Positions 1 to 57,212 of a stretch of 57,212 nt of DNA are shown one piece after another. The stretch's first letter is position 1. Each line of letters opens with the position of its first letter. The stretch spans positions 1-57,212 of the forward strand of contig CAMKAT010000006.1 of the NCBI GenBank assembly GCA_946410555.1, read 5' to 3'. The notes under the pieces are model-generated. The model saw nothing but the letters and a program-made list of their open reading frames with translations, did not search any database and was not told the origin of the DNA. This DNA comes from an uncultured Caryophanales bacterium. GTDB taxonomy: Bacteria; Bacillota_I; Bacilli_A; RF39; UBA660. The position numbers and the translations under genes were made by a program.

Positions 1-337
1 TTAAGAATTCCATTGTATGTCTCTTTGGTTGAATTGGATAATCAGCTGGACAATCTCCAATTACTTCAATTGAATCAGGTTTAACTTCATAAGCTTGTTT
101 ACCATTAGATTCAACTAAAGTACCTTCGATTTTTAAAGCAGTACCAGCTAAGATTTTACATACTTCTTCAAAGTTTGATAATTCTTTTGTATAAACTATT
201 TGAAGTGTATTAATTGATGTTCCATCATAGAAATCAATGAAACCAAATTCTTTTTGATCTCTATTATTTCTAACCCAACCTTCAAGTGTAACTTTATCGC
301 CTATTTTTTTAGTTTTAAAAACATCTATTAAATCCAT
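1..337 (-). CDS. asnS: Asparaginyl-tRNA synthetase, N-terminal part (cut by window edge)
   Basis: Charges tRNA-Asn with asparagine in the cytoplasm. Only the first 112 codons are in the window: the OB-fold anticodon-binding domain, opening with MDLIDVFKTK and ending with the AsnRS signature QPKRHTMEFL that links this domain to the catalytic core. The ATG at 337 follows an AAAGGAAGAT Shine-Dalgarno site. It is the third gene of an operon with hisS and aspS, starting 19 nt after the aspS stop, with no promoter or terminator between them, so the T-box leader ahead of hisS probably controls it too. The catalytic domain lies beyond position 1 and cannot be judged. Confidence 0.95.
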   Translation of the reverse strand, partial: MDLIDVFKTKKIGDKVTLEGWVRNNRDQKEFGFIDFYDGTSINTLQIVYTKELSNFEEVCKILAGTALKIEGTLVESNGKQAYEVKPDSIEVIGDCPADYPIQPKRHTMEFL

Positions 338-356
338 AATAATCTTCCTTTCAATC

Positions 357-1673
357 TTAAGGTTCTATTCTAGAAGGTCCTCTGAAGATGAATTGAGTTT
401 CTTTTACAGAAGGTACTCCTAATAATAACATTGTTAATCTATCTACACCGATTGCAAATCCACCATGTGGAGGACAACCATATTTAAAGAATTGTAAGTA
501 GAACTTAACGTCTTCTCCTAAACCTTTTTCATTTGCATTTTTAACTAATTCTTCATATCTATGTTCTCTTTGAGCACCACTAGTAATTTCAGTACCTCTC
601 CAAATTAAATCATATCCTTGAAGTTTACCATTTTCATCTCTCATATGATAGAAAGGTCTCTTAGTTGCTGCATAGTCAACAATAAACATAAACTCAGAAC
701 CAAATTTTTCTTGAGCTAATCTATAAGTTAATTTTTCAGCTTCAGCATTCATATCACCAACATCTTCAGTAGGAATATCGAATCCATATCTATCATGTAA
801 TTCTTGATATAAATCTTTAAGCGCCATTCTTGGGAATGGTTTAGTTGGAACAATTACTTCTTTTCCATAAATTTCTTGAATCTTTTCTCCATATTTTTCT
901 TTTACTTTTGTTAAGCCTGCGATAAGTAAATCTTCTTCTAAAGACATAACATCTTCATAAGAATCAATATAAGAGAATTCTAAGTCAAATGAAGTAAATT
1001 CAGTAGCATGTCTATTTGTATTAGAATTTTCTGCTCTAAAACAAGGAGCTACTTCAAATACTTTATCTAAACCACTAGCTAAAGCCATTTGTTTATAGAA
1101 TTGAGGACTTTGAGCTAAGTAAGCTTTTCTATCAAAGTATTTAACTTCAAATACTTCACTACCAGATTCAGAAGCTGCACCAATTAATTTTGGTGTATGA
1201 ATTTCAGTAAAATTGTTTTCATATAAATAATTTCTCATAGCTTCTACCATGCAAGATTCAACTTGTCTAATAAGTAGATTCTTTTCATTTCTAATATCTA
1301 ACCATCTATAATCTAATCTAGTATCTAAATTAACACCATCTAAATTATTATAGTCAAATGGTAATTCTTCAGCTTTAGAAACAACTTCAATATCAGTAGG
1401 AATTAATTCTAATCCTCCTAGTTTAACTGCTTCATTTTCTACTACTTTAGCGTTAATTTTAATAACACTATCATGAGTAAGTGAAGAAACTAATTCAACC
1501 ATTTTAGTATTTTCTTCAACTGACTTTTCTACTGTCATTTGAACCTTTCCAGTAGAATCTCTTAGGATTACAAATTGAACCCATTTTTTATCTCTAACTA
1601 CATCAACAAATCCACTAAAAGAAATTTCTTCACCGATGTGTTTTCTTAATTCGTTAACATATACCTTTTTCAT
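357..1673 (-). CDS. aspS: Aspartyl-tRNA synthetase, archaeal/eukaryotic-type (short form)
   Basis: Class II synthetase that charges tRNA with aspartate. At 438 aa it lacks the GAD insertion domain of the roughly 590-aa bacterial AspRS, and it ends RGPSRIEP like archaeal AspRS. Visible parts: OB-fold anticodon domain (about residues 1-105), motif 2 with FRAENSNTNRH, and motif 3 GVDR near residue 410. Archaeal-type AspRS in bacteria is often non-discriminating, making Asp-tRNA-Asn for a transamidase. The neighbouring asnS argues that direct Asn charging exists here. The position matching Trp26 of the Thermococcus enzyme, tied to discrimination, looks like Asp24 by eye, so specificity is undecided. 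It sits 18 nt after hisS in the same operon. The upstream Shine-Dalgarno site is weak (AGAAGA). Confidence 0.93.
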   Translation of the reverse strand: MKKVYVNELRKHIGEEISFSGFVDVVRDKKWVQFVILRDSTGKVQMTVEKSVEENTKMVELVSSLTHDSVIKINAKVVENEAVKLGGLELIPTDIEVVSKAEELPFDYNNLDGVNLDTRLDYRWLDIRNEKNLLIRQVESCMVEAMRNYLYENNFTEIHTPKLIGAASESGSEVFEVKYFDRKAYLAQSPQFYKQMALASGLDKVFEVAPCFRAENSNTNRHATEFTSFDLEFSYIDSYEDVMSLEEDLLIAGLTKVKEKYGEKIQEIYGKEVIVPTKPFPRMALKDLYQELHDRYGFDIPTEDVGDMNAEAEKLTYRLAQEKFGSEFMFIVDYAATKRPFYHMRDENGKLQGYDLIWRGTEITSGAQREHRYEELVKNANEKGLGEDVKFYLQFFKYGCPPHGGFAIGVDRLTMLLLGVPSVKETQFIFRGPSRIEP

Positions 1674-1691
1674 CTTTTATTCTTCTTTCTA

Positions 1692-2942
1692 TTACATATG
1701 AATATCTAAGTATTCAACTAAGTTATTAATATTAACTCTTTCTTCTTCTTTAGTAGTATTATCTTTAATAACTACTTCATTCTTTTGTAAGTCTTCATCA
1801 TTTAATACGATTAAGTACTTAGCATTAAATCTATCTACAGATTTAAATTGTCCTTTAAGACTCTTACCCATAAGATCAGTTTCAACAATAAATCCATTTA
1901 ATCTTAAATCTTGGCATAAGTAAGCAGCTGTTTCTTTTTCATCTTCAGATACTGCTAAGATATATAAATCAATATCATTTTTAATTGGAATATGAATTTC
2001 ATTTTCTTCTAAAGCTAAGATAGTTCTATCATATCCCATAGCAAAACCTACACCTGGAACTGATGGACCACCAAGAGTTTCGACTAAACCATTATATCTT
2101 CCACCACCACCAAGGGCATAAGAGTCACCTAAAACAACTTCAAAAACAGTATGATTATAGTAATCTAAACCTCTAACTAAGTTAGTATCAACTTCATAAG
2201 GAATATCCATTAAATCTAAAAGTTCTTGTAATCTTTCAAAACGAGTTTTACTTTCTTCATTTAAATAATCAATAGTTTTTGGAGCATTCTTAATAATTTC
2301 AGAATCAGCATCTACTTTGCAATCTAAAATTCTTAAAGGATTCTTTTCTAATCTATTTTGGCAATCTTCACATAATTCATTAATATGTGGTCTAAAGTAG
2401 TTAACTAAAGTTTCTCTATAATTATTTCTTGATTCAGTATCCCCTAATGAGTTAAGTTTAATCTTAACATCTTCAAGTCCTAATAACTTGTAAGCATTAT
2501 AAGCTAAACTAATTACTTCAGCATCACTTTCTACTGAATCACAACCAAAGCATTCAAATCCCCATTGAGTAAATTCTCTATTTCTTCCTGATTGAGGTCT
2601 TTCATATCTATACATCTTTTGATTATAGTAAACTTTAACTGGATCAGTCATATTACCATATAGTTTATTTTCAATAAACCATCTTACAACACCAGCAGTT
2701 CCTTCAGGTCTTAAAGTGATACTTCTATCTCCTCTATCTTTAAAATCATAAGTTTCTTTAGTTACGATATCTGATGTATCTCCAACACCTCTATGGAATA
2801 ATTCTGAAGCTTCAAATACTGGGGTTTCAATATAACCATAATTATATTTTTCACATAATGCATTTAAAACATCGTTTACATACATTCTCTTTTTAGCTAA
2901 ATCACCATAAATATCATATGTTCCTTTTTGTTTTGTAATCAT
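1692..2942 (-). CDS. hisS: Histidyl-tRNA synthetase
   Basis: Charges tRNA-His with histidine. The 416-aa length is normal. Class II motif 2 is seen in MYRYERPQSGRNREF, the HisA motif in LVRGLDYYNHTVFEV, and HisB/motif 3 in ALGGGGRYNGL with GVGFAMGYDR, followed by the anticodon-binding domain. The ATG at 2942 has an AAGGA site. It is the first gene of the hisS-aspS-asnS operon and lies directly behind a T-box leader, so expression should rise when the cognate tRNA is uncharged. Confidence 0.97.
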   Translation of the reverse strand: MITKQKGTYDIYGDLAKKRMYVNDVLNALCEKYNYGYIETPVFEASELFHRGVGDTSDIVTKETYDFKDRGDRSITLRPEGTAGVVRWFIENKLYGNMTDPVKVYYNQKMYRYERPQSGRNREFTQWGFECFGCDSVESDAEVISLAYNAYKLLGLEDVKIKLNSLGDTESRNNYRETLVNYFRPHINELCEDCQNRLEKNPLRILDCKVDADSEIIKNAPKTIDYLNEESKTRFERLQELLDLMDIPYEVDTNLVRGLDYYNHTVFEVVLGDSYALGGGGRYNGLVETLGGPSVPGVGFAMGYDRTILALEENEIHIPIKNDIDLYILAVSEDEKETAAYLCQDLRLNGFIVETDLMGKSLKGQFKSVDRFNAKYLIVLNDEDLQKNEVVIKDNTTKEEERVNINNLVEYLDIHM

Positions 2943-2962
2943 ACTATTTCCTTCTTTCTAAT

Positions 2963-3172
2963 AAAAAAAGTACCAAAATCTTGTAAGGACGAAACATAAT
3001 TTCGCGGTGCCACCTTACTTTACCTTGGTACTCTCAATTCGTAATTATCGCTTTACATGCGTTTGATCAATAGAAAGTGTTAACTTAATGCTCTTTATAC
3101 GGACTTTTCACCATGTACCGCTCTCTTATTATAAAGTTGGACATTAAACCATGTCTTTCTCACAAAATATAT
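2963..3172 (-). promoter_or_regulatory. T-box riboswitch leader of hisS-aspS-asnS
   Basis: The minus-strand leader carries the T-box bulge AAGGTGGCACCGCG (3003-3016) between the arms of a long terminator hairpin (AGTACCAA at 3025-3032 against TTGGTACT, then U7 at 2963-2969). Stem I can be drawn by hand: base helix GAAAG (3155-3159) with CUUUC (3073-3077), upper helix UUUAAUG (3142-3148) with CAUUAAG (3084-3090), leaving a 6x6 internal loop whose 3' side is UUAACA. In it AAC (Asn, 3079-3081) is followed by A, the usual specifier context. CAC (His, 3077-3079) overlaps it. The fold is hand-made. Confidence 0.92.
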
Positions 3173-3176
3173 AGAG

Positions 3177-3205
3177 ATTATATCGTTTTTCCGTCGTTTT
3201 GTCAA
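3177..3205 (-). promoter_or_regulatory. SigA-type promoter of the hisS operon
   Basis: Perfect -35 TTGACA (3200-3205) and perfect -10 TATAAT (3177-3182) with a 17-nt spacer. Transcription would begin just before the T-box stem I. Confidence 0.9.
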
Positions 3206-3227
3206 TAACTTGGTACTTTAAATGCTC

Positions 3228-3812
3228 TTATACTTGCTTTTTATTTTCAACTCTAATTTCTTCAGCTTTTTCTCCAATTTTATCTAATAATTTTATCTCT
3301 TCATCTACGATCTTAGAACAATCATAATCTTTATTCTCTACACTACATTTATTACTTTTTTGATCATGAAGAATTAAATATTCTTTCTTCAATTTTTTAC
3401 CTGAGATAGTATATTTAACCCAACCAGTTTTTTCACCAGAGAATGAAGAATACCCATCAACTGTATTATAAGTAATATAATCATCAGTTTCATAAGCATA
3501 CATCTTATTACCAGTATAATTAAAGATATATCCCTTTTCATTTATTCCATATAAGGCAACATAGAATTCCAAATGAGAATCATTACCATAATCAACAAAA
3601 GAATAAAAACTTATATCATATTCTCCATCTTTTAATAAATCATCTATATTCATTTTCTTATTATTTAAAATAAATGAAGTTTTCTTGCTTATAATAGTTA
3701 AATAAGTATCTTTTAAATCAGTCTTTTTATTAAACACTTTAGTAAATAATATAACTAATACTAATACTAAAATAATTAAAACACTACATATAATAATCAT
3801 TTTCTTTTTCAT
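3228..3812 (-). CDS. Unknown membrane-anchored protein
   Basis: 194 aa, not recognised. One hydrophobic segment at residues 5-24 after MKKK, then a Lys-rich stretch and a polar domain, so probably N-terminally anchored with the rest outside the cell. Two cysteines lie close together near the C-terminus (NKCSVENKDYDCSK) and could form a disulfide. The ATG follows GGTGATGAT. It lies between the lepA terminator and the hisS promoter and is probably transcribed alone or by read-through from lepA. Confidence 0.75.
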   Translation of the reverse strand: MKKKMIIICSVLIILVLVLVILFTKVFNKKTDLKDTYLTIISKKTSFILNNKKMNIDDLLKDGEYDISFYSFVDYGNDSHLEFYVALYGINEKGYIFNYTGNKMYAYETDDYITYNTVDGYSSFSGEKTGWVKYTISGKKLKKEYLILHDQKSNKCSVENKDYDCSKIVDEEIKLLDKIGEKAEEIRVENKKQV

Positions 3813-3835
3813 ATCATCACCATATAAAGTATATC

Positions 3836-3866
3836 AAAAAAAATGAAGTATAACTATACTTCATTA
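3836..3866 (-). terminator. Terminator of lepA, starting inside its stop codon
   Basis: Hairpin AATGAAGTATA / TATACTTCATT followed by T8 on the minus strand. The 5' arm includes the lepA TAA. Confidence 0.88.
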
Positions 3867-5663
3867 ATCTTTGTCTGTTTTTAAAACAGCTAAGAAAGCC
3901 TCAGGTGGTATTTCTACCCTTCCTATAACTTTCATCTTCTTTTTACCTTCTTTTTGTTTTTCAAGAAGTTTTCTCTTTCTTGAGATATCTCCACCATAAC
4001 ATTTAGCAAGTACATTCTTTCTCATTTGACTAATAGTTTCTCTTGCGATAACCTTAGATCCAATACTAGCTTGAAGTGGAACTTGGAATAATTGTCTTGG
4101 AATAATCTTCTTTAAATCCTCAACAATCTTTTTACCTCTTTGATATGCAAAATCTTTATGAACTATCATAGATAAAGCATCAACAGGTTCTCCATTTATA
4201 AGTATATCCATCTTAACTAAAGGACTTGGTTTATAACCAATAAGCTCATAGTCAAATGATGCATAACCTTTAGTACTTGATTTTAATCTATCAAAGAAAT
4301 CATATACAATTTCGGATAAAGGAATTTCATAATGAATAGTAACTCTTTCAGCATTAATATATTCCATATCTTTATAAATACCACGCTTATCTTGACATAG
4401 TTCCATGATAGCTCCGATATATTCAGAAGGAACAAATATATTAGTTTTAATATAAGGTTCTCTGATTTCTTTAATATGAGTTCTATCAGGTAATTTAGAT
4501 GGTGAATCAATAATAATTTCACTACCATCATTTTGAGTAACTTCATAAATTACCGAAGGACTTGTAGTAATAATATCTAAGTCAAACTCTCTTCTTAATC
4601 TTTCTTCGATAACATCCATATGAAGAAGTCCTAAGAAACCACATCTAAATCCAAAACCTAAGGCTTCACTTGTTTCAGGTTCAAATGATAAAGATGCATC
4701 ATTAAGTTTAAGTTTTTCTAACGCTTCTTTTAAAGCATCAAACTTATTTGGTTCAATTGGGAATAATCCAGAATAAACCATTGGTTTCATTGGTTTATAA
4801 CCAGGAAGTGGATTCTTAGCTTCATGAGATAAAGTAGTTACAGTATCACCTACTTTAACTGAATCAATAGTTTTAATTGAAGCATCAATCCAGCCTACAT
4901 CACCAACAGATAATTCTTTTAAACTCTTTCTAGCCGGAGTATTAACACCTAAATCAATTACTTCATAAACTTTTCCAGTTTCCATCATCTTGATTTTATC
5001 ATGTACTTTAATGCTTCCATCAAATACTCTTACAGAAGCAATAACTCCTCTATAAGGGTCAAAATAAGAGTCAAAGATCATTGCTCTTGTTTTATCATCC
5101 GAACTTTCTCTTGGAGGATTAATTCTTTCTACAATAGCATCAATAATTTCCTTAACACCTTCACCAGTTTTAGCAGAACATTTAAGAACTTCATCTTCTC
5201 TAAATCCTAAGATTTGAGTTAACTCTTCCATTCTTTTTGGAATATCAGCATTAGGTAAATCTATTTTATTAATTACTGGAATAATTGTTAAATCATTACC
5301 TAAAGCAAGATAAAGATTAGCTAAAGTTTGTGCTTCAATTCCTTGAGCTGCATCTACAATAAGAATTGCTCCTTCACAAGCTGCTAAACTACGAGATACT
5401 TCATAAGAAAAGTCTACATGTCCTGGAGTATCTATTAAGTGAAGTAAATAATCTTCACCATTATATTTATAATTAAGTTCAACTGCATTTAACTTAATAG
5501 TGATTCCTCTTTCTCTTTCAAGATCCATAGAATCTAATATTTGTGCTTTCATATCATGTTCTGAAACTGCTCCAGTAATTTCAAGAATTCTATCAGCAAG
5601 TGTACTTTTTCCATGATCTATATGAGCAATAATACTAAAGTTTCTAATATGTTTAGTGTCCAT
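3864..5663 (-). CDS. lepA: Elongation factor 4 (back-translocating GTPase)
   Basis: Ribosome-associated GTPase of the EF-G family that acts on stalled or mis-translocated ribosomes. 599 aa, full length. G1 [13 protein letters not shown] lies at the N-terminus, then the switch/G2 region, [15 protein letters not shown] (G3) and NKIDLP (G4). The C-terminal domain typical of LepA follows (KKIIPRQLF, then the basic [18 protein letters not shown]). The ATG at 5663 has AAAGAGTGAT upstream. The trmK terminator ends only about 15 nt before it, so lepA is either read through from dnaG-rpoD-trmK or has a promoter inside trmK. Confidence 0.97.
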
Positions 5664-5678
5664 ATAATCACTCTTTCT

Positions 5679-5707
5679 AAAAAAAGAATATCTATATATT
5701 CTTTTTT
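5679..5707 (-). terminator. Terminator overlapping the end of trmK
   Basis: Stem AAAAAGAATAT / ATATTCTTTTT with loop ATAG and T7 on the minus strand. The trmK stop TAG lies in the loop, so the last codons form the 5' arm. Confidence 0.88.
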
Positions 5708-6345
5708 AATTTATTTAAAAATCTAATTTCTTTCTTTAAAGAATGTCTAATTAATATTTTATTATTAGGTATTTTATTTAATATCTTATTTAAATAATCA
5801 ATTCTATAATCTAAATACATTTTATTCTTAATTAAGAATGGTCCATATTTAATTTCATTCTTATTATATTTAGAATTACCTTTTTCAAATACAATATTAA
5901 TATAAGTTTTATTACTATCTTCTAAGATATCTTCATTAGTAATCTTAAAACCTTTATTAACTATTTCACTTCTTAATATTTCATGGTCATTATTAGATTG
6001 AATAACCATCTTTTTAATATTCTTAAAATAATCATTTTCAATAATATTAACAATCGTAGAAGTTCCCATACCAGATATAAGCATTGTATCTATATCATCT
6101 GAGGTTTTTAAAACTTCTAAACCATTACCTAACCTTGTTTCAATTTTTTTATCAAGTTTATGTAACTTAATATTATCGATGCCTTGTTTTAAAGCTTTTT
6201 CATGTATATCAGATACAATCATACTTTTTAAGATACCTTCTTCAATTAAATAGATATCAAGTAAAGCGTGATCGCATCCAATATCAATTACTTTATCATC
6301 TTTATCAAAATATTTTGCTAAAGATTTAAGTCTATTACTAATCAT
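5692..6345 (-). CDS. trmK: tRNA (adenine-22-N1)-methyltransferase TrmK
   Basis: SAM-dependent enzyme that makes m1A22 in tRNA. 217 aa. The Rossmann SAM-binding loop [15 protein letters not shown] lies near residue 20, followed by [12 protein letters not shown] and the motif [14 protein letters not shown], all typical of TrmK. The helical C-terminal part matches the family layout. Its ATG overlaps the rpoD stop by one base (TAATG), which suggests translational coupling. The order dnaG-rpoD-trmK is that of Bacilli. Confidence 0.92.
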
Positions 6346-7451
6346 TATTCCACCATAAAGTCTTTTAATTTTTTAGCTCTTGATGGGTGTCTTAATTTTC
6401 TTAAAGCTTTTGCTTCAATTTGTCTAATACGTTCACGAGTAACGTTAAATTTCTTACCAACTTCTTCAAGTGTATAGCAAGTTCCATCAATTAAACCAAA
6501 ACGTAATTCAAGAACTTGTTGTTCTCTTGGTTGTAATGTTTTTAATACATTTCTAATTTCTTCTTTTAAGATTTCATTAGTAGCATATTCTTCTGGAGAT
6601 AAAGTATTTTTATCTTCTACAAAATCACCTAAATGTGAATCGTCTTCTTCACCAATTGGAGTTTCTAATGAAACTGGATCTTGGCTAATCTTCATAACTT
6701 CTCTTACTTTATCTACACCAATACCCATTTTCTTAGCGATTTCTTCATCACTTGGTTCTCTATTTAATTCAAGAGTTAATTGTCTTTGAATACGAGACAT
6801 TTTATTAATAGTTTCAACCATATGAACTGGTACACGAATAGTACGCGCTTGATCTGCTAAAGCACGAGTAATAGCTTGTCTAATCCACCAAGTTGCATAT
6901 GTAGAGAATTTAAATCCTTTACCAAAGTCGAATTTTTCTACAGCTTTTAATAAACCAATATTACCTTCTTGGATTAAGTCTAAGAATAATAAACCTCTAC
7001 CAACATATCTCTTAGCAATAGAAACTACTAAACGTAAGTTAGCTTCAGCTAATTGATTCTTAGCTTCTTCATCACCTTCAGCTGCTCTAATAGAAAGGTC
7101 AGCTTCTTCGGCTGGAGTTAATAATGATTTACGTCCGATTTCTTTTAAATACATACGTACTGGATCGTTAATATTAACATCTTTAACTAAATCTTCATCA
7201 TTTAAGATAACTACTTCTTCACTCTTAGCTTCTCCACCTTCAGAGCTTTCAGCTTCTTCTTTAGTTACTACATTGATTCCTGCATCTACTAATGCATTAT
7301 ATAAAGAATCTAATGAATCACTATCCATATCTAAGCCTTTTAAGGCATCAGCTAATTCTTCAAATGTAATAAAACCTTTCTTTTGTCCTAATTCAATTAA
7401 TTCTGCTTTTCTTTCATCAAATGTTTTGATTTCTTTTACTTGTTTTGCCAT
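6345..7451 (-). CDS. rpoD: Primary RNA polymerase sigma factor SigA/RpoD
   Basis: House-keeping sigma factor that directs RNA polymerase to TTGACA/TATAAT promoters. 368 aa, the short Firmicute form. Region 1.1 (residues about 1-65) is followed by an acidic linker, region 1.2/2 ([44 protein letters not shown]), region 3, and the region 4 helix-turn-helix ([27 protein letters not shown]). It is the middle gene of dnaG-rpoD-trmK, with 2 nt to dnaG upstream. Promoters seen elsewhere in the window fit this factor. Confidence 0.98.
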
Positions 7452-7453
7452 AA

Positions 7454-9187
7454 TTACACATCCTTCTTTAATTTTATTAAATCATTCAACATTTTTAGTT
7501 GTTCATTAATATCTGTAGATTTCTTTATATCAGTAACTTCATCATCTATTTTATTCTTCTTATGAATCTCTTTAATCTTTTCAATAAAGCCTACAAAATC
7601 ATTATCAATTAACTCTAAATTAATATTGTCATCTAATATTTCTAATATGTCATTTAAATACTTAGAATCTCTTTCTTCAGTAATAAAATCTGCCATATTA
7701 ATATAATTGTATTTTATATAAAATGCAAGTATATCTGCTGCTATTTCCTCATATTTACTTATTGGTAAATAAGAAAGTTCTTGCTGATATAACCTAATAT
7801 ACTTTGTATCACTAATCATATAGAAAATCATTTTTTCGCATAAATCATTTTCTAAACTAATTCTTTTCTTTTTTAACTTAACAGTTTCTTTCTGTTTAGT
7901 AGTTATTGGTTTAACATCTAGTGAATCAAACTTCTTCATTAAAGTAGATTTACTAATATTAAACTCTTTACTTAAACCATTAATCGTAGACTCAATTAAT
8001 ATCTCATCATTACTCTTCTTTAACTCCTCTAAAACTGAATTAATATACTTACTAATATCTTCAGCTTTAGTTAAGTTTTTATTCTTACTGAATATACTCT
8101 TTTTAAATTCAAAATAAGTAAGTGGATGATCAATTAAGTTTTGATATGCTTCCACTCCATGTTTAATAATATATTCATCAGGGTCTTTCTCTTGAGATAA
8201 TCTAACAACTAATGGATTAATACCATACTTTTGTAGAAGTTCTCCTGCTGCTACCGTAGCTTTCTCACCAGCACTATCAGCATCGAAACATAAAACAATA
8301 TCTACATTAAGTCTCTTTAGCATATTAACATGATTATCAGTTAATGCTGTTCCCATCGTAGCAACTACATTCTTAACACCACTAGCATAAACTCTAATAG
8401 CATCCATTTGTCCTTCTACTAAGATAATCTTTTTTAACTTCTTAGCTTCATTTCTTGCTCTATGGAAATTAAATAATATTTCACCTTTTTTAAATATAGG
8501 TGTTTCTTTGGTATTTATATATTTAGCTTCATTATCACGTTTCTCATATATACGGGCACTAAAAGCTACAGCTTTTCCATTTGGATTATGAATAGGAAAA
8601 GTAACTCTATCTCTAAATAAATCATATAGACTCTTTCCTCTATTAATAAGTCCTGAATTAATCAATGTTTCTTCATCATATCCTTTAGCTAAAAATAACT
8701 TAGTTAAAGTATCAATCTCTTTAGAAGCATAACCTATTTCAAACTCATCAATTATCTCATCACTTAAACCTCTATCATTTAAGTATTTATGAGCCTCATG
8801 TCCTAAAGAACTTTTAAGATTATTTTGATAATACTTAATAGCCAAGTCATAAGCATCATACATTGACTCATACTTTGATGTTTCCCTAAAATCAACATTA
8901 AGTTCAATACCTGACTTCTCAGCTACAATCTTAACAGCTTCTAAAAATGAAACATTTTCATAATCTTGAATAAACTTAAATACATTACCAGTTGAATGAC
9001 AAGTAAAGCAAGAGTATATTCCCTTTTCTTTAGATACACTCATTGATGGAGTATGATCATCATGAAAAGGACAAATACCAAAATAGTTCTTACCTTTTTT
9101 AACTAAATCTACATAAGAACTAATAATATTTACTATGTCAGCACTCTTTTGTATTTGATTAATTTCTTCGTTTGTTAAATGTGCCAT
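7454..9187 (-). CDS. dnaG: DNA primase
   Basis: Synthesises RNA primers at the replication fork with the DnaB-type helicase. 577 aa. The N-terminal zinc-binding domain is at about residues 38-64 ([10 protein letters not shown] with CFTCH). The TOPRIM core carries [18 protein letters not shown] and [10 protein letters not shown]. The C-terminal helicase-binding region is divergent and Lys-rich. First gene of the dnaG-rpoD-trmK operon. The ATG at 9187 follows GAGGG. The DNA just upstream is a regulatory element that recurs elsewhere in the window. Confidence 0.97.
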
Positions 9188-9194
9188 ATAAAAT

Positions 9195-9251
9195 ACCCTC
9201 TAATATATATTATTACCGATAACCCCTTAAATCTCTTGAAATTTCTTTAAA
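9195..9251 (-). promoter_or_regulatory. dnaG upstream element, repeated at 28068-28123
   Basis: On the minus strand this leader contains AAAGAAATTTC, then ATTTAAGGGG and TATATTAGAGGG in that order with the same spacing (one gap) as the plus-strand region 28068-28123. GAAATTTC is itself palindromic. No good -35/-10 pair of the SigA type was found; TAATAAT and TATATT are possible -10 hexamers. The GAGGG serves as the dnaG Shine-Dalgarno site. Confidence 0.55.
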
Positions 9252-9255
9252 TTTA

Positions 9256-9291
9256 TAAAAAAAACTTTGATATTTTTATAAATACCAAAGT
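9256..9291 (-). terminator. Terminator of mnmA, formed by its last codons
   Basis: Stem AAACTTTGGTATTT / AAATATCAAAGTTT followed by T8 on the minus strand. The codons for the final Leu-Trp-Tyr-Leu and the stop supply the 5' arm and loop. Confidence 0.88.
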
Positions 9292-10385
9292 TTTTCACCG
9301 TTTTTTCTAACCTCTTTAATAATTCCAGAACCAATACACTCTTCACCTAAATATAATACACAAGCTTGTCCTGGAGTTACAGCTGCAACTTTTTCAGGGT
9401 ATTTAACTCTTAATTCACCGTTTTCAATTTCTTCAATAGAAACTTCAAAATCAGGTCCTCTATATCTGAACTTAGCAGTACAGAATGTAGGAACTCTTGG
9501 AGATATAAAGTTAACATCTTCTAAGATACATTCATCACTATATAAAGTCTCAGGATCTTCCCCAAATGCAACATATAAAATATTCTTTTCTACATTTTTA
9601 CCAACAACAAAATGTTTATCTTTAAATCCACCTAAACCAACTTGTTTTCTTTGACCAATTGTATAATTCATTAATCCTTGATGAGTACCAATTACTTCAC
9701 CTGTATCTACATTAACAATATCACCAGGATTTGGTTTTAAATAATTAGATACAAACTTTTGATAATTTCTTTCACCAATAAAACAAATACCAGTAGAGTC
9801 TTTCTTCTTAGCAGTTGGAATATTATTCTTTTCTGCGATTTCTCTTACTTCAGGTTTAGTTAAATCTCCTAACGGAAATAATACATCTTTTAATTGGTTA
9901 GGACTTAATTGAGCTAAAAAATATGATTGATCTTTATTTAAATCTTTAGCTCTATAAAGTCTATTATTTTTAGTATTAGCATAATGTCCAGTAGCAATAT
10001 AATCAGCACCTAATTCACGAGCCTTTTTAATAAAAGAATCAAACTTAATATATTTATTACACATTAAATCAGGGTTAGGTGTTCTACCTTTCTTAAGTTC
10101 ACTTAAGAAGTAAGAGAATACATTATCCCAATATTCTTTAATAAAATCTACTCTATGAAGAGGTATACCTATAGTTTCACATACAGCAAGTGCATCATTA
10201 TAATCTTGTTCTTGAGGACAAATATTTTCTCCTAATGTAGGATTTCCCTCAATATCATTATTGATCATTGCATCCCAATTACGCATAAATAAACCAATAA
10301 CTTCATAACCTGCTTGTTTTAATAATAATGCAGCAACTGAAGAATCTACTCCTCCAGACATACCAATAACCACTTTTTTAGCCAT
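9276..10385 (-). CDS. mnmA: tRNA-specific 2-thiouridylase MnmA
   Basis: Thiolates U34 of Lys, Glu and Gln tRNAs using ATP and persulfide sulfur. 369 aa. The PP-loop GMSGGVDSSVA is at residues 8-18. The first catalytic cysteine is in NPDLMCNKYIKF and the second in DSTGICFIGERNY. The tRNA-binding GQRKQVGLGG is also present. Transcribed alone from its own promoter (extended -10 at 10408-10413) and ended by a terminator that uses its last codons. Confidence 0.97.
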   Translation of the reverse strand: MAKKVVIGMSGGVDSSVAALLLKQAGYEVIGLFMRNWDAMINNDIEGNPTLGENICPQEQDYNDALAVCETIGIPLHRVDFIKEYWDNVFSYFLSELKKGRTPNPDLMCNKYIKFDSFIKKARELGADYIATGHYANTKNNRLYRAKDLNKDQSYFLAQLSPNQLKDVLFPLGDLTKPEVREIAEKNNIPTAKKKDSTGICFIGERNYQKFVSNYLKPNPGDIVNVDTGEVIGTHQGLMNYTIGQRKQVGLGGFKDKHFVVGKNVEKNILYVAFGEDPETLYSDECILEDVNFISPRVPTFCTAKFRYRGPDFEVSIEEIENGELRVKYPEKVAAVTPGQACVLYLGEECIGSGIIKEVRKNGEKLWYL

Positions 10386-10407
10386 AATAATCCCTCTTTT
10401 CGCTCGT

Positions 10408-10465
10408 ATTATAACATATATTGAAAAAATTTACACTTTTCTAAAAAGAATAAATATATTATAAT
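10408..10465. promoter_or_regulatory. Divergent promoters for mnmA (minus) and the 66-aa gene (plus)
   Basis: Minus strand: extended -10 TGTTATAAT with the hexamer at 10408-10413 and no good -35. Plus strand: -10 TATAAT at 10460-10465 with no convincing -35. Both give short leaders to their genes. Confidence 0.6.
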
Positions 10466-10482
10466 TATTTTGTGGTGATAAA

Positions 10483-10683
10483 ATGAAAAAAGAAATAGAT
10501 CAAAGTATATATGATCAAGTAGGACATATAAAAATTAAAGAACCTAAAAAGAAAAAAAGAAAAAGCAAATCTGGTAAGGCTTGGTGGGAAATTGCATTAA
10601 CATGGACAATGTTAATTGCTATGACTGCAGCATTTATAGTTCCATTAATTTTATACTTTATAAAAACTATTAGTGGTGAATAA
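10483..10683 (+). CDS. Small single-pass membrane protein, unknown function
   Basis: 66 aa, not recognised. A charged N-terminus (residues 1-30, with KKKKRKSKSGK) is followed by one hydrophobic segment at about 36-60, so it should lie in the membrane with its basic end inside. The GTGGTGAT Shine-Dalgarno site sits 5 nt before the ATG. Its second half and terminator (10609-10706) are copied exactly at 11312-11409. Flanked by mnmA on the other strand. Confidence 0.72.
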   Translation: MKKEIDQSIYDQVGHIKIKEPKKKKRKSKSGKAWWEIALTWTMLIAMTAAFIVPLILYFIKTISGE

Positions 10684-10706
10684 TACTTCGTAAGAAGTAT
10701 TTTTTT
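10609..10706 (+). repeat. 98-bp perfect direct repeat, copy 1
   Basis: Identical to 11312-11409. This copy holds codons 43-66 of the small membrane protein gene plus its terminator (AATACTTC GTAA GAAGTATT, then T run). The flanking bases differ on both sides. Confidence 0.95.
10682..10706 (+). terminator. Terminator of the 66-aa gene
   Basis: Stem AATACTTC / GAAGTATT, loop GTAA, followed by T5 or more, beginning right at the TAA stop. Repeated at 11385-11409, where it would end the next gene. Confidence 0.85.
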
Positions 10707-10887
10707 ATGCATGAAAATATATAATAACAAGTGCAACACTTGAAGACTAAAACAAATAAATTCATATTTTACTCATGCTATAATGTTGTTGTCTAATCAA
10801 ATACCATAGTTATTAAGAGCGTAAAAAAATATCAATTGATAGTTCTATTTCTTTTTGTTTGCTATAATAAATATAGGAGTTGATTAG

Positions 10888-11310
10888 ATGTTAATTTTAG
10901 TTGTTATAGTATTAATTATTTTATATTTCGCTATTAGGAAATCAATTATGGCTAGTTCTTTAACTCAAGAGGATATAGATTCTTACGTTAAAGAATTACC
11001 TGAGTTTTCATATTCTCAGTATGAAGAAGTTAGAGAACTATTTATGTATACTGATGATCATATTTATTCTCAATATACAATAATGCCTAAAGATATTAGA
11101 AATGAAAATGATTTTAAAGCATCATTTCATAATTTAATGAATGCAGAAATGGCAGCTGATAAAAATAGACAAGTATTATATGTAAATAAACTTGCAATTT
11201 TTATGATTAAATATTATGGAAAATATATTTTAAAATATGGTAATAATGGTGAAAAAGCAGTTTTTAAAAATAATATAAATTTATTAAAAATGAATAATTT
11301 ATTAAAATAA
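10888..11310 (+). CDS. Small membrane-anchored protein, unknown function
   Basis: 140 aa, not recognised. Hydrophobic residues 1-16 (MLILVVIVLIILYFAI) form an N-terminal anchor, followed by a mostly helical, polar domain of about 120 aa. TATAGGAG precedes the ATG. Two extended -10 sites (TGCTATAAT) lie upstream, at 10779-10784 and 10863-10868. The gene fills the segment between the two copies of the 98-bp repeat: its TAA is one base from copy 2. That suggests the block 10707-11311 arrived as a unit or that the tail of the preceding gene was duplicated around it. Confidence 0.72.
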   Translation: MLILVVIVLIILYFAIRKSIMASSLTQEDIDSYVKELPEFSYSQYEEVRELFMYTDDHIYSQYTIMPKDIRNENDFKASFHNLMNAEMAADKNRQVLYVNKLAIFMIKYYGKYILKYGNNGEKAVFKNNINLLKMNNLLK

Positions 11311-11311
11311 T

Positions 11312-11409
11312 ATGTTAATTGCTATGACTGCAGCATTTATAGTTCCATTAATTTTATACTTTATAAAAACTATTAGTGGTGAATAATACTTCGTAAGAAG
11401 TATTTTTTT
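11312..11409 (+). repeat. 98-bp perfect direct repeat, copy 2
   Basis: Identical to 10609-10706, offset 703 bp. This copy begins inside what is a coding segment in copy 1 but has no upstream part of that gene, so it acts only as a 3' region with a terminator for the 140-aa gene. Confidence 0.95.
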
Positions 11410-11427
11410 GTGCTTAAAATTTTACAT

Positions 11428-11460
11428 AAAAAAATGAGTGATTTAAATTAAACACTCATT
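11428..11460 (-). terminator. Terminator overlapping the end of frr
   Basis: Stem AATGAGTG / CACTCATT with T7 on the minus strand. The 5' arm is made by the last codons (Leu-Met-Ser-Val) and the TAA lies in the loop. Confidence 0.87.
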
Positions 11461-11990
11461 AATTCGTCAGTCTTATTTTTAACTGTTTCTTCAACTTTTT
11501 TATTAAACTTATTAATTAATTCTTGAACATCTTCTTGAAGTCCTTTTTCTTGATCTTCAGTTAAAGCATCATCTTTCTTAACTGCATTTAAGATATCTTG
11601 TCTAATATTTCTAAGTTGAACTTTAGCATCTTCACCCATTCCTGAAGCTTGTTTAACATAACCTTTTCTTGTATCTTCAGTTAATTGAGGAACAGTTAAG
11701 ATAATAACTTCTCCATTATTAGATGGAGCAATTCCTAAATTAGCTTCATTAATAGCATGTTCAATATCTTTGATAATTGATTTATCAAATGGTTTAACCA
11801 TTAATTGTCTTGCTTCTGGAACAGTAATATTAGCAATTTGATTTAAAGGAGTAGCTACTCCATAATATTCAACTTTAACTCCACTTAACATAGATGGATT
11901 AGCTCTACCTGCTCTGATAGTAACAAGTCTTTTTTCTAAATTTTCAATTGCGTCTAACATACGCATTTCAGTTTCTTCTAAGTAATTCAT
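11448..11990 (-). CDS. frr: Ribosome recycling factor
   Basis: Splits post-termination ribosomes with EF-G. 180 aa, about the usual 185. The RRF start is clear (LVTIRAGRANPSML), as are GVKVEYYGVATPLNQIA and the C-terminal EDVQELINKFNKKVEE. The ATG at 11990 follows GAGGTGTAAT. It stands alone here, away from the usual rpsB-tsf-pyrH partners, with its own promoter inside the end of the preceding gene. Confidence 0.97.
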   Translation of the reverse strand: MNYLEETEMRMLDAIENLEKRLVTIRAGRANPSMLSGVKVEYYGVATPLNQIANITVPEARQLMVKPFDKSIIKDIEHAINEANLGIAPSNNGEVIILTVPQLTEDTRKGYVKQASGMGEDAKVQLRNIRQDILNAVKKDDALTEDQEKGLQEDVQELINKFNKKVEETVKNKTDELMSV

Positions 11991-12012
11991 TATTACACCT
12001 CTTCGTCTACAT

Positions 12013-12041
12013 ATTATATATTATTGAGTATTATATATCAA
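12013..12041 (-). promoter_or_regulatory. Promoter of frr
   Basis: -35 TTGATA (12036-12041), 17-nt spacer, -10 TATAAT (12013-12018). The -35 lies in the last codons of the upstream gene. Confidence 0.8.
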
Positions 12042-13509
12042 GTGATAAAAACATAAGTACTAATAAAGCAACACTAATAATCTCAAGGATAATAGCAATC
12101 ATTGAGAATGCAGCTTGTCTATTATTGTATCTATTATTATTCTTTTTAAATGTTAATACTTTAGCATGAGTTTCTTCTTTCTCATGAAATTTAGTATCTC
12201 CATGAATATCACTTTGTTGCATTTCCCCTTTAACTTGATCACTAAGTTCAGGATTATTATCAGCTGCAAAATATATTTTTTGCATTAGATTTAATTCTTG
12301 AAGATTAAATACTTGTCCAGATTGAAGACTATCACTACCTAAAGCATTATTAGCATAATCTTTTCTTCTATTGTAATAAGTAGCTAAATAAGCAACTAAT
12401 TCATCTGATACATGTTCTCTATCTGTATACCATAAATCAAATAATGCAGATACTTGATTTAAGAATTCAGTCTTTCTAGCTTCATCAGCACCATTTAATA
12501 TTTCATCCATAAATCTAAATTCACTTTTAAATTTGTTAGGATCAAATACAATATTAACATCACTAACATTACTTTGAACGTTATCACCTCTATTTTCGTT
12601 AGATGAAACTTCTTTATATTCGTTATTTTTTTCTTCATTCTTGTTAGTATTATTTAATCCAAAAACAGAGCCATTTAAACATTCAACTTTTCTTTCACCA
12701 TTATAAGTATGTCCTTTAAAGATACCATTTTTAACTCTATAGAATACTTCACCATATCTATCTATAGTAATATAAATATCTTCATTAGGTGCATGTAAGT
12801 TAGCTAAACGAGTTACCTCTTGAAGTTCTGCAGCCATTAAATTTCTATCTTTATTTGCTGGGCTAGGCATTTTATTTTGTAAATCTCTATTACTAAGATA
12901 CTCATCTAATTTAACAAAGTCTAAAGCACCATCAGCACTAGACTTAACAGTATTAATAAATTGATTAGCATCCATTTGAGCTATTTGATCCGAATATTCC
13001 ATATCAAATCTTTGTAAATAATCAGGATCAGGTACAGATACCATTTCTAAAGTTCCATCAGGTTTAGTAATAGTTAAATAATCTAGATTATAATGAGAAT
13101 CACTTTCATAATCTCTTACTTTAATCATATCTATCATACCTAAATTACTATTAGCAGCTTTAATCTTTTCTAATTCTTCTTGATTAGATTTGAATTCTTG
13201 TTTTTGTTTTAATATTTCTATTTCATCTATTTTCTTTAAAAGAGGCGCTACTAAAACTTCTTCATTAGAAAATCTATTTTCTCCTCTATTATCTGAAGAA
13301 AGATTTTGAGATAAAGTTTTAATAAAATCAATATCCATGTCTTCAATATTCTCTGCATCAATCATTGATATTAAACTAGCTACTTCTTCAGCACTATAAT
13401 CTCTTCCTTCATAAGAAAACATTATTTCTTTAGGTTTATCTCTATCTTTTTTATCTTGTTGTACTGTTTGAATACTTCTTAAAATATTTAATATATCTTG
13501 ATTAGTCAT
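12031..13509 (-). CDS. Unknown 492-aa protein with a C-terminal membrane anchor
   Basis: Not recognised. A long acidic, polar, partly coiled region (about residues 75-120 rich in Glu/Lys) fills most of the protein. A basic stretch near residue 455 (KKNNNRYNNRQ) leads to one hydrophobic segment at the very end, so it is probably tail-anchored with the bulk in the cytoplasm. The gene starts 2 nt after the ftsW stop, so it is likely co-transcribed with ftsW and may act in division, which is inference from position only. Confidence 0.8.
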   Translation of the reverse strand: MTNQDILNILRSIQTVQQDKKDRDKPKEIMFSYEGRDYSAEEVASLISMIDAENIEDMDIDFIKTLSQNLSSDNRGENRFSNEEVLVAPLLKKIDEIEILKQKQEFKSNQEELEKIKAANSNLGMIDMIKVRDYESDSHYNLDYLTITKPDGTLEMVSVPDPDYLQRFDMEYSDQIAQMDANQFINTVKSSADGALDFVKLDEYLSNRDLQNKMPSPANKDRNLMAAELQEVTRLANLHAPNEDIYITIDRYGEVFYRVKNGIFKGHTYNGERKVECLNGSVFGLNNTNKNEEKNNEYKEVSSNENRGDNVQSNVSDVNIVFDPNKFKSEFRFMDEILNGADEARKTEFLNQVSALFDLWYTDREHVSDELVAYLATYYNRRKDYANNALGSDSLQSGQVFNLQELNLMQKIYFAADNNPELSDQVKGEMQQSDIHGDTKFHEKEETHAKVLTFKKNNNRYNNRQAAFSMIAIILEIISVALLVLMFLSLDI

Positions 13510-13511
13510 TT

Positions 13512-14669
13512 TTAACCACCCATAATCTTTCTAAATTCTGTTCTATACTTTCTTTGTTTATTCTCTATAACTACTCTTTGACATAAAGATAAAAGAATAA
13601 TTAAGTTTAACATATAAGAACCACCATAACTCATAAATGGAAGTGGAACTCCTGTTAATGGAATAAGAGCAAGTATACCTCCTAAATTAACTACCATATG
13701 TAAAAGTAAATATGCAAATGTACCATATACAATGATAGAACTTGTTAAATCTTTAGTACCTCTTGCTATACTTAATAATTTAAATAATAAAAATAAATAA
13801 AGAAGTAAAATAATAAATCCACCAAATAGTCCTGTTTCTTCTACAATAACAGGAAATATAAAGTCAGTATGAGCTTCAGGTAAATATAAATACTTTTGCG
13901 TACTCTTACCTAATCCTACTCCAAATAAACCACCATTATTAATAGCTATATATCCATTACAAACTTGATAACCCGTATCCTCTTGATATCTATCACAAGG
14001 ATTCATATAGTTAAATCTATTAGCTTGTGTTTCACTTAAGAACATCTTACTATTAGAAAGCACAAAGAAACCAAGTACAAAAGCTATTACAAATAACATC
14101 TTCGAATACGTTATTGTTGAATTCCTACTAAAAGGAATACTAAAGAAAATTAAAACTGTTATTCCACCAATAATCATTGCAGTTCCCAAGTCAGGTTCAG
14201 CAGCAACTAAAGCTGCTACCATTAAGCAAGGGACTAATGGCATAAATGGGTCATATTTACCTTTATAATTTTTCTTAGTTCCATAAGTACAAGCTAAGAA
14301 TATAATAATTGCAGTCTTTGCAAACTCACTTGGTTGTATAGTAAATCCAAATATATTAAGCCAACTCTTTGCACTATTAGTAATAGAACCATATGACTTC
14401 AAAACAAATAATAATGCTATAGTAAATATTATTATGAATCTTGCACTCTTCCTATATTTACTCAAAGGTATATTCATTATGACAAGAGATAAAAAGAATC
14501 CTAGTATTACTATTATTAATTGTCTTTCAAAGAAATAATATACATCTACTTTATATTGTAATATTGTTACTACACTTGAAGCAGAAAATATCATTATAAG
14601 TCCTAAGATAATTAAAATGATACTAACTAAAAATAAAGGAATATCTATTTTTCTTAGAATATCTCTCAT
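13512..14669 (-). CDS. ftsW: Peptidoglycan polymerase of the SEDS family, FtsW
   Basis: Membrane glycosyltransferase that polymerises lipid II at the septum. 385 aa with about ten membrane segments. FtsW features: IQPSEFAKTA, AAEPDLGTAM, the large outside loop with DRYQEDTGYQ, NNGGLFGVGLGKS, LPEAHTDFIFPVIVEETG, and PLPFMSYGGSYM near the end. These fit FtsW better than RodA. It is followed at 2 nt by the 492-aa gene. The PBP partner is not adjacent; the only PBP in the window is at 52-55 kb. Confidence 0.92.
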   Translation of the reverse strand: MRDILRKIDIPLFLVSIILIILGLIMIFSASSVVTILQYKVDVYYFFERQLIIVILGFFLSLVIMNIPLSKYRKSARFIIIFTIALLFVLKSYGSITNSAKSWLNIFGFTIQPSEFAKTAIIIFLACTYGTKKNYKGKYDPFMPLVPCLMVAALVAAEPDLGTAMIIGGITVLIFFSIPFSRNSTITYSKMLFVIAFVLGFFVLSNSKMFLSETQANRFNYMNPCDRYQEDTGYQVCNGYIAINNGGLFGVGLGKSTQKYLYLPEAHTDFIFPVIVEETGLFGGFIILLLYLFLLFKLLSIARGTKDLTSSIIVYGTFAYLLLHMVVNLGGILALIPLTGVPLPFMSYGGSYMLNLIILLSLCQRVVIENKQRKYRTEFRKIMGG

Positions 14670-14695
14670 ACTTTCACCTATAATAATTTTATCAT

Positions 14696-14726
14696 AAAAA
14701 AGATATATTACTTAGTAATATATCTT
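14696..14726 (-). terminator. Terminator after the RnfC/RnfD-like pair
   Basis: Long A/T stem AGATATATTACT / AGTAATATATCT followed by T6 on the minus strand. Confidence 0.8.
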
Positions 14727-14744
14727 AATTTTTGTAAATAAATG

Positions 14745-15629
14745 TTAATTTTTCTTCCCTATTTTATGAGTTAAATTATCAATAAATGTTGAAAAGAAAC
14801 TAGCTACAATTATACTTATAAATGGAGCTAAAACACTTAATTTAAAACTTAATATAAATGTAAGTATTCCTACCAATAATCCATATATTTTTACACCATT
14901 TAAAGTATAACTTGATGATATTGAATCACTAGCTACAAAAGTAAATATAAAAAGATATGAATTTAAGAATACTAACATTAATAAATCCTTATCAGTAATA
15001 AATGAATACATTAAACATAATGCAATATAAGAAAAAATAGCATATATACTTATATCCATCTTAGTAAAGTTCTTAAGTCTTAATATAAATATAGATATTA
15101 ATAAACTTAATAAACCAGTACTAAAGTTACCTCCATTTACATTACCTATAATGTAATCTTTTTCAGTTAATACTTCTCTTAAAGTAAGCTCAAATCCACC
15201 ATTTAAACTCATACATATATAAATAATTAAGAATGTGACCGCTACTATATTTATTTTAATATCAACAAGTTTACTAATAATAAACATAACAAGTAAACTT
15301 ATACTAAATACTATTAAACTAACAGAATTACTCATCAAAAATCCTAATATAAGACCATACTCTATATGAAATGATGAAAATAATATATCACTTAAATGAT
15401 CTTTCTTTTGTTTCTTAGTAAATATAAAATTAACTATAATTCCAATAAGAAGCCCAATAAAAGGATAGCTTAACATATGTAATATATTATTAATTGAATA
15501 GTCTTTAGCTAAATAAACATTTATATATAAACCTATAACTAAGAATGGTAAAAGAGCCATTATTCTATTTAAAGAAATCGTAGCTATAGAATTCTTACTT
15601 CTAACAAATATATTATTCATGTTCTTCAC
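14745..15629 (-). CDS. RnfD/NqrB-family membrane protein
   Basis: 294 aa with about eight to ten membrane segments. In Rnf complexes RnfD carries a covalent FMN and passes electrons across the membrane to drive Na+ or H+ export. Matches to the family: the N-terminal VRSKNSI start, GNVNGGNFSTGLLSLLIS (family GxxxGSxGETSxLA region) and FVASDSISSSYTLNGVKIYG (family FMATDPVTSPVTxxGxLIYG). The S/T-G-A-T flavin attachment motif expected before the GNV segment is not visible. It overlaps the end of the RnfC-like gene by 17 bp. No rnfA, B, E or G lies nearby, so its role is open. Confidence 0.75.
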   Translation of the reverse strand: MKNMNNIFVRSKNSIATISLNRIMALLPFLVIGLYINVYLAKDYSINNILHMLSYPFIGLLIGIIVNFIFTKKQKKDHLSDILFSSFHIEYGLILGFLMSNSVSLIVFSISLLVMFIISKLVDIKINIVAVTFLIIYICMSLNGGFELTLREVLTEKDYIIGNVNGGNFSTGLLSLLISIFILRLKNFTKMDISIYAIFSYIALCLMYSFITDKDLLMLVFLNSYLFIFTFVASDSISSSYTLNGVKIYGLLVGILTFILSFKLSVLAPFISIIVASFFSTFIDNLTHKIGKKN

Positions 15630-16776
15630 CTAAATATTTCTTAAAGTTTATTAATGATGGACATACATAAGTACATGCACCACAATGAATACATTTACTC
15701 TTATCACCTTTTCCCATTTTAATTAGCTTAGGATTTAATCCAACTGGACACTTAAACATACATAGTCCACAGTTAATACACTTTTTCTCTTTTCTTGTAT
15801 CTTTAGTATTTAAGAAAATACTTCTAGTATCCATAGTAACTATATTATTAAGTTCTTTTAAAACAGTACCATTAATTAAACCATTTTGAACTACTAAATA
15901 TTTATCACTAATAATTTCTGCATTATTTTTAATGATATCTCCCACTTTAGTTCCAAGTTTAACTTGTAATACTTTAGTTTCTTCTAATGCATTACCTCCA
16001 AGTGTAATTAACTTTTCACTAATAGGATTATCTCTCTTAAGTATTCTATATATATTTAAAACATCTTCACAAGTTAAATAATTATATTTCCATTTTAATT
16101 CTTTCTTAGTTAATAATTTATTTATAAGTACACTTTCAAATCCTAATGTATAAGAGTTATTCAAAACTTTTAAACTAATGTTAGGATAAGTACCTATATT
16201 ACTAGTTAAATTATATACTACTTCAGAATTACTATCTGTTACACAAAAGTAAGTCTTTTCAAAATGAAATATATTAATTAAAGCATCTATTGTTTCAAGT
16301 ATCTTAGAAGAATAATTATTAATAATAAAAGTATTATTTCTTTCAAAAGGATCTACTTCAATTCCTGAGATTACTAAAGTCTTAGCTTTAGGATTAATAG
16401 GAATATTTAATATATTATATTTATCAATTAGTTCTAATACTTTCTTAGGATCTAAATCATCAATATATTTAGTAGCACTTTTAAGTGTTTTAACCTCTTC
16501 TTTAAAATTATTTTCAATAGCTATAGCTTTGATAGGTTCATTATTAATATATATATCTTCATCAATAGCTTTAATAGTACCACTAACTGGAGTATATATA
16601 TCATATTCACTACCCTTTAAAACCAAATCATTCTTTAATAGTGATAACTCATTACCTTTATGCAATTTCATTCCTTTAATTAAAGGAATATAAATATAAT
16701 CAGAATTTAAATAATTAATAATATTTTCATTTACTTTAATCTTTTTAGCTTGAGTAACTTCAAACGAATCATTCAT
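15613..16776 (-). CDS. RnfC-like protein with two 4Fe-4S clusters
   Basis: 387 aa from ATG 16776. The ATG at 16827 would overlap nfo; AAAGGAGATAAATAAT before 16776 decides the start. Order: RnfC N-terminal barrel-sandwich domain (YTPVSGTIKAI), a core with SGIEVDPF (family NGAECEPY), an SLBB-like stretch (LITLGGNALEE), and a C-terminal dicluster CINCGLCMFKCP plus CIHCGACTYVCP at about 329-375. The glycine-rich GxGGAxFPTH loop that binds FMN/NADH in RnfC is absent by eye. It is coupled to the RnfD-like gene, and together they could be a reduced electron-transfer unit. Function is inferred from family only. Confidence 0.8.
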   Translation of the reverse strand: MNDSFEVTQAKKIKVNENIINYLNSDYIYIPLIKGMKLHKGNELSLLKNDLVLKGSEYDIYTPVSGTIKAIDEDIYINNEPIKAIAIENNFKEEVKTLKSATKYIDDLDPKKVLELIDKYNILNIPINPKAKTLVISGIEVDPFERNNTFIINNYSSKILETIDALINIFHFEKTYFCVTDSNSEVVYNLTSNIGTYPNISLKVLNNSYTLGFESVLINKLLTKKELKWKYNYLTCEDVLNIYRILKRDNPISEKLITLGGNALEETKVLQVKLGTKVGDIIKNNAEIISDKYLVVQNGLINGTVLKELNNIVTMDTRSIFLNTKDTRKEKKCINCGLCMFKCPVGLNPKLIKMGKGDKSKCIHCGACTYVCPSLINFKKYLGEEHE

Positions 16777-16777
16777 A

Positions 16778-17674
16778 TTATTTATCTCCTTTATAATATT
16801 TATAAACATCATTATATAAATTTTCATTAAACTTTTTATTTCTAATCATTTCAATTTCAAATTTATATGGAGCATATTCTTTATCAATAAAAGGTGTTTC
16901 TAATATCTTAGGAACATTAATTAATCTTTCGTTATAAATAATATTAATTAAAGTTTCAAATCCAATAGTACCAAATCCAATATTTTCATGTCTATCTTTA
17001 TGAGAATTAAATTCATTCTTAGAATCATTAACATGAACACATTTAATTTTATCAAGTCCAATCTTACTATCAAATTCATCTAAGAATTTATCAAACTCTT
17101 TTAAATCTACACCCGCATCATTTAAATGACAAGTATCTAAACATACCCCAATATTATCCTTTTGATTAATACCATCAATAACAGTCTTTATTTCATCAAT
17201 GGAGCCTATCTCAGTTCCTTTAAGAGCCATTGTCTCTAAAAGAATTTGAATCTTATCATCGTTAACTAAAACATTATTAATTCCTTTAATAATATTATTA
17301 ATAGCATATTCTCTATCTAGTCCAACAGATGAGCCAGGATGTAACACTAAGTATTTAACTCCTAATTGATTACATCTATTAATTTCTTGTCTTAAGAAGT
17401 TACAAGTAAATTCCCATTTATCAAATTCTTTATTATTAGCAAGATTAATAATATAAGGAGCATGTACAATTACATTCTCAAGTTTAATATTATTTTCTTG
17501 CATTAATTTCATACCTTCATATGTTTGTAAATCATTAATTTCACTTCTTTGAGTATTTTGAGGAGCACCTGTATAAAACATGAAAGCATTAGATCCATAT
17601 CCAATACTTTCTTTAACACTTCCAAGTAATCCAGTATCACTCTTAAAAGAAACATGTGAGCCTATATATATCAT
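16778..17674 (-). CDS. nfo: Endonuclease IV (AP endonuclease)
   Basis: Zn-dependent AP endonuclease of base excision repair, cutting 5' to abasic sites. 298 aa. The start at 17674 gives MIYIGSHVSF, the usual N-terminus. The ATG at 17686 lies upstream of the GGTGAT site and close to the -10 TATAAT (17691-17696), so it is unlikely. Metal-site motifs: VIVHAPYIIN, LETMALKGTEIG, VCLDTCHLNDAG, VHVNDSKNEFNSHKDRHENIG. The stop is one base before the start of the RnfC-like gene, so the two are probably co-transcribed. Confidence 0.96.
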   Translation of the reverse strand: MIYIGSHVSFKSDTGLLGSVKESIGYGSNAFMFYTGAPQNTQRSEINDLQTYEGMKLMQENNIKLENVIVHAPYIINLANNKEFDKWEFTCNFLRQEINRCNQLGVKYLVLHPGSSVGLDREYAINNIIKGINNVLVNDDKIQILLETMALKGTEIGSIDEIKTVIDGINQKDNIGVCLDTCHLNDAGVDLKEFDKFLDEFDSKIGLDKIKCVHVNDSKNEFNSHKDRHENIGFGTIGFETLINIIYNERLINVPKILETPFIDKEYAPYKFEIEMIRNKKFNENLYNDVYKYYKGDK

Positions 17675-17690
17675 GTATATCACCATTAAA

Positions 17691-17696
17691 ATTATA
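17691..17696 (-). promoter_or_regulatory. Extended -10 promoter of nfo
   Basis: TGCTATAAT on the minus strand, 17 nt before the chosen ATG. No clear -35. Confidence 0.6.
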
Positions 17697-17700
17697 GCAT

Positions 17701-17729
17701 AAAAAAAGAATGATTTACATCATTCTTTT
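17701..17729 (-). terminator. Terminator of the 17.7-kb pilin gene
   Basis: Stem AAAAGAATGAT / ATCATTCTTTT followed by T7 on the minus strand. Confidence 0.87.
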
Positions 17730-17739
17730 AACACTATAA

Positions 17740-18264
17740 CTAAGCAACTAAATCAGATTCTCTAGTTTGATTTAAAGCAGCAGTAAGCATTGTTTCAGTA
17801 GTATCAGCAAAATCTTTGTGAGTACTATCTAAAGCACTTACAGGAACTTCACCGGCATCACTGAAATTCCACCATCCACCAGCATTAGCAACCGATTTAT
17901 TGTGATAGTTTTTATCAGTTAAACGAACTAGAACTTTTAATTCATCGCCAGAAGCTCCAGCTACACAAACAGCAGCATTTCCTTCATAATCTCCAGTTGA
18001 AGTCATACCAATTTCAGCTAAAGTATAAACAGTACATTTACCTACTGTTTTTCCTTTAGGAATACCAGTATCAAAGTTTTTATTCTTTAAATAGAAATTA
18101 TTAGCTGCATTATGAACCTTAGTTACATATTCACTAAATGTTTTTTGTCTAGCTTGTTCCATAGTAGATAATACCGCAGGAATAGCGATAATCATGATGA
18201 TAGCTAAAATAACGATAACTGCTAGTAATTCAACTAATGTGAAACCCTTTCTTGTATTTTTCAT
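17740..18264 (-). CDS. Type IV pilin-like protein (174 aa)
   Basis: Prepilin with leader MKNTRKG, the G/F cleavage site, and the class III N-methylation start FTLVELLAVIVILAI with Glu5. The hydrophobic helix (residues 8-30) would stay in the membrane until assembly into a pilus. The globular part holds two cysteines (GKCTVY and AAVCVAG), probably a disulfide. The gene is monocistronic with the best promoter among the pilin genes (18294-18322) and a strong AAGGAAGGAG site, which fits a major pilin. The PilB-type ATPase at 55 kb is the likely motor partner. A competence ComGC role is an alternative. Confidence 0.88.
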   Translation of the reverse strand: MKNTRKGFTLVELLAVIVILAIIMIIAIPAVLSTMEQARQKTFSEYVTKVHNAANNFYLKNKNFDTGIPKGKTVGKCTVYTLAEIGMTSTGDYEGNAAVCVAGASGDELKVLVRLTDKNYHNKSVANAGGWWNFSDAGEVPVSALDSTHKDFADTTETMLTAALNQTRESDLVA

Positions 18265-18293
18265 TCAAATCTCTCCTTCCTTATCATAATTAA

Positions 18294-18322
18294 ATTATAT
18301 AATCACAGTTTTTAAAAATCAA
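18294..18322 (-). promoter_or_regulatory. Promoter of the pilin gene
   Basis: -35 TTGATT (18317-18322), 17-nt spacer, -10 TATAAT (18294-18299). Confidence 0.85.
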
Positions 18323-18323
18323 T

Positions 18324-18352
18324 AAAAAAGAAAGTTAATTTACATAACTTTC
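18324..18352 (-). terminator. Terminator overlapping the end of the 18.3-kb gene
   Basis: Stem GAAAGTTA / TAACTTTC followed by T6 on the minus strand; the stop TAA is in the 3' arm. Part of it also overlaps the pilin promoter -35. Confidence 0.83.
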
Positions 18353-18859
18353 TTCACCAATATTTTCCTTTTTCTTCTTTGGTAATTTAATAATACCCTT
18401 CTTATATAGTATATATAATACTAAATTAACAATCGCAAGTATTAAAATAATAGAAATAAATACTAAAAGAATAATGTAAACAAGTTTAGAATTAGAATAT
18501 CTAACTGTAAAATTATATATTTTTTCTCTACCATCTCCAGCTACTATTTTAGCTTTAACTAATGAACCATTATGAATATTTTCGTTACCTATAATTTCTA
18601 CATTTGAGTATACACTTCTAGCTCTATAGGTAATTTTAAGATTCTTAGTATCCGTTGGACATACAACTGTATAATCATTTACATAATAATTAATGTCTGG
18701 TTCGATTTCACAATTATAAACAAAGAAATACTTTAAATCACTATTATTCTCGACATATGTAGATAAATCATCTAGTTTATTCTTAACTCCAGCATTAACT
18801 ACACTTATATTAATAACTAAAACTAAAATAAATAAAGTAAGTTTCTTTAAAACCTTCAT
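18335..18859 (-). CDS. Unknown exported protein with N-terminal signal and C-terminal membrane helix
   Basis: 174 aa, not recognised. A hydrophobic signal sequence (residues 6-23) is followed by an outside domain with two cysteines (YNCEIEPD and TVVCPTD), then a membrane segment at about 128-155 and a short Lys-rich cytoplasmic tail (KLPKKKKE). The ATG follows AAGGTGATTAC. It sits between parC and a pilin gene; a pilus link is only suggested by position. Confidence 0.75.
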   Translation of the reverse strand: MKVLKKLTLFILVLVINISVVNAGVKNKLDDLSTYVENNSDLKYFFVYNCEIEPDINYYVNDYTVVCPTDTKNLKITYRARSVYSNVEIIGNENIHNGSLVKAKIVAGDGREKIYNFTVRYSNSKLVYIILLVFISIILILAIVNLVLYILYKKGIIKLPKKKKENIGEESYVN

Positions 18860-18895
18860 GTAATCACCTTATTCTTTAATAAAATTATAATCAAT

Positions 18896-18930
18896 AAAAA
18901 AGAAGAATTCAATTATATCTTGAATTCTTC
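18896..18930 (-). terminator. Terminator of parC, using its last codons
   Basis: Stem GAAGAATTCAA / TTGAATTCTTC with T6 on the minus strand. The 5' arm encodes Glu-Glu-Phe-Lys and the stop is in the loop. Confidence 0.9.
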
Positions 18931-21423
18931 AATAAATGATTGTTGAACTTCCTTCTTAGTTGGAGCCTTCTCTTTTACAGGTTTTGGTTCTACTACTTCT
19001 TCAATTTTAACAGGAGTAGCAAAAACAAATGCTCTTAAGAAATTCTTCTTAGAAATATTTGAACCAGTAGATGCTAAATCCATAATTGAAATAGCAGTGT
19101 TCTTTAAGACTTCAATATCTTCTAGAAGTTGTAAACCAATTTCATCTTTTTGGTTAGCAATAAATGCAGTTACTATTTCATATTTAGTAGTCTTAACTTT
19201 CTTCATTAAAGTACCACCACGTTTAGCTCTACTTAATGTTTGTAGATCACTAATCTTAATACGTTTAGCAGTCTTTTGATTTGTAAAGATATCTAAATAA
19301 TCATCTGTTTCTTTATAACCCATCGCAGATACTACTGAATCTCCATCATGTAAAGCAATTCCCTTAACACCTGAAGATTTAGTACTAGCTAGAGGTATTT
19401 CATCATTCATATAACTTAAGTAATATCCATCTTTAGATACAAGTAATACTTTATCATCTTCAAGACATGCAGATACAAGTGTATCACCATCTTTAAGTTT
19501 CATTGCAGTATAGGCTTTATTATAACGAGAAACAATAAAGTCTTTTAAGTTAGTACGTTTAACCATACCCATTGCAGTAGTCATTAAGATATTAGGATTT
19601 TCATTATTTTCATCAATAATATATGAAGCAACGATTTCATCGTTAGGATCCATAGTTACAATGTTAGAAATATGTTTTCCTAAATCTTTCCACTTAGAGT
19701 TTGGTAAATTATTAACTGGTACATATAAATAATTACCCATCTTAGTAATGGCAAGTAATTTAGTTAATGTAGTTGTCTCATAAAGATTAATTACATAATC
19801 TCCATTCTTAAGACCAGTTTCTTCACCATTAGCAGCACTATAGCTCTTAAGTGGTACTCTCTTAACATAACCTTGTTTAGTAGATACTACCATTACATTT
19901 TCTTTTTGAATTAAATCATTTTGATCAATAGTAATATTAGTTACTTCGTCTACTACTTCAGTCTTACGAGGTGTAGCATAATTCTTCTTTATTTGTCTTA
20001 ATTCAGCTTTAATATATGAATCAAGTTTTTCTGGATTATTAATTATTTCTTCTAGAGCTGCAATAACTTTATGTAAGTTATCTAACTTTTCTTGAAGATC
20101 TACAATATCAGTATTAGTAAGTCTATATAATTGTAATGTAACAATAGCTACTGCTTGATCTTTAGTAAATCCAAATTTATCTACTAAATTATTTTCAGCA
20201 TCACTCTTATTCTTACTAGCTCTGATAGTAGCAATAACTTCATCTAATATAGAAATAGCTTTAATTAAACCTTCATTAATATGTGCTTCTTTTTTAGCTA
20301 CTTCTAAATCATATTCACTCTTTCTCTTAACTATATCTCTATCAAATGCAATATAAGCATCTAAAATACCTAAGATACCTAATTGTTTAGGTCTTCTGTT
20401 AACAATAGTTACCATATTATAGTTATAGTTAGATTGAAGTTCAGTATTCTTCATTAAATACTTAATAATTAAATCTTTATCAGCACCTGGTTTTAAATCA
20501 ATAGCAATTCTTACAAATGCATCTTTATCAGATTCATCTCTTACTTCTGCCATACCAAATACTGAATTATTAATTCTTATATCATCAATCTTTTTAACTA
20601 ATTGTTGTTTATTAACATCAAAAGGAATTTCATGAATAATAATTTGTTCTTTTCCTTTTACTTTTTCATAAGTATATTTACCTTTAACAATTACTCTTCC
20701 CTTACCAGTTTCTAAAGCAGTTCTAATTTCATCTTTACCTTCAACTACTCCACCAGTAGGAAAATCAGGACCTTTAACTATTTCTAGAATAGTATCTAAT
20801 CTACAATTAGGATTATCTATTCTCTTAATAGTAGCATCTATTATTTCTCCTAAGTTATGTGGAGGAATATTAGTTGCATAACCTGCAGATATTCCAGTAG
20901 TACCATTTACAAGTAAGTTAGGAAACTTAGCAGGTAAAACTGTAGGTTCTAATAATGTATCTGAATAGTTAAGAGTCATTGCAACTGTACCTTTATTAAT
21001 GTCTTTAAGCATTTCTTCAGCTGCTTTTGCAAGTCTTGTTTCAGTGTAACGCATGGCTGCAGGTGGATCTCCATCAATTGAACCATTATTACCATCAACT
21101 TCTACAAGTGGTAAATTATTTTTCCAATCTTGAGATAAATGAATAAGCGCATCATATACAGAAGTATCACCATGTGGATGATATCTACCTAAAACTAAAC
21201 CAACTGCATTCGCACACTTTTTAAAAGGTTTATCATGAGTATTTTTATCAGTATACATTGCGTATATAATTCTTCTTTGTACAGGTTTTAATCCATCTCT
21301 TACATCTGGTATTGCTCTATCTTGAATAATATATTTAGAATATCTTCCAAATCTATCACCCATGATTTCTTCTAATGCATAATTATGGATTTTCTCGATA
21401 ACTTCAACAGTTTCTTTTCCCAT
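18913..21423 (-). CDS. parC: DNA topoisomerase IV subunit A
   Basis: Cuts and rejoins both DNA strands with ParE to unlink daughter chromosomes. 836 aa from ATG 21423; the GTG at 21432 is part of the AAGGTGATT ribosome site. Active-site Tyr is in AAMRYTE (about residue 126). It has HGDTSVYDA followed by SQDWKNN, as in ParC, and no GyrA box (QRRGGKG) in the C-terminal propeller; the closest segment reads AKRGGT. The quinolone-region serine is Thr87 and the acidic residue is Asp91. parE is not in the window. An extended -10 lies at 21441-21446. Confidence 0.9.
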   Translation of the reverse strand: MGKETVEVIEKIHNYALEEIMGDRFGRYSKYIIQDRAIPDVRDGLKPVQRRIIYAMYTDKNTHDKPFKKCANAVGLVLGRYHPHGDTSVYDALIHLSQDWKNNLPLVEVDGNNGSIDGDPPAAMRYTETRLAKAAEEMLKDINKGTVAMTLNYSDTLLEPTVLPAKFPNLLVNGTTGISAGYATNIPPHNLGEIIDATIKRIDNPNCRLDTILEIVKGPDFPTGGVVEGKDEIRTALETGKGRVIVKGKYTYEKVKGKEQIIIHEIPFDVNKQQLVKKIDDIRINNSVFGMAEVRDESDKDAFVRIAIDLKPGADKDLIIKYLMKNTELQSNYNYNMVTIVNRRPKQLGILGILDAYIAFDRDIVKRKSEYDLEVAKKEAHINEGLIKAISILDEVIATIRASKNKSDAENNLVDKFGFTKDQAVAIVTLQLYRLTNTDIVDLQEKLDNLHKVIAALEEIINNPEKLDSYIKAELRQIKKNYATPRKTEVVDEVTNITIDQNDLIQKENVMVVSTKQGYVKRVPLKSYSAANGEETGLKNGDYVINLYETTTLTKLLAITKMGNYLYVPVNNLPNSKWKDLGKHISNIVTMDPNDEIVASYIIDENNENPNILMTTAMGMVKRTNLKDFIVSRYNKAYTAMKLKDGDTLVSACLEDDKVLLVSKDGYYLSYMNDEIPLASTKSSGVKGIALHDGDSVVSAMGYKETDDYLDIFTNQKTAKRIKISDLQTLSRAKRGGTLMKKVKTTKYEIVTAFIANQKDEIGLQLLEDIEVLKNTAISIMDLASTGSNISKKNFLRAFVFATPVKIEEVVEPKPVKEKAPTKKEVQQSFIEEFKI

Positions 21424-21440
21424 TTTAATCACCTTAATGT

Positions 21441-21446
21441 ATTATA
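21441..21446 (-). promoter_or_regulatory. Extended -10 promoter of parC
   Basis: TGTTATAAT on the minus strand, 17 nt before the ATG at 21423; no clear -35. Confidence 0.6.
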
Positions 21447-21492
21447 ACATATAAATATTTGAAATTTTATAAAAACTAACGATTTTAAGCAT

Positions 21493-21521
21493 AAAAAAAG
21501 TGCTTACTTTTCGTAAACACT
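21493..21521 (-). terminator. Terminator overlapping the end of rpmA
   Basis: Stem AGTGTTTAC / GTAAGCACT (one G-U pair) with T7 on the minus strand; the 5' arm encodes the last residues and the TAA falls in the 3' arm. Confidence 0.87.
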
Positions 21522-21797
21522 AACTTTTTTCTTATCTTTTCCACATCTTTCGTATTTAACAACACCTGTTACTTTAGCGAATAGAGTGTGGTCTTTACCC
21601 ATACCAACATTAGTACCTGGATAAATTCTAGTTCCTCTTTGTCTGTAGATAATTGAACCAGCATTAACAGTTTGTCCATCAGCAGCTTTTGCTCCTAATC
21701 TTCTACCAGCTGAATCTCTACCATTTTGAGTAGAACCTTGAGCTTTAACGTGGGCAAAACGTTGGATATCTAAAGATATAATATTAAATAACATCAT
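21504..21797 (-). CDS. rpmA: Ribosomal protein L27 with a cleavable N-terminal extension
   Basis: L27 reaches toward the peptidyl-transferase centre of the 50S subunit. 97 aa. The N-terminus [14 protein letters not shown] precedes [15 protein letters not shown], the normal mature start. The F/A junction fits the Firmicute rule of cleavage by the protease Prp, encoded just upstream. The two ATGs at 21797 and 21794 both follow a strong AAGGAGG; the first overlaps the prp stop by one base (TAATG). Confidence 0.97.
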
Positions 21798-22093
21798 TAT
21801 ATTTCCTCCTTATATATTTTTACGTTTTTAGGATAATCTAACTCAAGTTGATTAAATAAAGACATCATATTAATAATTAACGTATCAATTATTTCATTAT
21901 GTTTAAGTATTTCAATAGTTACTTTATCTTTATTATCAGTATATTTAATTGAATTTTCATCTAATCTTAAAAGTGCATTCACTGTTGTATACATAATAGA
22001 TGAAACACTAGCACATACTATATCATTACCATTTGAATAATTAGCATGTCCTGAGATTGTAATTAGATTTTCCTTAGAATTAATTTTAATCAT
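21797..22093 (-). CDS. prp: Ribosomal-processing cysteine protease Prp
   Basis: Removes the N-terminal extension of L27, an essential step where the extension exists. 98 aa. Catalytic His16 is in ISGHANYS and Cys27 in [10 protein letters not shown], the two conserved blocks of the family. It lies between rplU and rpmA, the standard order, coupled to rpmA by a one-base overlap and 2 nt after rplU. Confidence 0.95.
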
Positions 22094-22095
22094 AA

Positions 22096-22395
22096 TTAAC
22101 CTTCGATTTTAACTACTTTTAATTTAGTATATGGTTGTCTATGACCTTGAGTTCTTCTATAGTTACTCTTAGAAACATATTTGAAAATTCTAATTTTCTT
22201 TTGTTTTCCATGTTTTAAAACTTCACAAGTAACTTTAGCTCCTTTAACATATGGAGTTCCAACTTTTTCACCAACACTAACAACTGTATCGAAATTAACT
22301 TTAGAACCTTCTTCAGCTTCTAATTTTTCAACGAAGATTTCAGAACCTTCTTCAACATAGTATTGTTTTCCACCAGTTACGAATATAGCTTTCAT
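22096..22395 (-). CDS. rplU: Ribosomal protein L21
   Basis: 50S subunit protein that binds 23S rRNA. 99 aa, near the usual 102. Typical start [17 protein letters not shown] and the basic rRNA-binding segment [19 protein letters not shown]. First gene of rplU-prp-rpmA. AAAGGAGGTTAAAGT precedes the ATG. The RNA leader upstream probably allows autogenous control. Confidence 0.97.
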
Positions 22396-22411
22396 ACTTT
22401 AACCTCCTTTA

Positions 22412-22493
22412 ATTTTTTTGAAGACTCGCCATTAAGGTGACTTAAAAGTACTTATAACCTTCTCTGTGCGGTTCGTAAGAAAGACTTACAAAC
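22412..22493 (-). promoter_or_regulatory. L21 ribosomal-protein leader RNA
   Basis: The minus-strand leader between promoter and rplU holds the conserved strings CCGCACAGAGAAGG and CACCTTAATGGCGAG of the Firmicute L21 leader family, with a pairable GTAAGTCTTTCTTAC segment at its 5' end. This family is thought to bind a product of the operon and lower expression. Confidence 0.88.
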
Positions 22494-22499
22494 AAAAAG

Positions 22500-22528
22500 A
22501 TAATACCAAAATAATGCCATTTTGTCAA
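22500..22528 (-). promoter_or_regulatory. Promoter of rplU-prp-rpmA
   Basis: -35 TTGACA (22523-22528), 17-nt spacer, -10 TATTAT (22500-22505). Confidence 0.9.
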
Positions 22529-22621
22529 CGTTTTTAAGTTTTCTATAAGCATTCTCGAATAAAAATTGATATTAGTAATATAAGAATTATCCACATTATA
22601 ACGAAACAATATTTAAATCAT

Positions 22622-22653
22622 TTTTAAACTAGCGGAATTCCGCTAGTTTAAAA
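22622..22653. repeat. 32-nt perfect palindrome without spacer
   Basis: 16-nt arms around a central GAATTC (AAACTAGCGGAA and its reverse complement at the core). Neither strand has a T run after it, so it is not a standard terminator. On the minus strand it carries the last codons and TAG stop of the KilA-N remnant. Confidence 0.9.
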
Positions 22654-22795
22654 TCAGGATTGAATAATTCTTCCCATAAACAATAAAAATCAAAAGAACT
22701 CTTATTACTCATCCATTTAATTATTACATTGCCGGGATTATTAGAATTTTTATACCTAGCTAAATCTGAAAGGTAAATATTTACTATATTGCCCT
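22629..22795 (-). pseudogene. KilA-N domain remnant (phage antirepressor-type)
   Basis: In a second minus-strand frame the translation reads YLSDLARYKNSNNP, then IIKWMSNKSSFDFY, LWEELFNPDFKLAEF and a stop. This follows the N-terminal half of KilA-N proteins (xISLTDIAxYKNxxxP, NWMRNRxTIEFLGLWExLxNPxFKxxEF). There is no own start or ribosome site, and the rest of the domain is missing beyond the palindrome. It overlaps the end of the ORF6N gene in another frame, so it looks like a recombination scar between two phage-type genes. Confidence 0.65.
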
Positions 22796-23034
22796 TGCTT
22801 TAACTCTAAGGTTCCAATTTGGAACCTTAAAATTGTTTTACATTCTTCATTTGATAATTGAAAATAAAAATCTTCAGGAAACCTATTTATATTTCTTTTA
22901 ACTGCTTTATTAACATCTTTAGTTCCATTCTTACAATTAAACAATCTAGCAAGGTCACTATCTAACATTACTTGTTGACCTCTAATTTCATAAATTAAAT
23001 TTTGAATATTGTTAGTTTCTAATTCATATTTCAT
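22756..23034 (-). pseudogene. ORF6N-domain protein, truncated
   Basis: 92 codons from ATG 23034, chosen because AGGGG lies 8 nt upstream; the open frame itself begins at a TTG at 23061. The ORF6N DNA-binding domain is clear: NLIYEIRGQQVMLDSDLARLF, then NKAVKRNINRFPEDFYFQLS and SKYLPF, where the family continues with xFTEQGVAML. Here a TAG follows five residues later, so the C-terminal part is lost. Related proteins are phage antirepressors or toxin-antitoxin type regulators. It retains a consensus promoter (23089-23116). It may still make a short DNA-binding protein. Confidence 0.7.
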
Positions 23035-23088
23035 AATATTAACCCCTGTCAAATTAAACAACTAAACACATTATCTTTATATGCAGTA

Positions 23089-23116
23089 ATTATATCATAC
23101 ACATGTTCGTAGTCAA
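23089..23116 (-). promoter_or_regulatory. Promoter of the ORF6N remnant
   Basis: -35 TTGACT (23111-23116), 16-nt spacer, -10 TATAAT (23089-23094). Confidence 0.8.
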
Positions 23117-23138
23117 CTTTTTTTATAAATTATCAAAT

Positions 23139-23168
23139 ATAAAAATGAATAGGTTTTACCCTATTCAT
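23139..23168 (-). terminator. Terminator overlapping the end of the OatA-like gene
   Basis: Stem AATGAATAGG / CCTATTCATT, then T5 on the minus strand; the stop TAG is inside the 5' arm. Confidence 0.8.
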
Positions 23169-25365
23169 TTAAATAATTAATTAATATAGTTTTTAGTCTT
23201 TCAATTCCTTGATCACTTAAATGTACTTTATCTTTATGTAACATATTCTTATCTTTAAGTTCATCATAGAAGTTTATAACTTTAGCATTGTCTAGTTTAT
23301 CAATACTACTTGTAAATGATACAAAAGTAATTTCATATCCATCAAGTGTTTTAAATAGTTCATCTATCTTTTGTTTAGATACTTTAAATGTATTATCTAA
23401 AACAAATACTAATCTATGATTTAATTTCTTATCAGTCTTAGCTTTCTCTATATCGCTAACTAAAGTTTCATAATCATAATCTTTATTAGTAATTATATTA
23501 GTACTCTTAATATCTTCATTTAATTTTGGATAAACACTTATTAAAGAAGAATTACCAATAAATGTTATACGTTTCTTTAATTCTTCATCACGTTTTTTTT
23601 GTAATTCTTGAATCTTTAAATCATATTCACTCTTATAATCATTATATAAAGTTTCATAAATTGCATTAACATATCCAGTAATACCAGAAGATGTTAAATG
23701 AATTCCATCTTTATAGAAGTATTCAGTATGATCTTTACTAATATTCTTCCAATCAATGATTTTTACATTTGGATATCTATTAGGATAATCATATATATCT
23801 TTAGCTACCTTTGGAACTTGATAATCATTTACTATACTTAACCAATAAACTTTCTTATCTTTAAGTTTTTCCATAATTACATCAGTATTCTTACAAGAAC
23901 CATTAGTTCCTAAATTCATAATAACTGTGTCATAAAGTTTACCATTATTATTAATTTCATCTAATAGTCCTGGTAACTGACAATCAGTACGAGACACTTT
24001 ACCATCAAAGTATCCATTAGGGAATTTCTTATATAAACCAGGAACAGCACCTAAAAGAACTGAATCCCCTATTCCTGTGATTTTCATACTTGTAATATAT
24101 TCACCAAGTCCATCTGATGAATTAGTTAACTTTTCTAATTCTTTTTCCCAATTCTCATCCTCTTGTTGAAGTGATTTCATTTGTTCTTCATTACTTACAT
24201 TTATAAGTTCTTCATTTTGTTTTAGTTGTTCTTCAAGTCTCTTCATTTCTTCAACGTTATCACTTTCAAGTGCAAATATTCTTGCACCCATAACAACAAA
24301 TATTAACATTACAGCTACTAATAAGAATTTAATTATCTTAACAAGTCTACCTTTAAAGTTTCTATTAAATATAAATCCTAAGATAATTGATGAAACCAAC
24401 GTAATAGAAACAATAAGTAAATATTTATTCGGATAATTATTAACAGTTACATAATAAATAACTGGATATTGAATTAAATATACTTCATAACTAATTGATG
24501 CTAAATATTTAACAATTGGTCTACAGAAGCTATTATTAATAATAATTGAATAATCTATTAATCTTAAAGTAATTACTGAAGTAGCAATCATCGCAAATAT
24601 AAATAAATTACTTGAAGAATCAATACTCATAAACATATATACAAGTACACCGGTAAGTATTATATAAAAAATCATTAAAAGAGGTCTTATTCTAAATCTC
24701 TTCTTAATAGGTATTCCAAAGAATACATGAGTAAATCCTAAAGTAATACCAAACATATAAGAGTAAGCTCTAGCAAATGAATCATAATAAGAAATCATTA
24801 TTCCTTTACTTACAGTTACATGAGCAAAATAAACTGCTAAGAATACAGATATTAAAGTAAGTAAAAATACCGATAATCCTTTACTTACACTCTTACCAAT
24901 TTTCTTAAATAACATAAATATAAACGGAAATACTAATTCATATTGAATAAGCATAGATATATACCAAAGATGTGTTAAAGGTGAATTAATACTCTTAGTA
25001 AAATAATCTACATTAGTGCTTATTTGCCAAAAATTATTATAATTAAGTAATACTGATTTAACTTCTAGTTTTAAGTTTAACCAAGCTATATCTTGAAAGA
25101 ACTTAGATATATATACTGTAACCAATAAAACCATTACCATAGGTACATATATATTAAGTATCTTACCTTTATAATACTCTAATATATTAAATTTATTTTT
25201 TCTATAGTTTTTTATACAACCTAAGTATCCAGATAAAGTAAAAAATAAACAAACTGCTAAGTATCCACCCTTTATTAATCCCAAGTGAAATAAAAATATA
25301 CTTATACAAGCAATAATTCTTAATAAATCTAAATGTTTAAAATATTTTACTCCGCTCTTTGCCAT
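23161..25365 (-). CDS. OatA-like O-acyltransferase with two SGNH domains
   Basis: Acyltransferase-3 membrane domain (residues about 1-350, ten or so helices, with HLDLLRIIA and LFFTLSGYL) plus extracellular SGNH hydrolase-fold domains. Such proteins O-acetylate peptidoglycan or other wall polymers. A Glu-rich coiled linker spans about 365-415. SGNH domain 1 has GIGDSVLLGA (about 432), NLGTNG (485) and DGIHL (553). A second, shorter copy follows: FIGNSSLISVYP (about 604) and KDKVHLSDQG (714), with GDS changed to GNS. At 734 aa it is longer than the usual 600 because of this copy. GAGGTTATAAGT precedes the ATG. The substrate is not known. Confidence 0.85.
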   Translation of the reverse strand: MAKSGVKYFKHLDLLRIIACISIFLFHLGLIKGGYLAVCLFFTLSGYLGCIKNYRKNKFNILEYYKGKILNIYVPMVMVLLVTVYISKFFQDIAWLNLKLEVKSVLLNYNNFWQISTNVDYFTKSINSPLTHLWYISMLIQYELVFPFIFMLFKKIGKSVSKGLSVFLLTLISVFLAVYFAHVTVSKGIMISYYDSFARAYSYMFGITLGFTHVFFGIPIKKRFRIRPLLMIFYIILTGVLVYMFMSIDSSSNLFIFAMIATSVITLRLIDYSIIINNSFCRPIVKYLASISYEVYLIQYPVIYYVTVNNYPNKYLLIVSITLVSSIILGFIFNRNFKGRLVKIIKFLLVAVMLIFVVMGARIFALESDNVEEMKRLEEQLKQNEELINVSNEEQMKSLQQEDENWEKELEKLTNSSDGLGEYITSMKITGIGDSVLLGAVPGLYKKFPNGYFDGKVSRTDCQLPGLLDEINNNGKLYDTVIMNLGTNGSCKNTDVIMEKLKDKKVYWLSIVNDYQVPKVAKDIYDYPNRYPNVKIIDWKNISKDHTEYFYKDGIHLTSSGITGYVNAIYETLYNDYKSEYDLKIQELQKKRDEELKKRITFIGNSSLISVYPKLNEDIKSTNIITNKDYDYETLVSDIEKAKTDKKLNHRLVFVLDNTFKVSKQKIDELFKTLDGYEITFVSFTSSIDKLDNAKVINFYDELKDKNMLHKDKVHLSDQGIERLKTILINYLNE

Positions 25366-25416
25366 ACTTATAACCTCAATATAATTATATAAAAATAAGA
25401 TTAATTTATAAAGAAT

Positions 25417-25452
25417 AAAAAAAGATATTTCTATTTTTTCGAAATATCTTTT
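25417..25452 (-). terminator. Terminator of mutS, using its last codons
   Basis: Stem AAAGATATTTC / GAAATATCTTT with T7 on the minus strand; the 5' arm encodes Lys-Asp-Ile-Ser and the TAG is at the loop. Confidence 0.9.
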
Positions 25453-27971
25453 AATTTAAATAATATATTCATAGCTTCCATTGGAGTTGTATGCATTGGA
25501 TCAATAGTATCAACAAATTCTTTTAATTCATCTTTACTTTCAGTTTGTGTAAAGTCCATACTTATTTGTTCAACAAAAGCATCTTTTTTCTTACTATTAG
25601 AACTTTCATATCTCTTTAATATTGATTCACTATTTTTAAGTAACTCTTCAGGTAAACCTGCAAGTCTAGCAACATGAATACCATAAGATTTATCTGTTGC
25701 GCCATCACTTACTTTATGTAAGAAAACTACATTACCATCTTTTTCACTTGCTTCAACATGAACATTCTTAATTGATTTAATCTTTTGATCTAAATCAGTT
25801 AATTCATGATAATGAGTACTAAATAAAGTTTTACATTTTATCTTAGTTGATACATATTCAAGAATTGCTCTTGCTAAACTCATACCATCATAAGTACTTG
25901 TTCCTCTACCCAACTCATCAAATAAAATTAATGATTTATCAGTAGCATTTTGAATAGCATTATTAGCTTCTAACATTTCAACCATGAATGTAGATTCACC
26001 ACTTACCAAGTCATCACTAGCACCAATTCTTGTAAATATCTTATCGAATATTGGCAAGTTTGCTTCTTCACAAGGAACAAAAGATCCCATTTGTGCCATA
26101 ATAACAATAATAGCTAGTTGTCTCATGAAAGTAGATTTACCACTCATGTTAGGACCAGTAATTAGAAGTGTATTAGTATTTTCATCCATAATACAATCAT
26201 TCTTAACATAAGCATTACCTGATACTACCTCAACAACTGGATGTCTACCTTGAATAATTCTTAAATTATTTTCTTCATTTAATGTCGGTCTTATTAAATG
26301 ATACTCTTCACTAACTCTTGATAAAGAAACATAAACATCAATGCTTGCAATCAAGTCAGCAGTGTTTTTAATCTTAGCGATATTTTTCTTTAATATATCT
26401 CTAATTTCACAGAATAAATTATATTCAATTTCATTTATTCTTTCTTCAGCATTTAAAACAAGTGCTTCTTTTTCTTTAAGTTCTGGTGTAATAAATCTTT
26501 CAGCTCCAGTTAAAGTTTGTCTTCTTTCCCAATTAAACTCTTCTTTAACGTTTTCAAGTTGTCCTTTAGTTACTTCAATATAATAACCAAATACTTTGTT
26601 ATATCCTACCTTAAGATTTTGAATTCCAGTACGTTTCTTTTCTTCTTCTTCGATAGATGAAATAAAGTCTTTTCCACCTTTTCTAATTATTTTAAGTTCA
26701 TCTAATTCTTTATTATAACCACTCTTAATTAAGTAACCTTCTTTAATACCAATCGGAGGTTCTTCATAAATTGCATTTTCAAGTAAATCAAATAACTCTT
26801 TATGTTCATCTAACTTAACATCAAATTTAAGTTCTTTAATAATTCTATTAATATCAGGAAGTATTCCTAAACTCTTCTTAATTTGAAGTGCATCTCTTGC
26901 ATTAAATTGTCCACAAGAAACTTTACCGCAAAGTCTTTCTAAGTCATATATTTCATAAAGATCACGAGATAACTCTTCTCTTAATAAAAATTCATTATTA
27001 AGTTTTTCTACGATATCATATCTTTTATTAATCTCTATTTTATCTTTAAGCGGATTCATTAACCAAGATTTTAATTTTCTTGCACCCATGGCAGTCTTAG
27101 TCTTATCTAAAAGCCAAATTAAAGAATACTTTCTATCTTTTAATCTTAAAGTTTCTATAAGTTCAAGATTTCTAATTGTATGAACATCCATATCAATATA
27201 GTCATCTTTATTAATTACTTTTACACTACCTAAATGAGATAAATCTTTTAATTCTTTAACTCTTAAATAGTATAGTAAATGTTTAACACCATAAGAGATT
27301 CTATCATCTTCAATTTCTTCATAGATAGACTTATATTCATCTTCTAAAACATCACTAGAAATAGATACATTTAGTCCATAATTATTAATAAGTATATTTA
27401 GTTTATCTAAAGGATATTCTTCTTGTACTACAAGTTCTTTAATATTTAAATTAATAAGTTCTTTTCTTAAAGCTTCATCATTATATTTAATATATTCTGA
27501 GTTTACTGAACCTGTAGATAAATCTATATAAGTAAGTAAATATATAAAACCAAAATCTATTAAACCACCAATATAGTTAAAGTCTCTTTCATTTAAGTAT
27601 TCTAAATCTACCATAGTACCTTTAGTAATAACTTCAATTACATCTCTTTTAACCATTCCTTTAGCAGTCTTAGGATCTTCTAGTTGTTCACATATAGCTA
27701 CCTTATATCCTTTACTTATAAGTTTTTCTATATAAGTCTTAACTGAATGATGAGGAACTCCACACATAGGAATTCTTTCCTTAAGTCCTGCATTCTTACC
27801 AGTTAAAGTTAATTCACATTCTCTAGATACAAGTTCTGCTTCTTCAAAGAATATTTCATAAAAGTCACCAATTCTAGAAAATAAAATACAATCAGGATAT
27901 CTATCATGTATTTCAAGTAGTTGTTGCATCATTGGAGATAATTCATTTCTATTTACATCTAGTCTATTCAC
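25431..27971 (-). CDS. mutS: DNA mismatch repair protein MutS
   Basis: Recognises mismatches and recruits MutL, driven by ATP. 846 aa from GTG 27971: the GTG at 27980 is part of the AAAGGTGAT ribosome site. N-terminal mismatch-binding domain with SRIGDFYEIFFEEA (family FxxGDFYExF), the core and clamp domains, Walker A GPNMSGKSTFMRQ near residue 605, LFDELGRGTSTYDG (Walker B) and FSTHYHELT. It appears transcribed alone: mutL is not adjacent in the window. The -10 TATAAT is at 27992-27997. Confidence 0.96.
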   Translation of the reverse strand: MNRLDVNRNELSPMMQQLLEIHDRYPDCILFSRIGDFYEIFFEEAELVSRECELTLTGKNAGLKERIPMCGVPHHSVKTYIEKLISKGYKVAICEQLEDPKTAKGMVKRDVIEVITKGTMVDLEYLNERDFNYIGGLIDFGFIYLLTYIDLSTGSVNSEYIKYNDEALRKELINLNIKELVVQEEYPLDKLNILINNYGLNVSISSDVLEDEYKSIYEEIEDDRISYGVKHLLYYLRVKELKDLSHLGSVKVINKDDYIDMDVHTIRNLELIETLRLKDRKYSLIWLLDKTKTAMGARKLKSWLMNPLKDKIEINKRYDIVEKLNNEFLLREELSRDLYEIYDLERLCGKVSCGQFNARDALQIKKSLGILPDINRIIKELKFDVKLDEHKELFDLLENAIYEEPPIGIKEGYLIKSGYNKELDELKIIRKGGKDFISSIEEEEKKRTGIQNLKVGYNKVFGYYIEVTKGQLENVKEEFNWERRQTLTGAERFITPELKEKEALVLNAEERINEIEYNLFCEIRDILKKNIAKIKNTADLIASIDVYVSLSRVSEEYHLIRPTLNEENNLRIIQGRHPVVEVVSGNAYVKNDCIMDENTNTLLITGPNMSGKSTFMRQLAIIVIMAQMGSFVPCEEANLPIFDKIFTRIGASDDLVSGESTFMVEMLEANNAIQNATDKSLILFDELGRGTSTYDGMSLARAILEYVSTKIKCKTLFSTHYHELTDLDQKIKSIKNVHVEASEKDGNVVFLHKVSDGATDKSYGIHVARLAGLPEELLKNSESILKRYESSNSKKKDAFVEQISMDFTQTESKDELKEFVDTIDPMHTTPMEAMNILFKLKDISKK

Positions 27972-27991
27972 TTTTATCACCTTTATTTACT

Positions 27992-27997
27992 ATTATA
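27992..27997 (-). promoter_or_regulatory. -10 element of mutS
   Basis: TATAAT on the minus strand about 21 nt before the GTG start; the -35 is poor. Confidence 0.5.
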
Positions 27998-28067
27998 TAA
28001 AAATAAGATACTAAAAACTAGAAAAACTTTTTACAAATATTTAAATTCTGAGGGGGTCAGAACTTTT

Positions 28068-28123
28068 TTGAAAGAAATTTCGAGTAATTTAAGGGGGTAA
28101 CCGTGTATAAGTATATTAGAGGG
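28068..28123 (+). promoter_or_regulatory. Upstream element of the small-peptide locus, copy of the dnaG leader
   Basis: Contains AAAGAAATTTC, ATTTAAGGGG and TATATTAGAGGG in the same order as the dnaG upstream DNA (9195-9251, other strand), with most bases between also equal. It precedes the 22-codon gene and probably holds its promoter (TATAAG or TATATT as -10). No SigA -35 was seen. Confidence 0.55.
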
Positions 28124-28146
28124 AGTGTTATCCTGTATGTTATCTC
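28119..28146 (+). repeat. Inverted repeat, left arm, of the small-peptide locus
   Basis: Begins GAGGGAGTGTTATC and ends TTATCTC. The right arm, read on the minus strand, is 28332-28361 (GAGGGAGCATTATC ... TATCTC). The first 14 nt of this arm can pair with 28348-28361 of the same plus transcript, with two G-U pairs. Confidence 0.7.
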
Positions 28147-28178
28147 ACTAACTAGAAATAGAAAGTGAGGTGGTAATT

Positions 28179-28247
28179 ATGAGTAAAAAGGATTTTTTAA
28201 TTCTTATACTACTTATGATTATTATTTTGCTAATTGTATATAAGTAA
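28179..28247 (+). CDS. 22-aa hydrophobic peptide, candidate type I toxin
   Basis: Translates as MSKKDFLI followed by an almost unbroken run of Leu/Ile (LILLMIIILLIVYK): a charged N-terminus and one membrane-spanning stretch. GTGAGGTGG, a good Shine-Dalgarno site, lies 6-7 nt before the ATG, and the stop is TAA. Size and make-up match the small membrane toxins of type I systems (Fst, TxpA, Ldr types), though no sequence family is recognised. The locus has flanking inverted repeats, a possible long-range 5'-3' pairing in the mRNA, and a convergent small RNA downstream. A short ATG-TAA frame of four codons lies in its leader at 28137. It may instead be a regulatory or membrane-stress peptide. 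Confidence 0.6.
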   Translation: MSKKDFLILILLMIIILLIVYK

Positions 28248-28290
28248 AACTTAGATACTTAACAAAACTTTGAAGGGGGTTTTGGTTAAC

Positions 28291-28319
28291 AAAAAAAGCA
28301 TCAGTCCATAACTGATGCT
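28291..28319 (-). terminator. Terminator of the small RNA
   Basis: Perfect 9-bp stem AGCATCAGT / ACTGATGCT, 5-nt loop, and T7 on the minus strand only. The plus strand has no T run. Confidence 0.88.
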
Positions 28320-28331
28320 ATATCGAAATTC

Positions 28332-28361
28332 GAGATAGCATTATGTTGATAATGCTCCCTC
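28332..28361 (-). repeat. Inverted repeat, right arm, of the small-peptide locus
   Basis: Read on the minus strand it resembles the left arm (28119-28146): GAGGGAG, TTATC, ATCTC in the same order. It forms the 5' hairpin of the small RNA. Confidence 0.7.
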
Positions 28362-28367
28362 ACACTT

Positions 28368-28396
28368 ATTTTATAAAAATAATAAACCTTAATCAA
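28368..28396 (-). promoter_or_regulatory. Promoter of the small RNA
   Basis: -35 TTGATT (28391-28396), 17-nt spacer, -10 TAAAAT (28368-28373), just after the end of the SepM-like gene. Confidence 0.7.
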
Positions 28397-28399
28397 TAA

Positions 28400-29407
28400 C
28401 TAATTATCTAACTTAGATAATTCTTCTAATACTTGATTAAAGTTTTCTGCTTTAATAAGTTTTATCTTTAATTTTCTGTTTTCTACCAATTCTTTAGCTT
28501 CATCATAATTCTTTTCAGGAACTATAAATACATCAGCTTTATTCTTAGCAGCTCCTAAGATTTTATATTTAATACCAGCGATTTCACCAACAGTTCCATC
28601 AAGTTCAATAGTACCAGTTCCACTTATCTTTAATCCTTTAGTTATATCTTCTTCTACCAAAGCATTATAAATACTTAAAGAAAGCATCAACCCACCAGAA
28701 GAACCAAGTTCTGATTCTTTATATTCATAATGAATATCAGGATTATTATCATATTCAAATATAGTATCTACAACAATACCAAGAACTTTAACACCATCTA
28801 CCACTGTTACTTTCGCAGTTGCATCTGTTTCTTTTTTATTTCTTAATACTTTAAAGGAAATAGTATCTCCATCATTCTTAGTTTGAATATATTTTCTAAA
28901 TTCTAATGAATCCTTCATTTCTATATCATCATATTTAAGTATCTTATCTCCGATATTTAATGTAGTATCAGCATAGTCATTATAAATATAATAAATATAA
29001 AAATCATAGCTCTTAATATTAATATCTACACCTGCGCTCTTATAAGCATTATAAGTAGCATTACTAATAGATGAATATAAACTAATTGTTTGTGCTTTAG
29101 CTAATGTCTCATAATCTAAATTACTTATATCACTATCTTTAACTATTTCCCAATCAGGTAAAAGTTTAGCAAGTAATACTGTAACTACATTACCCCTATA
29201 AGAGGAGACATAAGTAAGATTAAATGAACCCAGAGCTTTATATTGAATATTAGTAAGTCTATTACTTATATCTATTAATCCACCTGGAGTTTCAACAGTA
29301 ACGTTAGGTTTATAAAAGATACATACAAGTAAAAATATCAAAGTAATAAAATTAATAATATTACCTTTTAAAAATTTAATTATTTTAGTCTTTCTATCTT
29401 CTTTCAT
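28400..29407 (-). CDS. Membrane-anchored PDZ and Lon-type serine protease, SepM/YlbL family
   Basis: 335 aa. A membrane anchor at about residues 18-32 is followed by a PDZ domain (LNIGDKILKYDD, about 145-215) and a C-terminal S16 protease domain. The catalytic Ser is in GSSGGLMLSL (about 236) and the Lys in GIKYKILGAAK (about 278), with the family marker SGTGTIELDGTVGEI. Family members cut exported peptides or membrane proteins outside the cell. It follows the giant pilin-like operon on the same strand but has its own extended -10 (29423-29428). It could process surface or pilus proteins, which is inference. Confidence 0.88.
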   Translation of the reverse strand: MKEDRKTKIIKFLKGNIINFITLIFLLVCIFYKPNVTVETPGGLIDISNRLTNIQYKALGSFNLTYVSSYRGNVVTVLLAKLLPDWEIVKDSDISNLDYETLAKAQTISLYSSISNATYNAYKSAGVDINIKSYDFYIYYIYNDYADTTLNIGDKILKYDDIEMKDSLEFRKYIQTKNDGDTISFKVLRNKKETDATAKVTVVDGVKVLGIVVDTIFEYDNNPDIHYEYKESELGSSGGLMLSLSIYNALVEEDITKGLKISGTGTIELDGTVGEIAGIKYKILGAAKNKADVFIVPEKNYDEAKELVENRKLKIKLIKAENFNQVLEELSKLDN

Positions 29408-29422
29408 AAAGTCACCTTAAAA

Positions 29423-29428
29423 ATTATA
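29423..29428 (-). promoter_or_regulatory. Extended -10 promoter of the SepM-like gene
   Basis: TGTTATAAT on the minus strand; AAGGTGAC before the ATG at 29407. Confidence 0.6.
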
Positions 29429-29434
29429 ACACAA

Positions 29435-29460
29435 TAAAACTGCTTAAAAAAGCAGTCTTA
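29435..29460 (-). terminator. Terminator of the pilin-like operon
   Basis: Stem ACTGCTT / AAGCAGT followed by T4 then A on the minus strand: moderate strength. Confidence 0.7.
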
Positions 29461-29464
29461 TTAA

Positions 29465-32400
29465 TTAAGATAATGTACATCCCGAAGGACCTACATAAGT
29501 AACTTGAGAGAAACTACCATCTATCTTTGGCATATACGTATACGAACCAGTTAAAGCCTTATATTGAGTTTTAGCAGTATTACAATTACTAGAAAGAACA
29601 AATTCCATCTTACCAGTATCATTAGCATAAGTATTCATGTTAAATCCATTAAATATCCACTTCATTCCAAATTCAAGATTTTTATTTTCAGGTTCAGAAG
29701 AATTTCTTTTATAAACATTATTATTAAGGATAAAAGTAAATTTATCAATTCTACCATCCTCAAGTGCTCTTTTACCAACATCTCTAAATGTAGGAGCATG
29801 ATCCCAAGTACTAGCTAAATTATAAGTTTGACCACCTTTTATCTCAATAACAGCCAAATTAGTACATCCATAGAATAATCCATAATCACTATTTGAAGTA
29901 ACAGAATCTTCAAAACGTGTACCTACGATAGGTAAAACAAGTTTATAAATTTCTTTATATCTTTCCGGAGTTATACTAATAGCTTTAGAAATTGGTGCAC
30001 TAAATGAACCACTAAATGTATCAGTAAACGTACAATATGGACTAATTTTTAATCCATCAAGATAACCATCAGGTAATCCTCTTAAAAGTGAACAATCTTT
30101 AAACGCTACAGAAAGGACTTGAGTTGTACCAGTTGTAACAAAATTATCAAAAGGACTCTTTCCATTCTTTAACACATAATCGCCTTCACCAGAAAGGTAT
30201 TTATCAATTTCTTCTTGTGTAGTAAATGATCCATCAACAAAAGTTAAACGATTACAATTAGCAAAAGCACCATAGAAATTTACATTAGTTTTAATTTCAA
30301 AATCATTTAAGAATACATATGTAAGACGTTGAGAATTAAAGAAAATTTGAGAAAAATCAATAGTATTATCAGTAACTTGAGAATGCATACCACTCATATC
30401 AATAGCTCTATATCCAGATTCACAAAACATTTGAGCAAAATTATAACAATTATGTAACTCTAAGAATGAAACATCAAATAAATCTTTATAATTATTACTT
30501 GTATTAGTTCTATAAAACATACCATTAACATTCAAGCAGTTATGCATTGTGAATGTAGGGCCAACAAAATGTTCAAACTTATTAGAGTTTCCTAAGAACC
30601 ATACAGCATTAGCTACTTTATCTAAATTAAAGTTAGTACCATCCTTAGCAAGCCTAACAGTAACAACATGAGTTCCAGCTATCATCCTAGTGACTAAAAT
30701 CGCACTATTAAATGATAACATACTTAAATCTAAATCACCTTCAAGTGAAGTACAATTACATAAAAAATCTGAGAAATCAGAAACATTATGTGTATCAATA
30801 TTAACAAATCCATGAGCTGTAAGTTTATCACACCATCTATAGAATTGAGACATACTTTGAAGATTTGGTGATTTTATATTTTCTACTCTACTAGTAACTA
30901 ATACATCACTATCTTCATACATGTTAGCCATAGTAACTAATTTAGGAACATTTAAATTAAGAAGTGAACTCTCAAGAAGGACAGAATTATGAGCAAGCAT
31001 TGAAGACATATTCTTTAAATTAGGAAAACTCTTACCTGCTCCATCCATAACAAACTTCTTAATACCAGTATTCTTGAATATACCATTTAAAGTAGTTATA
31101 TTATAAGCTGGGAATTCAACATTATAATCAAATAATCCATCAGTACCCACAAGTTTTTTACAATCATTAAATACTGAGTTAGCATTTCTAACATTGCCTA
31201 AATCTGTTCTTCCTTTAAATGGAGAATAAGTTAAAGATGCACATTTATAAAATGCCATAGAAACATCTTTTACTAAAGATAAATCAAACTTATCAAAGTT
31301 AAGTAAATCTATTAAAGAAGAACACTCATAGAACATACTATTAATATTAGTAATACCTGTAGAATTAAATCCTTTAAAATCAACAGTCTTTAAGTTAGTA
31401 AATCCTTTAAACATACTAGAAACTGAATTACCATATACAGATACCCCACCTAATTGATAAATAGTAGCAACATATAATGTAGGATCACTAGGATCTTGCT
31501 TATAACTTAATAAAACAGAACCATTTTGTGAATAAGAAATATCTATACCTGTAATATCTTCTTTACCAGTAGAATCTTCAAAAGTAATCGAAGAAATTCT
31601 ATTCTTATAAAGTTTAGCAGCTATTACCGAAGGTAAATCAACAAAGTTCTTATTCATACCTACTACTGAAGTTTCAGTTTCTTTTGATTCAGAACATACA
31701 TATTGATAAACAGGAGTTACAACTTTAGTCTTATCACAATTTGTTGTAGAACCGCTACAATTACAACTTAAATTATCACTATCACACGAGAATATTGTTT
31801 TAGGGTTTGTAGGTGTTGGATCAGCTGGATCATTTAATCTAAATGAGAAACTCAAATCAAGATTATAATTATAACCATTATCATCGCTTATAGGAATAAA
31901 TAAATTACCCATATTTTCTTTTTGTTCACTATACTTCTTACCCATTTCATAATTGGCAGTATAATTAACACTTATACTAGAATTATCATCAGTTAATACT
32001 AAATTAACATCACTATCTATTTTTTGTACTACTGAATAAGTATCTTTCCAACTACCATAATCATCGTCATCGATAGTCTTACCTACAGTACAATCTTGAT
32101 AGTAACCTTTACCATAACGTATTACCCATGAAGAATTATCACTCTTTTGTTTATAAATAAGAATATAACCTGTATCAGCAATATCATATGTTTTATTATA
32201 TTCAATTCTTACACAGTTAGATACTTCACTAGCATCTAGTGAATCAGGATTAAATCCAAATTGATCAAAAGTACATTTAGAAATAGCTTTTACACCAATT
32301 TCTATCATATCTTTTTCAATAGCTTTAGTAACTACGTTTTGTGAAATAAGAAGTGATGACTTCTTTTTAACATCAGTAGATGCTTTTTGTATTTGTAATA

Positions 32401-32497
32401 GAAGTGCAAATAGCACTCCCATTACAAGTGAAATAATAATAACACTAACTAATACTTCTACGATAGTCATACCACTTGAATTATTACGTCTATTCAT
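29465..32497 (-). CDS. Giant pilin-like protein with BspA-type leucine-rich repeats
   Basis: 1010 aa from ATG 32497, chosen by GGAGGTGC 5 nt upstream; the open frame runs 48 nt further up into the preceding gene. Leader MNRRNNSSG, cleavage site, then MTIVEVLVSVIIISLVMG: a prepilin helix with Glu5, most like PulJ/ComGF pseudopilins. From about residue 330 to 830 come repeats with SMFxxCxxL and NLKTVDFKGF motifs, the BspA/DUF285 type of surface leucine-rich repeat. Many Cys. It is the last of three overlapping pilin-like genes. It probably displays an adhesive or sensing domain on a pilus or pseudopilus tip. Confidence 0.82.
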   Translation of the reverse strand: MNRRNNSSGMTIVEVLVSVIIISLVMGVLFALLLQIQKASTDVKKKSSLLISQNVVTKAIEKDMIEIGVKAISKCTFDQFGFNPDSLDASEVSNCVRIEYNKTYDIADTGYILIYKQKSDNSSWVIRYGKGYYQDCTVGKTIDDDDYGSWKDTYSVVQKIDSDVNLVLTDDNSSISVNYTANYEMGKKYSEQKENMGNLFIPISDDNGYNYNLDLSFSFRLNDPADPTPTNPKTIFSCDSDNLSCNCSGSTTNCDKTKVVTPVYQYVCSESKETETSVVGMNKNFVDLPSVIAAKLYKNRISSITFEDSTGKEDITGIDISYSQNGSVLLSYKQDPSDPTLYVATIYQLGGVSVYGNSVSSMFKGFTNLKTVDFKGFNSTGITNINSMFYECSSLIDLLNFDKFDLSLVKDVSMAFYKCASLTYSPFKGRTDLGNVRNANSVFNDCKKLVGTDGLFDYNVEFPAYNITTLNGIFKNTGIKKFVMDGAGKSFPNLKNMSSMLAHNSVLLESSLLNLNVPKLVTMANMYEDSDVLVTSRVENIKSPNLQSMSQFYRWCDKLTAHGFVNIDTHNVSDFSDFLCNCTSLEGDLDLSMLSFNSAILVTRMIAGTHVVTVRLAKDGTNFNLDKVANAVWFLGNSNKFEHFVGPTFTMHNCLNVNGMFYRTNTSNNYKDLFDVSFLELHNCYNFAQMFCESGYRAIDMSGMHSQVTDNTIDFSQIFFNSQRLTYVFLNDFEIKTNVNFYGAFANCNRLTFVDGSFTTQEEIDKYLSGEGDYVLKNGKSPFDNFVTTGTTQVLSVAFKDCSLLRGLPDGYLDGLKISPYCTFTDTFSGSFSAPISKAISITPERYKEIYKLVLPIVGTRFEDSVTSNSDYGLFYGCTNLAVIEIKGGQTYNLASTWDHAPTFRDVGKRALEDGRIDKFTFILNNNVYKRNSSEPENKNLEFGMKWIFNGFNMNTYANDTGKMEFVLSSNCNTAKTQYKALTGSYTYMPKIDGSFSQVTYVGPSGCTLS

Positions 32498-32498
32498 A

Positions 32499-35177
32499 TT
32501 AAGCACCTCCGAATACAAATGGATCATCTTTAGAACCAGTTCCACTAATAATATGATTACTTAATTTAATACTTATTACTGGATTCATTCCATTACCAGT
32601 CGTTGCTGTTCCTGGCCAAGCAATAAAATGACCATCAAGTAAAGCAGTTATATCATCTGAATACACTTTAGTATCAGTATTAAAACCACCACCAATAGAA
32701 CTAAAAGTTAATCCAACATTATTTAAATAATGACTAGTTGAATAAGTTGCACTATTATTATACGGATTAAAAAGACCAACATAGTAAGCTTCATTCATAG
32801 TAATTAATCCAACCGGATAAGTAAGTAATCCATTTCCATTTGAAGTATCAATAGAATAATTATATTTTTGAGGACATTTTGTATAATAATCTTTTGCTCT
32901 ATTAACGGTATTCCAATCGTCTGAATAACCAATATATTTAACAATCCATCCTTCAGTCAAAGTCTGTCTTGATTTACCAAATCCATTAAAAATATTCAAG
33001 TTATTACAGAATGTAGCATTATAATCTATAAGATCAGTTAAATCTACTCCATTAGCACTCTTACCAACGAAGGAATCGGTAAAGAACTTATCTAAAACAG
33101 TCTTAGCAGTACTTTCATTTTTTCTAGAATCTTTATCTTTACCAAATACTGTTTGATTTGAAGGTCCATGAACATATTCATAAGCATCATTGTAAGTAAG
33201 CATACCATTTCTATATGTAACATAACCTGAATAAGATAAAATCTCGTATACATGATCACACTCATAATTACTTCCATCTTTATCCTTAAGCCAATGAGCA
33301 CAAGCATATCTATGAGTATTAATCTTCTTATGAGTATCAGAAGAAGTATTATTCTTAGCATTAGAAAAACCAGTAAGAGAAACATAATACATATCATTTG
33401 TATTCAAATGATATTTGCCATTACTATAAGTTACAGAACTAGAAAGAGCCAATTGTGAAGACAAAACACTAGTTCTGTCAAGACCATCTTTAAATTTGAA
33501 TATAGTAAGTTGAGAAGTGCTAGGCCAAATATATACTAAATATAATACTGACTCACAAGTAGTAGTTTGACCACCACTACAGAAATACTTTCCTTTATAT
33601 TGATTAAGACCTTCATAAGTAGCTTGTTTACTTGAATAGAACAAACTCTTTTCAGTGACATCACTACCATTTGCCTTTTTCAAAGTATATTTAGAACCAT
33701 CGTAAACAACTTTATCTCCATAATAAACATATTCATTATATGGAATTTCAGAATCAGGAGAAATATCAATGATTACTTTTTCTTCAAGACCAATAATTTG
33801 TGCTAAATCATCATAATTACCAATATAATCTATATTAAATTGATCTTTATACATATAAGAAGCAGATCCATAAAAACGATCAGTATTAAAAGCACTACTA
33901 GAATAAGCTTTTTTCTCACCACATTTATTATCAGCAGCAATATATTTACCATAATAAATAGCTTTAATACCATCACCAGAACCAAAGTTAGAAATTAAAT
34001 TAAAGCAATAATCACCAACAACTGCAAAGTTTTGATTTAATCCAGTACCTTTATAAACAAAGTTACCATTTTCATCATAATTACCATCTTTATCAGTTTT
34101 AGTTAAACCATCAGTACCATTATAAGAAGCAGTTTGACATTCCATAGCACCCCTAAGAGTACCATCGCCACACCAAATTGCATATAACTCTCTATTTTCA
34201 CTATTAATAATAACAGGAGTATTAGCTTTATAACATTTACCTTCAGCTGTTGGAGATCCACTCATACATCTATCATATTCGCCTTCTTTAAGAAGTTCAG
34301 TATTTGTAACCCAACCAACTACTACATTACCAGAATGACCACTCCATCCCATATTGTATGGTAATACATATTCAGTATCATCAGGAATACCATCAACATA
34401 ATAATGTTCACTCTTGCCTGCATCACTATAGAAAGCAAGTGGAAGTACATTTTCTTTTCTAGTAACTTCTGTTAATGAAATCTTAGAATGATATGCATCT
34501 TTAGTAATTTTAAAACTATCATCTTTATAATTAACTAATTCAGCAGTAACAGTCTCACCTGCTTCATTCTTATAAGTAACTTTATCTAAAGGATTTAAAT
34601 AGTCTTTTAAATATTTAATTATAATAAAGTTTCCATCTAAATCTTTCCCTTGACTCTTCAAGTAATCAATTGATGAAGCATCAAAATAACTTGAATTATA
34701 TAACACTTTAAGATTATCTTCATTGATATTACCTAATTTATTAAAATTAACATAATAGATTTTTTGAATATTATAAGTATTAACTACATCATATAAAGGA
34801 TCTGAATTATAACTAGTGTTATTTAAATAACTTGAAAAATCACAAACTTCAATAACATTACCTGCACTAGTCATATCAACTGTACTAGTAACATTTGTAT
34901 AAGAGAATCCTTTACATCCACTTCTATTAAATTTAGAAGCATAATATGCAAAGGAATCTACATAGTTTTCATTAGTATCAGCATTATAATATAAATTATC
35001 TAATAAATCTTTTACAAAATAAGTCTTATAAATAGTATCAATAGTATCATTATTACTCTTTGATCTAGTTTTAATCATTATATTAGAAAATGTAGAATAT
35101 AAACTCATCAAAGTAACAGTTAAAAGAAGAACAACAATTAAAGTTTCTACTAAAACAAAACCATTTTGTTTTTTCAT
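32499..35177 (-). CDS. Giant pilin-like protein with an InlB-type repeat
   Basis: 892 aa. Leader MKKQNG, cleavage site, then FVLVETLIVVLLLTVTL with Glu5: a prepilin helix. The rest is a very large outside region, rich in Tyr, Asn, Ser and Cys. One part (about residues 255-340) follows the Listeria/Bacteroides InlB B-repeat pattern, with EYVLPYNMGW, VVVGWVTN and ENRELYAIW. Its ATG overlaps the stop of the gene before it (ATGA), and the GGAGGT in its own last codons is the ribosome site of the next gene, so the three are tightly coupled. Normal pilins are 150-200 aa; exact function is unknown. Confidence 0.8.
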   Translation of the reverse strand: MKKQNGFVLVETLIVVLLLTVTLMSLYSTFSNIMIKTRSKSNNDTIDTIYKTYFVKDLLDNLYYNADTNENYVDSFAYYASKFNRSGCKGFSYTNVTSTVDMTSAGNVIEVCDFSSYLNNTSYNSDPLYDVVNTYNIQKIYYVNFNKLGNINEDNLKVLYNSSYFDASSIDYLKSQGKDLDGNFIIIKYLKDYLNPLDKVTYKNEAGETVTAELVNYKDDSFKITKDAYHSKISLTEVTRKENVLPLAFYSDAGKSEHYYVDGIPDDTEYVLPYNMGWSGHSGNVVVGWVTNTELLKEGEYDRCMSGSPTAEGKCYKANTPVIINSENRELYAIWCGDGTLRGAMECQTASYNGTDGLTKTDKDGNYDENGNFVYKGTGLNQNFAVVGDYCFNLISNFGSGDGIKAIYYGKYIAADNKCGEKKAYSSSAFNTDRFYGSASYMYKDQFNIDYIGNYDDLAQIIGLEEKVIIDISPDSEIPYNEYVYYGDKVVYDGSKYTLKKANGSDVTEKSLFYSSKQATYEGLNQYKGKYFCSGGQTTTCESVLYLVYIWPSTSQLTIFKFKDGLDRTSVLSSQLALSSSVTYSNGKYHLNTNDMYYVSLTGFSNAKNNTSSDTHKKINTHRYACAHWLKDKDGSNYECDHVYEILSYSGYVTYRNGMLTYNDAYEYVHGPSNQTVFGKDKDSRKNESTAKTVLDKFFTDSFVGKSANGVDLTDLIDYNATFCNNLNIFNGFGKSRQTLTEGWIVKYIGYSDDWNTVNRAKDYYTKCPQKYNYSIDTSNGNGLLTYPVGLITMNEAYYVGLFNPYNNSATYSTSHYLNNVGLTFSSIGGGFNTDTKVYSDDITALLDGHFIAWPGTATTGNGMNPVISIKLSNHIISGTGSKDDPFVFGGA

Positions 35178-36298
35178 TTTTTAACCCCCTTTGTAATTAA
35201 GTATGGTAAAGCACTAGTACCATTACCTGAATCTATATAACCATCAGTACTATCACCAGGTTCATAAATTCTAATAACAGCTGTATATCTAGGATTTAAA
35301 GAACCTATCCTAGATGTACAATGTACTCCATTATCATTTAAGCAATTACCAATAAGAGTATCTAAATAAGTGCAACTATCATACCAATCAGCACCTCCAT
35401 ACTTATGAGAATAAACAGAATATGTTTCACACATCATACTTATTCCCGTAGGATTACTAACATTGTCATTTTGAGTAAAATTCTTATGTCCTATTGAAAC
35501 AAAACCACCATTATCATAACCATAAGCCATAGCATATTCATCTTCGATCCAAATAGTATAGTGAGTGCCTTGATCTAAAATTGCACTCTTTAATTTCTCG
35601 TTTGTAAGTCCAAGAATATATTGAGTTTCAGTATAATTTAAGAAATTAATATCTACACCATCGTTTCTATTATATAAGAATTCATAAGTGAAATATTTAT
35701 AGTATGCACCATTTCTCTTAGCAGTAATACTTGATGGGAATGATATATAACTCTTAGATGCAGCATCATAATAAATATTATAATTTAATAATTCTGATAA
35801 AGTTCTTAATGTAGGAACAGCTATCGTAGGTGTTAATACTCTACCATCACCAGGAACAAAGTTTTTAGGTATGTTAGCACTAGCTATCGGAGTAAACTTT
35901 TGTGCAGATGCATCACTAACAAAATAATAGTCAGTTGCATTCTTAGTAACTATAGTTTCAGTATCTCCTTCTTTTTTAGTAGTTTCTTCAGTTGTATCAT
36001 CAATTTTATATAAAATCCATTTAGTATCAGGGTTAATTGGAGAAGAATATAAGGAATTAGTACCTGTTCCATCTCCCTCATCATCAATTGTATCTAAAAC
36101 AACATAATCTCCGATTTTTAAATCAGAAATTCTAACATTACCATAAGAATCTAATTCTTCCCTAGCCATATCTTCAATTCTATTTATTAATTGTTTATTT
36201 TGAATGAAGTTAGCCATGAAGCCCAAAAATAGTGTTAAAAACGCTACTAGAAATGCATATAAAACGCTAGTTGCAATAAAACCATTTTTTTCTCTCAT
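35174..36298 (-). CDS. Large pilin-like protein (374 aa)
   Basis: Start at ATG 36298: the ATG at 36352 lies upstream of the -10 at 36324-36329. Leader MREKNG, then FIATSVLYAFLVAFLTLFLGF, a prepilin-like hydrophobic helix but without Glu5, as in minor pilins of the GspK/ComGG type. The outside part begins with an N-terminal helix (NRIEDMAREELDS) and ends in a domain with four to five Cys (MMCETYS, WYDSCTY, GNCLND, VHCTS). First gene of the operon, it ends in ATGA shared with the next. A role at the start or tip of a pilus is inferred. Confidence 0.78.
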   Translation of the reverse strand: MREKNGFIATSVLYAFLVAFLTLFLGFMANFIQNKQLINRIEDMAREELDSYGNVRISDLKIGDYVVLDTIDDEGDGTGTNSLYSSPINPDTKWILYKIDDTTEETTKKEGDTETIVTKNATDYYFVSDASAQKFTPIASANIPKNFVPGDGRVLTPTIAVPTLRTLSELLNYNIYYDAASKSYISFPSSITAKRNGAYYKYFTYEFLYNRNDGVDINFLNYTETQYILGLTNEKLKSAILDQGTHYTIWIEDEYAMAYGYDNGGFVSIGHKNFTQNDNVSNPTGISMMCETYSVYSHKYGGADWYDSCTYLDTLIGNCLNDNGVHCTSRIGSLNPRYTAVIRIYEPGDSTDGYIDSGNGTSALPYLITKGVKK

Positions 36299-36323
36299 GC
36301 ATACCACACCTATTCTATACACA

Positions 36324-36352
36324 ATTATAAAGAATATATAAAATAAATACAA
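36324..36352 (-). promoter_or_regulatory. Promoter of the giant pilin-like operon
   Basis: -35 TTGTAT (36347-36352), 17-nt spacer, -10 TATAAT (36324-36329). Confidence 0.8.
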
Positions 36353-36363
36353 TAAACTGACAC

Positions 36364-36392
36364 AAAAAAAGAACTAAAAATTAGTTCTTTTT
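36364..36392 (-). terminator. Terminator of lon, using its last codons
   Basis: Stem AAAGAACTAA / TTAGTTCTTT with T7 on the minus strand; the 5' arm encodes Lys-Asn and contains the TAA. Confidence 0.9.
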
Positions 36393-38666
36393 ACTCTTTT
36401 TAAATAATTCATTATATACATCAATAAAATTATCTACACAAACAACATCAATTTGTGATTTTATTGAATCTGGTACTGAATCTAAATCATTTTTATTTTC
36501 ATAAGGAATAAATACTTTCTTGAAATTATTATTAACAGCTCCAATTATTTTTTCCTTAATTCCACCAACCTTCATAACATCACCATAAAGATCAATTTCA
36601 CCAGTAAATCCTATATCTGGAGATATTGCTTTATCTAATAAAAGTGATATAAATGCAGAAGCAAGTGCCACTCCACCTGAAGAACCTGACTTTTTAATTG
36701 CATAACATAAAGCATTAACATGATAATCTTTATTCATAATCTTCTTTTGATCTATACCAAATTTACTAGAATTACGAATAATATAATTAAGTGCAACTCT
36801 AGCTGATTCTTCAACTGAAGAATGAACATTACCAGTCATTATAAGTTTACCTGAACCAGGAAGATCCACAATTTCAAAATTAATTACAAATCCACCATAA
36901 GGTGTTACACCTAAGCTTGAAGACATACCTGTATGCACTCTTTTAGTAATAGTAAAATCATACTTAATAGGTCCTAAGATTTCTTTAACTAAATCTTCAG
37001 TTAAAGTCTTACTTTGTCTTTCATTAACAAGCATATTTCTAACTATTTTCTTTAATGTTCTATCCAAATTTCTTACACCAGATTCATGAGTATAACCATC
37101 AATAATTAACTTTAATGCATCATCTGTAAGCTTAATTTTCTTCATATTATATTCTTCGAATATGTTAGGAAGTAAATACTTCTTAGCTATATCAATTTTC
37201 TCTTCTTGGGTATAAGAAGAAACATCTATAACTTCTAATCTATCTCTTAACATCGAAGGAATATTATTTAAATCATTTGCAGTTAATATAAATAAAACTT
37301 TAGATAAATCAAATGGTTCTTCGATATAAAAATCTACGAAGTTTTGATTTTGTTTAGGATCAAGTATATCAAGAAGTACTGATGCAGGATCTCCTTGATA
37401 ATCCTTAACCATCTTATCAACTTCATCAATTAATATGACAGGATTAGCAGTTCCACACTTTTTAATTCCTTGCATAATAACACCTGGAGATGAACCTAAA
37501 TAAGTTCTTCTATGTCCTGTTAATTCTGTAGAATCAGAAAGACCACCAACTGATATCTTAAAGAACTCTCTATTTAAAGCATTAGCAATTGATGCTCCTA
37601 AGGTAGTTTTACCAGTTCCTGGAGGACCAACTAAACAAATAATTGGTGAATTTAAATTACTACTTTGTTTCTTAATAGCAATAAACTCTAAGATTCTTAA
37701 TTTTACTTCATCAAGTCCATAATGGCTATCATCTAAAGTTTTCTTAATTTTTCTTAAATCAGATACATCTTTAGAATAATTCTTCCAAGGTAAATTAATA
37801 ACAGTGTCTAAATAGTTTCTAATAACTGATGAATCAGGGTTAGTATCACTAGTATAAGAATATTTCTTAACTTCATTTAAAAGTTTTGTTTTACTCTTAT
37901 CACTAATATCTAACTCATTAATCTTTTCATTATAAATAAGAACTTCTTCATTCTTATCTAAAGTACCACCAATTTCTTTAAATAACTTAGATATTTTTTG
38001 TCTAATAATATATTCTCTTTGTTCTTTTTCAAAAGAATCTCTTAAATCATCATCAATTTTATTTAAAATCTCATTAGCTTTAGTTTCATTATAAATATCT
38101 TTAATAAGCATTTCACTTCTTTTAATATAATCAAATTCAAGCATATACTTAGCTTTGATAGAAAGATCAAAATCTACTAAATCAAGTACTAAATCAGATA
38201 TATAATCTAGATCATTACTTTCTTCAATTAAAGAATAAATAGAATTAGATACGCCAGGAGTTTCATCCATATACTTCTTAGCTAATTCTTTAATCTTTTT
38301 AAGATTAGCTTCTTCTTCCAAAGTAACAGGATTACTAATATATAACTTTTTAAACGAACTCATTAATATAGAATTATTATTTTCATATGATTTAACTTGT
38401 ACTCTATTTAAACCATTAATAATAACTCTTAAATTTCCATTTGATAAAACTAACTTCTTAGAAATTTTACCAATAACCCCTACCTTAGGGAAATCATTAT
38501 CAGTATTATCTAAAGAAGAAAATATAACTAATACTTTCTTATTATATTCATCACAAGCATAGTTAATAATATCTTTAGTTTTATCTTCATGAAAATCAAG
38601 TTTCAATTCTTGATAAGGAAGCAATACATGTTTATTAAGAATTAAAACCGGTAAGTTCTCAGTCAT
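36381..38666 (-). CDS. lon: ATP-dependent protease Lon
   Basis: Hexameric cytoplasmic AAA+ serine protease for damaged and regulatory proteins. 761 aa. N-terminal substrate domain (LPVLILNKHVLLPYQELKL), a helical linker, Walker A GPPGTGKTTLGAS near 347, Walker B LIDEVDKM, and the S16 domain with catalytic Ser in GSSGGVALASAF (about 660) and Lys in GGIKEKIIGA (about 702). The ATG follows GAGGAGGAAT. Monocistronic between its own promoter and terminator. Confidence 0.97.
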   Translation of the reverse strand: MTENLPVLILNKHVLLPYQELKLDFHEDKTKDIINYACDEYNKKVLVIFSSLDNTDNDFPKVGVIGKISKKLVLSNGNLRVIINGLNRVQVKSYENNNSILMSSFKKLYISNPVTLEEEANLKKIKELAKKYMDETPGVSNSIYSLIEESNDLDYISDLVLDLVDFDLSIKAKYMLEFDYIKRSEMLIKDIYNETKANEILNKIDDDLRDSFEKEQREYIIRQKISKLFKEIGGTLDKNEEVLIYNEKINELDISDKSKTKLLNEVKKYSYTSDTNPDSSVIRNYLDTVINLPWKNYSKDVSDLRKIKKTLDDSHYGLDEVKLRILEFIAIKKQSSNLNSPIICLVGPPGTGKTTLGASIANALNREFFKISVGGLSDSTELTGHRRTYLGSSPGVIMQGIKKCGTANPVILIDEVDKMVKDYQGDPASVLLDILDPKQNQNFVDFYIEEPFDLSKVLFILTANDLNNIPSMLRDRLEVIDVSSYTQEEKIDIAKKYLLPNIFEEYNMKKIKLTDDALKLIIDGYTHESGVRNLDRTLKKIVRNMLVNERQSKTLTEDLVKEILGPIKYDFTITKRVHTGMSSSLGVTPYGGFVINFEIVDLPGSGKLIMTGNVHSSVEESARVALNYIIRNSSKFGIDQKKIMNKDYHVNALCYAIKKSGSSGGVALASAFISLLLDKAISPDIGFTGEIDLYGDVMKVGGIKEKIIGAVNNNFKKVFIPYENKNDLDSVPDSIKSQIDVVCVDNFIDVYNELFKKSKKN

Positions 38667-38690
38667 AATATTCCTCCTCAGTTGAAAACT

Positions 38691-38718
38691 ATTATATATT
38701 AAAAATTACATTTGTAAA
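38691..38718 (-). promoter_or_regulatory. Promoter of lon
   Basis: -35 TTTACA (38713-38718), 16-nt spacer, -10 TATAAT (38691-38696). No CIRCE-like repeat was seen. Confidence 0.75.
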
Positions 38719-38719
38719 G

Positions 38720-38746
38720 AAAAAATACACTTATATAAGTGTATTT
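38720..38746 (-). terminator. Terminator of the trmD operon
   Basis: Stem AAATACACTTA / TAAGTGTATTT with T6 on the minus strand, starting at the stop of the 146-aa gene. Confidence 0.87.
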
Positions 38747-39185
38747 ATCTAGACATACCTCCCATTTGGTAGCGAGGTTCTTCCATCATATTAATTCTTA
38801 CTAATTTATTTCTTAAATTAATACCTAAAAAGTATAATTTACTCATGTAATTTTTATAAGCTTCATTCTCCATAAAATGCTTATATTTTATCTCTAAAGT
38901 AGCTTGTAATTTAGCTACTTCATCAAGAAGAATCATATAGTCACCAGAATCAGTTTCATCTTCATCATTTAAATAAGTAATAACTACTTTAACTAAATTA
39001 TCAAATCTTCTTCTAAACTTAGTATTTATTATCTTGGTAATAATATCTTCATTATAAAATTTAGCACTATTAACTTTAATATAGTCACTACCTTTTAATT
39101 TAGGATGAATAACTAAACCATCAAGATCGTATTCCATATAATCAATTACATATTTACGTCTTATTTTCTTAACTACATAATTCAT
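38745..39185 (-). CDS. Unknown cytoplasmic protein (146 aa)
   Basis: Not recognised. No signal or membrane segment. Rich in Lys, Asp, Tyr; the C-terminal half looks helical (LLDEVAKLQATLEIKYKHF) and it ends with RYQMGGMSR. GGGGGTAAGGGT lies before the ATG. It is the last gene of the gdpD-like-rimM-trmD operon, 17 nt after trmD, where other Firmicutes have rplS. A ribosome or RNA role is only suggested by position. Confidence 0.75.
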   Translation of the reverse strand: MNYVVKKIRRKYVIDYMEYDLDGLVIHPKLKGSDYIKVNSAKFYNEDIITKIINTKFRRRFDNLVKVVITYLNDEDETDSGDYMILLDEVAKLQATLEIKYKHFMENEAYKNYMSKLYFLGINLRNKLVRINMMEEPRYQMGGMSR

Positions 39186-39202
39186 ACCCTTACCCCCAGT
39201 AC

Positions 39203-39871
39203 TTACTTATTATCTAATAAATCAGGTCTTCTCTCCTCAGTTCTTTTTATTCTTTGTTCCATTCTCCATTTATTTATATTTTCATGATGTCCTGATAATA
39301 ACACTTCAGGAACTTCTAAACCTTTATATTCTTGAGGTCTTGTATAAGTTGGATAATCAAGTAAGTTATCATTAAAAGATTCATCATCTAAGCTCTCTTT
39401 AGTAATAACTCCATCAATTAATCTAGTAACAGCATCTGTAATTACCATACTAGCTGTTTCTCCACCTGTTAATATATAATCTCCAATACTTATTTCTCCA
39501 TCAATAAAGTTAGTGATTCTTTCATCAATTCCTTCATAATGTCCACATATAAGTATTAAATGTTTAACCTTACTTAAAGCACTCGCCATACCTTGATTAA
39601 ATACTTTACCAGCAGGACTCATTAAATAAACTTTTGAATCCTTTGTTCTTACTGATTCAATAGCATCATTAACTATATCTACTCTCATAACCATACCTGC
39701 TCCTCCACCATAAGGAGTATCATCTACTTGGTTATTATTTAAAGTAGAAAAATCTCTTATATTAATAACTTCTATATCTAAAATATCTTTATCTATAGCT
39801 CTTTTAATAATCGAAGATTTAATAAATCCAACAAACATCTCAGGAAATAATGTTAATATACTTATTCTCAT
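39203..39871 (-). CDS. trmD: tRNA (guanine-37-N1)-methyltransferase TrmD
   Basis: Makes m1G37 next to the anticodon and keeps the reading frame. 222 aa, SPOUT fold with trefoil knot. MRISILTLFPEMF start, PYGGGAGMVMR, MSPAGKVFNQGMA, ICGHYEGIDERI, and the knot motif EISIGDYILTGGE are all present. The ATG overlaps the rimM stop (ATGA). Confidence 0.97.
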   Translation of the reverse strand: MRISILTLFPEMFVGFIKSSIIKRAIDKDILDIEVINIRDFSTLNNNQVDDTPYGGGAGMVMRVDIVNDAIESVRTKDSKVYLMSPAGKVFNQGMASALSKVKHLILICGHYEGIDERITNFIDGEISIGDYILTGGETASMVITDAVTRLIDGVITKESLDDESFNDNLLDYPTYTRPQEYKGLEVPEVLLSGHHENINKWRMEQRIKRTEERRPDLLDNK

Positions 39872-40359
39872 ACAAATAAACCTTCTCCTGATTCACTAAC
39901 AGTGATTTTTTTATTTTCTAAATCAACATTTTCAATTAAATTTGAATTAACTGGAATATAAGAAGTCTTTCCATCATTATCTACTTCTAATAAAGGATTA
40001 ACTCCATTGTTTTGAAAATCGTTAACTATTCCATAAGTATTTCCTTTACAAACTACTTCAAAACCAATTAAATCACTATATAAATAATCACTTTCATCAC
40101 TTACAAAATCACTCTTAAGTGCATATATGTCAGAACCCTTTAAAAATTCAATTTCATTAATATCATTTATACCTATGAAATGTAAAAGAATAAAATTTTT
40201 ATTATGTGAAACATTATCTACAACATAAGATCTACCATTAATATAAAGGTATCTACCTTTAACAAAAACATCATCTTTTCTTTCAAAGTTCGAAATAACT
40301 TTTACTTCTCCCTTTAATCCCCTAGTATTAACTAACTTACCAACAAATATTTCATCCAT
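39868..40359 (-). CDS. rimM: 16S rRNA processing factor RimM
   Basis: Assists maturation of the 30S head, with S19. 163 aa. Start VGKLVNTRGLKGEVKV is typical, and the PRC-barrel half holds YLYSDLIGFEVV, GIVNDFQNNGVNPLLEV and YIPVNSNLIENVDLENKKI. AAAGGTGATAAT precedes the ATG. Coupled to trmD by an ATGA overlap. Confidence 0.95.
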   Translation of the reverse strand: MDEIFVGKLVNTRGLKGEVKVISNFERKDDVFVKGRYLYINGRSYVVDNVSHNKNFILLHFIGINDINEIEFLKGSDIYALKSDFVSDESDYLYSDLIGFEVVCKGNTYGIVNDFQNNGVNPLLEVDNDGKTSYIPVNSNLIENVDLENKKITVSESGEGLFV

Positions 40360-40376
40360 ATTATCACCTTTAAATG

Positions 40377-41072
40377 TTATTTATTATAAACTTGATTTTC
40401 TATTATATCAAGAACATTATCACATACATAAGCATCATAACAATTACTTTTCTTTAAATAATGATTCTTATCTTTTATATTTAGTCCAACTAAGAAGTAA
40501 GATTCTCTTAATTTTCTTGCTTGTCTATCTGATATAAGTAAAGAATCTATACATACATAATCAAACTTATTAAATATAAAGAACTTATAATAATTACTCT
40601 TATTAACTAAGTAACCTATCTTAATATTCTTATTACTTTTATGAATATATTTTAAGAATCCTAAATTAGTACTTTGAATACAAATTTCTCCAGGATAATT
40701 CTTTATCATAGAAAGTATTTTATTTTCTATAAAATGTTTCTTAGATTCACTTCTTATATTAAGTATTACTGGTACTCTTCCTCTTATCAAAACTAAAGCT
40801 TCTTCTAATGTAGGAATCTTTATCTTCGAATAATAATTTATATCATTTAAAGTAACATCTTTAGTTTTTTCTTCAACATGTAATAGTCTAGTTAAAGTAG
40901 AATCATTAAAACAAATTAAATTTTCATCTTTAAGCAAAGAAATATCTAAAAATACTGGAATATTTTCTTTGATTGCTTTTTCTATAGCACCAATAGTATT
41001 CTCATATAATCTTTGATTATCATATATACCTCTATGAGCTATAATACGTGTTTTTAAAAAATCCATCTTCAT
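40377..41072 (-). CDS. GDPD-like TIM-barrel protein, catalytic residues altered
   Basis: 231 aa from ATG 41072; the ATG at 41126 lies upstream of the -10 at 41088-41093. Family: glycerophosphodiester phosphodiesterases, which release sn-glycerol 3-phosphate from lipid head groups. IIAHRGIYD and YENTIGAIEKAI keep the first His, Arg, Glu and Asn. The next block reads VFLDISLLKDENLICFNDSTLTR, where the family has ExD and HD: the Glu is Phe and the second catalytic His is Asn. The enzyme may be inactive or changed in substrate. First gene of the rimM-trmD operon, 17 nt before rimM. Confidence 0.75.
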   Translation of the reverse strand: MKMDFLKTRIIAHRGIYDNQRLYENTIGAIEKAIKENIPVFLDISLLKDENLICFNDSTLTRLLHVEEKTKDVTLNDINYYSKIKIPTLEEALVLIRGRVPVILNIRSESKKHFIENKILSMIKNYPGEICIQSTNLGFLKYIHKSNKNIKIGYLVNKSNYYKFFIFNKFDYVCIDSLLISDRQARKLRESYFLVGLNIKDKNHYLKKSNCYDAYVCDNVLDIIENQVYNK

Positions 41073-41087
41073 ATTTATCACACTTAA

Positions 41088-41093
41088 ATTATA
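41088..41093 (-). promoter_or_regulatory. Extended -10 promoter of the gdpD-like-rimM-trmD operon
   Basis: TGTTATAAT on the minus strand, 16 nt before the ATG at 41072. Confidence 0.6.
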
Positions 41094-41117
41094 ACAAAAT
41101 AGATAATTATTTAAAAT

Positions 41118-41141
41118 AAAAATCACTCTATTTAGAGTGAT
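41118..41141 (-). terminator. Terminator of the 41.1-kb gene
   Basis: Stem ATCACTCTA / TAGAGTGAT with T4-5 on the minus strand, directly after the stop codon. Confidence 0.83.
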
Positions 41142-41143
41142 AA

Positions 41144-42049
41144 TTAATTAGAATTATTTTTATTTTTTGTTTTATAAAAGAATACAATAATAAATCCTAA
41201 ATTAATCGAAGTAATAACTACTACAAAGAAAAGAATAATTACATTTCTTACTTGTTCTTTAGAAGTTTTATTCTTATTCTTACTTGTATATTCGATATCA
41301 GTCTTTGGTGATTGATCAATTCTAATAGTTGTTGTTTCATTAACGTCATAACCATTACCAACATCTTCTTTAAAAGTATGAGTAATATCTTTAACTTTAA
41401 AAGCAGTTAAAGAGTCTTTAACTAATATATTTTCAAAAGTAAGAGTATTAGTTTTACCATCACTTATAGATGTATTAGTTAAAGTAATAGTACCAACCAA
41501 AAATTTAGTACTATTATTAAGAATAGTCTTAGGAATAAAAGTATATTCATTATTATATTCATTCATATTGAAGTTAGTAGAATCAAAATCTATTATTTTA
41601 AGATCATTGTTTTTCTTAACAAAATAAATAGAATCTACTCCATAGTTTGAAGTATTAACATATAAATCACACTTAGTAGTATCATTAGTATTTAAATGAG
41701 TAGATATACATGTCATAGTTAACTCAGGTTCTTGATACTGATAAATTTCACAATCTCCTGTTTGTTTTTTACTATCTACATTTTTAACTATAAACAAATA
41801 ATTCTTAGCATAATTAGGCATTTCAATTAATTCAGTTGTACTTCTATAAACTCTAGATTCATTCTTAGTTTTATCTAAGAAACTCTTACAATAAAAGCTA
41901 GTAGTCCTTACATAAGTACTTTGAGGAACAGAATACTCTCCATTACTATTTATCTCATAAGTAGATACTGAAAAACTATTATCAATATGTACTAATAAAT
42001 AAATTAAACCAATAATAATTAATACACCTAAAGCTTCTATCTTTTTCAT
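41144..42049 (-). CDS. Unknown exported protein with two membrane anchors
   Basis: 301 aa from ATG 42049; AGGAGATTAT and the promoter at 42066-42094 decide this start over the ATG at 42094. Hydrophobic segments at about 5-22 and 268-290 flank an outside domain with four cysteines (FYCKSF, GDCEIY, LTMTCIS, TKCDLY) and several Thr/Ser-rich beta-like stretches. A short Lys/Asn-rich tail would be in the cytoplasm. Not recognised. The layout resembles the 174-aa protein at 18.3 kb, but no sequence link was seen. Confidence 0.75.
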   Translation of the reverse strand: MKKIEALGVLIIIGLIYLLVHIDNSFSVSTYEINSNGEYSVPQSTYVRTTSFYCKSFLDKTKNESRVYRSTTELIEMPNYAKNYLFIVKNVDSKKQTGDCEIYQYQEPELTMTCISTHLNTNDTTKCDLYVNTSNYGVDSIYFVKKNNDLKIIDFDSTNFNMNEYNNEYTFIPKTILNNSTKFLVGTITLTNTSISDGKTNTLTFENILVKDSLTAFKVKDITHTFKEDVGNGYDVNETTTIRIDQSPKTDIEYTSKNKNKTSKEQVRNVIILFFVVVITSINLGFIIVFFYKTKNKNNSN

Positions 42050-42065
42050 ATAATCTCCTATAATA

Positions 42066-42094
42066 AATATAAATAATTTACAAAAATATGTCAA
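42066..42094 (-). promoter_or_regulatory. Promoter of the 41.1-kb gene
   Basis: -35 TTGACA (42089-42094), 17-nt spacer, -10 TATATT (42066-42071). Confidence 0.85.
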
Positions 42095-42124
42095 TTTTAT
42101 GTACGTTTATTGACATAATGAATT

Positions 42125-42153
42125 TTGTAAATATTACATTACTTTGATATAAT
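42125..42153 (+). promoter_or_regulatory. Promoter of the plus-strand pair at 42.2 kb
   Basis: -35 TTGTAA (42125-42130), 17-nt spacer, extended -10 TGATATAAT (hexamer 42148-42153). Confidence 0.8.
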
Positions 42154-42173
42154 ATTTACAGGAAGTGAGTGCT

Positions 42174-42377
42174 ATGACATTATTTGATATTTTAATAGAT
42201 GACAAAAAATATTCATTTATTGATACAATTAGAAACAAAGGAAAAGATTATATTGCTTATAGTGATTATGAAGGAAATGTTTATATAAGTGAACTTGTAA
42301 TAGAAAGCAATAAAATAAACTTCAAAGAAATAACAGATGTAGAAATACAAGAAATAAGGAGTTTGATGAATATATGA
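42174..42377 (+). CDS. Small DUF1292-like protein
   Basis: 67 aa from ATG 42174; AGGAAGTGAG is 8 nt upstream, and the GTG at 42165 is part of that site. The layout, MTLFDILIDDKKYSFIDTI, KDYIAYSD, NVYISELVIES and a C-terminal EIQEIRSLM, resembles the DUF1292/YrzB family of small cytoplasmic proteins. The match is by eye and weak. It ends in ATGA with the next gene, so the two are made together. Confidence 0.6.
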   Translation: MTLFDILIDDKKYSFIDTIRNKGKDYIAYSDYEGNVYISELVIESNKINFKEITDVEIQEIRSLMNI

Positions 42378-43627
42378 AATACACAATTGAATTAGTTAAC
42401 AATAGACCACTATGTCGTGTAGCTACTTTAGATAATAAATTATATATTCTTGAAGGCTATGAATTATTTGAGCTTCTTAAAGATATCGAAGATGATATAG
42501 ATAAATTCACCAGAAAAGACACTCCTCAAAGTATATTTTTAAGAAATAAAAAGAAAAATGAAATAATACATTTCAAAAATATTAATGAATTAGAAAAACC
42601 ATTATATGATTTATATACAAAATGCGCTAAAAAAGAAATCAGAGATCAAAAAATTGAAAAAATAAAAACTAAAGCAGCAATTACAGTAATTACTTCTGGT
42701 ATTATAGCTGCAGTACTTGCATCTAAGATGCAAACTAATATTAATACTTTTACAGAAAATGAAAAATCACAAACAACAACTGAAGATCAATTAACACCAA
42801 ATGAAGAAAATACAAATAAAATTACAGTAGATGATACAAAAGTAATAGTACCTGAAGAGGGAGAACTTAATACGAAAGCTTCAGAAGAAGGCGAAGAAGT
42901 AAAAGTTGAACCTGAAAAAGAAACAATCGAAGAAACATTTGTTAAAAACATAGAACAAATACCTGTCGATCAAGAAATAAAATATGACCCTGGTATCAAT
43001 AAGAGAATCGAAAAATTCATGCCAGATATTATAGAAAGAGCTAATAGATGGGGAATCAGTCCAAGTATACTAAGAGATCAAGTTTCTCAAGAATGGGATG
43101 GAAAAGATAACAATTTAACACATGTTGTAAAAGATGAGTGGTTAGATTTTGTTCTTACAGTATACAATTATGATACTAATCAATTTGAAAAATTTGTAAT
43201 AACAGATAATCCACAAAAGTATGATGGGAAAGTTGATCATATATTTACCGGTGAAGACTTATTAAATCCTAAAGCTAATCTTTCAGCAGGCGCTATAATA
43301 CTTCAATATGCATTATCAAGATTTGATTACAACATTCCACTTGGTTTACAAGCATACAACAATGGTCCTACTGCAGTTAACAATATTATTAAAGAAACAG
43401 AAAGAAAAACTGGATTAACACGTGAACAAATCCTGGCAACTAATGAACCAATATGGTTAAATTATACATATGTAAACGAAGGCGCAGATAAGGAATACTT
43501 TAAAAATGTAATTAAACATATCGATGAAGACCAAATAGAATCAAAACTAAATGATGTCTACTCAGTTAATTACATAGATGAAAATGGTGAAAAACAAACT
43601 AACGAAGTTCAATATAAATTAAGATAA
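42374..43627 (+). CDS. Membrane-anchored lytic-transglycosylase-like protein
   Basis: 417 aa. A cytoplasmic N-terminal region (1-100) is followed by one membrane helix (about 102-118, AAITVITSGIIAAVLAS), an acidic Glu/Thr linker (120-200), then an outside SLT-like domain. In it RANRWGISPSILRDQVSQEWDG carries the likely catalytic Glu (about 239), then LSAGAIILQYAL and LGLQAYNNGPTAVNNI, the family AYNxGPxxV motif. Such enzymes cut glycan strands in the wall. No secretion signal beyond the membrane helix. Coupled to the small gene ahead (ATGA) and ended by a shared terminator. Confidence 0.75.
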   Translation: MKYTIELVNNRPLCRVATLDNKLYILEGYELFELLKDIEDDIDKFTRKDTPQSIFLRNKKKNEIIHFKNINELEKPLYDLYTKCAKKEIRDQKIEKIKTKAAITVITSGIIAAVLASKMQTNINTFTENEKSQTTTEDQLTPNEENTNKITVDDTKVIVPEEGELNTKASEEGEEVKVEPEKETIEETFVKNIEQIPVDQEIKYDPGINKRIEKFMPDIIERANRWGISPSILRDQVSQEWDGKDNNLTHVVKDEWLDFVLTVYNYDTNQFEKFVITDNPQKYDGKVDHIFTGEDLLNPKANLSAGAIILQYALSRFDYNIPLGLQAYNNGPTAVNNIIKETERKTGLTREQILATNEPIWLNYTYVNEGADKEYFKNVIKHIDEDQIESKLNDVYSVNYIDENGEKQTNEVQYKLR

Positions 43628-43659
43628 TAAAAACATCTCAATCGAGATGTTTTTTATTT
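43628..43659. terminator. Bidirectional terminator between convergent genes
   Basis: Stem AAAAACATCTC / GAGATGTTTTT, loop AATC, with T runs on both strands. Confidence 0.88.
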
Positions 43660-44436
43660 TTAAGAACCTGTAGATGAATATTTGTGCAATCCTAAATTAA
43701 AGATAACAATAGAAATTCCTAAAAGTATTAAAGAAGATAAAGGCATTAAGAAATAATAGAAACTATTTCCTTTATCTATTAAATATTCAACTGGATAATA
43801 ATTACATAAAGCTACAGGTATTAAGAATGTAAATATAACCCCTACTGCTTTATGATAAAGACCAATTGGATAATCATTTACTTGTTTAGTTCCATTAGTA
43901 AATACATTTATAAATTCTAAGCCTTCAACAGTAAAGAATACAAAGAAAGCTCCAATTATAAATAAACTTACTATTATTATAAAATCTCCTAATACCATAA
44001 ATATAATTAATAATAATTTATCAATTGTAATTTCTGGTATTAAATTAATCGTAGATATTATAAGTAAATAAGTAGATGCAATTATTCTTCCAATCTTATG
44101 AAAAGCTAAATCATTTCCTAGTATTTGAAGGAATATATTCCTAGGTCTAATAAGTAATATATCAAACCCACCCTTTTTCATAAGTTTCTTAAATTCATCA
44201 AACCCTCTACCAAATGTTTCAGCAAGTGAAAAACCTAACCAATTTATAGAAAATACCATAAATAAATAATTAATATTAAATTCTTCTAATAACTGAAATT
44301 TATCAAATAATGTATATACTACAAAAAGTTCAGTTCCAAGTATTAATACTTGTGCAAACATAGTTAAGAAAAAATTTAATTTATATTCTAAATATACTTT
44401 TATATGCATACTAAAGTAATGTAATAATAACTTCAT
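43660..44436 (-). CDS. ABC-2 type exporter permease (COG3694-like)
   Basis: 258 aa with six membrane helices. The start MKLLLHYFSMHIKVYLEYKLNFFLT and the block ETFGRGFDEFKKLMKKGGFDILLIRPRN fit the permease family that pairs with a second permease and a COG4586 ATPase. Last gene of the three-gene operon, beginning one base after the stop of the previous one. The exported substrate is not known; relatives are annotated as multidrug or lipid exporters. Confidence 0.82.
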   Translation of the reverse strand: MKLLLHYFSMHIKVYLEYKLNFFLTMFAQVLILGTELFVVYTLFDKFQLLEEFNINYLFMVFSINWLGFSLAETFGRGFDEFKKLMKKGGFDILLIRPRNIFLQILGNDLAFHKIGRIIASTYLLIISTINLIPEITIDKLLLIIFMVLGDFIIIVSLFIIGAFFVFFTVEGLEFINVFTNGTKQVNDYPIGLYHKAVGVIFTFLIPVALCNYYPVEYLIDKGNSFYYFLMPLSSLILLGISIVIFNLGLHKYSSTGS

Positions 44437-44437
44437 T

Positions 44438-45238
44438 TTACCCTCCTTGAATAGACACTTTAGATAGTGCCTTTTTTAATATAAGTCTACCTATTATTAA
44501 AAGAACTATAATCCAAATAAGTTCTAAACCTATTTCATTAAATCCCGTCATATAATCAATATGACCAGAATAAAGTCTAAATGGTAAATCTTCTATAAAT
44601 CTAAAAGGTGTAAAAAAAGCAATAATTAATACAATCCCAGATAAAAGTGGTAATGGTATTTGACTACCTTCAAGTAAATCTGCGATTGTATAAATAATAG
44701 ATGAAATTCCTCTATTTTCATTAGTAAAAAACGCTAATGAATTAACAATCATATTAATCGAAGTAACCAAAATAGTTCCTAAGAACATAGTAAGTAAAAA
44801 CATTAAAAATGAAATTACATTAAATGGTAAACTTAAATTATATGGTTCAGGTAAAAGATAAGCAAATACTAAGATTGGCATACATCTAAGCATTACTAAA
44901 GCATATCTTTTAGCAACTAACTTAATATACCACCAAGTATATAAGTCATATGGTCTTAATAACTCATATGCAACAGTACCATCTTTTATAGATCCTATGA
45001 TAGACTCATCATTTATACCAATATAAATAAGAGTCAAAAAAGCTTGATTAAGCCATACATAATCCATTAATTGAGATAAATTAATATCTTTAATAGATGT
45101 ATGTCTATAAAAAGATGTATATACTAAAGCAAATATTATTCCCCAAAAGAATTGAGTAGTTAATCCCGAGATAGCAGCTGTCTTATATTGAAGTCCAGCC
45201 TTTAGCTCTGCTTTAAAATAACTTATATAACCTCTCAT
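44438..45238 (-). CDS. ABC-2 type exporter permease (COG4587-like)
   Basis: 266 aa, six helices. N-terminal YFKAELKAGLQYKTAAISGL and the conserved DGTVAYELLRPYDLYTWW segment are typical of this permease. Its ATG overlaps the ATPase stop (ATGA). It forms a heterodimeric channel with the next gene product, as expected for the family. Confidence 0.83.
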   Translation of the reverse strand: MRGYISYFKAELKAGLQYKTAAISGLTTQFFWGIIFALVYTSFYRHTSIKDINLSQLMDYVWLNQAFLTLIYIGINDESIIGSIKDGTVAYELLRPYDLYTWWYIKLVAKRYALVMLRCMPILVFAYLLPEPYNLSLPFNVISFLMFLLTMFLGTILVTSINMIVNSLAFFTNENRGISSIIYTIADLLEGSQIPLPLLSGIVLIIAFFTPFRFIEDLPFRLYSGHIDYMTGFNEIGLELIWIIVLLIIGRLILKKALSKVSIQGG

Positions 45239-46215
45239 AGATTCATTTCCTTATATAAGTCATATATTATTTCATCTATTGTCTTGTTGTATACATTAAT
45301 ATCTTTGATTTCACAATAATCAGAATAAACTTTAACAATATTACTTATTGTTTGATTATTATCTACTTCAAGTAAAATTCTATTCTTTTCTTTTTTAAGA
45401 ATTGCGACATTTAATTCTTCAGGTACTTTTACCAAGTTGTTATACAAAATTTCAAGTTTTCTAGTACTTGAAAATTTGTGTTTGATGCCAGAAAGAGTTC
45501 CATCATATAACTTCTTACCATGACCAATAACTATTAGTCTATTAGTTAGTGATTCGATATCTTGCATATCATGTGAAGTTAGGATGATAGTAACCTTTCG
45601 TTTTCTATTTATTTCTTTTATGAATTTACGAACTCTAACCTTTGATACAGCATCTAAACCAATGGTAGGTTCATCTAGAAATAATATCTTAGGGTTATGA
45701 AGTAATGATGCACAAATCTCGCAGCGCATTCTCTCTCCTAGACTTAACTGTCTAACTGGAGTATGTAAAAACTTTTCCAGTTGAAGTAGTTCAATTAGTT
45801 CATTAAGATTCTTTTTATAATCTTCATCACTAATCTTATAGATGTCTTTAAGTAAGTCAAATGAATCCATGACAGGAATATCCCACCATAGTTGCGACTT
45901 TTGACCAAATACTACTCCAATATTTTTTACATATTTAACTCTATCTTTGAAAGGATTAAAACCAGCAACAGTGATATCTCCACTATCGGGTTTTAATATT
46001 CCACAAAGCATTTTAATAGTTGTAGATTTACCTGCTCCATTAGGACCAATATATCCAACTATCTCACCTTTCTTTATGTCAAAAGAAATGTCATCAACAG
46101 CATGTACATACTTAACCTTTCTTTTAACAAGTGATTTAAATGCTTCTTTAAGTCCTGATTTTCTTTCATAGACTTTAAATGTTTTATTTAAGTTTTTAAC
46201 TGTAATAAAACTCAT
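45235..46215 (-). CDS. ABC exporter ATP-binding protein (COG4586-like)
   Basis: 326 aa. Walker A GPNGAGKSTTIKML, Q-loop VVFGQKSQLWWDIPV, signature QLSLGERMRCEI, Walker B ILFLDEPTIGLD, and the switch HDMQDIE are all present. The Q-loop followed by LWWD is characteristic of COG4586. A C-terminal domain of about 100 aa follows. The N-terminal insert GLKEAFKSLVKRKVKYVHA is also family-like. AGGAGGAAGT precedes the ATG. First of three genes; a leader with a hairpin lies upstream. Confidence 0.92.
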   Translation of the reverse strand: MSFITVKNLNKTFKVYERKSGLKEAFKSLVKRKVKYVHAVDDISFDIKKGEIVGYIGPNGAGKSTTIKMLCGILKPDSGDITVAGFNPFKDRVKYVKNIGVVFGQKSQLWWDIPVMDSFDLLKDIYKISDEDYKKNLNELIELLQLEKFLHTPVRQLSLGERMRCEICASLLHNPKILFLDEPTIGLDAVSKVRVRKFIKEINRKRKVTIILTSHDMQDIESLTNRLIVIGHGKKLYDGTLSGIKHKFSSTRKLEILYNNLVKVPEELNVAILKKEKNRILLEVDNNQTISNIVKVYSDYCEIKDINVYNKTIDEIIYDLYKEMNL

Positions 46216-46290
46216 ACTTCCTCCTAAATAGACATCAACACTTAAATCAATATTTCATGCATGTCTTGTATTAGAAAAAGCTTAAGTTTT

Positions 46291-46415
46291 ATCACCTCCA
46301 TAAAAGTTTTATATAACACAAAAAACCACATTTTAAATGTAGTACACCCATACATAAAATATAATTTTTTGTAAAATGTCAAATTTAATATAATTCTAAA
46401 TCAAAAAGAAGTCAA
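46291..46415 (-). promoter_or_regulatory. Promoter and leader of the ABC exporter operon
   Basis: -35 TTGACT (46410-46415), 17-nt spacer, -10 TATATT (46387-46392); the -35 overlaps the TrmH terminator. A hairpin CTACAT / ATGTGG followed by T6 (46321-46342) could stop transcription early. Next comes a perfect GGAGGTGAT (46291-46299) with no start codon at proper distance. The remaining 75 nt to the gene hold nothing recognised. Confidence 0.6.
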
Positions 46416-46441
46416 TAAAAAATAGACTAAACGTCTATTTT
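46416..46441 (-). terminator. Terminator overlapping the end of the TrmH-family gene
   Basis: Stem AAATAGAC / GTCTATTT with T6 on the minus strand; the stop TAG is in the 5' arm. Confidence 0.87.
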
Positions 46442-47139
46442 CTACTAAATTCATAAAGAATTATACTTGTAGCAATTGCAACATTTAATGATTCACAAGT
46501 ATCATTCATAGGAATATAAATAGCTTCATTACATAACTCTGCAATTTCTTCTCTTACCCCATTACCTTCATTACCCATTACTATTGCATACTTCTCTGGA
46601 ATATCTATTAAATCTAAGTTAGTACCCTTTTCTACATTCGTAGTATAAACTTTATATCCATTACTAGTAAGTTCAGGAATAACTTCACTTAAATCTTTAA
46701 CTACAATATTAATATTAAATACCATACCTTCGCTAGCTCTTAAAGTTTTAACATTATAAAAGTCTACGGAGTCTTTAGAAACAATAATTGTATCAATATT
46801 AAATGCAACCGCAGATCTAATAATAGTTCCTAAGTTACCAGGATCTTGAAGATTATCTAAAATAAGTATATTTCCATTAATTTCTTTTTCTTCTAACTTC
46901 CTACATATTGCAAGTACTTGTGGAGGTGTATTAAGTGAACTTAACTTCTTCATAACTGATTCACTTACTTGAGTGTATGATTCATCTAAAGAATAAATCT
47001 CAACTGCTTGAGTTTTCTTTAAAGCTTCTTCAACCAAGTGAGTTCCTTCGACTATAAATAGTCCAGTTTCATCTCTATACTTTTTACTTTGTAATTTAGA
47101 ATACTCTTTTATTTTTGAATTATTAACAGATTCTATCAT
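46435..47139 (-). CDS. TrmH/SpoU-family RNA 2'-O-methyltransferase
   Basis: 234 aa. N-terminal substrate-binding part (YSKLQSKKYRDETGLFIVEG) and a SPOUT domain with motif 1 ILDNLQDPGNLGTIIRSA, motif 2 YAIVMGNEGNGV, and motif 3 IYIPMNDTCESLNVAIATSI. Methylates a ribose 2'-OH in rRNA or tRNA; the exact site cannot be told. In many Firmicutes this subfamily sits next to pheS, not here. Coupled to the metallopeptidase gene by an ATGA overlap. Confidence 0.92.
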   Translation of the reverse strand: MIESVNNSKIKEYSKLQSKKYRDETGLFIVEGTHLVEEALKKTQAVEIYSLDESYTQVSESVMKKLSSLNTPPQVLAICRKLEEKEINGNILILDNLQDPGNLGTIIRSAVAFNIDTIIVSKDSVDFYNVKTLRASEGMVFNINIVVKDLSEVIPELTSNGYKVYTTNVEKGTNLDLIDIPEKYAIVMGNEGNGVREEIAELCNEAIYIPMNDTCESLNVAIATSIILYEFSRK

Positions 47140-47750
47140 GAGTTAAGTTCCTTTCTTGCTTTCTTATAATCTTTAAAATGTCTACCTACTTCCCTCCAAA
47201 AGGCAGCACTATGATTCATATGTTCAAAGTGTGAAAGTTCATGACATATTACATAATCAATTAAGTCCACTCTCTTATGAATTAGTAAAGAGTTTAATGT
47301 AACTGTCATACTACTCTTATTACAAACTCCCCAACGAGTTTTCATCTTTCTGATTCTTAATCTAAACTTTGGAAGATTATCAAACTCAGGAGTATATACA
47401 TCTAGTCTTTCTTGAAAATATTTAAGTGAATGTTTTTCTAAAGATTCATTAATCTTATCAACACTTGGTCCATAAGCTTTATTATTATCAAAATGTACCT
47501 TAGTATCATATTCATAAGTTAACTCATAACCAAGGAATAAAACCTTCTCGTCATCTTTATGTCGTAGACTCTCTTTCTTAGCCATACGAGTTAAACTATC
47601 TTTATTTTTTTCAAGCAACTTCTTTATTTCTCTTTCACTTACTAATCTATTACAAGTAATGTGAATTGAATCATCTTTTATTCTAAAATAAATATTTTTA
47701 ATTTTCTTTCTTTCAATAACAATGTTGTAGTATTTATTATCAAGTTCCAT
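47136..47750 (-). CDS. YgjP-like metallopeptidase domain protein
   Basis: 204 aa. The zinc site is HELSHFEHMNHSAAFW near residue 168, with the block KTRWGVCNKSSMTVTLNSLL before it, both standard for the YgjP (DUF45) family. No signal or membrane helix, so cytoplasmic. Physiological substrate of this family is poorly known. Between the der operon genes and the TrmH gene, 3 nt after the preceding stop. Confidence 0.88.
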   Translation of the reverse strand: MELDNKYYNIVIERKKIKNIYFRIKDDSIHITCNRLVSEREIKKLLEKNKDSLTRMAKKESLRHKDDEKVLFLGYELTYEYDTKVHFDNNKAYGPSVDKINESLEKHSLKYFQERLDVYTPEFDNLPKFRLRIRKMKTRWGVCNKSSMTVTLNSLLIHKRVDLIDYVICHELSHFEHMNHSAAFWREVGRHFKDYKKARKELNS

Positions 47751-47753
47751 ATA

Positions 47754-48689
47754 TTATCCTCTGAAGTTTTCATACCATTCTTTAGCTAAGCTAACAACAC
47801 TTCCACCAACATATTTAAATGCTGAAGAAACGATATTCCAAGTTAAATTACAACTTGATTTCAAAAGTAAGAAATCACTTTTTAAATCATTATATAATTC
47901 TGGTTCTTTATTCTTAACATATTCAACTAAAGATAAATATTTACCAACAAGTTTAATTTTAATATCGTTATATTTATCTCCAAGCGAATCTTTATAACCA
48001 GGGAACTTACTATCAATCTTACTATCTAGTATTAAAGTATAATAAATAACTTTAGCTTTAGCACTAGTACTTAATTCATTAAAAGTGTGTCCCTTAATCT
48101 TACCATCATAGAAGATAAAATCTACGATACCACAGAAATATTCTTTAGCAGTCTTTTTATTATTATCATTACTTGAATAGTTTTCAACTTTAGTTTTAAC
48201 TGAATCAACATAATTTAAAACTATACTATCAATATTTTCGTTTTTTTCTACTTTTTTAGTAGTTGTATTATTTTTAGTAGTAACTACATTTGTAGTAACA
48301 ACTTCATTATTAACTGCTTCTTTTGTTGTAGTAACTTCAGTTGTTTCAAGCTTAGTATCTTTAGACTCTTCTTCAGTCTTTTTAGATAATACAAGTTCAA
48401 TACTTTTAGGTTTTTCAATATCTTTATAGTAAGTAACATAAATAACATCACCAGTATTAAAAGTATCACTAGTCTTAATAGTATATTTAGTATTATTATC
48501 TACATCTTTACCTAAAAGAAAACCATCATAAGTTTCTACTACTTCAACATAAGCATTATTAGTATTTGATTTAACAAATCTATTAGAGATAAGATCAACT
48601 ACTACTAGTGTTAAAACAAATACTAAAACTATTAAAATACAACTAACTATTTTTAAATTTCTGATATATTTATTTTTAACATCATTCAT
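47754..48689 (-). CDS. Unknown membrane-anchored protein with Thr-rich linker
   Basis: 311 aa, not recognised. One membrane helix at about 14-33, an outside beta-rich part (VVETYDGFLLGKDVDNNTKYTI, a short OB-like strand set), a Thr/Lys/Val-rich linker at about 105-148, then a helical C-terminal domain with two cysteines (EYFCGI and KSSCNL). It begins 2 nt after the der stop and ends 3 nt before the metallopeptidase gene, so it is inside the der operon. Confidence 0.78.
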   Translation of the reverse strand: MNDVKNKYIRNLKIVSCILIVLVFVLTLVVVDLISNRFVKSNTNNAYVEVVETYDGFLLGKDVDNNTKYTIKTSDTFNTGDVIYVTYYKDIEKPKSIELVLSKKTEEESKDTKLETTEVTTTKEAVNNEVVTTNVVTTKNNTTTKKVEKNENIDSIVLNYVDSVKTKVENYSSNDNNKKTAKEYFCGIVDFIFYDGKIKGHTFNELSTSAKAKVIYYTLILDSKIDSKFPGYKDSLGDKYNDIKIKLVGKYLSLVEYVKNKEPELYNDLKSDFLLLKSSCNLTWNIVSSAFKYVGGSVVSLAKEWYENFRG

Positions 48690-48691
48690 AA

Positions 48692-49999
48692 CTACTCACT
48701 CTTATTCTTAAATTGAATTACAATAGGTGTTCCTTCCAAATCGATGTTTTCTCTAATTTTGTTTTCTAGATATCTTTGATAACTGAAATGTACTAAATTC
48801 TTATTATTTACATTAAAAGTAAATCTTGGTGGACAAATATCAGTTTGAGTAACAAAGAATATCTTAAGTCTATTTCTCTTATAAGAAGGTGCCATATGTA
48901 AAGCATAAGCATCTCTTACAATATCATTAATAGTACTAGTCTTAATTTCTTTAGTGAATGATTCATAAGCTTTAATAATAGCATCCATTAATTCTGGAAC
49001 TTTTGGTTTTTCTTTAGCACTTAAGAATACGGTTCTAACATATGGAATAAATTGAAATTCATTTTGAATCTTTAACTTCCATTCTTTTAAAGCTTGATCT
49101 TTATTAGGAACAGTATCCCATTTATTAACAACTAAAACTATTGCTTTATTATTTTCTAGTGCATATTGAACTATATGTTTATCTTGTTCAATAATACCCT
49201 TTTCAGCATCAATAACAACACAACACACATCACTACGTTCAATTGCTCTGAATCCTCTGATAATAGAATACTTTTCTAAGTCTTCATAAATCTTTCCACG
49301 TTTTCTTATACCTGCAGTATCAACTACAATATAATCTTCATGGTTATAAGTAAACTTAGAATCACTTGCATCTCTTGTAGTACCTTCAACATCAGATACG
49401 ATTTGTCTTTCTTCTCCTAAGATAGCATTAACTAAACTTGATTTACCTACATTTGGTCTACCAATAAGTGAGAATCTACAAATAGAATCTCTAGGTTCAG
49501 TAGAATATGGAGGAAAGTCTTCAGTAATCATGTCTAAAAGTTCAGTAATATGTCTCTTATGTTCTACTGAAATAGTAACTATATGTTCAAATCCTAATTC
49601 ATAGAAGTTATAAATATTATCTTCTCTTTCAGGATTATCTATCTTATTAACAGCAACTATAACTTTCTTATCAGTTCTCATTAACATATTTCTAACTTCA
49701 AAGTCATTTTGTGTTAAATCTTCTTTTCCATCAACTACAAAAACAATTACATCTGCTTCATCAATAGCAAGTTCAGCTTGCATTTTAATGTTAGCATTAA
49801 AGCTTGCATTCTCTAAATCAATACCACCAGTATCAATTACTGTAAAAGATTTATCATTATGATAACAAACTCCATAAAGTCTATCTCTAGTAGTACCAGC
49901 ATGGTCACTGATAATAGCTTTATTTTGCATTACCATTCTATTAAATAAAGATGATTTTCCTGTATTTGGTCTTCCAACTAAACAAACAGTTTTTCTCAT
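48692..49999 (-). CDS. der: Ribosome biogenesis GTPase Der (EngA)
   Basis: Two tandem GTPase domains that assist 50S assembly. 435 aa from ATG 49999; the ATG at 50056 lies upstream of the -10 at 50028-50033 and GGGGTGAT is the ribosome site. G domain 1: GRPNTGKSSLFNRM, DTGGID, NKID. G domain 2: GRPNVGKSSLVNAI, DTAGIRKRGK, NKWD. The C-terminal KH-like domain ends IVIQFKNKSE. First gene of an operon with the 311-aa protein, the metallopeptidase and the TrmH-type enzyme. Confidence 0.97.
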   Translation of the reverse strand: MRKTVCLVGRPNTGKSSLFNRMVMQNKAIISDHAGTTRDRLYGVCYHNDKSFTVIDTGGIDLENASFNANIKMQAELAIDEADVIVFVVDGKEDLTQNDFEVRNMLMRTDKKVIVAVNKIDNPEREDNIYNFYELGFEHIVTISVEHKRHITELLDMITEDFPPYSTEPRDSICRFSLIGRPNVGKSSLVNAILGEERQIVSDVEGTTRDASDSKFTYNHEDYIVVDTAGIRKRGKIYEDLEKYSIIRGFRAIERSDVCCVVIDAEKGIIEQDKHIVQYALENNKAIVLVVNKWDTVPNKDQALKEWKLKIQNEFQFIPYVRTVFLSAKEKPKVPELMDAIIKAYESFTKEIKTSTINDIVRDAYALHMAPSYKRNRLKIFFVTQTDICPPRFTFNVNNKNLVHFSYQRYLENKIRENIDLEGTPIVIQFKNKSE

Positions 50000-50027
50000 A
50001 TATATCACCCCTTCATAAAGTGGTTTT

Positions 50028-50033
50028 ATAATA
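50028..50033 (-). promoter_or_regulatory. Extended -10 promoter of the der operon
   Basis: TGCTATTAT on the minus strand, placed between the pilin terminator and the der ATG. Confidence 0.55.
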
Positions 50034-50037
50034 GCAT

Positions 50038-50069
50038 AAAAAAGCCTAAATATCAATTATTTAGGCTTA
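50038..50069 (-). terminator. Terminator of the 50-kb pilin gene
   Basis: Stem AAGCCTAAAT / ATTTAGGCTT with T6 on the minus strand. Confidence 0.88.
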
Positions 50070-50073
50070 TATA

Positions 50074-50676
50074 CTATAATTGGTCAGGATATTCTTGTCC
50101 ACCAGTAACAGTACCAGCAGAAGTAGCATTATCACATGTTTTCTTATCGAATACTGCATATACTCTATTATTCTTATAATATACATAAACATAGCACTTA
50201 TTTATTATATTATCTGAAACTGGATTAGTAATAACATTATTTAATCCATTATTAATACAAATAGTAGTATTCATTTTTTTACTCTTACCACATCTATCAG
50301 TAGCATCATAACTTAATTCATTATAACTGACTAAATCTTCAACATACATTTTACGAGAAGGATAAGCACCATTTTCATTATCTATTTTTGGATTTCCATA
50401 GGAATCAATTGTAATCCAAGGACTAACTTCACAGTTATCACTTTCACTACATCTTGGAGTTGTAGGATGTTTCTTAATTTGACTTATAAAGAAATCTTTT
50501 AAATTACTCTCACCATAAGAAATACCTGCATTTTCAATCATTTCAATTTTAGTTTCATAACTCTTCTTTTTAACATTTTTTGAAACTGTTAATACTGCTG
50601 GGATTGCAATAGTCATAAGTAAACCTAAGATTACAATTACAGCAAGTAATTCAACTAACGTAAAACCTTTTTTCAT
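50074..50676 (-). CDS. Type IV pilin-like protein (200 aa)
   Basis: Start at ATG 50676 (MKKG, cleavage site, FTLVELLAVIVILGL with Glu5); the GTG at 50685 belongs to the AGGTG ribosome site. The first 30 residues are nearly the same as in the pilin at 17.7 kb, but the globular domain differs and has six cysteines (PRCSES, DNCEV, DRCGK, TTICI, NKCYVY, KTCDN), so up to three disulfides. Probably a second major or minor pilin of the same machine. It lies between engB and der, with engB's terminator upstream. Confidence 0.87.
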   Translation of the reverse strand: MKKGFTLVELLAVIVILGLLMTIAIPAVLTVSKNVKKKSYETKIEMIENAGISYGESNLKDFFISQIKKHPTTPRCSESDNCEVSPWITIDSYGNPKIDNENGAYPSRKMYVEDLVSYNELSYDATDRCGKSKKMNTTICINNGLNNVITNPVSDNIINKCYVYVYYKNNRVYAVFDKKTCDNATSAGTVTGGQEYPDQL

Positions 50677-50703
50677 ACTCTTCACCTATGATAATCTTAG
50701 CAT

Positions 50704-50734
50704 AAAAAAACAATAATAAAAATCTTTATTATTG
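50704..50734 (-). terminator. Terminator overlapping the end of engB
   Basis: Stem CAATAATAAA / TTTATTATTG with T7 on the minus strand; the TAA is in the 5' arm. Confidence 0.88.
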
Positions 50735-51319
50735 TAATTTTTGATAAGTTGACAAAATACCATAAGTTTCTTCTCTACCCTTTTTAGTAACTGAAGAAAA
50801 TAATACTACTTGATCATTTGGAAGTATATTTAAAGTATCTCTAAGTAATCTTTCTTGTTTTTCTCTTTGAGAAGGTTTTACTTTATCATACTTAGTAGCT
50901 ACTAATACTGTAGGTATTTCATAATATTTTAAGAAATTATACATTAAACAATCATTCTCATCAGGTTTATGTCTAAAATCAACTAGTAAGAAAACACATT
51001 TTAAATTACTTCTAGTTTTAACATATTCTTCAATCATAAGTCCAAACTTTTGTTGTTTTTCTTTAGAAACATCAGCATATCCATATCCTGGTACATCTAC
51101 TAGATAAAATTCATTATTAATTAAATAGAAATTAAGTGATTGAGTTTTACCTGGTTTAGAAGAAGTATGAGCATAGTTTTTTCTACCTAAGATAGTATTA
51201 ATAAAACTAGACTTTCCTACGTTACTTCTACCACATAACATGTATTCATTTCTATGGTCAGTTGGATATTGACTCATTCTAACAGCTATTGTTTCTAAGT
51301 TAGAACTAGTTATTTTCAT
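50729..51319 (-). CDS. engB: Ribosome biogenesis GTPase YsxC/EngB
   Basis: GTPase for late 50S assembly. 196 aa from ATG 51319, which has GGGATGAT before it; the ATG at 51328 is part of that site. G1 GRSNVGKSSFINTI, G3 DVPGYGYADVSKE, G4 TKYDKVKPSQ are all seen. Divergent from recU, with extended -10 at 51344-51349. Confidence 0.96.
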   Translation of the reverse strand: MKITSSNLETIAVRMSQYPTDHRNEYMLCGRSNVGKSSFINTILGRKNYAHTSSKPGKTQSLNFYLINNEFYLVDVPGYGYADVSKEKQQKFGLMIEEYVKTRSNLKCVFLLVDFRHKPDENDCLMYNFLKYYEIPTVLVATKYDKVKPSQREKQERLLRDTLNILPNDQVVLFSSVTKKGREETYGILSTYQKLQ

Positions 51320-51343
51320 AATAATCATCCCTTCAATAAATGT

Positions 51344-51422
51344 ATTATAACATTTTTAATGAGAAAAAACTAATACTTATAAGGTATTAATTATAGATAA
51401 TACACCTACTTTATTATATAAT
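51344..51422. promoter_or_regulatory. Divergent promoters of engB (minus) and recU (plus)
   Basis: Minus: extended -10 TGTTATAAT, hexamer 51344-51349. Plus: -10 TATAAT at 51417-51422, with no clear -35 (TAGATA at the proper place). Confidence 0.55.
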
Positions 51423-51437
51423 TATATTGGTGAGACT

Positions 51438-52001
51438 ATGCAATATCCTAACAGTATAAAAAAGAGTTTCAATAAAGAAAAAATATCACATGCTAATCGT
51501 GGTATGAAATTAGAAAGTTTAATCAATCTATCTAATGATTATTATAGAGAGATTAATAAAGCTATTATTTACAAAAAACCTACTCCTATAAAGATAGTTA
51601 ATACTAACTTTTCTAATAAAGGATTAAGAATTACAGATGCATTCTTTGAAACTCCTTCTACTCTGGATTATAATGGGATATATAAAGGTAAATACATAGA
51701 CTTTGACGCTAAAGAAACAAAAGAAACAACAAGGTTTCCACTACAAAACTTACATGAACATCAACTTACACATATGAAAAGAATACTTGAACATGGAGGT
51801 ATTACTTTTCTAATAATAAGTATGAACAATGAATACTACTATTTAGATGGTAAAGATATAATAGAATATATAAATAATAATCCAGATAAAAAAAGTATTA
51901 CATTTAAATATATCGAAGAAAAAGGATTTGTTATAAATAAGAAAATAAATCCAAGAATAGATTACCTAGAAGTAATTGATATTCTATATTTTAAGGAGTA
52001 A
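51438..52001 (+). CDS. recU: Holliday junction resolvase RecU
   Basis: Cuts Holliday junctions in recombination and segregation; the Firmicute counterpart of RuvC. 187 aa. Typical N-terminal NRGMKLESLINLSN, the nuclease core YIDFDAKETKETTRFPLQN with the Asp and Glu-x-Lys, then LHEHQLTHM. It precedes a class A PBP gene as in Bacillus (recU-ponA), 6 nt apart, and its last codons (AAGGAG) are that gene's ribosome site. Confidence 0.96.
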   Translation: MQYPNSIKKSFNKEKISHANRGMKLESLINLSNDYYREINKAIIYKKPTPIKIVNTNFSNKGLRITDAFFETPSTLDYNGIYKGKYIDFDAKETKETTRFPLQNLHEHQLTHMKRILEHGGITFLIISMNNEYYYLDGKDIIEYINNNPDKKSITFKYIEEKGFVINKKINPRIDYLEVIDILYFKE

Positions 52002-52007
52002 TAATGT

Positions 52008-55000
52008 ATGGCAACTAAAAAGAAAGAAACTAAAGAAGAAGTTAAAAAGACTACTAAGAATAATACTTCTTCTAAAACTAGTACTACCAAGACAAGTACT
52101 ACTAAAAAAACTACTAGTCCTAAAAAGACAACTAAGAAGTCTACTACTACCAAAAAGACTACTAAAGTAACTACTACTAAAAAGAAAACTACTACTAAGA
52201 AAAAAGTTACTAAAGAAGTCCTTAAAGATGGAATTGCTCCTAAATATGAATTGTTTGTTCTTGAAGGTAATCAACTTAAAAATCAAAAAATACTTAAGAA
52301 AAAGAAATGTAAAGTTAAAGGAACTTTATTTAAAAGGAACGAGAAAAAATATTATAATAAGTTAGAACGAAGAAAAGAAATTCATGAAGATGAATTTAGT
52401 AAAATACCGTTCTTAAAATATAAAAATAAGCCATTTTATTTATGGCCAATAGTTTTTTTAATAAATAGATTTAAGGTGATGATTTTCGATATGAAAAGAT
52501 TTAGAAAAAGATTAAAATATGGAACATTCAAGGATAAGTTACTTATACTATTTATGCTCCTACTTATACTTATATGTTTAGCGGGTGTTGGATTTATGGC
52601 TTACATAGTAATACATGCTCCACAAATAAGTAAAGAAAAACTTTATCAAGCAAGTTCTACAGTACTATATGATTCTGATGGAAATGAAATTGCTCGTTTA
52701 GGAGCTCAAAACAGAGAGATAGTAACATATGATGAACTTCCTGAGATATTAATTGACGCTATAGTTGCAACAGAAGACTCAAGATTCTTCCAACACAATG
52801 GTATCGACTTAGCCAGATTCACAAAAGCTGTTTTAGGACAACTTGCTGGTCATAGTGATGCCGGTGGTGGATCTACTCTAACAATGCAAATATCTAAACT
52901 AGTTGCTACATCTAGTAAAGATTCAGGTATCGAAGGTATTATAAGAAAGTTTACAGATATTTATCTTTCAGTATTCGTACTTGAAAAGAAATATACTAAA
53001 GAAGAAATATTAGAATTCTATACAAACATTCCTTATTTAGGAGCTGCTTATGGAGTTGAACAAGCAAGTATAGCTTACTTTGGTAAAAGTGCTAAAGACT
53101 TAACTCTTCCAGAAGCTGCTATGATTGCTGGATTATATCAAGCACCATATGCATTTAATCCATTCAATCATCCTGAAAAAGCAAATAATAGAAAAAATAC
53201 AGTATTAAACCTAATGAAGAGACATGGATATATTTCAGATGCTGAATGTGAAGCTGCTAAAGCAATTCATATTAGTGACCTTCTAAGAACTACTGATACA
53301 GGTGGAACAAATAAATATATAGCATTTGTTGATACAGTTGTAGAAGAAGTTGTAAGAAGAACTGGAAATGATCCATATAATACTTCAATGACAATTTACA
53401 CAACAATGAAAGCTAATAAACAAGACGTTGTTAATGATATAGAAAATGGTAACTTCTCTAATTACGGAGTTAAATATAAATATCCAAATGAAAACGCACA
53501 AGTTGGTATTGCAGTTATCGATGTTAAAGATGGTTCAATAAGAGCTATCGGAGCAGGACGTAACAGAAAAGGAGAAAGAAGTTATAACTACGCTACTCAA
53601 ATTTCTAGACACCCTGGTTCTACTGCAAAACCAGTAATAGATTATGGTCCAGCCATTGAATATCTTGGTTGGGGAACAAGTAATACAATCATAGATGAAA
53701 CTTATACATATTCAGGTGGAGGTATGATTAAGAACTGGGATAATGGTTTCAAAGGAATAATGACAATCAAAGATGCATTAGCTCAATCAAGAAACATCCC
53801 TGCTCTACTTACATTCCAACAAACTACTAGCGCACAAAAGAAAGAATTTGCAAATGGTTTAGGATGGTATCCAGAAGAAGACGGAAATGGTAACCTACTT
53901 GAAACTGACTCAATCGGTGGATTTAATGGTGTATCTCCTGTTCAAAGTGCAGCAGCTTATTCAGCATTCGCTCGTGGTGGTACTTATATTGAACCATATT
54001 CATTCAAATCAATTGAATATACAGATACAGGAGAAACTTATACAGTTAATCCAAAACATAAAAGAGTAATGAGTGAAGATACAGCTTACTTAATTAGTCA
54101 AATATTACACTATGCTATTACATCAGGTAATGTTTCAGCTGGTTATGTTACAGGTACAGAATTATGTGCTAAGACTGGTACATCTACTGTAGATTCGGCT
54201 ATTAAGAGAGACTTAGGAATCACAGGACAATTAATCGGTGACTCTTGGGAAAATGTTTATTCACCAGATTATGCTATATCTCTATGGTATGGATATGATA
54301 AATTATCAAAGACAAACTACTTAACTAATAATGAAGGTAGTACAGCAAGAAGAGCTATTGCTCAAGCATTAAGTAAAGGTATCATGGAACCAAATAGTAA
54401 ATTTACTAAACCTGATACTGTAGAAACAGCTACAATCGAGTTACAAACAGATCCTATTCAATTAGCTTCTGAATATACTCCTGAAAACTTAAAACAAGTT
54501 GCTTACTTTAAAGATGGTACTGCACCAGATACAGTATCAGAAAGATTTGCTAAACTTGAAGATGTCAAAGGATTAAAAGCAAGCAAGAATGGATCACAAG
54601 TTACTCTATCTTGGGAAGGTTATACACCTAATGCTATTAGTGATGAATGGTTAACTAAATACTTTACTGAATCAAAGATTTATAAACCATGGGCTGATAG
54701 ATATAAACAAGAGCGTATTAATTATAATAATTCAACATTTGGTAAGTTTGGTTATAGAGTATATCAAACAACATCTCTTGGAACTCAAGATTTAGGATTT
54801 ACAACAGATACTTCAATGACAGTTACTCTTCCAGCCGGAGATGTAACATATACTGTTAAATCTTCATACTCTAACTTTACTGCTAATATGTCTAACGGAG
54901 CTACAACAAAAGTAGAAAACGGTGGAACTATCGTAGCAAGTAATTATGATATAAGCTTTAATGGTAATTCATGTGTTAACTACTCTACTTATTCATCAAC

Positions 55001-55229
55001 TGGTGGTGATTCAGTAGAATCTAAAGTAACAGTTAAGAAAAATGGATCAGTAATTACTCCATCAAATGATGGATTATCAGTACAAGCTACATGTTATGAT
55101 TCTTCAAATAATCAAACACAATGTTCAAGAATAAGTGATGGAAATACATATTCAATTAAATTTGAACTTATAGATTCATCAAAGAAAGCTTTAAAATCTA
55201 CTACAATCAGAGTAAGTAGTACATGCTAA
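52008..55229 (+). CDS. ponA: Class A penicillin-binding protein (PBP1-type)
   Basis: Bifunctional wall synthase. 1073 aa. A Thr/Lys-rich low-complexity cytoplasmic tail (1-65) and a basic region precede the membrane helix (about 175-200). The GT51 domain has TEDSRFFQHNGID (about 254) and GGSTLTMQISK. The transpeptidase domain has PGSTAKP (active Ser, about 533), SRN and KTGTS (about 721). After about 850 come fibronectin-III-like and Ig-like segments, the last with five cysteines. Both the N-terminal tail and the C-terminal extension are longer than in Bacillus PBP1. A terminator begins at its stop. Confidence 0.95.
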   Translation: MATKKKETKEEVKKTTKNNTSSKTSTTKTSTTKKTTSPKKTTKKSTTTKKTTKVTTTKKKTTTKKKVTKEVLKDGIAPKYELFVLEGNQLKNQKILKKKKCKVKGTLFKRNEKKYYNKLERRKEIHEDEFSKIPFLKYKNKPFYLWPIVFLINRFKVMIFDMKRFRKRLKYGTFKDKLLILFMLLLILICLAGVGFMAYIVIHAPQISKEKLYQASSTVLYDSDGNEIARLGAQNREIVTYDELPEILIDAIVATEDSRFFQHNGIDLARFTKAVLGQLAGHSDAGGGSTLTMQISKLVATSSKDSGIEGIIRKFTDIYLSVFVLEKKYTKEEILEFYTNIPYLGAAYGVEQASIAYFGKSAKDLTLPEAAMIAGLYQAPYAFNPFNHPEKANNRKNTVLNLMKRHGYISDAECEAAKAIHISDLLRTTDTGGTNKYIAFVDTVVEEVVRRTGNDPYNTSMTIYTTMKANKQDVVNDIENGNFSNYGVKYKYPNENAQVGIAVIDVKDGSIRAIGAGRNRKGERSYNYATQISRHPGSTAKPVIDYGPAIEYLGWGTSNTIIDETYTYSGGGMIKNWDNGFKGIMTIKDALAQSRNIPALLTFQQTTSAQKKEFANGLGWYPEEDGNGNLLETDSIGGFNGVSPVQSAAAYSAFARGGTYIEPYSFKSIEYTDTGETYTVNPKHKRVMSEDTAYLISQILHYAITSGNVSAGYVTGTELCAKTGTSTVDSAIKRDLGITGQLIGDSWENVYSPDYAISLWYGYDKLSKTNYLTNNEGSTARRAIAQALSKGIMEPNSKFTKPDTVETATIELQTDPIQLASEYTPENLKQVAYFKDGTAPDTVSERFAKLEDVKGLKASKNGSQVTLSWEGYTPNAISDEWLTKYFTESKIYKPWADRYKQERINYNNSTFGKFGYRVYQTTSLGTQDLGFTTDTSMTVTLPAGDVTYTVKSSYSNFTANMSNGATTKVENGGTIVASNYDISFNGNSCVNYSTYSSTGGDSVESKVTVKKNGSVITPSNDGLSVQATCYDSSNNQTQCSRISDGNTYSIKFELIDSSKKALKSTTIRVSSTC

Positions 55230-55257
55230 GGAAGTTTAAATACTTCCTTTTTTTATT
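55228..55257 (+). terminator. Terminator of ponA, starting in its stop codon
   Basis: Stem AAGGAAGT / ACTTCCTT, loop TTAAAT, then T7 on the plus strand. Confidence 0.88.
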
Positions 55258-55283
55258 TTTATTTTTTTATTTCTATAGGTTTA

Positions 55284-55312
55284 TTGACTATTAATATTTA
55301 TTCTTTTATAAT
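55284..55312 (+). promoter_or_regulatory. Promoter of the pilB-like gene
   Basis: -35 TTGACT (55284-55289), 17-nt spacer, -10 TATAAT (55307-55312). Confidence 0.88.
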
Positions 55313-55342
55313 TTTAGTAGAATAAAAGAATGGGTTGATAGT

Positions 55343-57212
55343 ATGGATAATAAAGAAATGATTATGAATAATGTACCTACAGTTGAAACTAACCCTGTAC
55401 AACCACCAGAAGTAGCAAATCAAGTTCCACAAGTTGAAGCTGCTGCTCCAGCTGCTATACCAACTGTAGATAATAATATACAAACTCCACTTCCAGGAAG
55501 TGAGGCTCCAGTAACACCTGAAGTACAACCTGCAGCTAGTGTTACTCCTGAAGTAAGTACTGCTTTACCAGGAGATCCTAATGTAAATAGTGCTCCAGTT
55601 GAACAAACACTACCAGGTGATGCTCTTCCAGGAGATACAGTACAAAACTTAGAATTAAGTGATGCTAATTCAGCTGGTCCTGCTACTCGTGCAGCGGGTC
55701 TTACTGGTATGGTTACATTCGATTATAACAACACACCAATCACAGACATCGTTAACTCAATTATTCTAGACGCAATTGATAAAGGTGTATCAGATATCCA
55801 TTTAGACCCATATGAAGAAGGAATTAAAATAAGAATAAGAATAGATGGTTTATTACATGACTACTCTATTGTTCCTTTATACGTAAAAAGAAACTTAGTT
55901 ACTAGAATTAAAATTATTTCTGGTATGAATATAACAGAATCAAGAATACCTCAAGATGGTGCCATAAGAACTACTATTAACGATCAACCTATAGATATCC
56001 GTGTATCAGTACTTCCTACTAACATGGGTGAAAAAGTCGTTCTTCGTATCATGGACTACACAATGTCAGCTCAAGGTATTGATCATATTGATTTCTCAGA
56101 TTTTAATATAAAGAAAATACATAAAATGATGGAACTTCCAAATGGAATTATCCTAGTTACTGGTGCTACTGGTTCTGGTAAATCTACTACAGTATATTCT
56201 GTATTACAAGCACTTAATGATGAAGAAACAAATATCATCACAGTTGAGGACCCAGTCGAGATGAACATCGAAGGTATCAACCAAGTTCAAACTCAATCTG
56301 AAATTGGACTGACATTCGCATCAGTATTACGTTCTATCTTACGTCAAGACCCAGATATCATAATGGTCGGAGAAATTCGTGATGATGAAACTGCAAGAAT
56401 TGCCGTAAGAGCAGCCATCACAGGACACTTAGTATTATCTACAATCCATACAAACAACGCGCTTAATACTATCGAACGTTTAACTGATATGTCAGTTGAA
56501 AGATACTTATTAGGTTCTGCCCTATCTGGTATCATTTCACAAAAGTTAGCTCGTAGATTATGTCCTAAATGTAAAAAATTAAGACCAACAACAGATTATG
56601 AAAAAGAAATCTTCCGTAAAACAATGAAAGAAGAAGTTAATGAAATATATGATGCAGTTGGTTGTGATGAATGTTCTAAAGGATATCGTGGACGTATCGC
56701 AGTACATGAAGTATTATTATTAAATCAACACGTTAGAGATGCGATTACACAAAATGTTCCTAAATCCGAATTAAGAAAAGCAGTATATGGTCGTGCAGAT
56801 ACAAGAACAATGCTTGAAGATGGTTTAGGAAAAGTTCTAACTGGTGATACTACATTTGATGAAATAATTAAACTTATAGACCTAGATGATGATTTAGGAT
56901 CAGATACACAATTAGGATTACAAAACCAAATCGAAGATGCTGAAATAAATGATGCAAATGAATCAAAAGAAGTTACACCTAAAGAAGAAACTAAGGTTGA
57001 AGAAACTAAGGTTGAAGAAACTAAAGAAGTAGAACCTACTCCTGAAGTTTCAGAAGAACCAAAAATTGAAGAATCAAAGGTTGAAGAAACTAAAGTTCAA
57101 GAACCTGAAGTAACAAAAGAAGAAACTAAAGAAGCTCCTAAAGAAGAAACGGATCCAGATAAAATAACAAATGCAGTTAATGATGATTATTCATTCTTAA
57201 AGAATAATCCAT
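55343..57212 (+). CDS. pilB: PilB/GspE-type assembly ATPase (3' end beyond window)
   Basis: Hexameric cytoplasmic motor that drives pilus or pseudopilus extension. 623 codons are in the window and the frame is still open. The usual MshEN domain is replaced by about 120 residues rich in Pro, Ala and Val with repeated LPGD/LPGS. Then the N2 domain (ASDIHLDPY variant VSDIHLDPY), Walker A GATGSGKSTT (about 273), Asp box TVEDPVE, Walker B IIMVGEIRD (about 336), His box TIHTN, and the zinc tetracysteine CPKC (406) with CDEC (440). After about 540 comes an acidic tail of repeated VEETK units. TTGAT is a poor ribosome site. A ComGA role is possible. Confidence 0.93.
   Translation, partial: MDNKEMIMNNVPTVETNPVQPPEVANQVPQVEAAAPAAIPTVDNNIQTPLPGSEAPVTPEVQPAASVTPEVSTALPGDPNVNSAPVEQTLPGDALPGDTVQNLELSDANSAGPATRAAGLTGMVTFDYNNTPITDIVNSIILDAIDKGVSDIHLDPYEEGIKIRIRIDGLLHDYSIVPLYVKRNLVTRIKIISGMNITESRIPQDGAIRTTINDQPIDIRVSVLPTNMGEKVVLRIMDYTMSAQGIDHIDFSDFNIKKIHKMMELPNGIILVTGATGSGKSTTVYSVLQALNDEETNIITVEDPVEMNIEGINQVQTQSEIGLTFASVLRSILRQDPDIIMVGEIRDDETARIAVRAAITGHLVLSTIHTNNALNTIERLTDMSVERYLLGSALSGIISQKLARRLCPKCKKLRPTTDYEKEIFRKTMKEEVNEIYDAVGCDECSKGYRGRIAVHEVLLLNQHVRDAITQNVPKSELRKAVYGRADTRTMLEDGLGKVLTGDTTFDEIIKLIDLDDDLGSDTQLGLQNQIEDAEINDANESKEVTPKEETKVEETKVEETKEVEPTPEVSEEPKIEESKVEETKVQEPEVTKEETKEAPKEETDPDKITNAVNDDYSFLKNNP

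Follow-up and report, generated by a model that had tools for sequence, protein, structure and literature searches.

The question raised by this locus is whether three coupled genes (A, B and C) form a minor-pilin operon in which the globular heads have turned into large surface modules, as the preliminary description of this DNA had proposed. In the present study, we analyzed the window, that is, the whole stretch of 57,212 nucleotides, which is contig C6 of a low-GC 1.36-Mb genome (G000). The nearest named records were uncultured Bacilli MAGs, including one from goat rumen (RGIG3504), RUI228, and others that, judging by their names, came from rabbit gut.

Structure and conservation of the A-B-C locus

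The genes, the putative signals and the neighbors of the locus are as follows.

36381..38666, minus strand: lon, conserved neighbor
36366..36392, minus strand: weak hairpin and T-run after lon, upstream of A
36324..36352, minus strand: putative promoter before A, TTGTAT-N17-TATAAT
36298..35174, minus strand: gene A, ORF of 374 aa
35177..32499, minus strand: gene B, ORF of 892 aa
32497..29465, minus strand: gene C, 1010 aa counted from ATG
29432..29463, minus strand: terminator-like 14-bp hairpin after C
28400..29407, minus strand: SepM/YlbL-type protease with PDZ and Lon_C domains, conserved neighbor (PF05362, E 2.4e-11; PF13180, E 6e-9)

The three reading frames were confirmed at these lengths; the mechanical ORF of gene C comprised 1026 aa, with a GTG start 16 codons upstream of the ATG. 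The ATGA overlap of A and B (AAAAAATGAAAAAA) had been read correctly in the preliminary description, as had the junction of B and C (TTC GGA GGT GCT TAA T ATG), in which the GGAGGTG ribosome site of C lies within the last codons of B. A single shared promoter is also plausible, with a perfect -10 and a poor -35 element that together scored under the threshold of the consensus scan. Hairpins were found both after lon and after C, and the three genes thus look like one unit. The flanking SepM-type protease and Lon were both present as first described, but they represent conserved synteny with housekeeping genes and carry no functional sign.

A comparison of neighborhoods, suggested earlier as a check, revealed a conserved locus. 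Of the 80 genomes searched (own genome counted), 23 had a homologue of A, and the order lon-A-B-C-(sepM)-mutS was kept in the genus and in neighboring genera, although some genomes had one or two additional genes or a local rearrangement. At the same locus, B and C were ordinary minor pilins, small (161-264 and 247-269 aa, respectively) and ungrafted, in nine genomes, namely G003, G005, G006, G008, G009 and G010 and those of the loci L041, L096 and L097. The enlarged forms (B 855-901 aa, C 1010-1040 aa), which are 4-5 times the usual size, both occurred only in G000, G001 and G002, and these formed one clade in the Lon tree with a support of 100/100. The alignable part comprised residues 1 to about 240 in giant B and 1 to about 268 in giant C; since the small orthologues aligned only with these N-terminal parts, the extra parts of B and C are C-terminal grafts. 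By parsimony, the distribution favors one gain per gene over loss in the remaining genomes.

All of these genomes are MAGs, and the giant frames might have been assembly chimeras or gene-fusion artefacts. However, equal lengths, equal boundaries and intact frames were found in three separately assembled MAGs with a graft identity of 34-46%, so we rejected this explanation, which is refuted for practical purposes. Identity over the entire proteins was 45-48% for A, 39% for B and 43-44% for C. The graft identity compares with 82-85% for Lon and 93% for MutS, and such fast divergence is as expected for exposed parts. A foreign base composition of the grafts was also considered, and the GC content (29-30% versus 27% for the window) was not telling.

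Pilin modules and C-terminal grafts of B and C

The modules of the two enlarged proteins were delimited as follows.

34458..35177, minus strand: B pilin module, about residues 1-240, MKKQNG/FVLVETL (slash, end of the leader), aligning with full-length orthologues of 161-264 aa
32499..34457, minus strand: C-terminal graft of B (about 650 aa), without a curated domain and absent from small orthologues
32511..33338, minus strand: end module of the B graft (residues about 614-889), a distant relative of DUF6273
31694..32497, minus strand: C pilin module, residues 1-268, MNRRNNSSG/MTIVEVL (PF07963, E 3.4e-5, over cut-off)
29465..31693, minus strand: C C-terminal graft, about 740 aa, DUF285/PARCEL (BspA-type) repeats (PF03382, E 1.4e-11)

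Both proteins begin with a class-III prepilin signal, G/FxxxE in B and G/MxxxE in C. The signal of C passed the N_methyl cut-off, and that of B scored 19.9 bits, just below the cut-off of 21.2. These signals were kept among the orthologues, one B having Ala at position -1. The preliminary description had held that homologues lacking the Gly and the hydrophobic helix would speak against pilins; the small forms of B and C retained Gly, Phe, Glu5 and the helix, whereas A was found without Glu5. The AF2 model of the B pilin module consisted of a long helix (6-39) followed by a helix and strands, mostly with a pLDDT of 75-90; the model of B overall reached a pTM of 0.45 and a mean pLDDT of 66, and a PDB fold search with it returned nothing below E 0.2. 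The structure prediction advised earlier for the heads supported a helix and strands in the B module, and the models of A and B yielded no PDB fold match. C weakly matched the ComGE and ComGF models, and the ComGE match was seen in all 12 orthologues (best 1.7e-5).

The graft of C matched PF03382 in four stretches with 44.6 bits against a gathering cut-off of 25, which confirmed the BspA-like module that had been proposed. Its profile matched in 104 of 386 family genomes, and BLASTP returned full-length orthologues in the clade together with distant matches to many DUF285 proteins. Against PDB sequences, the profile gave one weak match, the cell surface protein 4gt6 (E 0.2). The two other head types proposed at first were not borne out. 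The head of B had been called InlB-like, and Pfam InlB-repeat and Flg_new models had no match up to E 10 in the stretch of B concerned in any of the three species. The Cys content (A 1.1%, B 1.6%, C 2.3%) was similar to that of the small orthologues, and therefore the heads are not Cys-rich.

The B graft was found in 3 genomes of one clade, with an identity of 34-40%. Its profile had matches in 178 of the 386 family genomes, most of them covering the end module, which is common on surface proteins of the family, non-pilin ones included; DUF6273 was matched by 3 of 29 end-module members (best E 4e-4). No known ligand-binding fold was recognized in the B graft, and its profile gave only chance-like antibody matches among PDB sequences. 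The end module also occurred twice on the B of G045 (624 aa; L042:6563-8437), from another genus, and once on the A of G030 (689 aa; L050:4107-6176), from a third genus. These placements are independent, and they indicate that the operon received the module more than once.

Collectively, B and C fit the modular pilin on sequence grounds, each combining a pilin module with a separate C-terminal domain that is not pilus-specific. Both graft modules are also borne by surface proteins other than pilins. For these two genes, the proposed conversion of heads into large surface modules was well supported, with ungrafted orthologues at the same locus. A pilin N-terminus joined to an unrelated C-terminal domain is likewise the hallmark of the modular pilins in InterPro, where more than 1,200 proteins with 264 architectures have been reported (PMC8179133). 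The main text of that study names neither DUF285 (IPR005046) nor IPR011889, and its supplementary dataset may list them. Modular minor pilins are thus an already known kind; the present case stands out by the small orthologues at the same locus and by the abundance of modular prepilins across the clade.

Gene A, the assembly machinery and comparable systems

Gene A encodes a basic leader (MREKNG/F) and a hydrophobic helix, in the sequence MREKNG/FIATSVLYAF. G(-1), F(+1), S(+5) and Y(+8) were invariant in 16 of 16 homologues; Ser accordingly replaced Glu at +5 in all of them, A does not carry the class-III signal with Glu5, and pilin HMMs did not match A. A is accordingly a less secure pilin than B and C. 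A had been described as a pilin-like giant, and its leader, Gly and helix agree with the first half of that description; Glu5 is missing, and with 374 aa, against 338-413 aa in relatives, A is not enlarged in the three-species clade. Its AF2 model (pTM 0.69, mean pLDDT 66) had no match in a PDB fold search, with nothing below E 0.2. A common head of A and B was also considered and rejected, as the profile comparison matched the last 27 columns only, with a probability of 4%. Previous studies have reported tip complexes with a cap subunit without Glu5 (PMC10191384), and PilA of S. sanguinis likewise has no Glu5 (PMC9934059); A may therefore work as a tip cap. A is probably a pilin and would act as an initiator or cap minor pilin. 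Separately, orphan A-like proteins of 138-709 aa with a G/F leader and no Glu5 were observed outside the operon in other genera (L046, L047, L048 and L052).

The window contains the following further components of pilus machinery.

55343..57212, plus strand: assembly ATPase of the PilB/ComGA type, truncated at the contig end (PF00437, E 1.3e-124)
17740..18264, minus strand: small ComGC/GspG-like pilin, 174 aa
50074..50685, minus strand: small ComGC/GspG-like pilin, 203 aa

Genes for PilC and PilD lie at the end of contig C12, which probably continues the sequence past PilB, and ComEC is encoded in the genome. The PilM and PilN models had no match and a PilT-type ATPase was not found in this genome, which is 94% complete; because part of the machinery lies on other contig ends, these absences are not certain. 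The sole other strong T2SSE ATPase sits among Tad-like genes; this Tad-like set (CpaB-like, TadA-type ATPase, TadB/TadC-like; L032:2368-7330, G000:C13) constitutes a second filament system. At 94% completeness, and as far as gene content tells, the set of components is similar to that of a Com-type pilus.

With the Com pilus and its minor pilins ComGD-GE-GF-GG (PMC12153270), the system shares a minimal machinery of ATPase, platform, peptidase and pilins, ComEC, and the weak ComGE/GF matches of C. Unlike in the Com pilus, the genes are not arranged in one comG operon and the subunits are far larger. DNA uptake may be the base function of this pilus. A narrower explanation sees in the three genes no more than the ComGE/GF/GG-type portion of a pilus for DNA uptake, with grafts that either help to capture DNA or are neutral. 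It would account for ComEC, for PilM/PilN and a PilT-type second ATPase not being seen, and for the ComGE/ComGF matches, but other genomes manage with small orthologues, the two graft families are surface modules of general occurrence, and open frames conserved in three species argue against neutral additions. We consider this explanation decidedly unlikely.

The closest parallel is S. sanguinis, in which PilA (without Glu5), PilB (vWA) and PilC (lectin) were modeled at the tip of the pilus (PMC8179133, PMC9934059). Common to both systems are a three-subunit minor-pilin set in a monoderm, one subunit without Glu5 and two subunits with large C-terminal modules. The modules here differ, being DUF285 repeats and a DUF6273-related module in grafts of 650-740 aa with putative binding; moreover, PilM, PilN and a PilT-type ATPase were not found in the 94% complete genome, and the present system has known small orthologues at the same locus.

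Taken together, A-B-C is likely an operon for the minor pilins of a minimal type IV pilus of the Com type, with B and C carrying grafted tip modules. In this clade, B and C have each gained a large C-terminal module. By analogy with S. sanguinis PilABC, a prepilin peptidase whose gene lies elsewhere in the genome would cleave the leaders. The filament would begin with, and be capped by, a tip complex of A (without Glu5), B and C, and PilB and PilC would push it out. The tip would then present two bulky modules, the BspA-type repeats of C and the DUF6273-related module of B, whose most likely role would be to bind a ligand, be it on host tissue, on feed particles or on other cells. Modules of this size could hinder assembly.

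Prepilin repertoire of the clade and its implications

A census by family searches (N_methyl and DUF285, with overlap counted by shared contig and frame length) revealed 20, 27 and 26 N_methyl prepilins in G000, G001 and G002, respectively, compared with 5-8 in those other members of the genus that gave a match; no N_methyl prepilin was matched in G007. DUF285 matches numbered 40, 54 and 36 in the same three genomes versus 0-2 in other genus members, and DUF285-bearing prepilins 8, 12 and 11 versus none. One further DUF285 prepilin of G000 was cut at a contig end. The DUF285 prepilins read in G001 and G002 started with the GFTLxE prepilin motif. As the three genomes form one clade, the expansion of prepilins and DUF285 counts as one correlated change, not three; the DUF285 prepilins of other genera (L079, L082 and L083) look independent. 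PARCEL/DUF285 surface repeats have been described on lipoproteins and other membrane-targeted proteins (PMC2996958), and the word 'pili' is absent from the text of that report; the same family occurs here on C and on 8-12 prepilins per clade genome.

Several individual prepilins were also observed. In a 751-aa prepilin (L135:1486-3741; G000:C2, minus strand), DUF285 repeats came after a GH5 cellulase domain (PF00150, E 3e-37), which makes it a glycoside hydrolase borne by a pilin. DUF285 arrays were also present on prepilins of 438-813 aa at scattered sites of G000 (L127, L128, L131, L132, L134 and L136), and one pair of tandem prepilins (379 and 383 aa; L129:1284-3816) had near-identical N-terminal halves and different C-terminal halves.

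The size of this repertoire bears on another explanation, namely that B and C are membrane-held surface proteins whose pilin N-termini serve only as an anchor or as a transient processing signal. The 20-27 prepilins of the clade are too many for a single tip, the grafts are very bulky, and the lack of a pilin HMM match to A points in the same direction. However, small orthologues that resemble ordinary minor pilins share the conserved Gly, Phe, Glu5 and helix, and the genome has retained PilB, PilC and PilD; we therefore regard membrane-held proteins as rather unlikely and prefer the minor-pilin operon. A broader, tentative possibility is that a minimal Com-type DNA-uptake pilus was turned into a general display scaffold in this clade, with an adhesive and possibly enzymatic surface largely built of pilins. 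It is suggested by the large modules, mostly BspA-type and in one case GH5, on two of the three tip subunits and on about ten other prepilins, and we regard it as possible but doubtful.

The origin of modular pilins is usually guessed from domain lists. Here, the grafted and ungrafted states stand at one locus within one genus, and other genera differ in which subunit of the operon bears the end module, which makes the grafting hypothesis testable. The findings suggest that very large cargo can be accommodated by the tip complex, and they draw attention to a clade from the gut whose surface may consist in large part of pilins.
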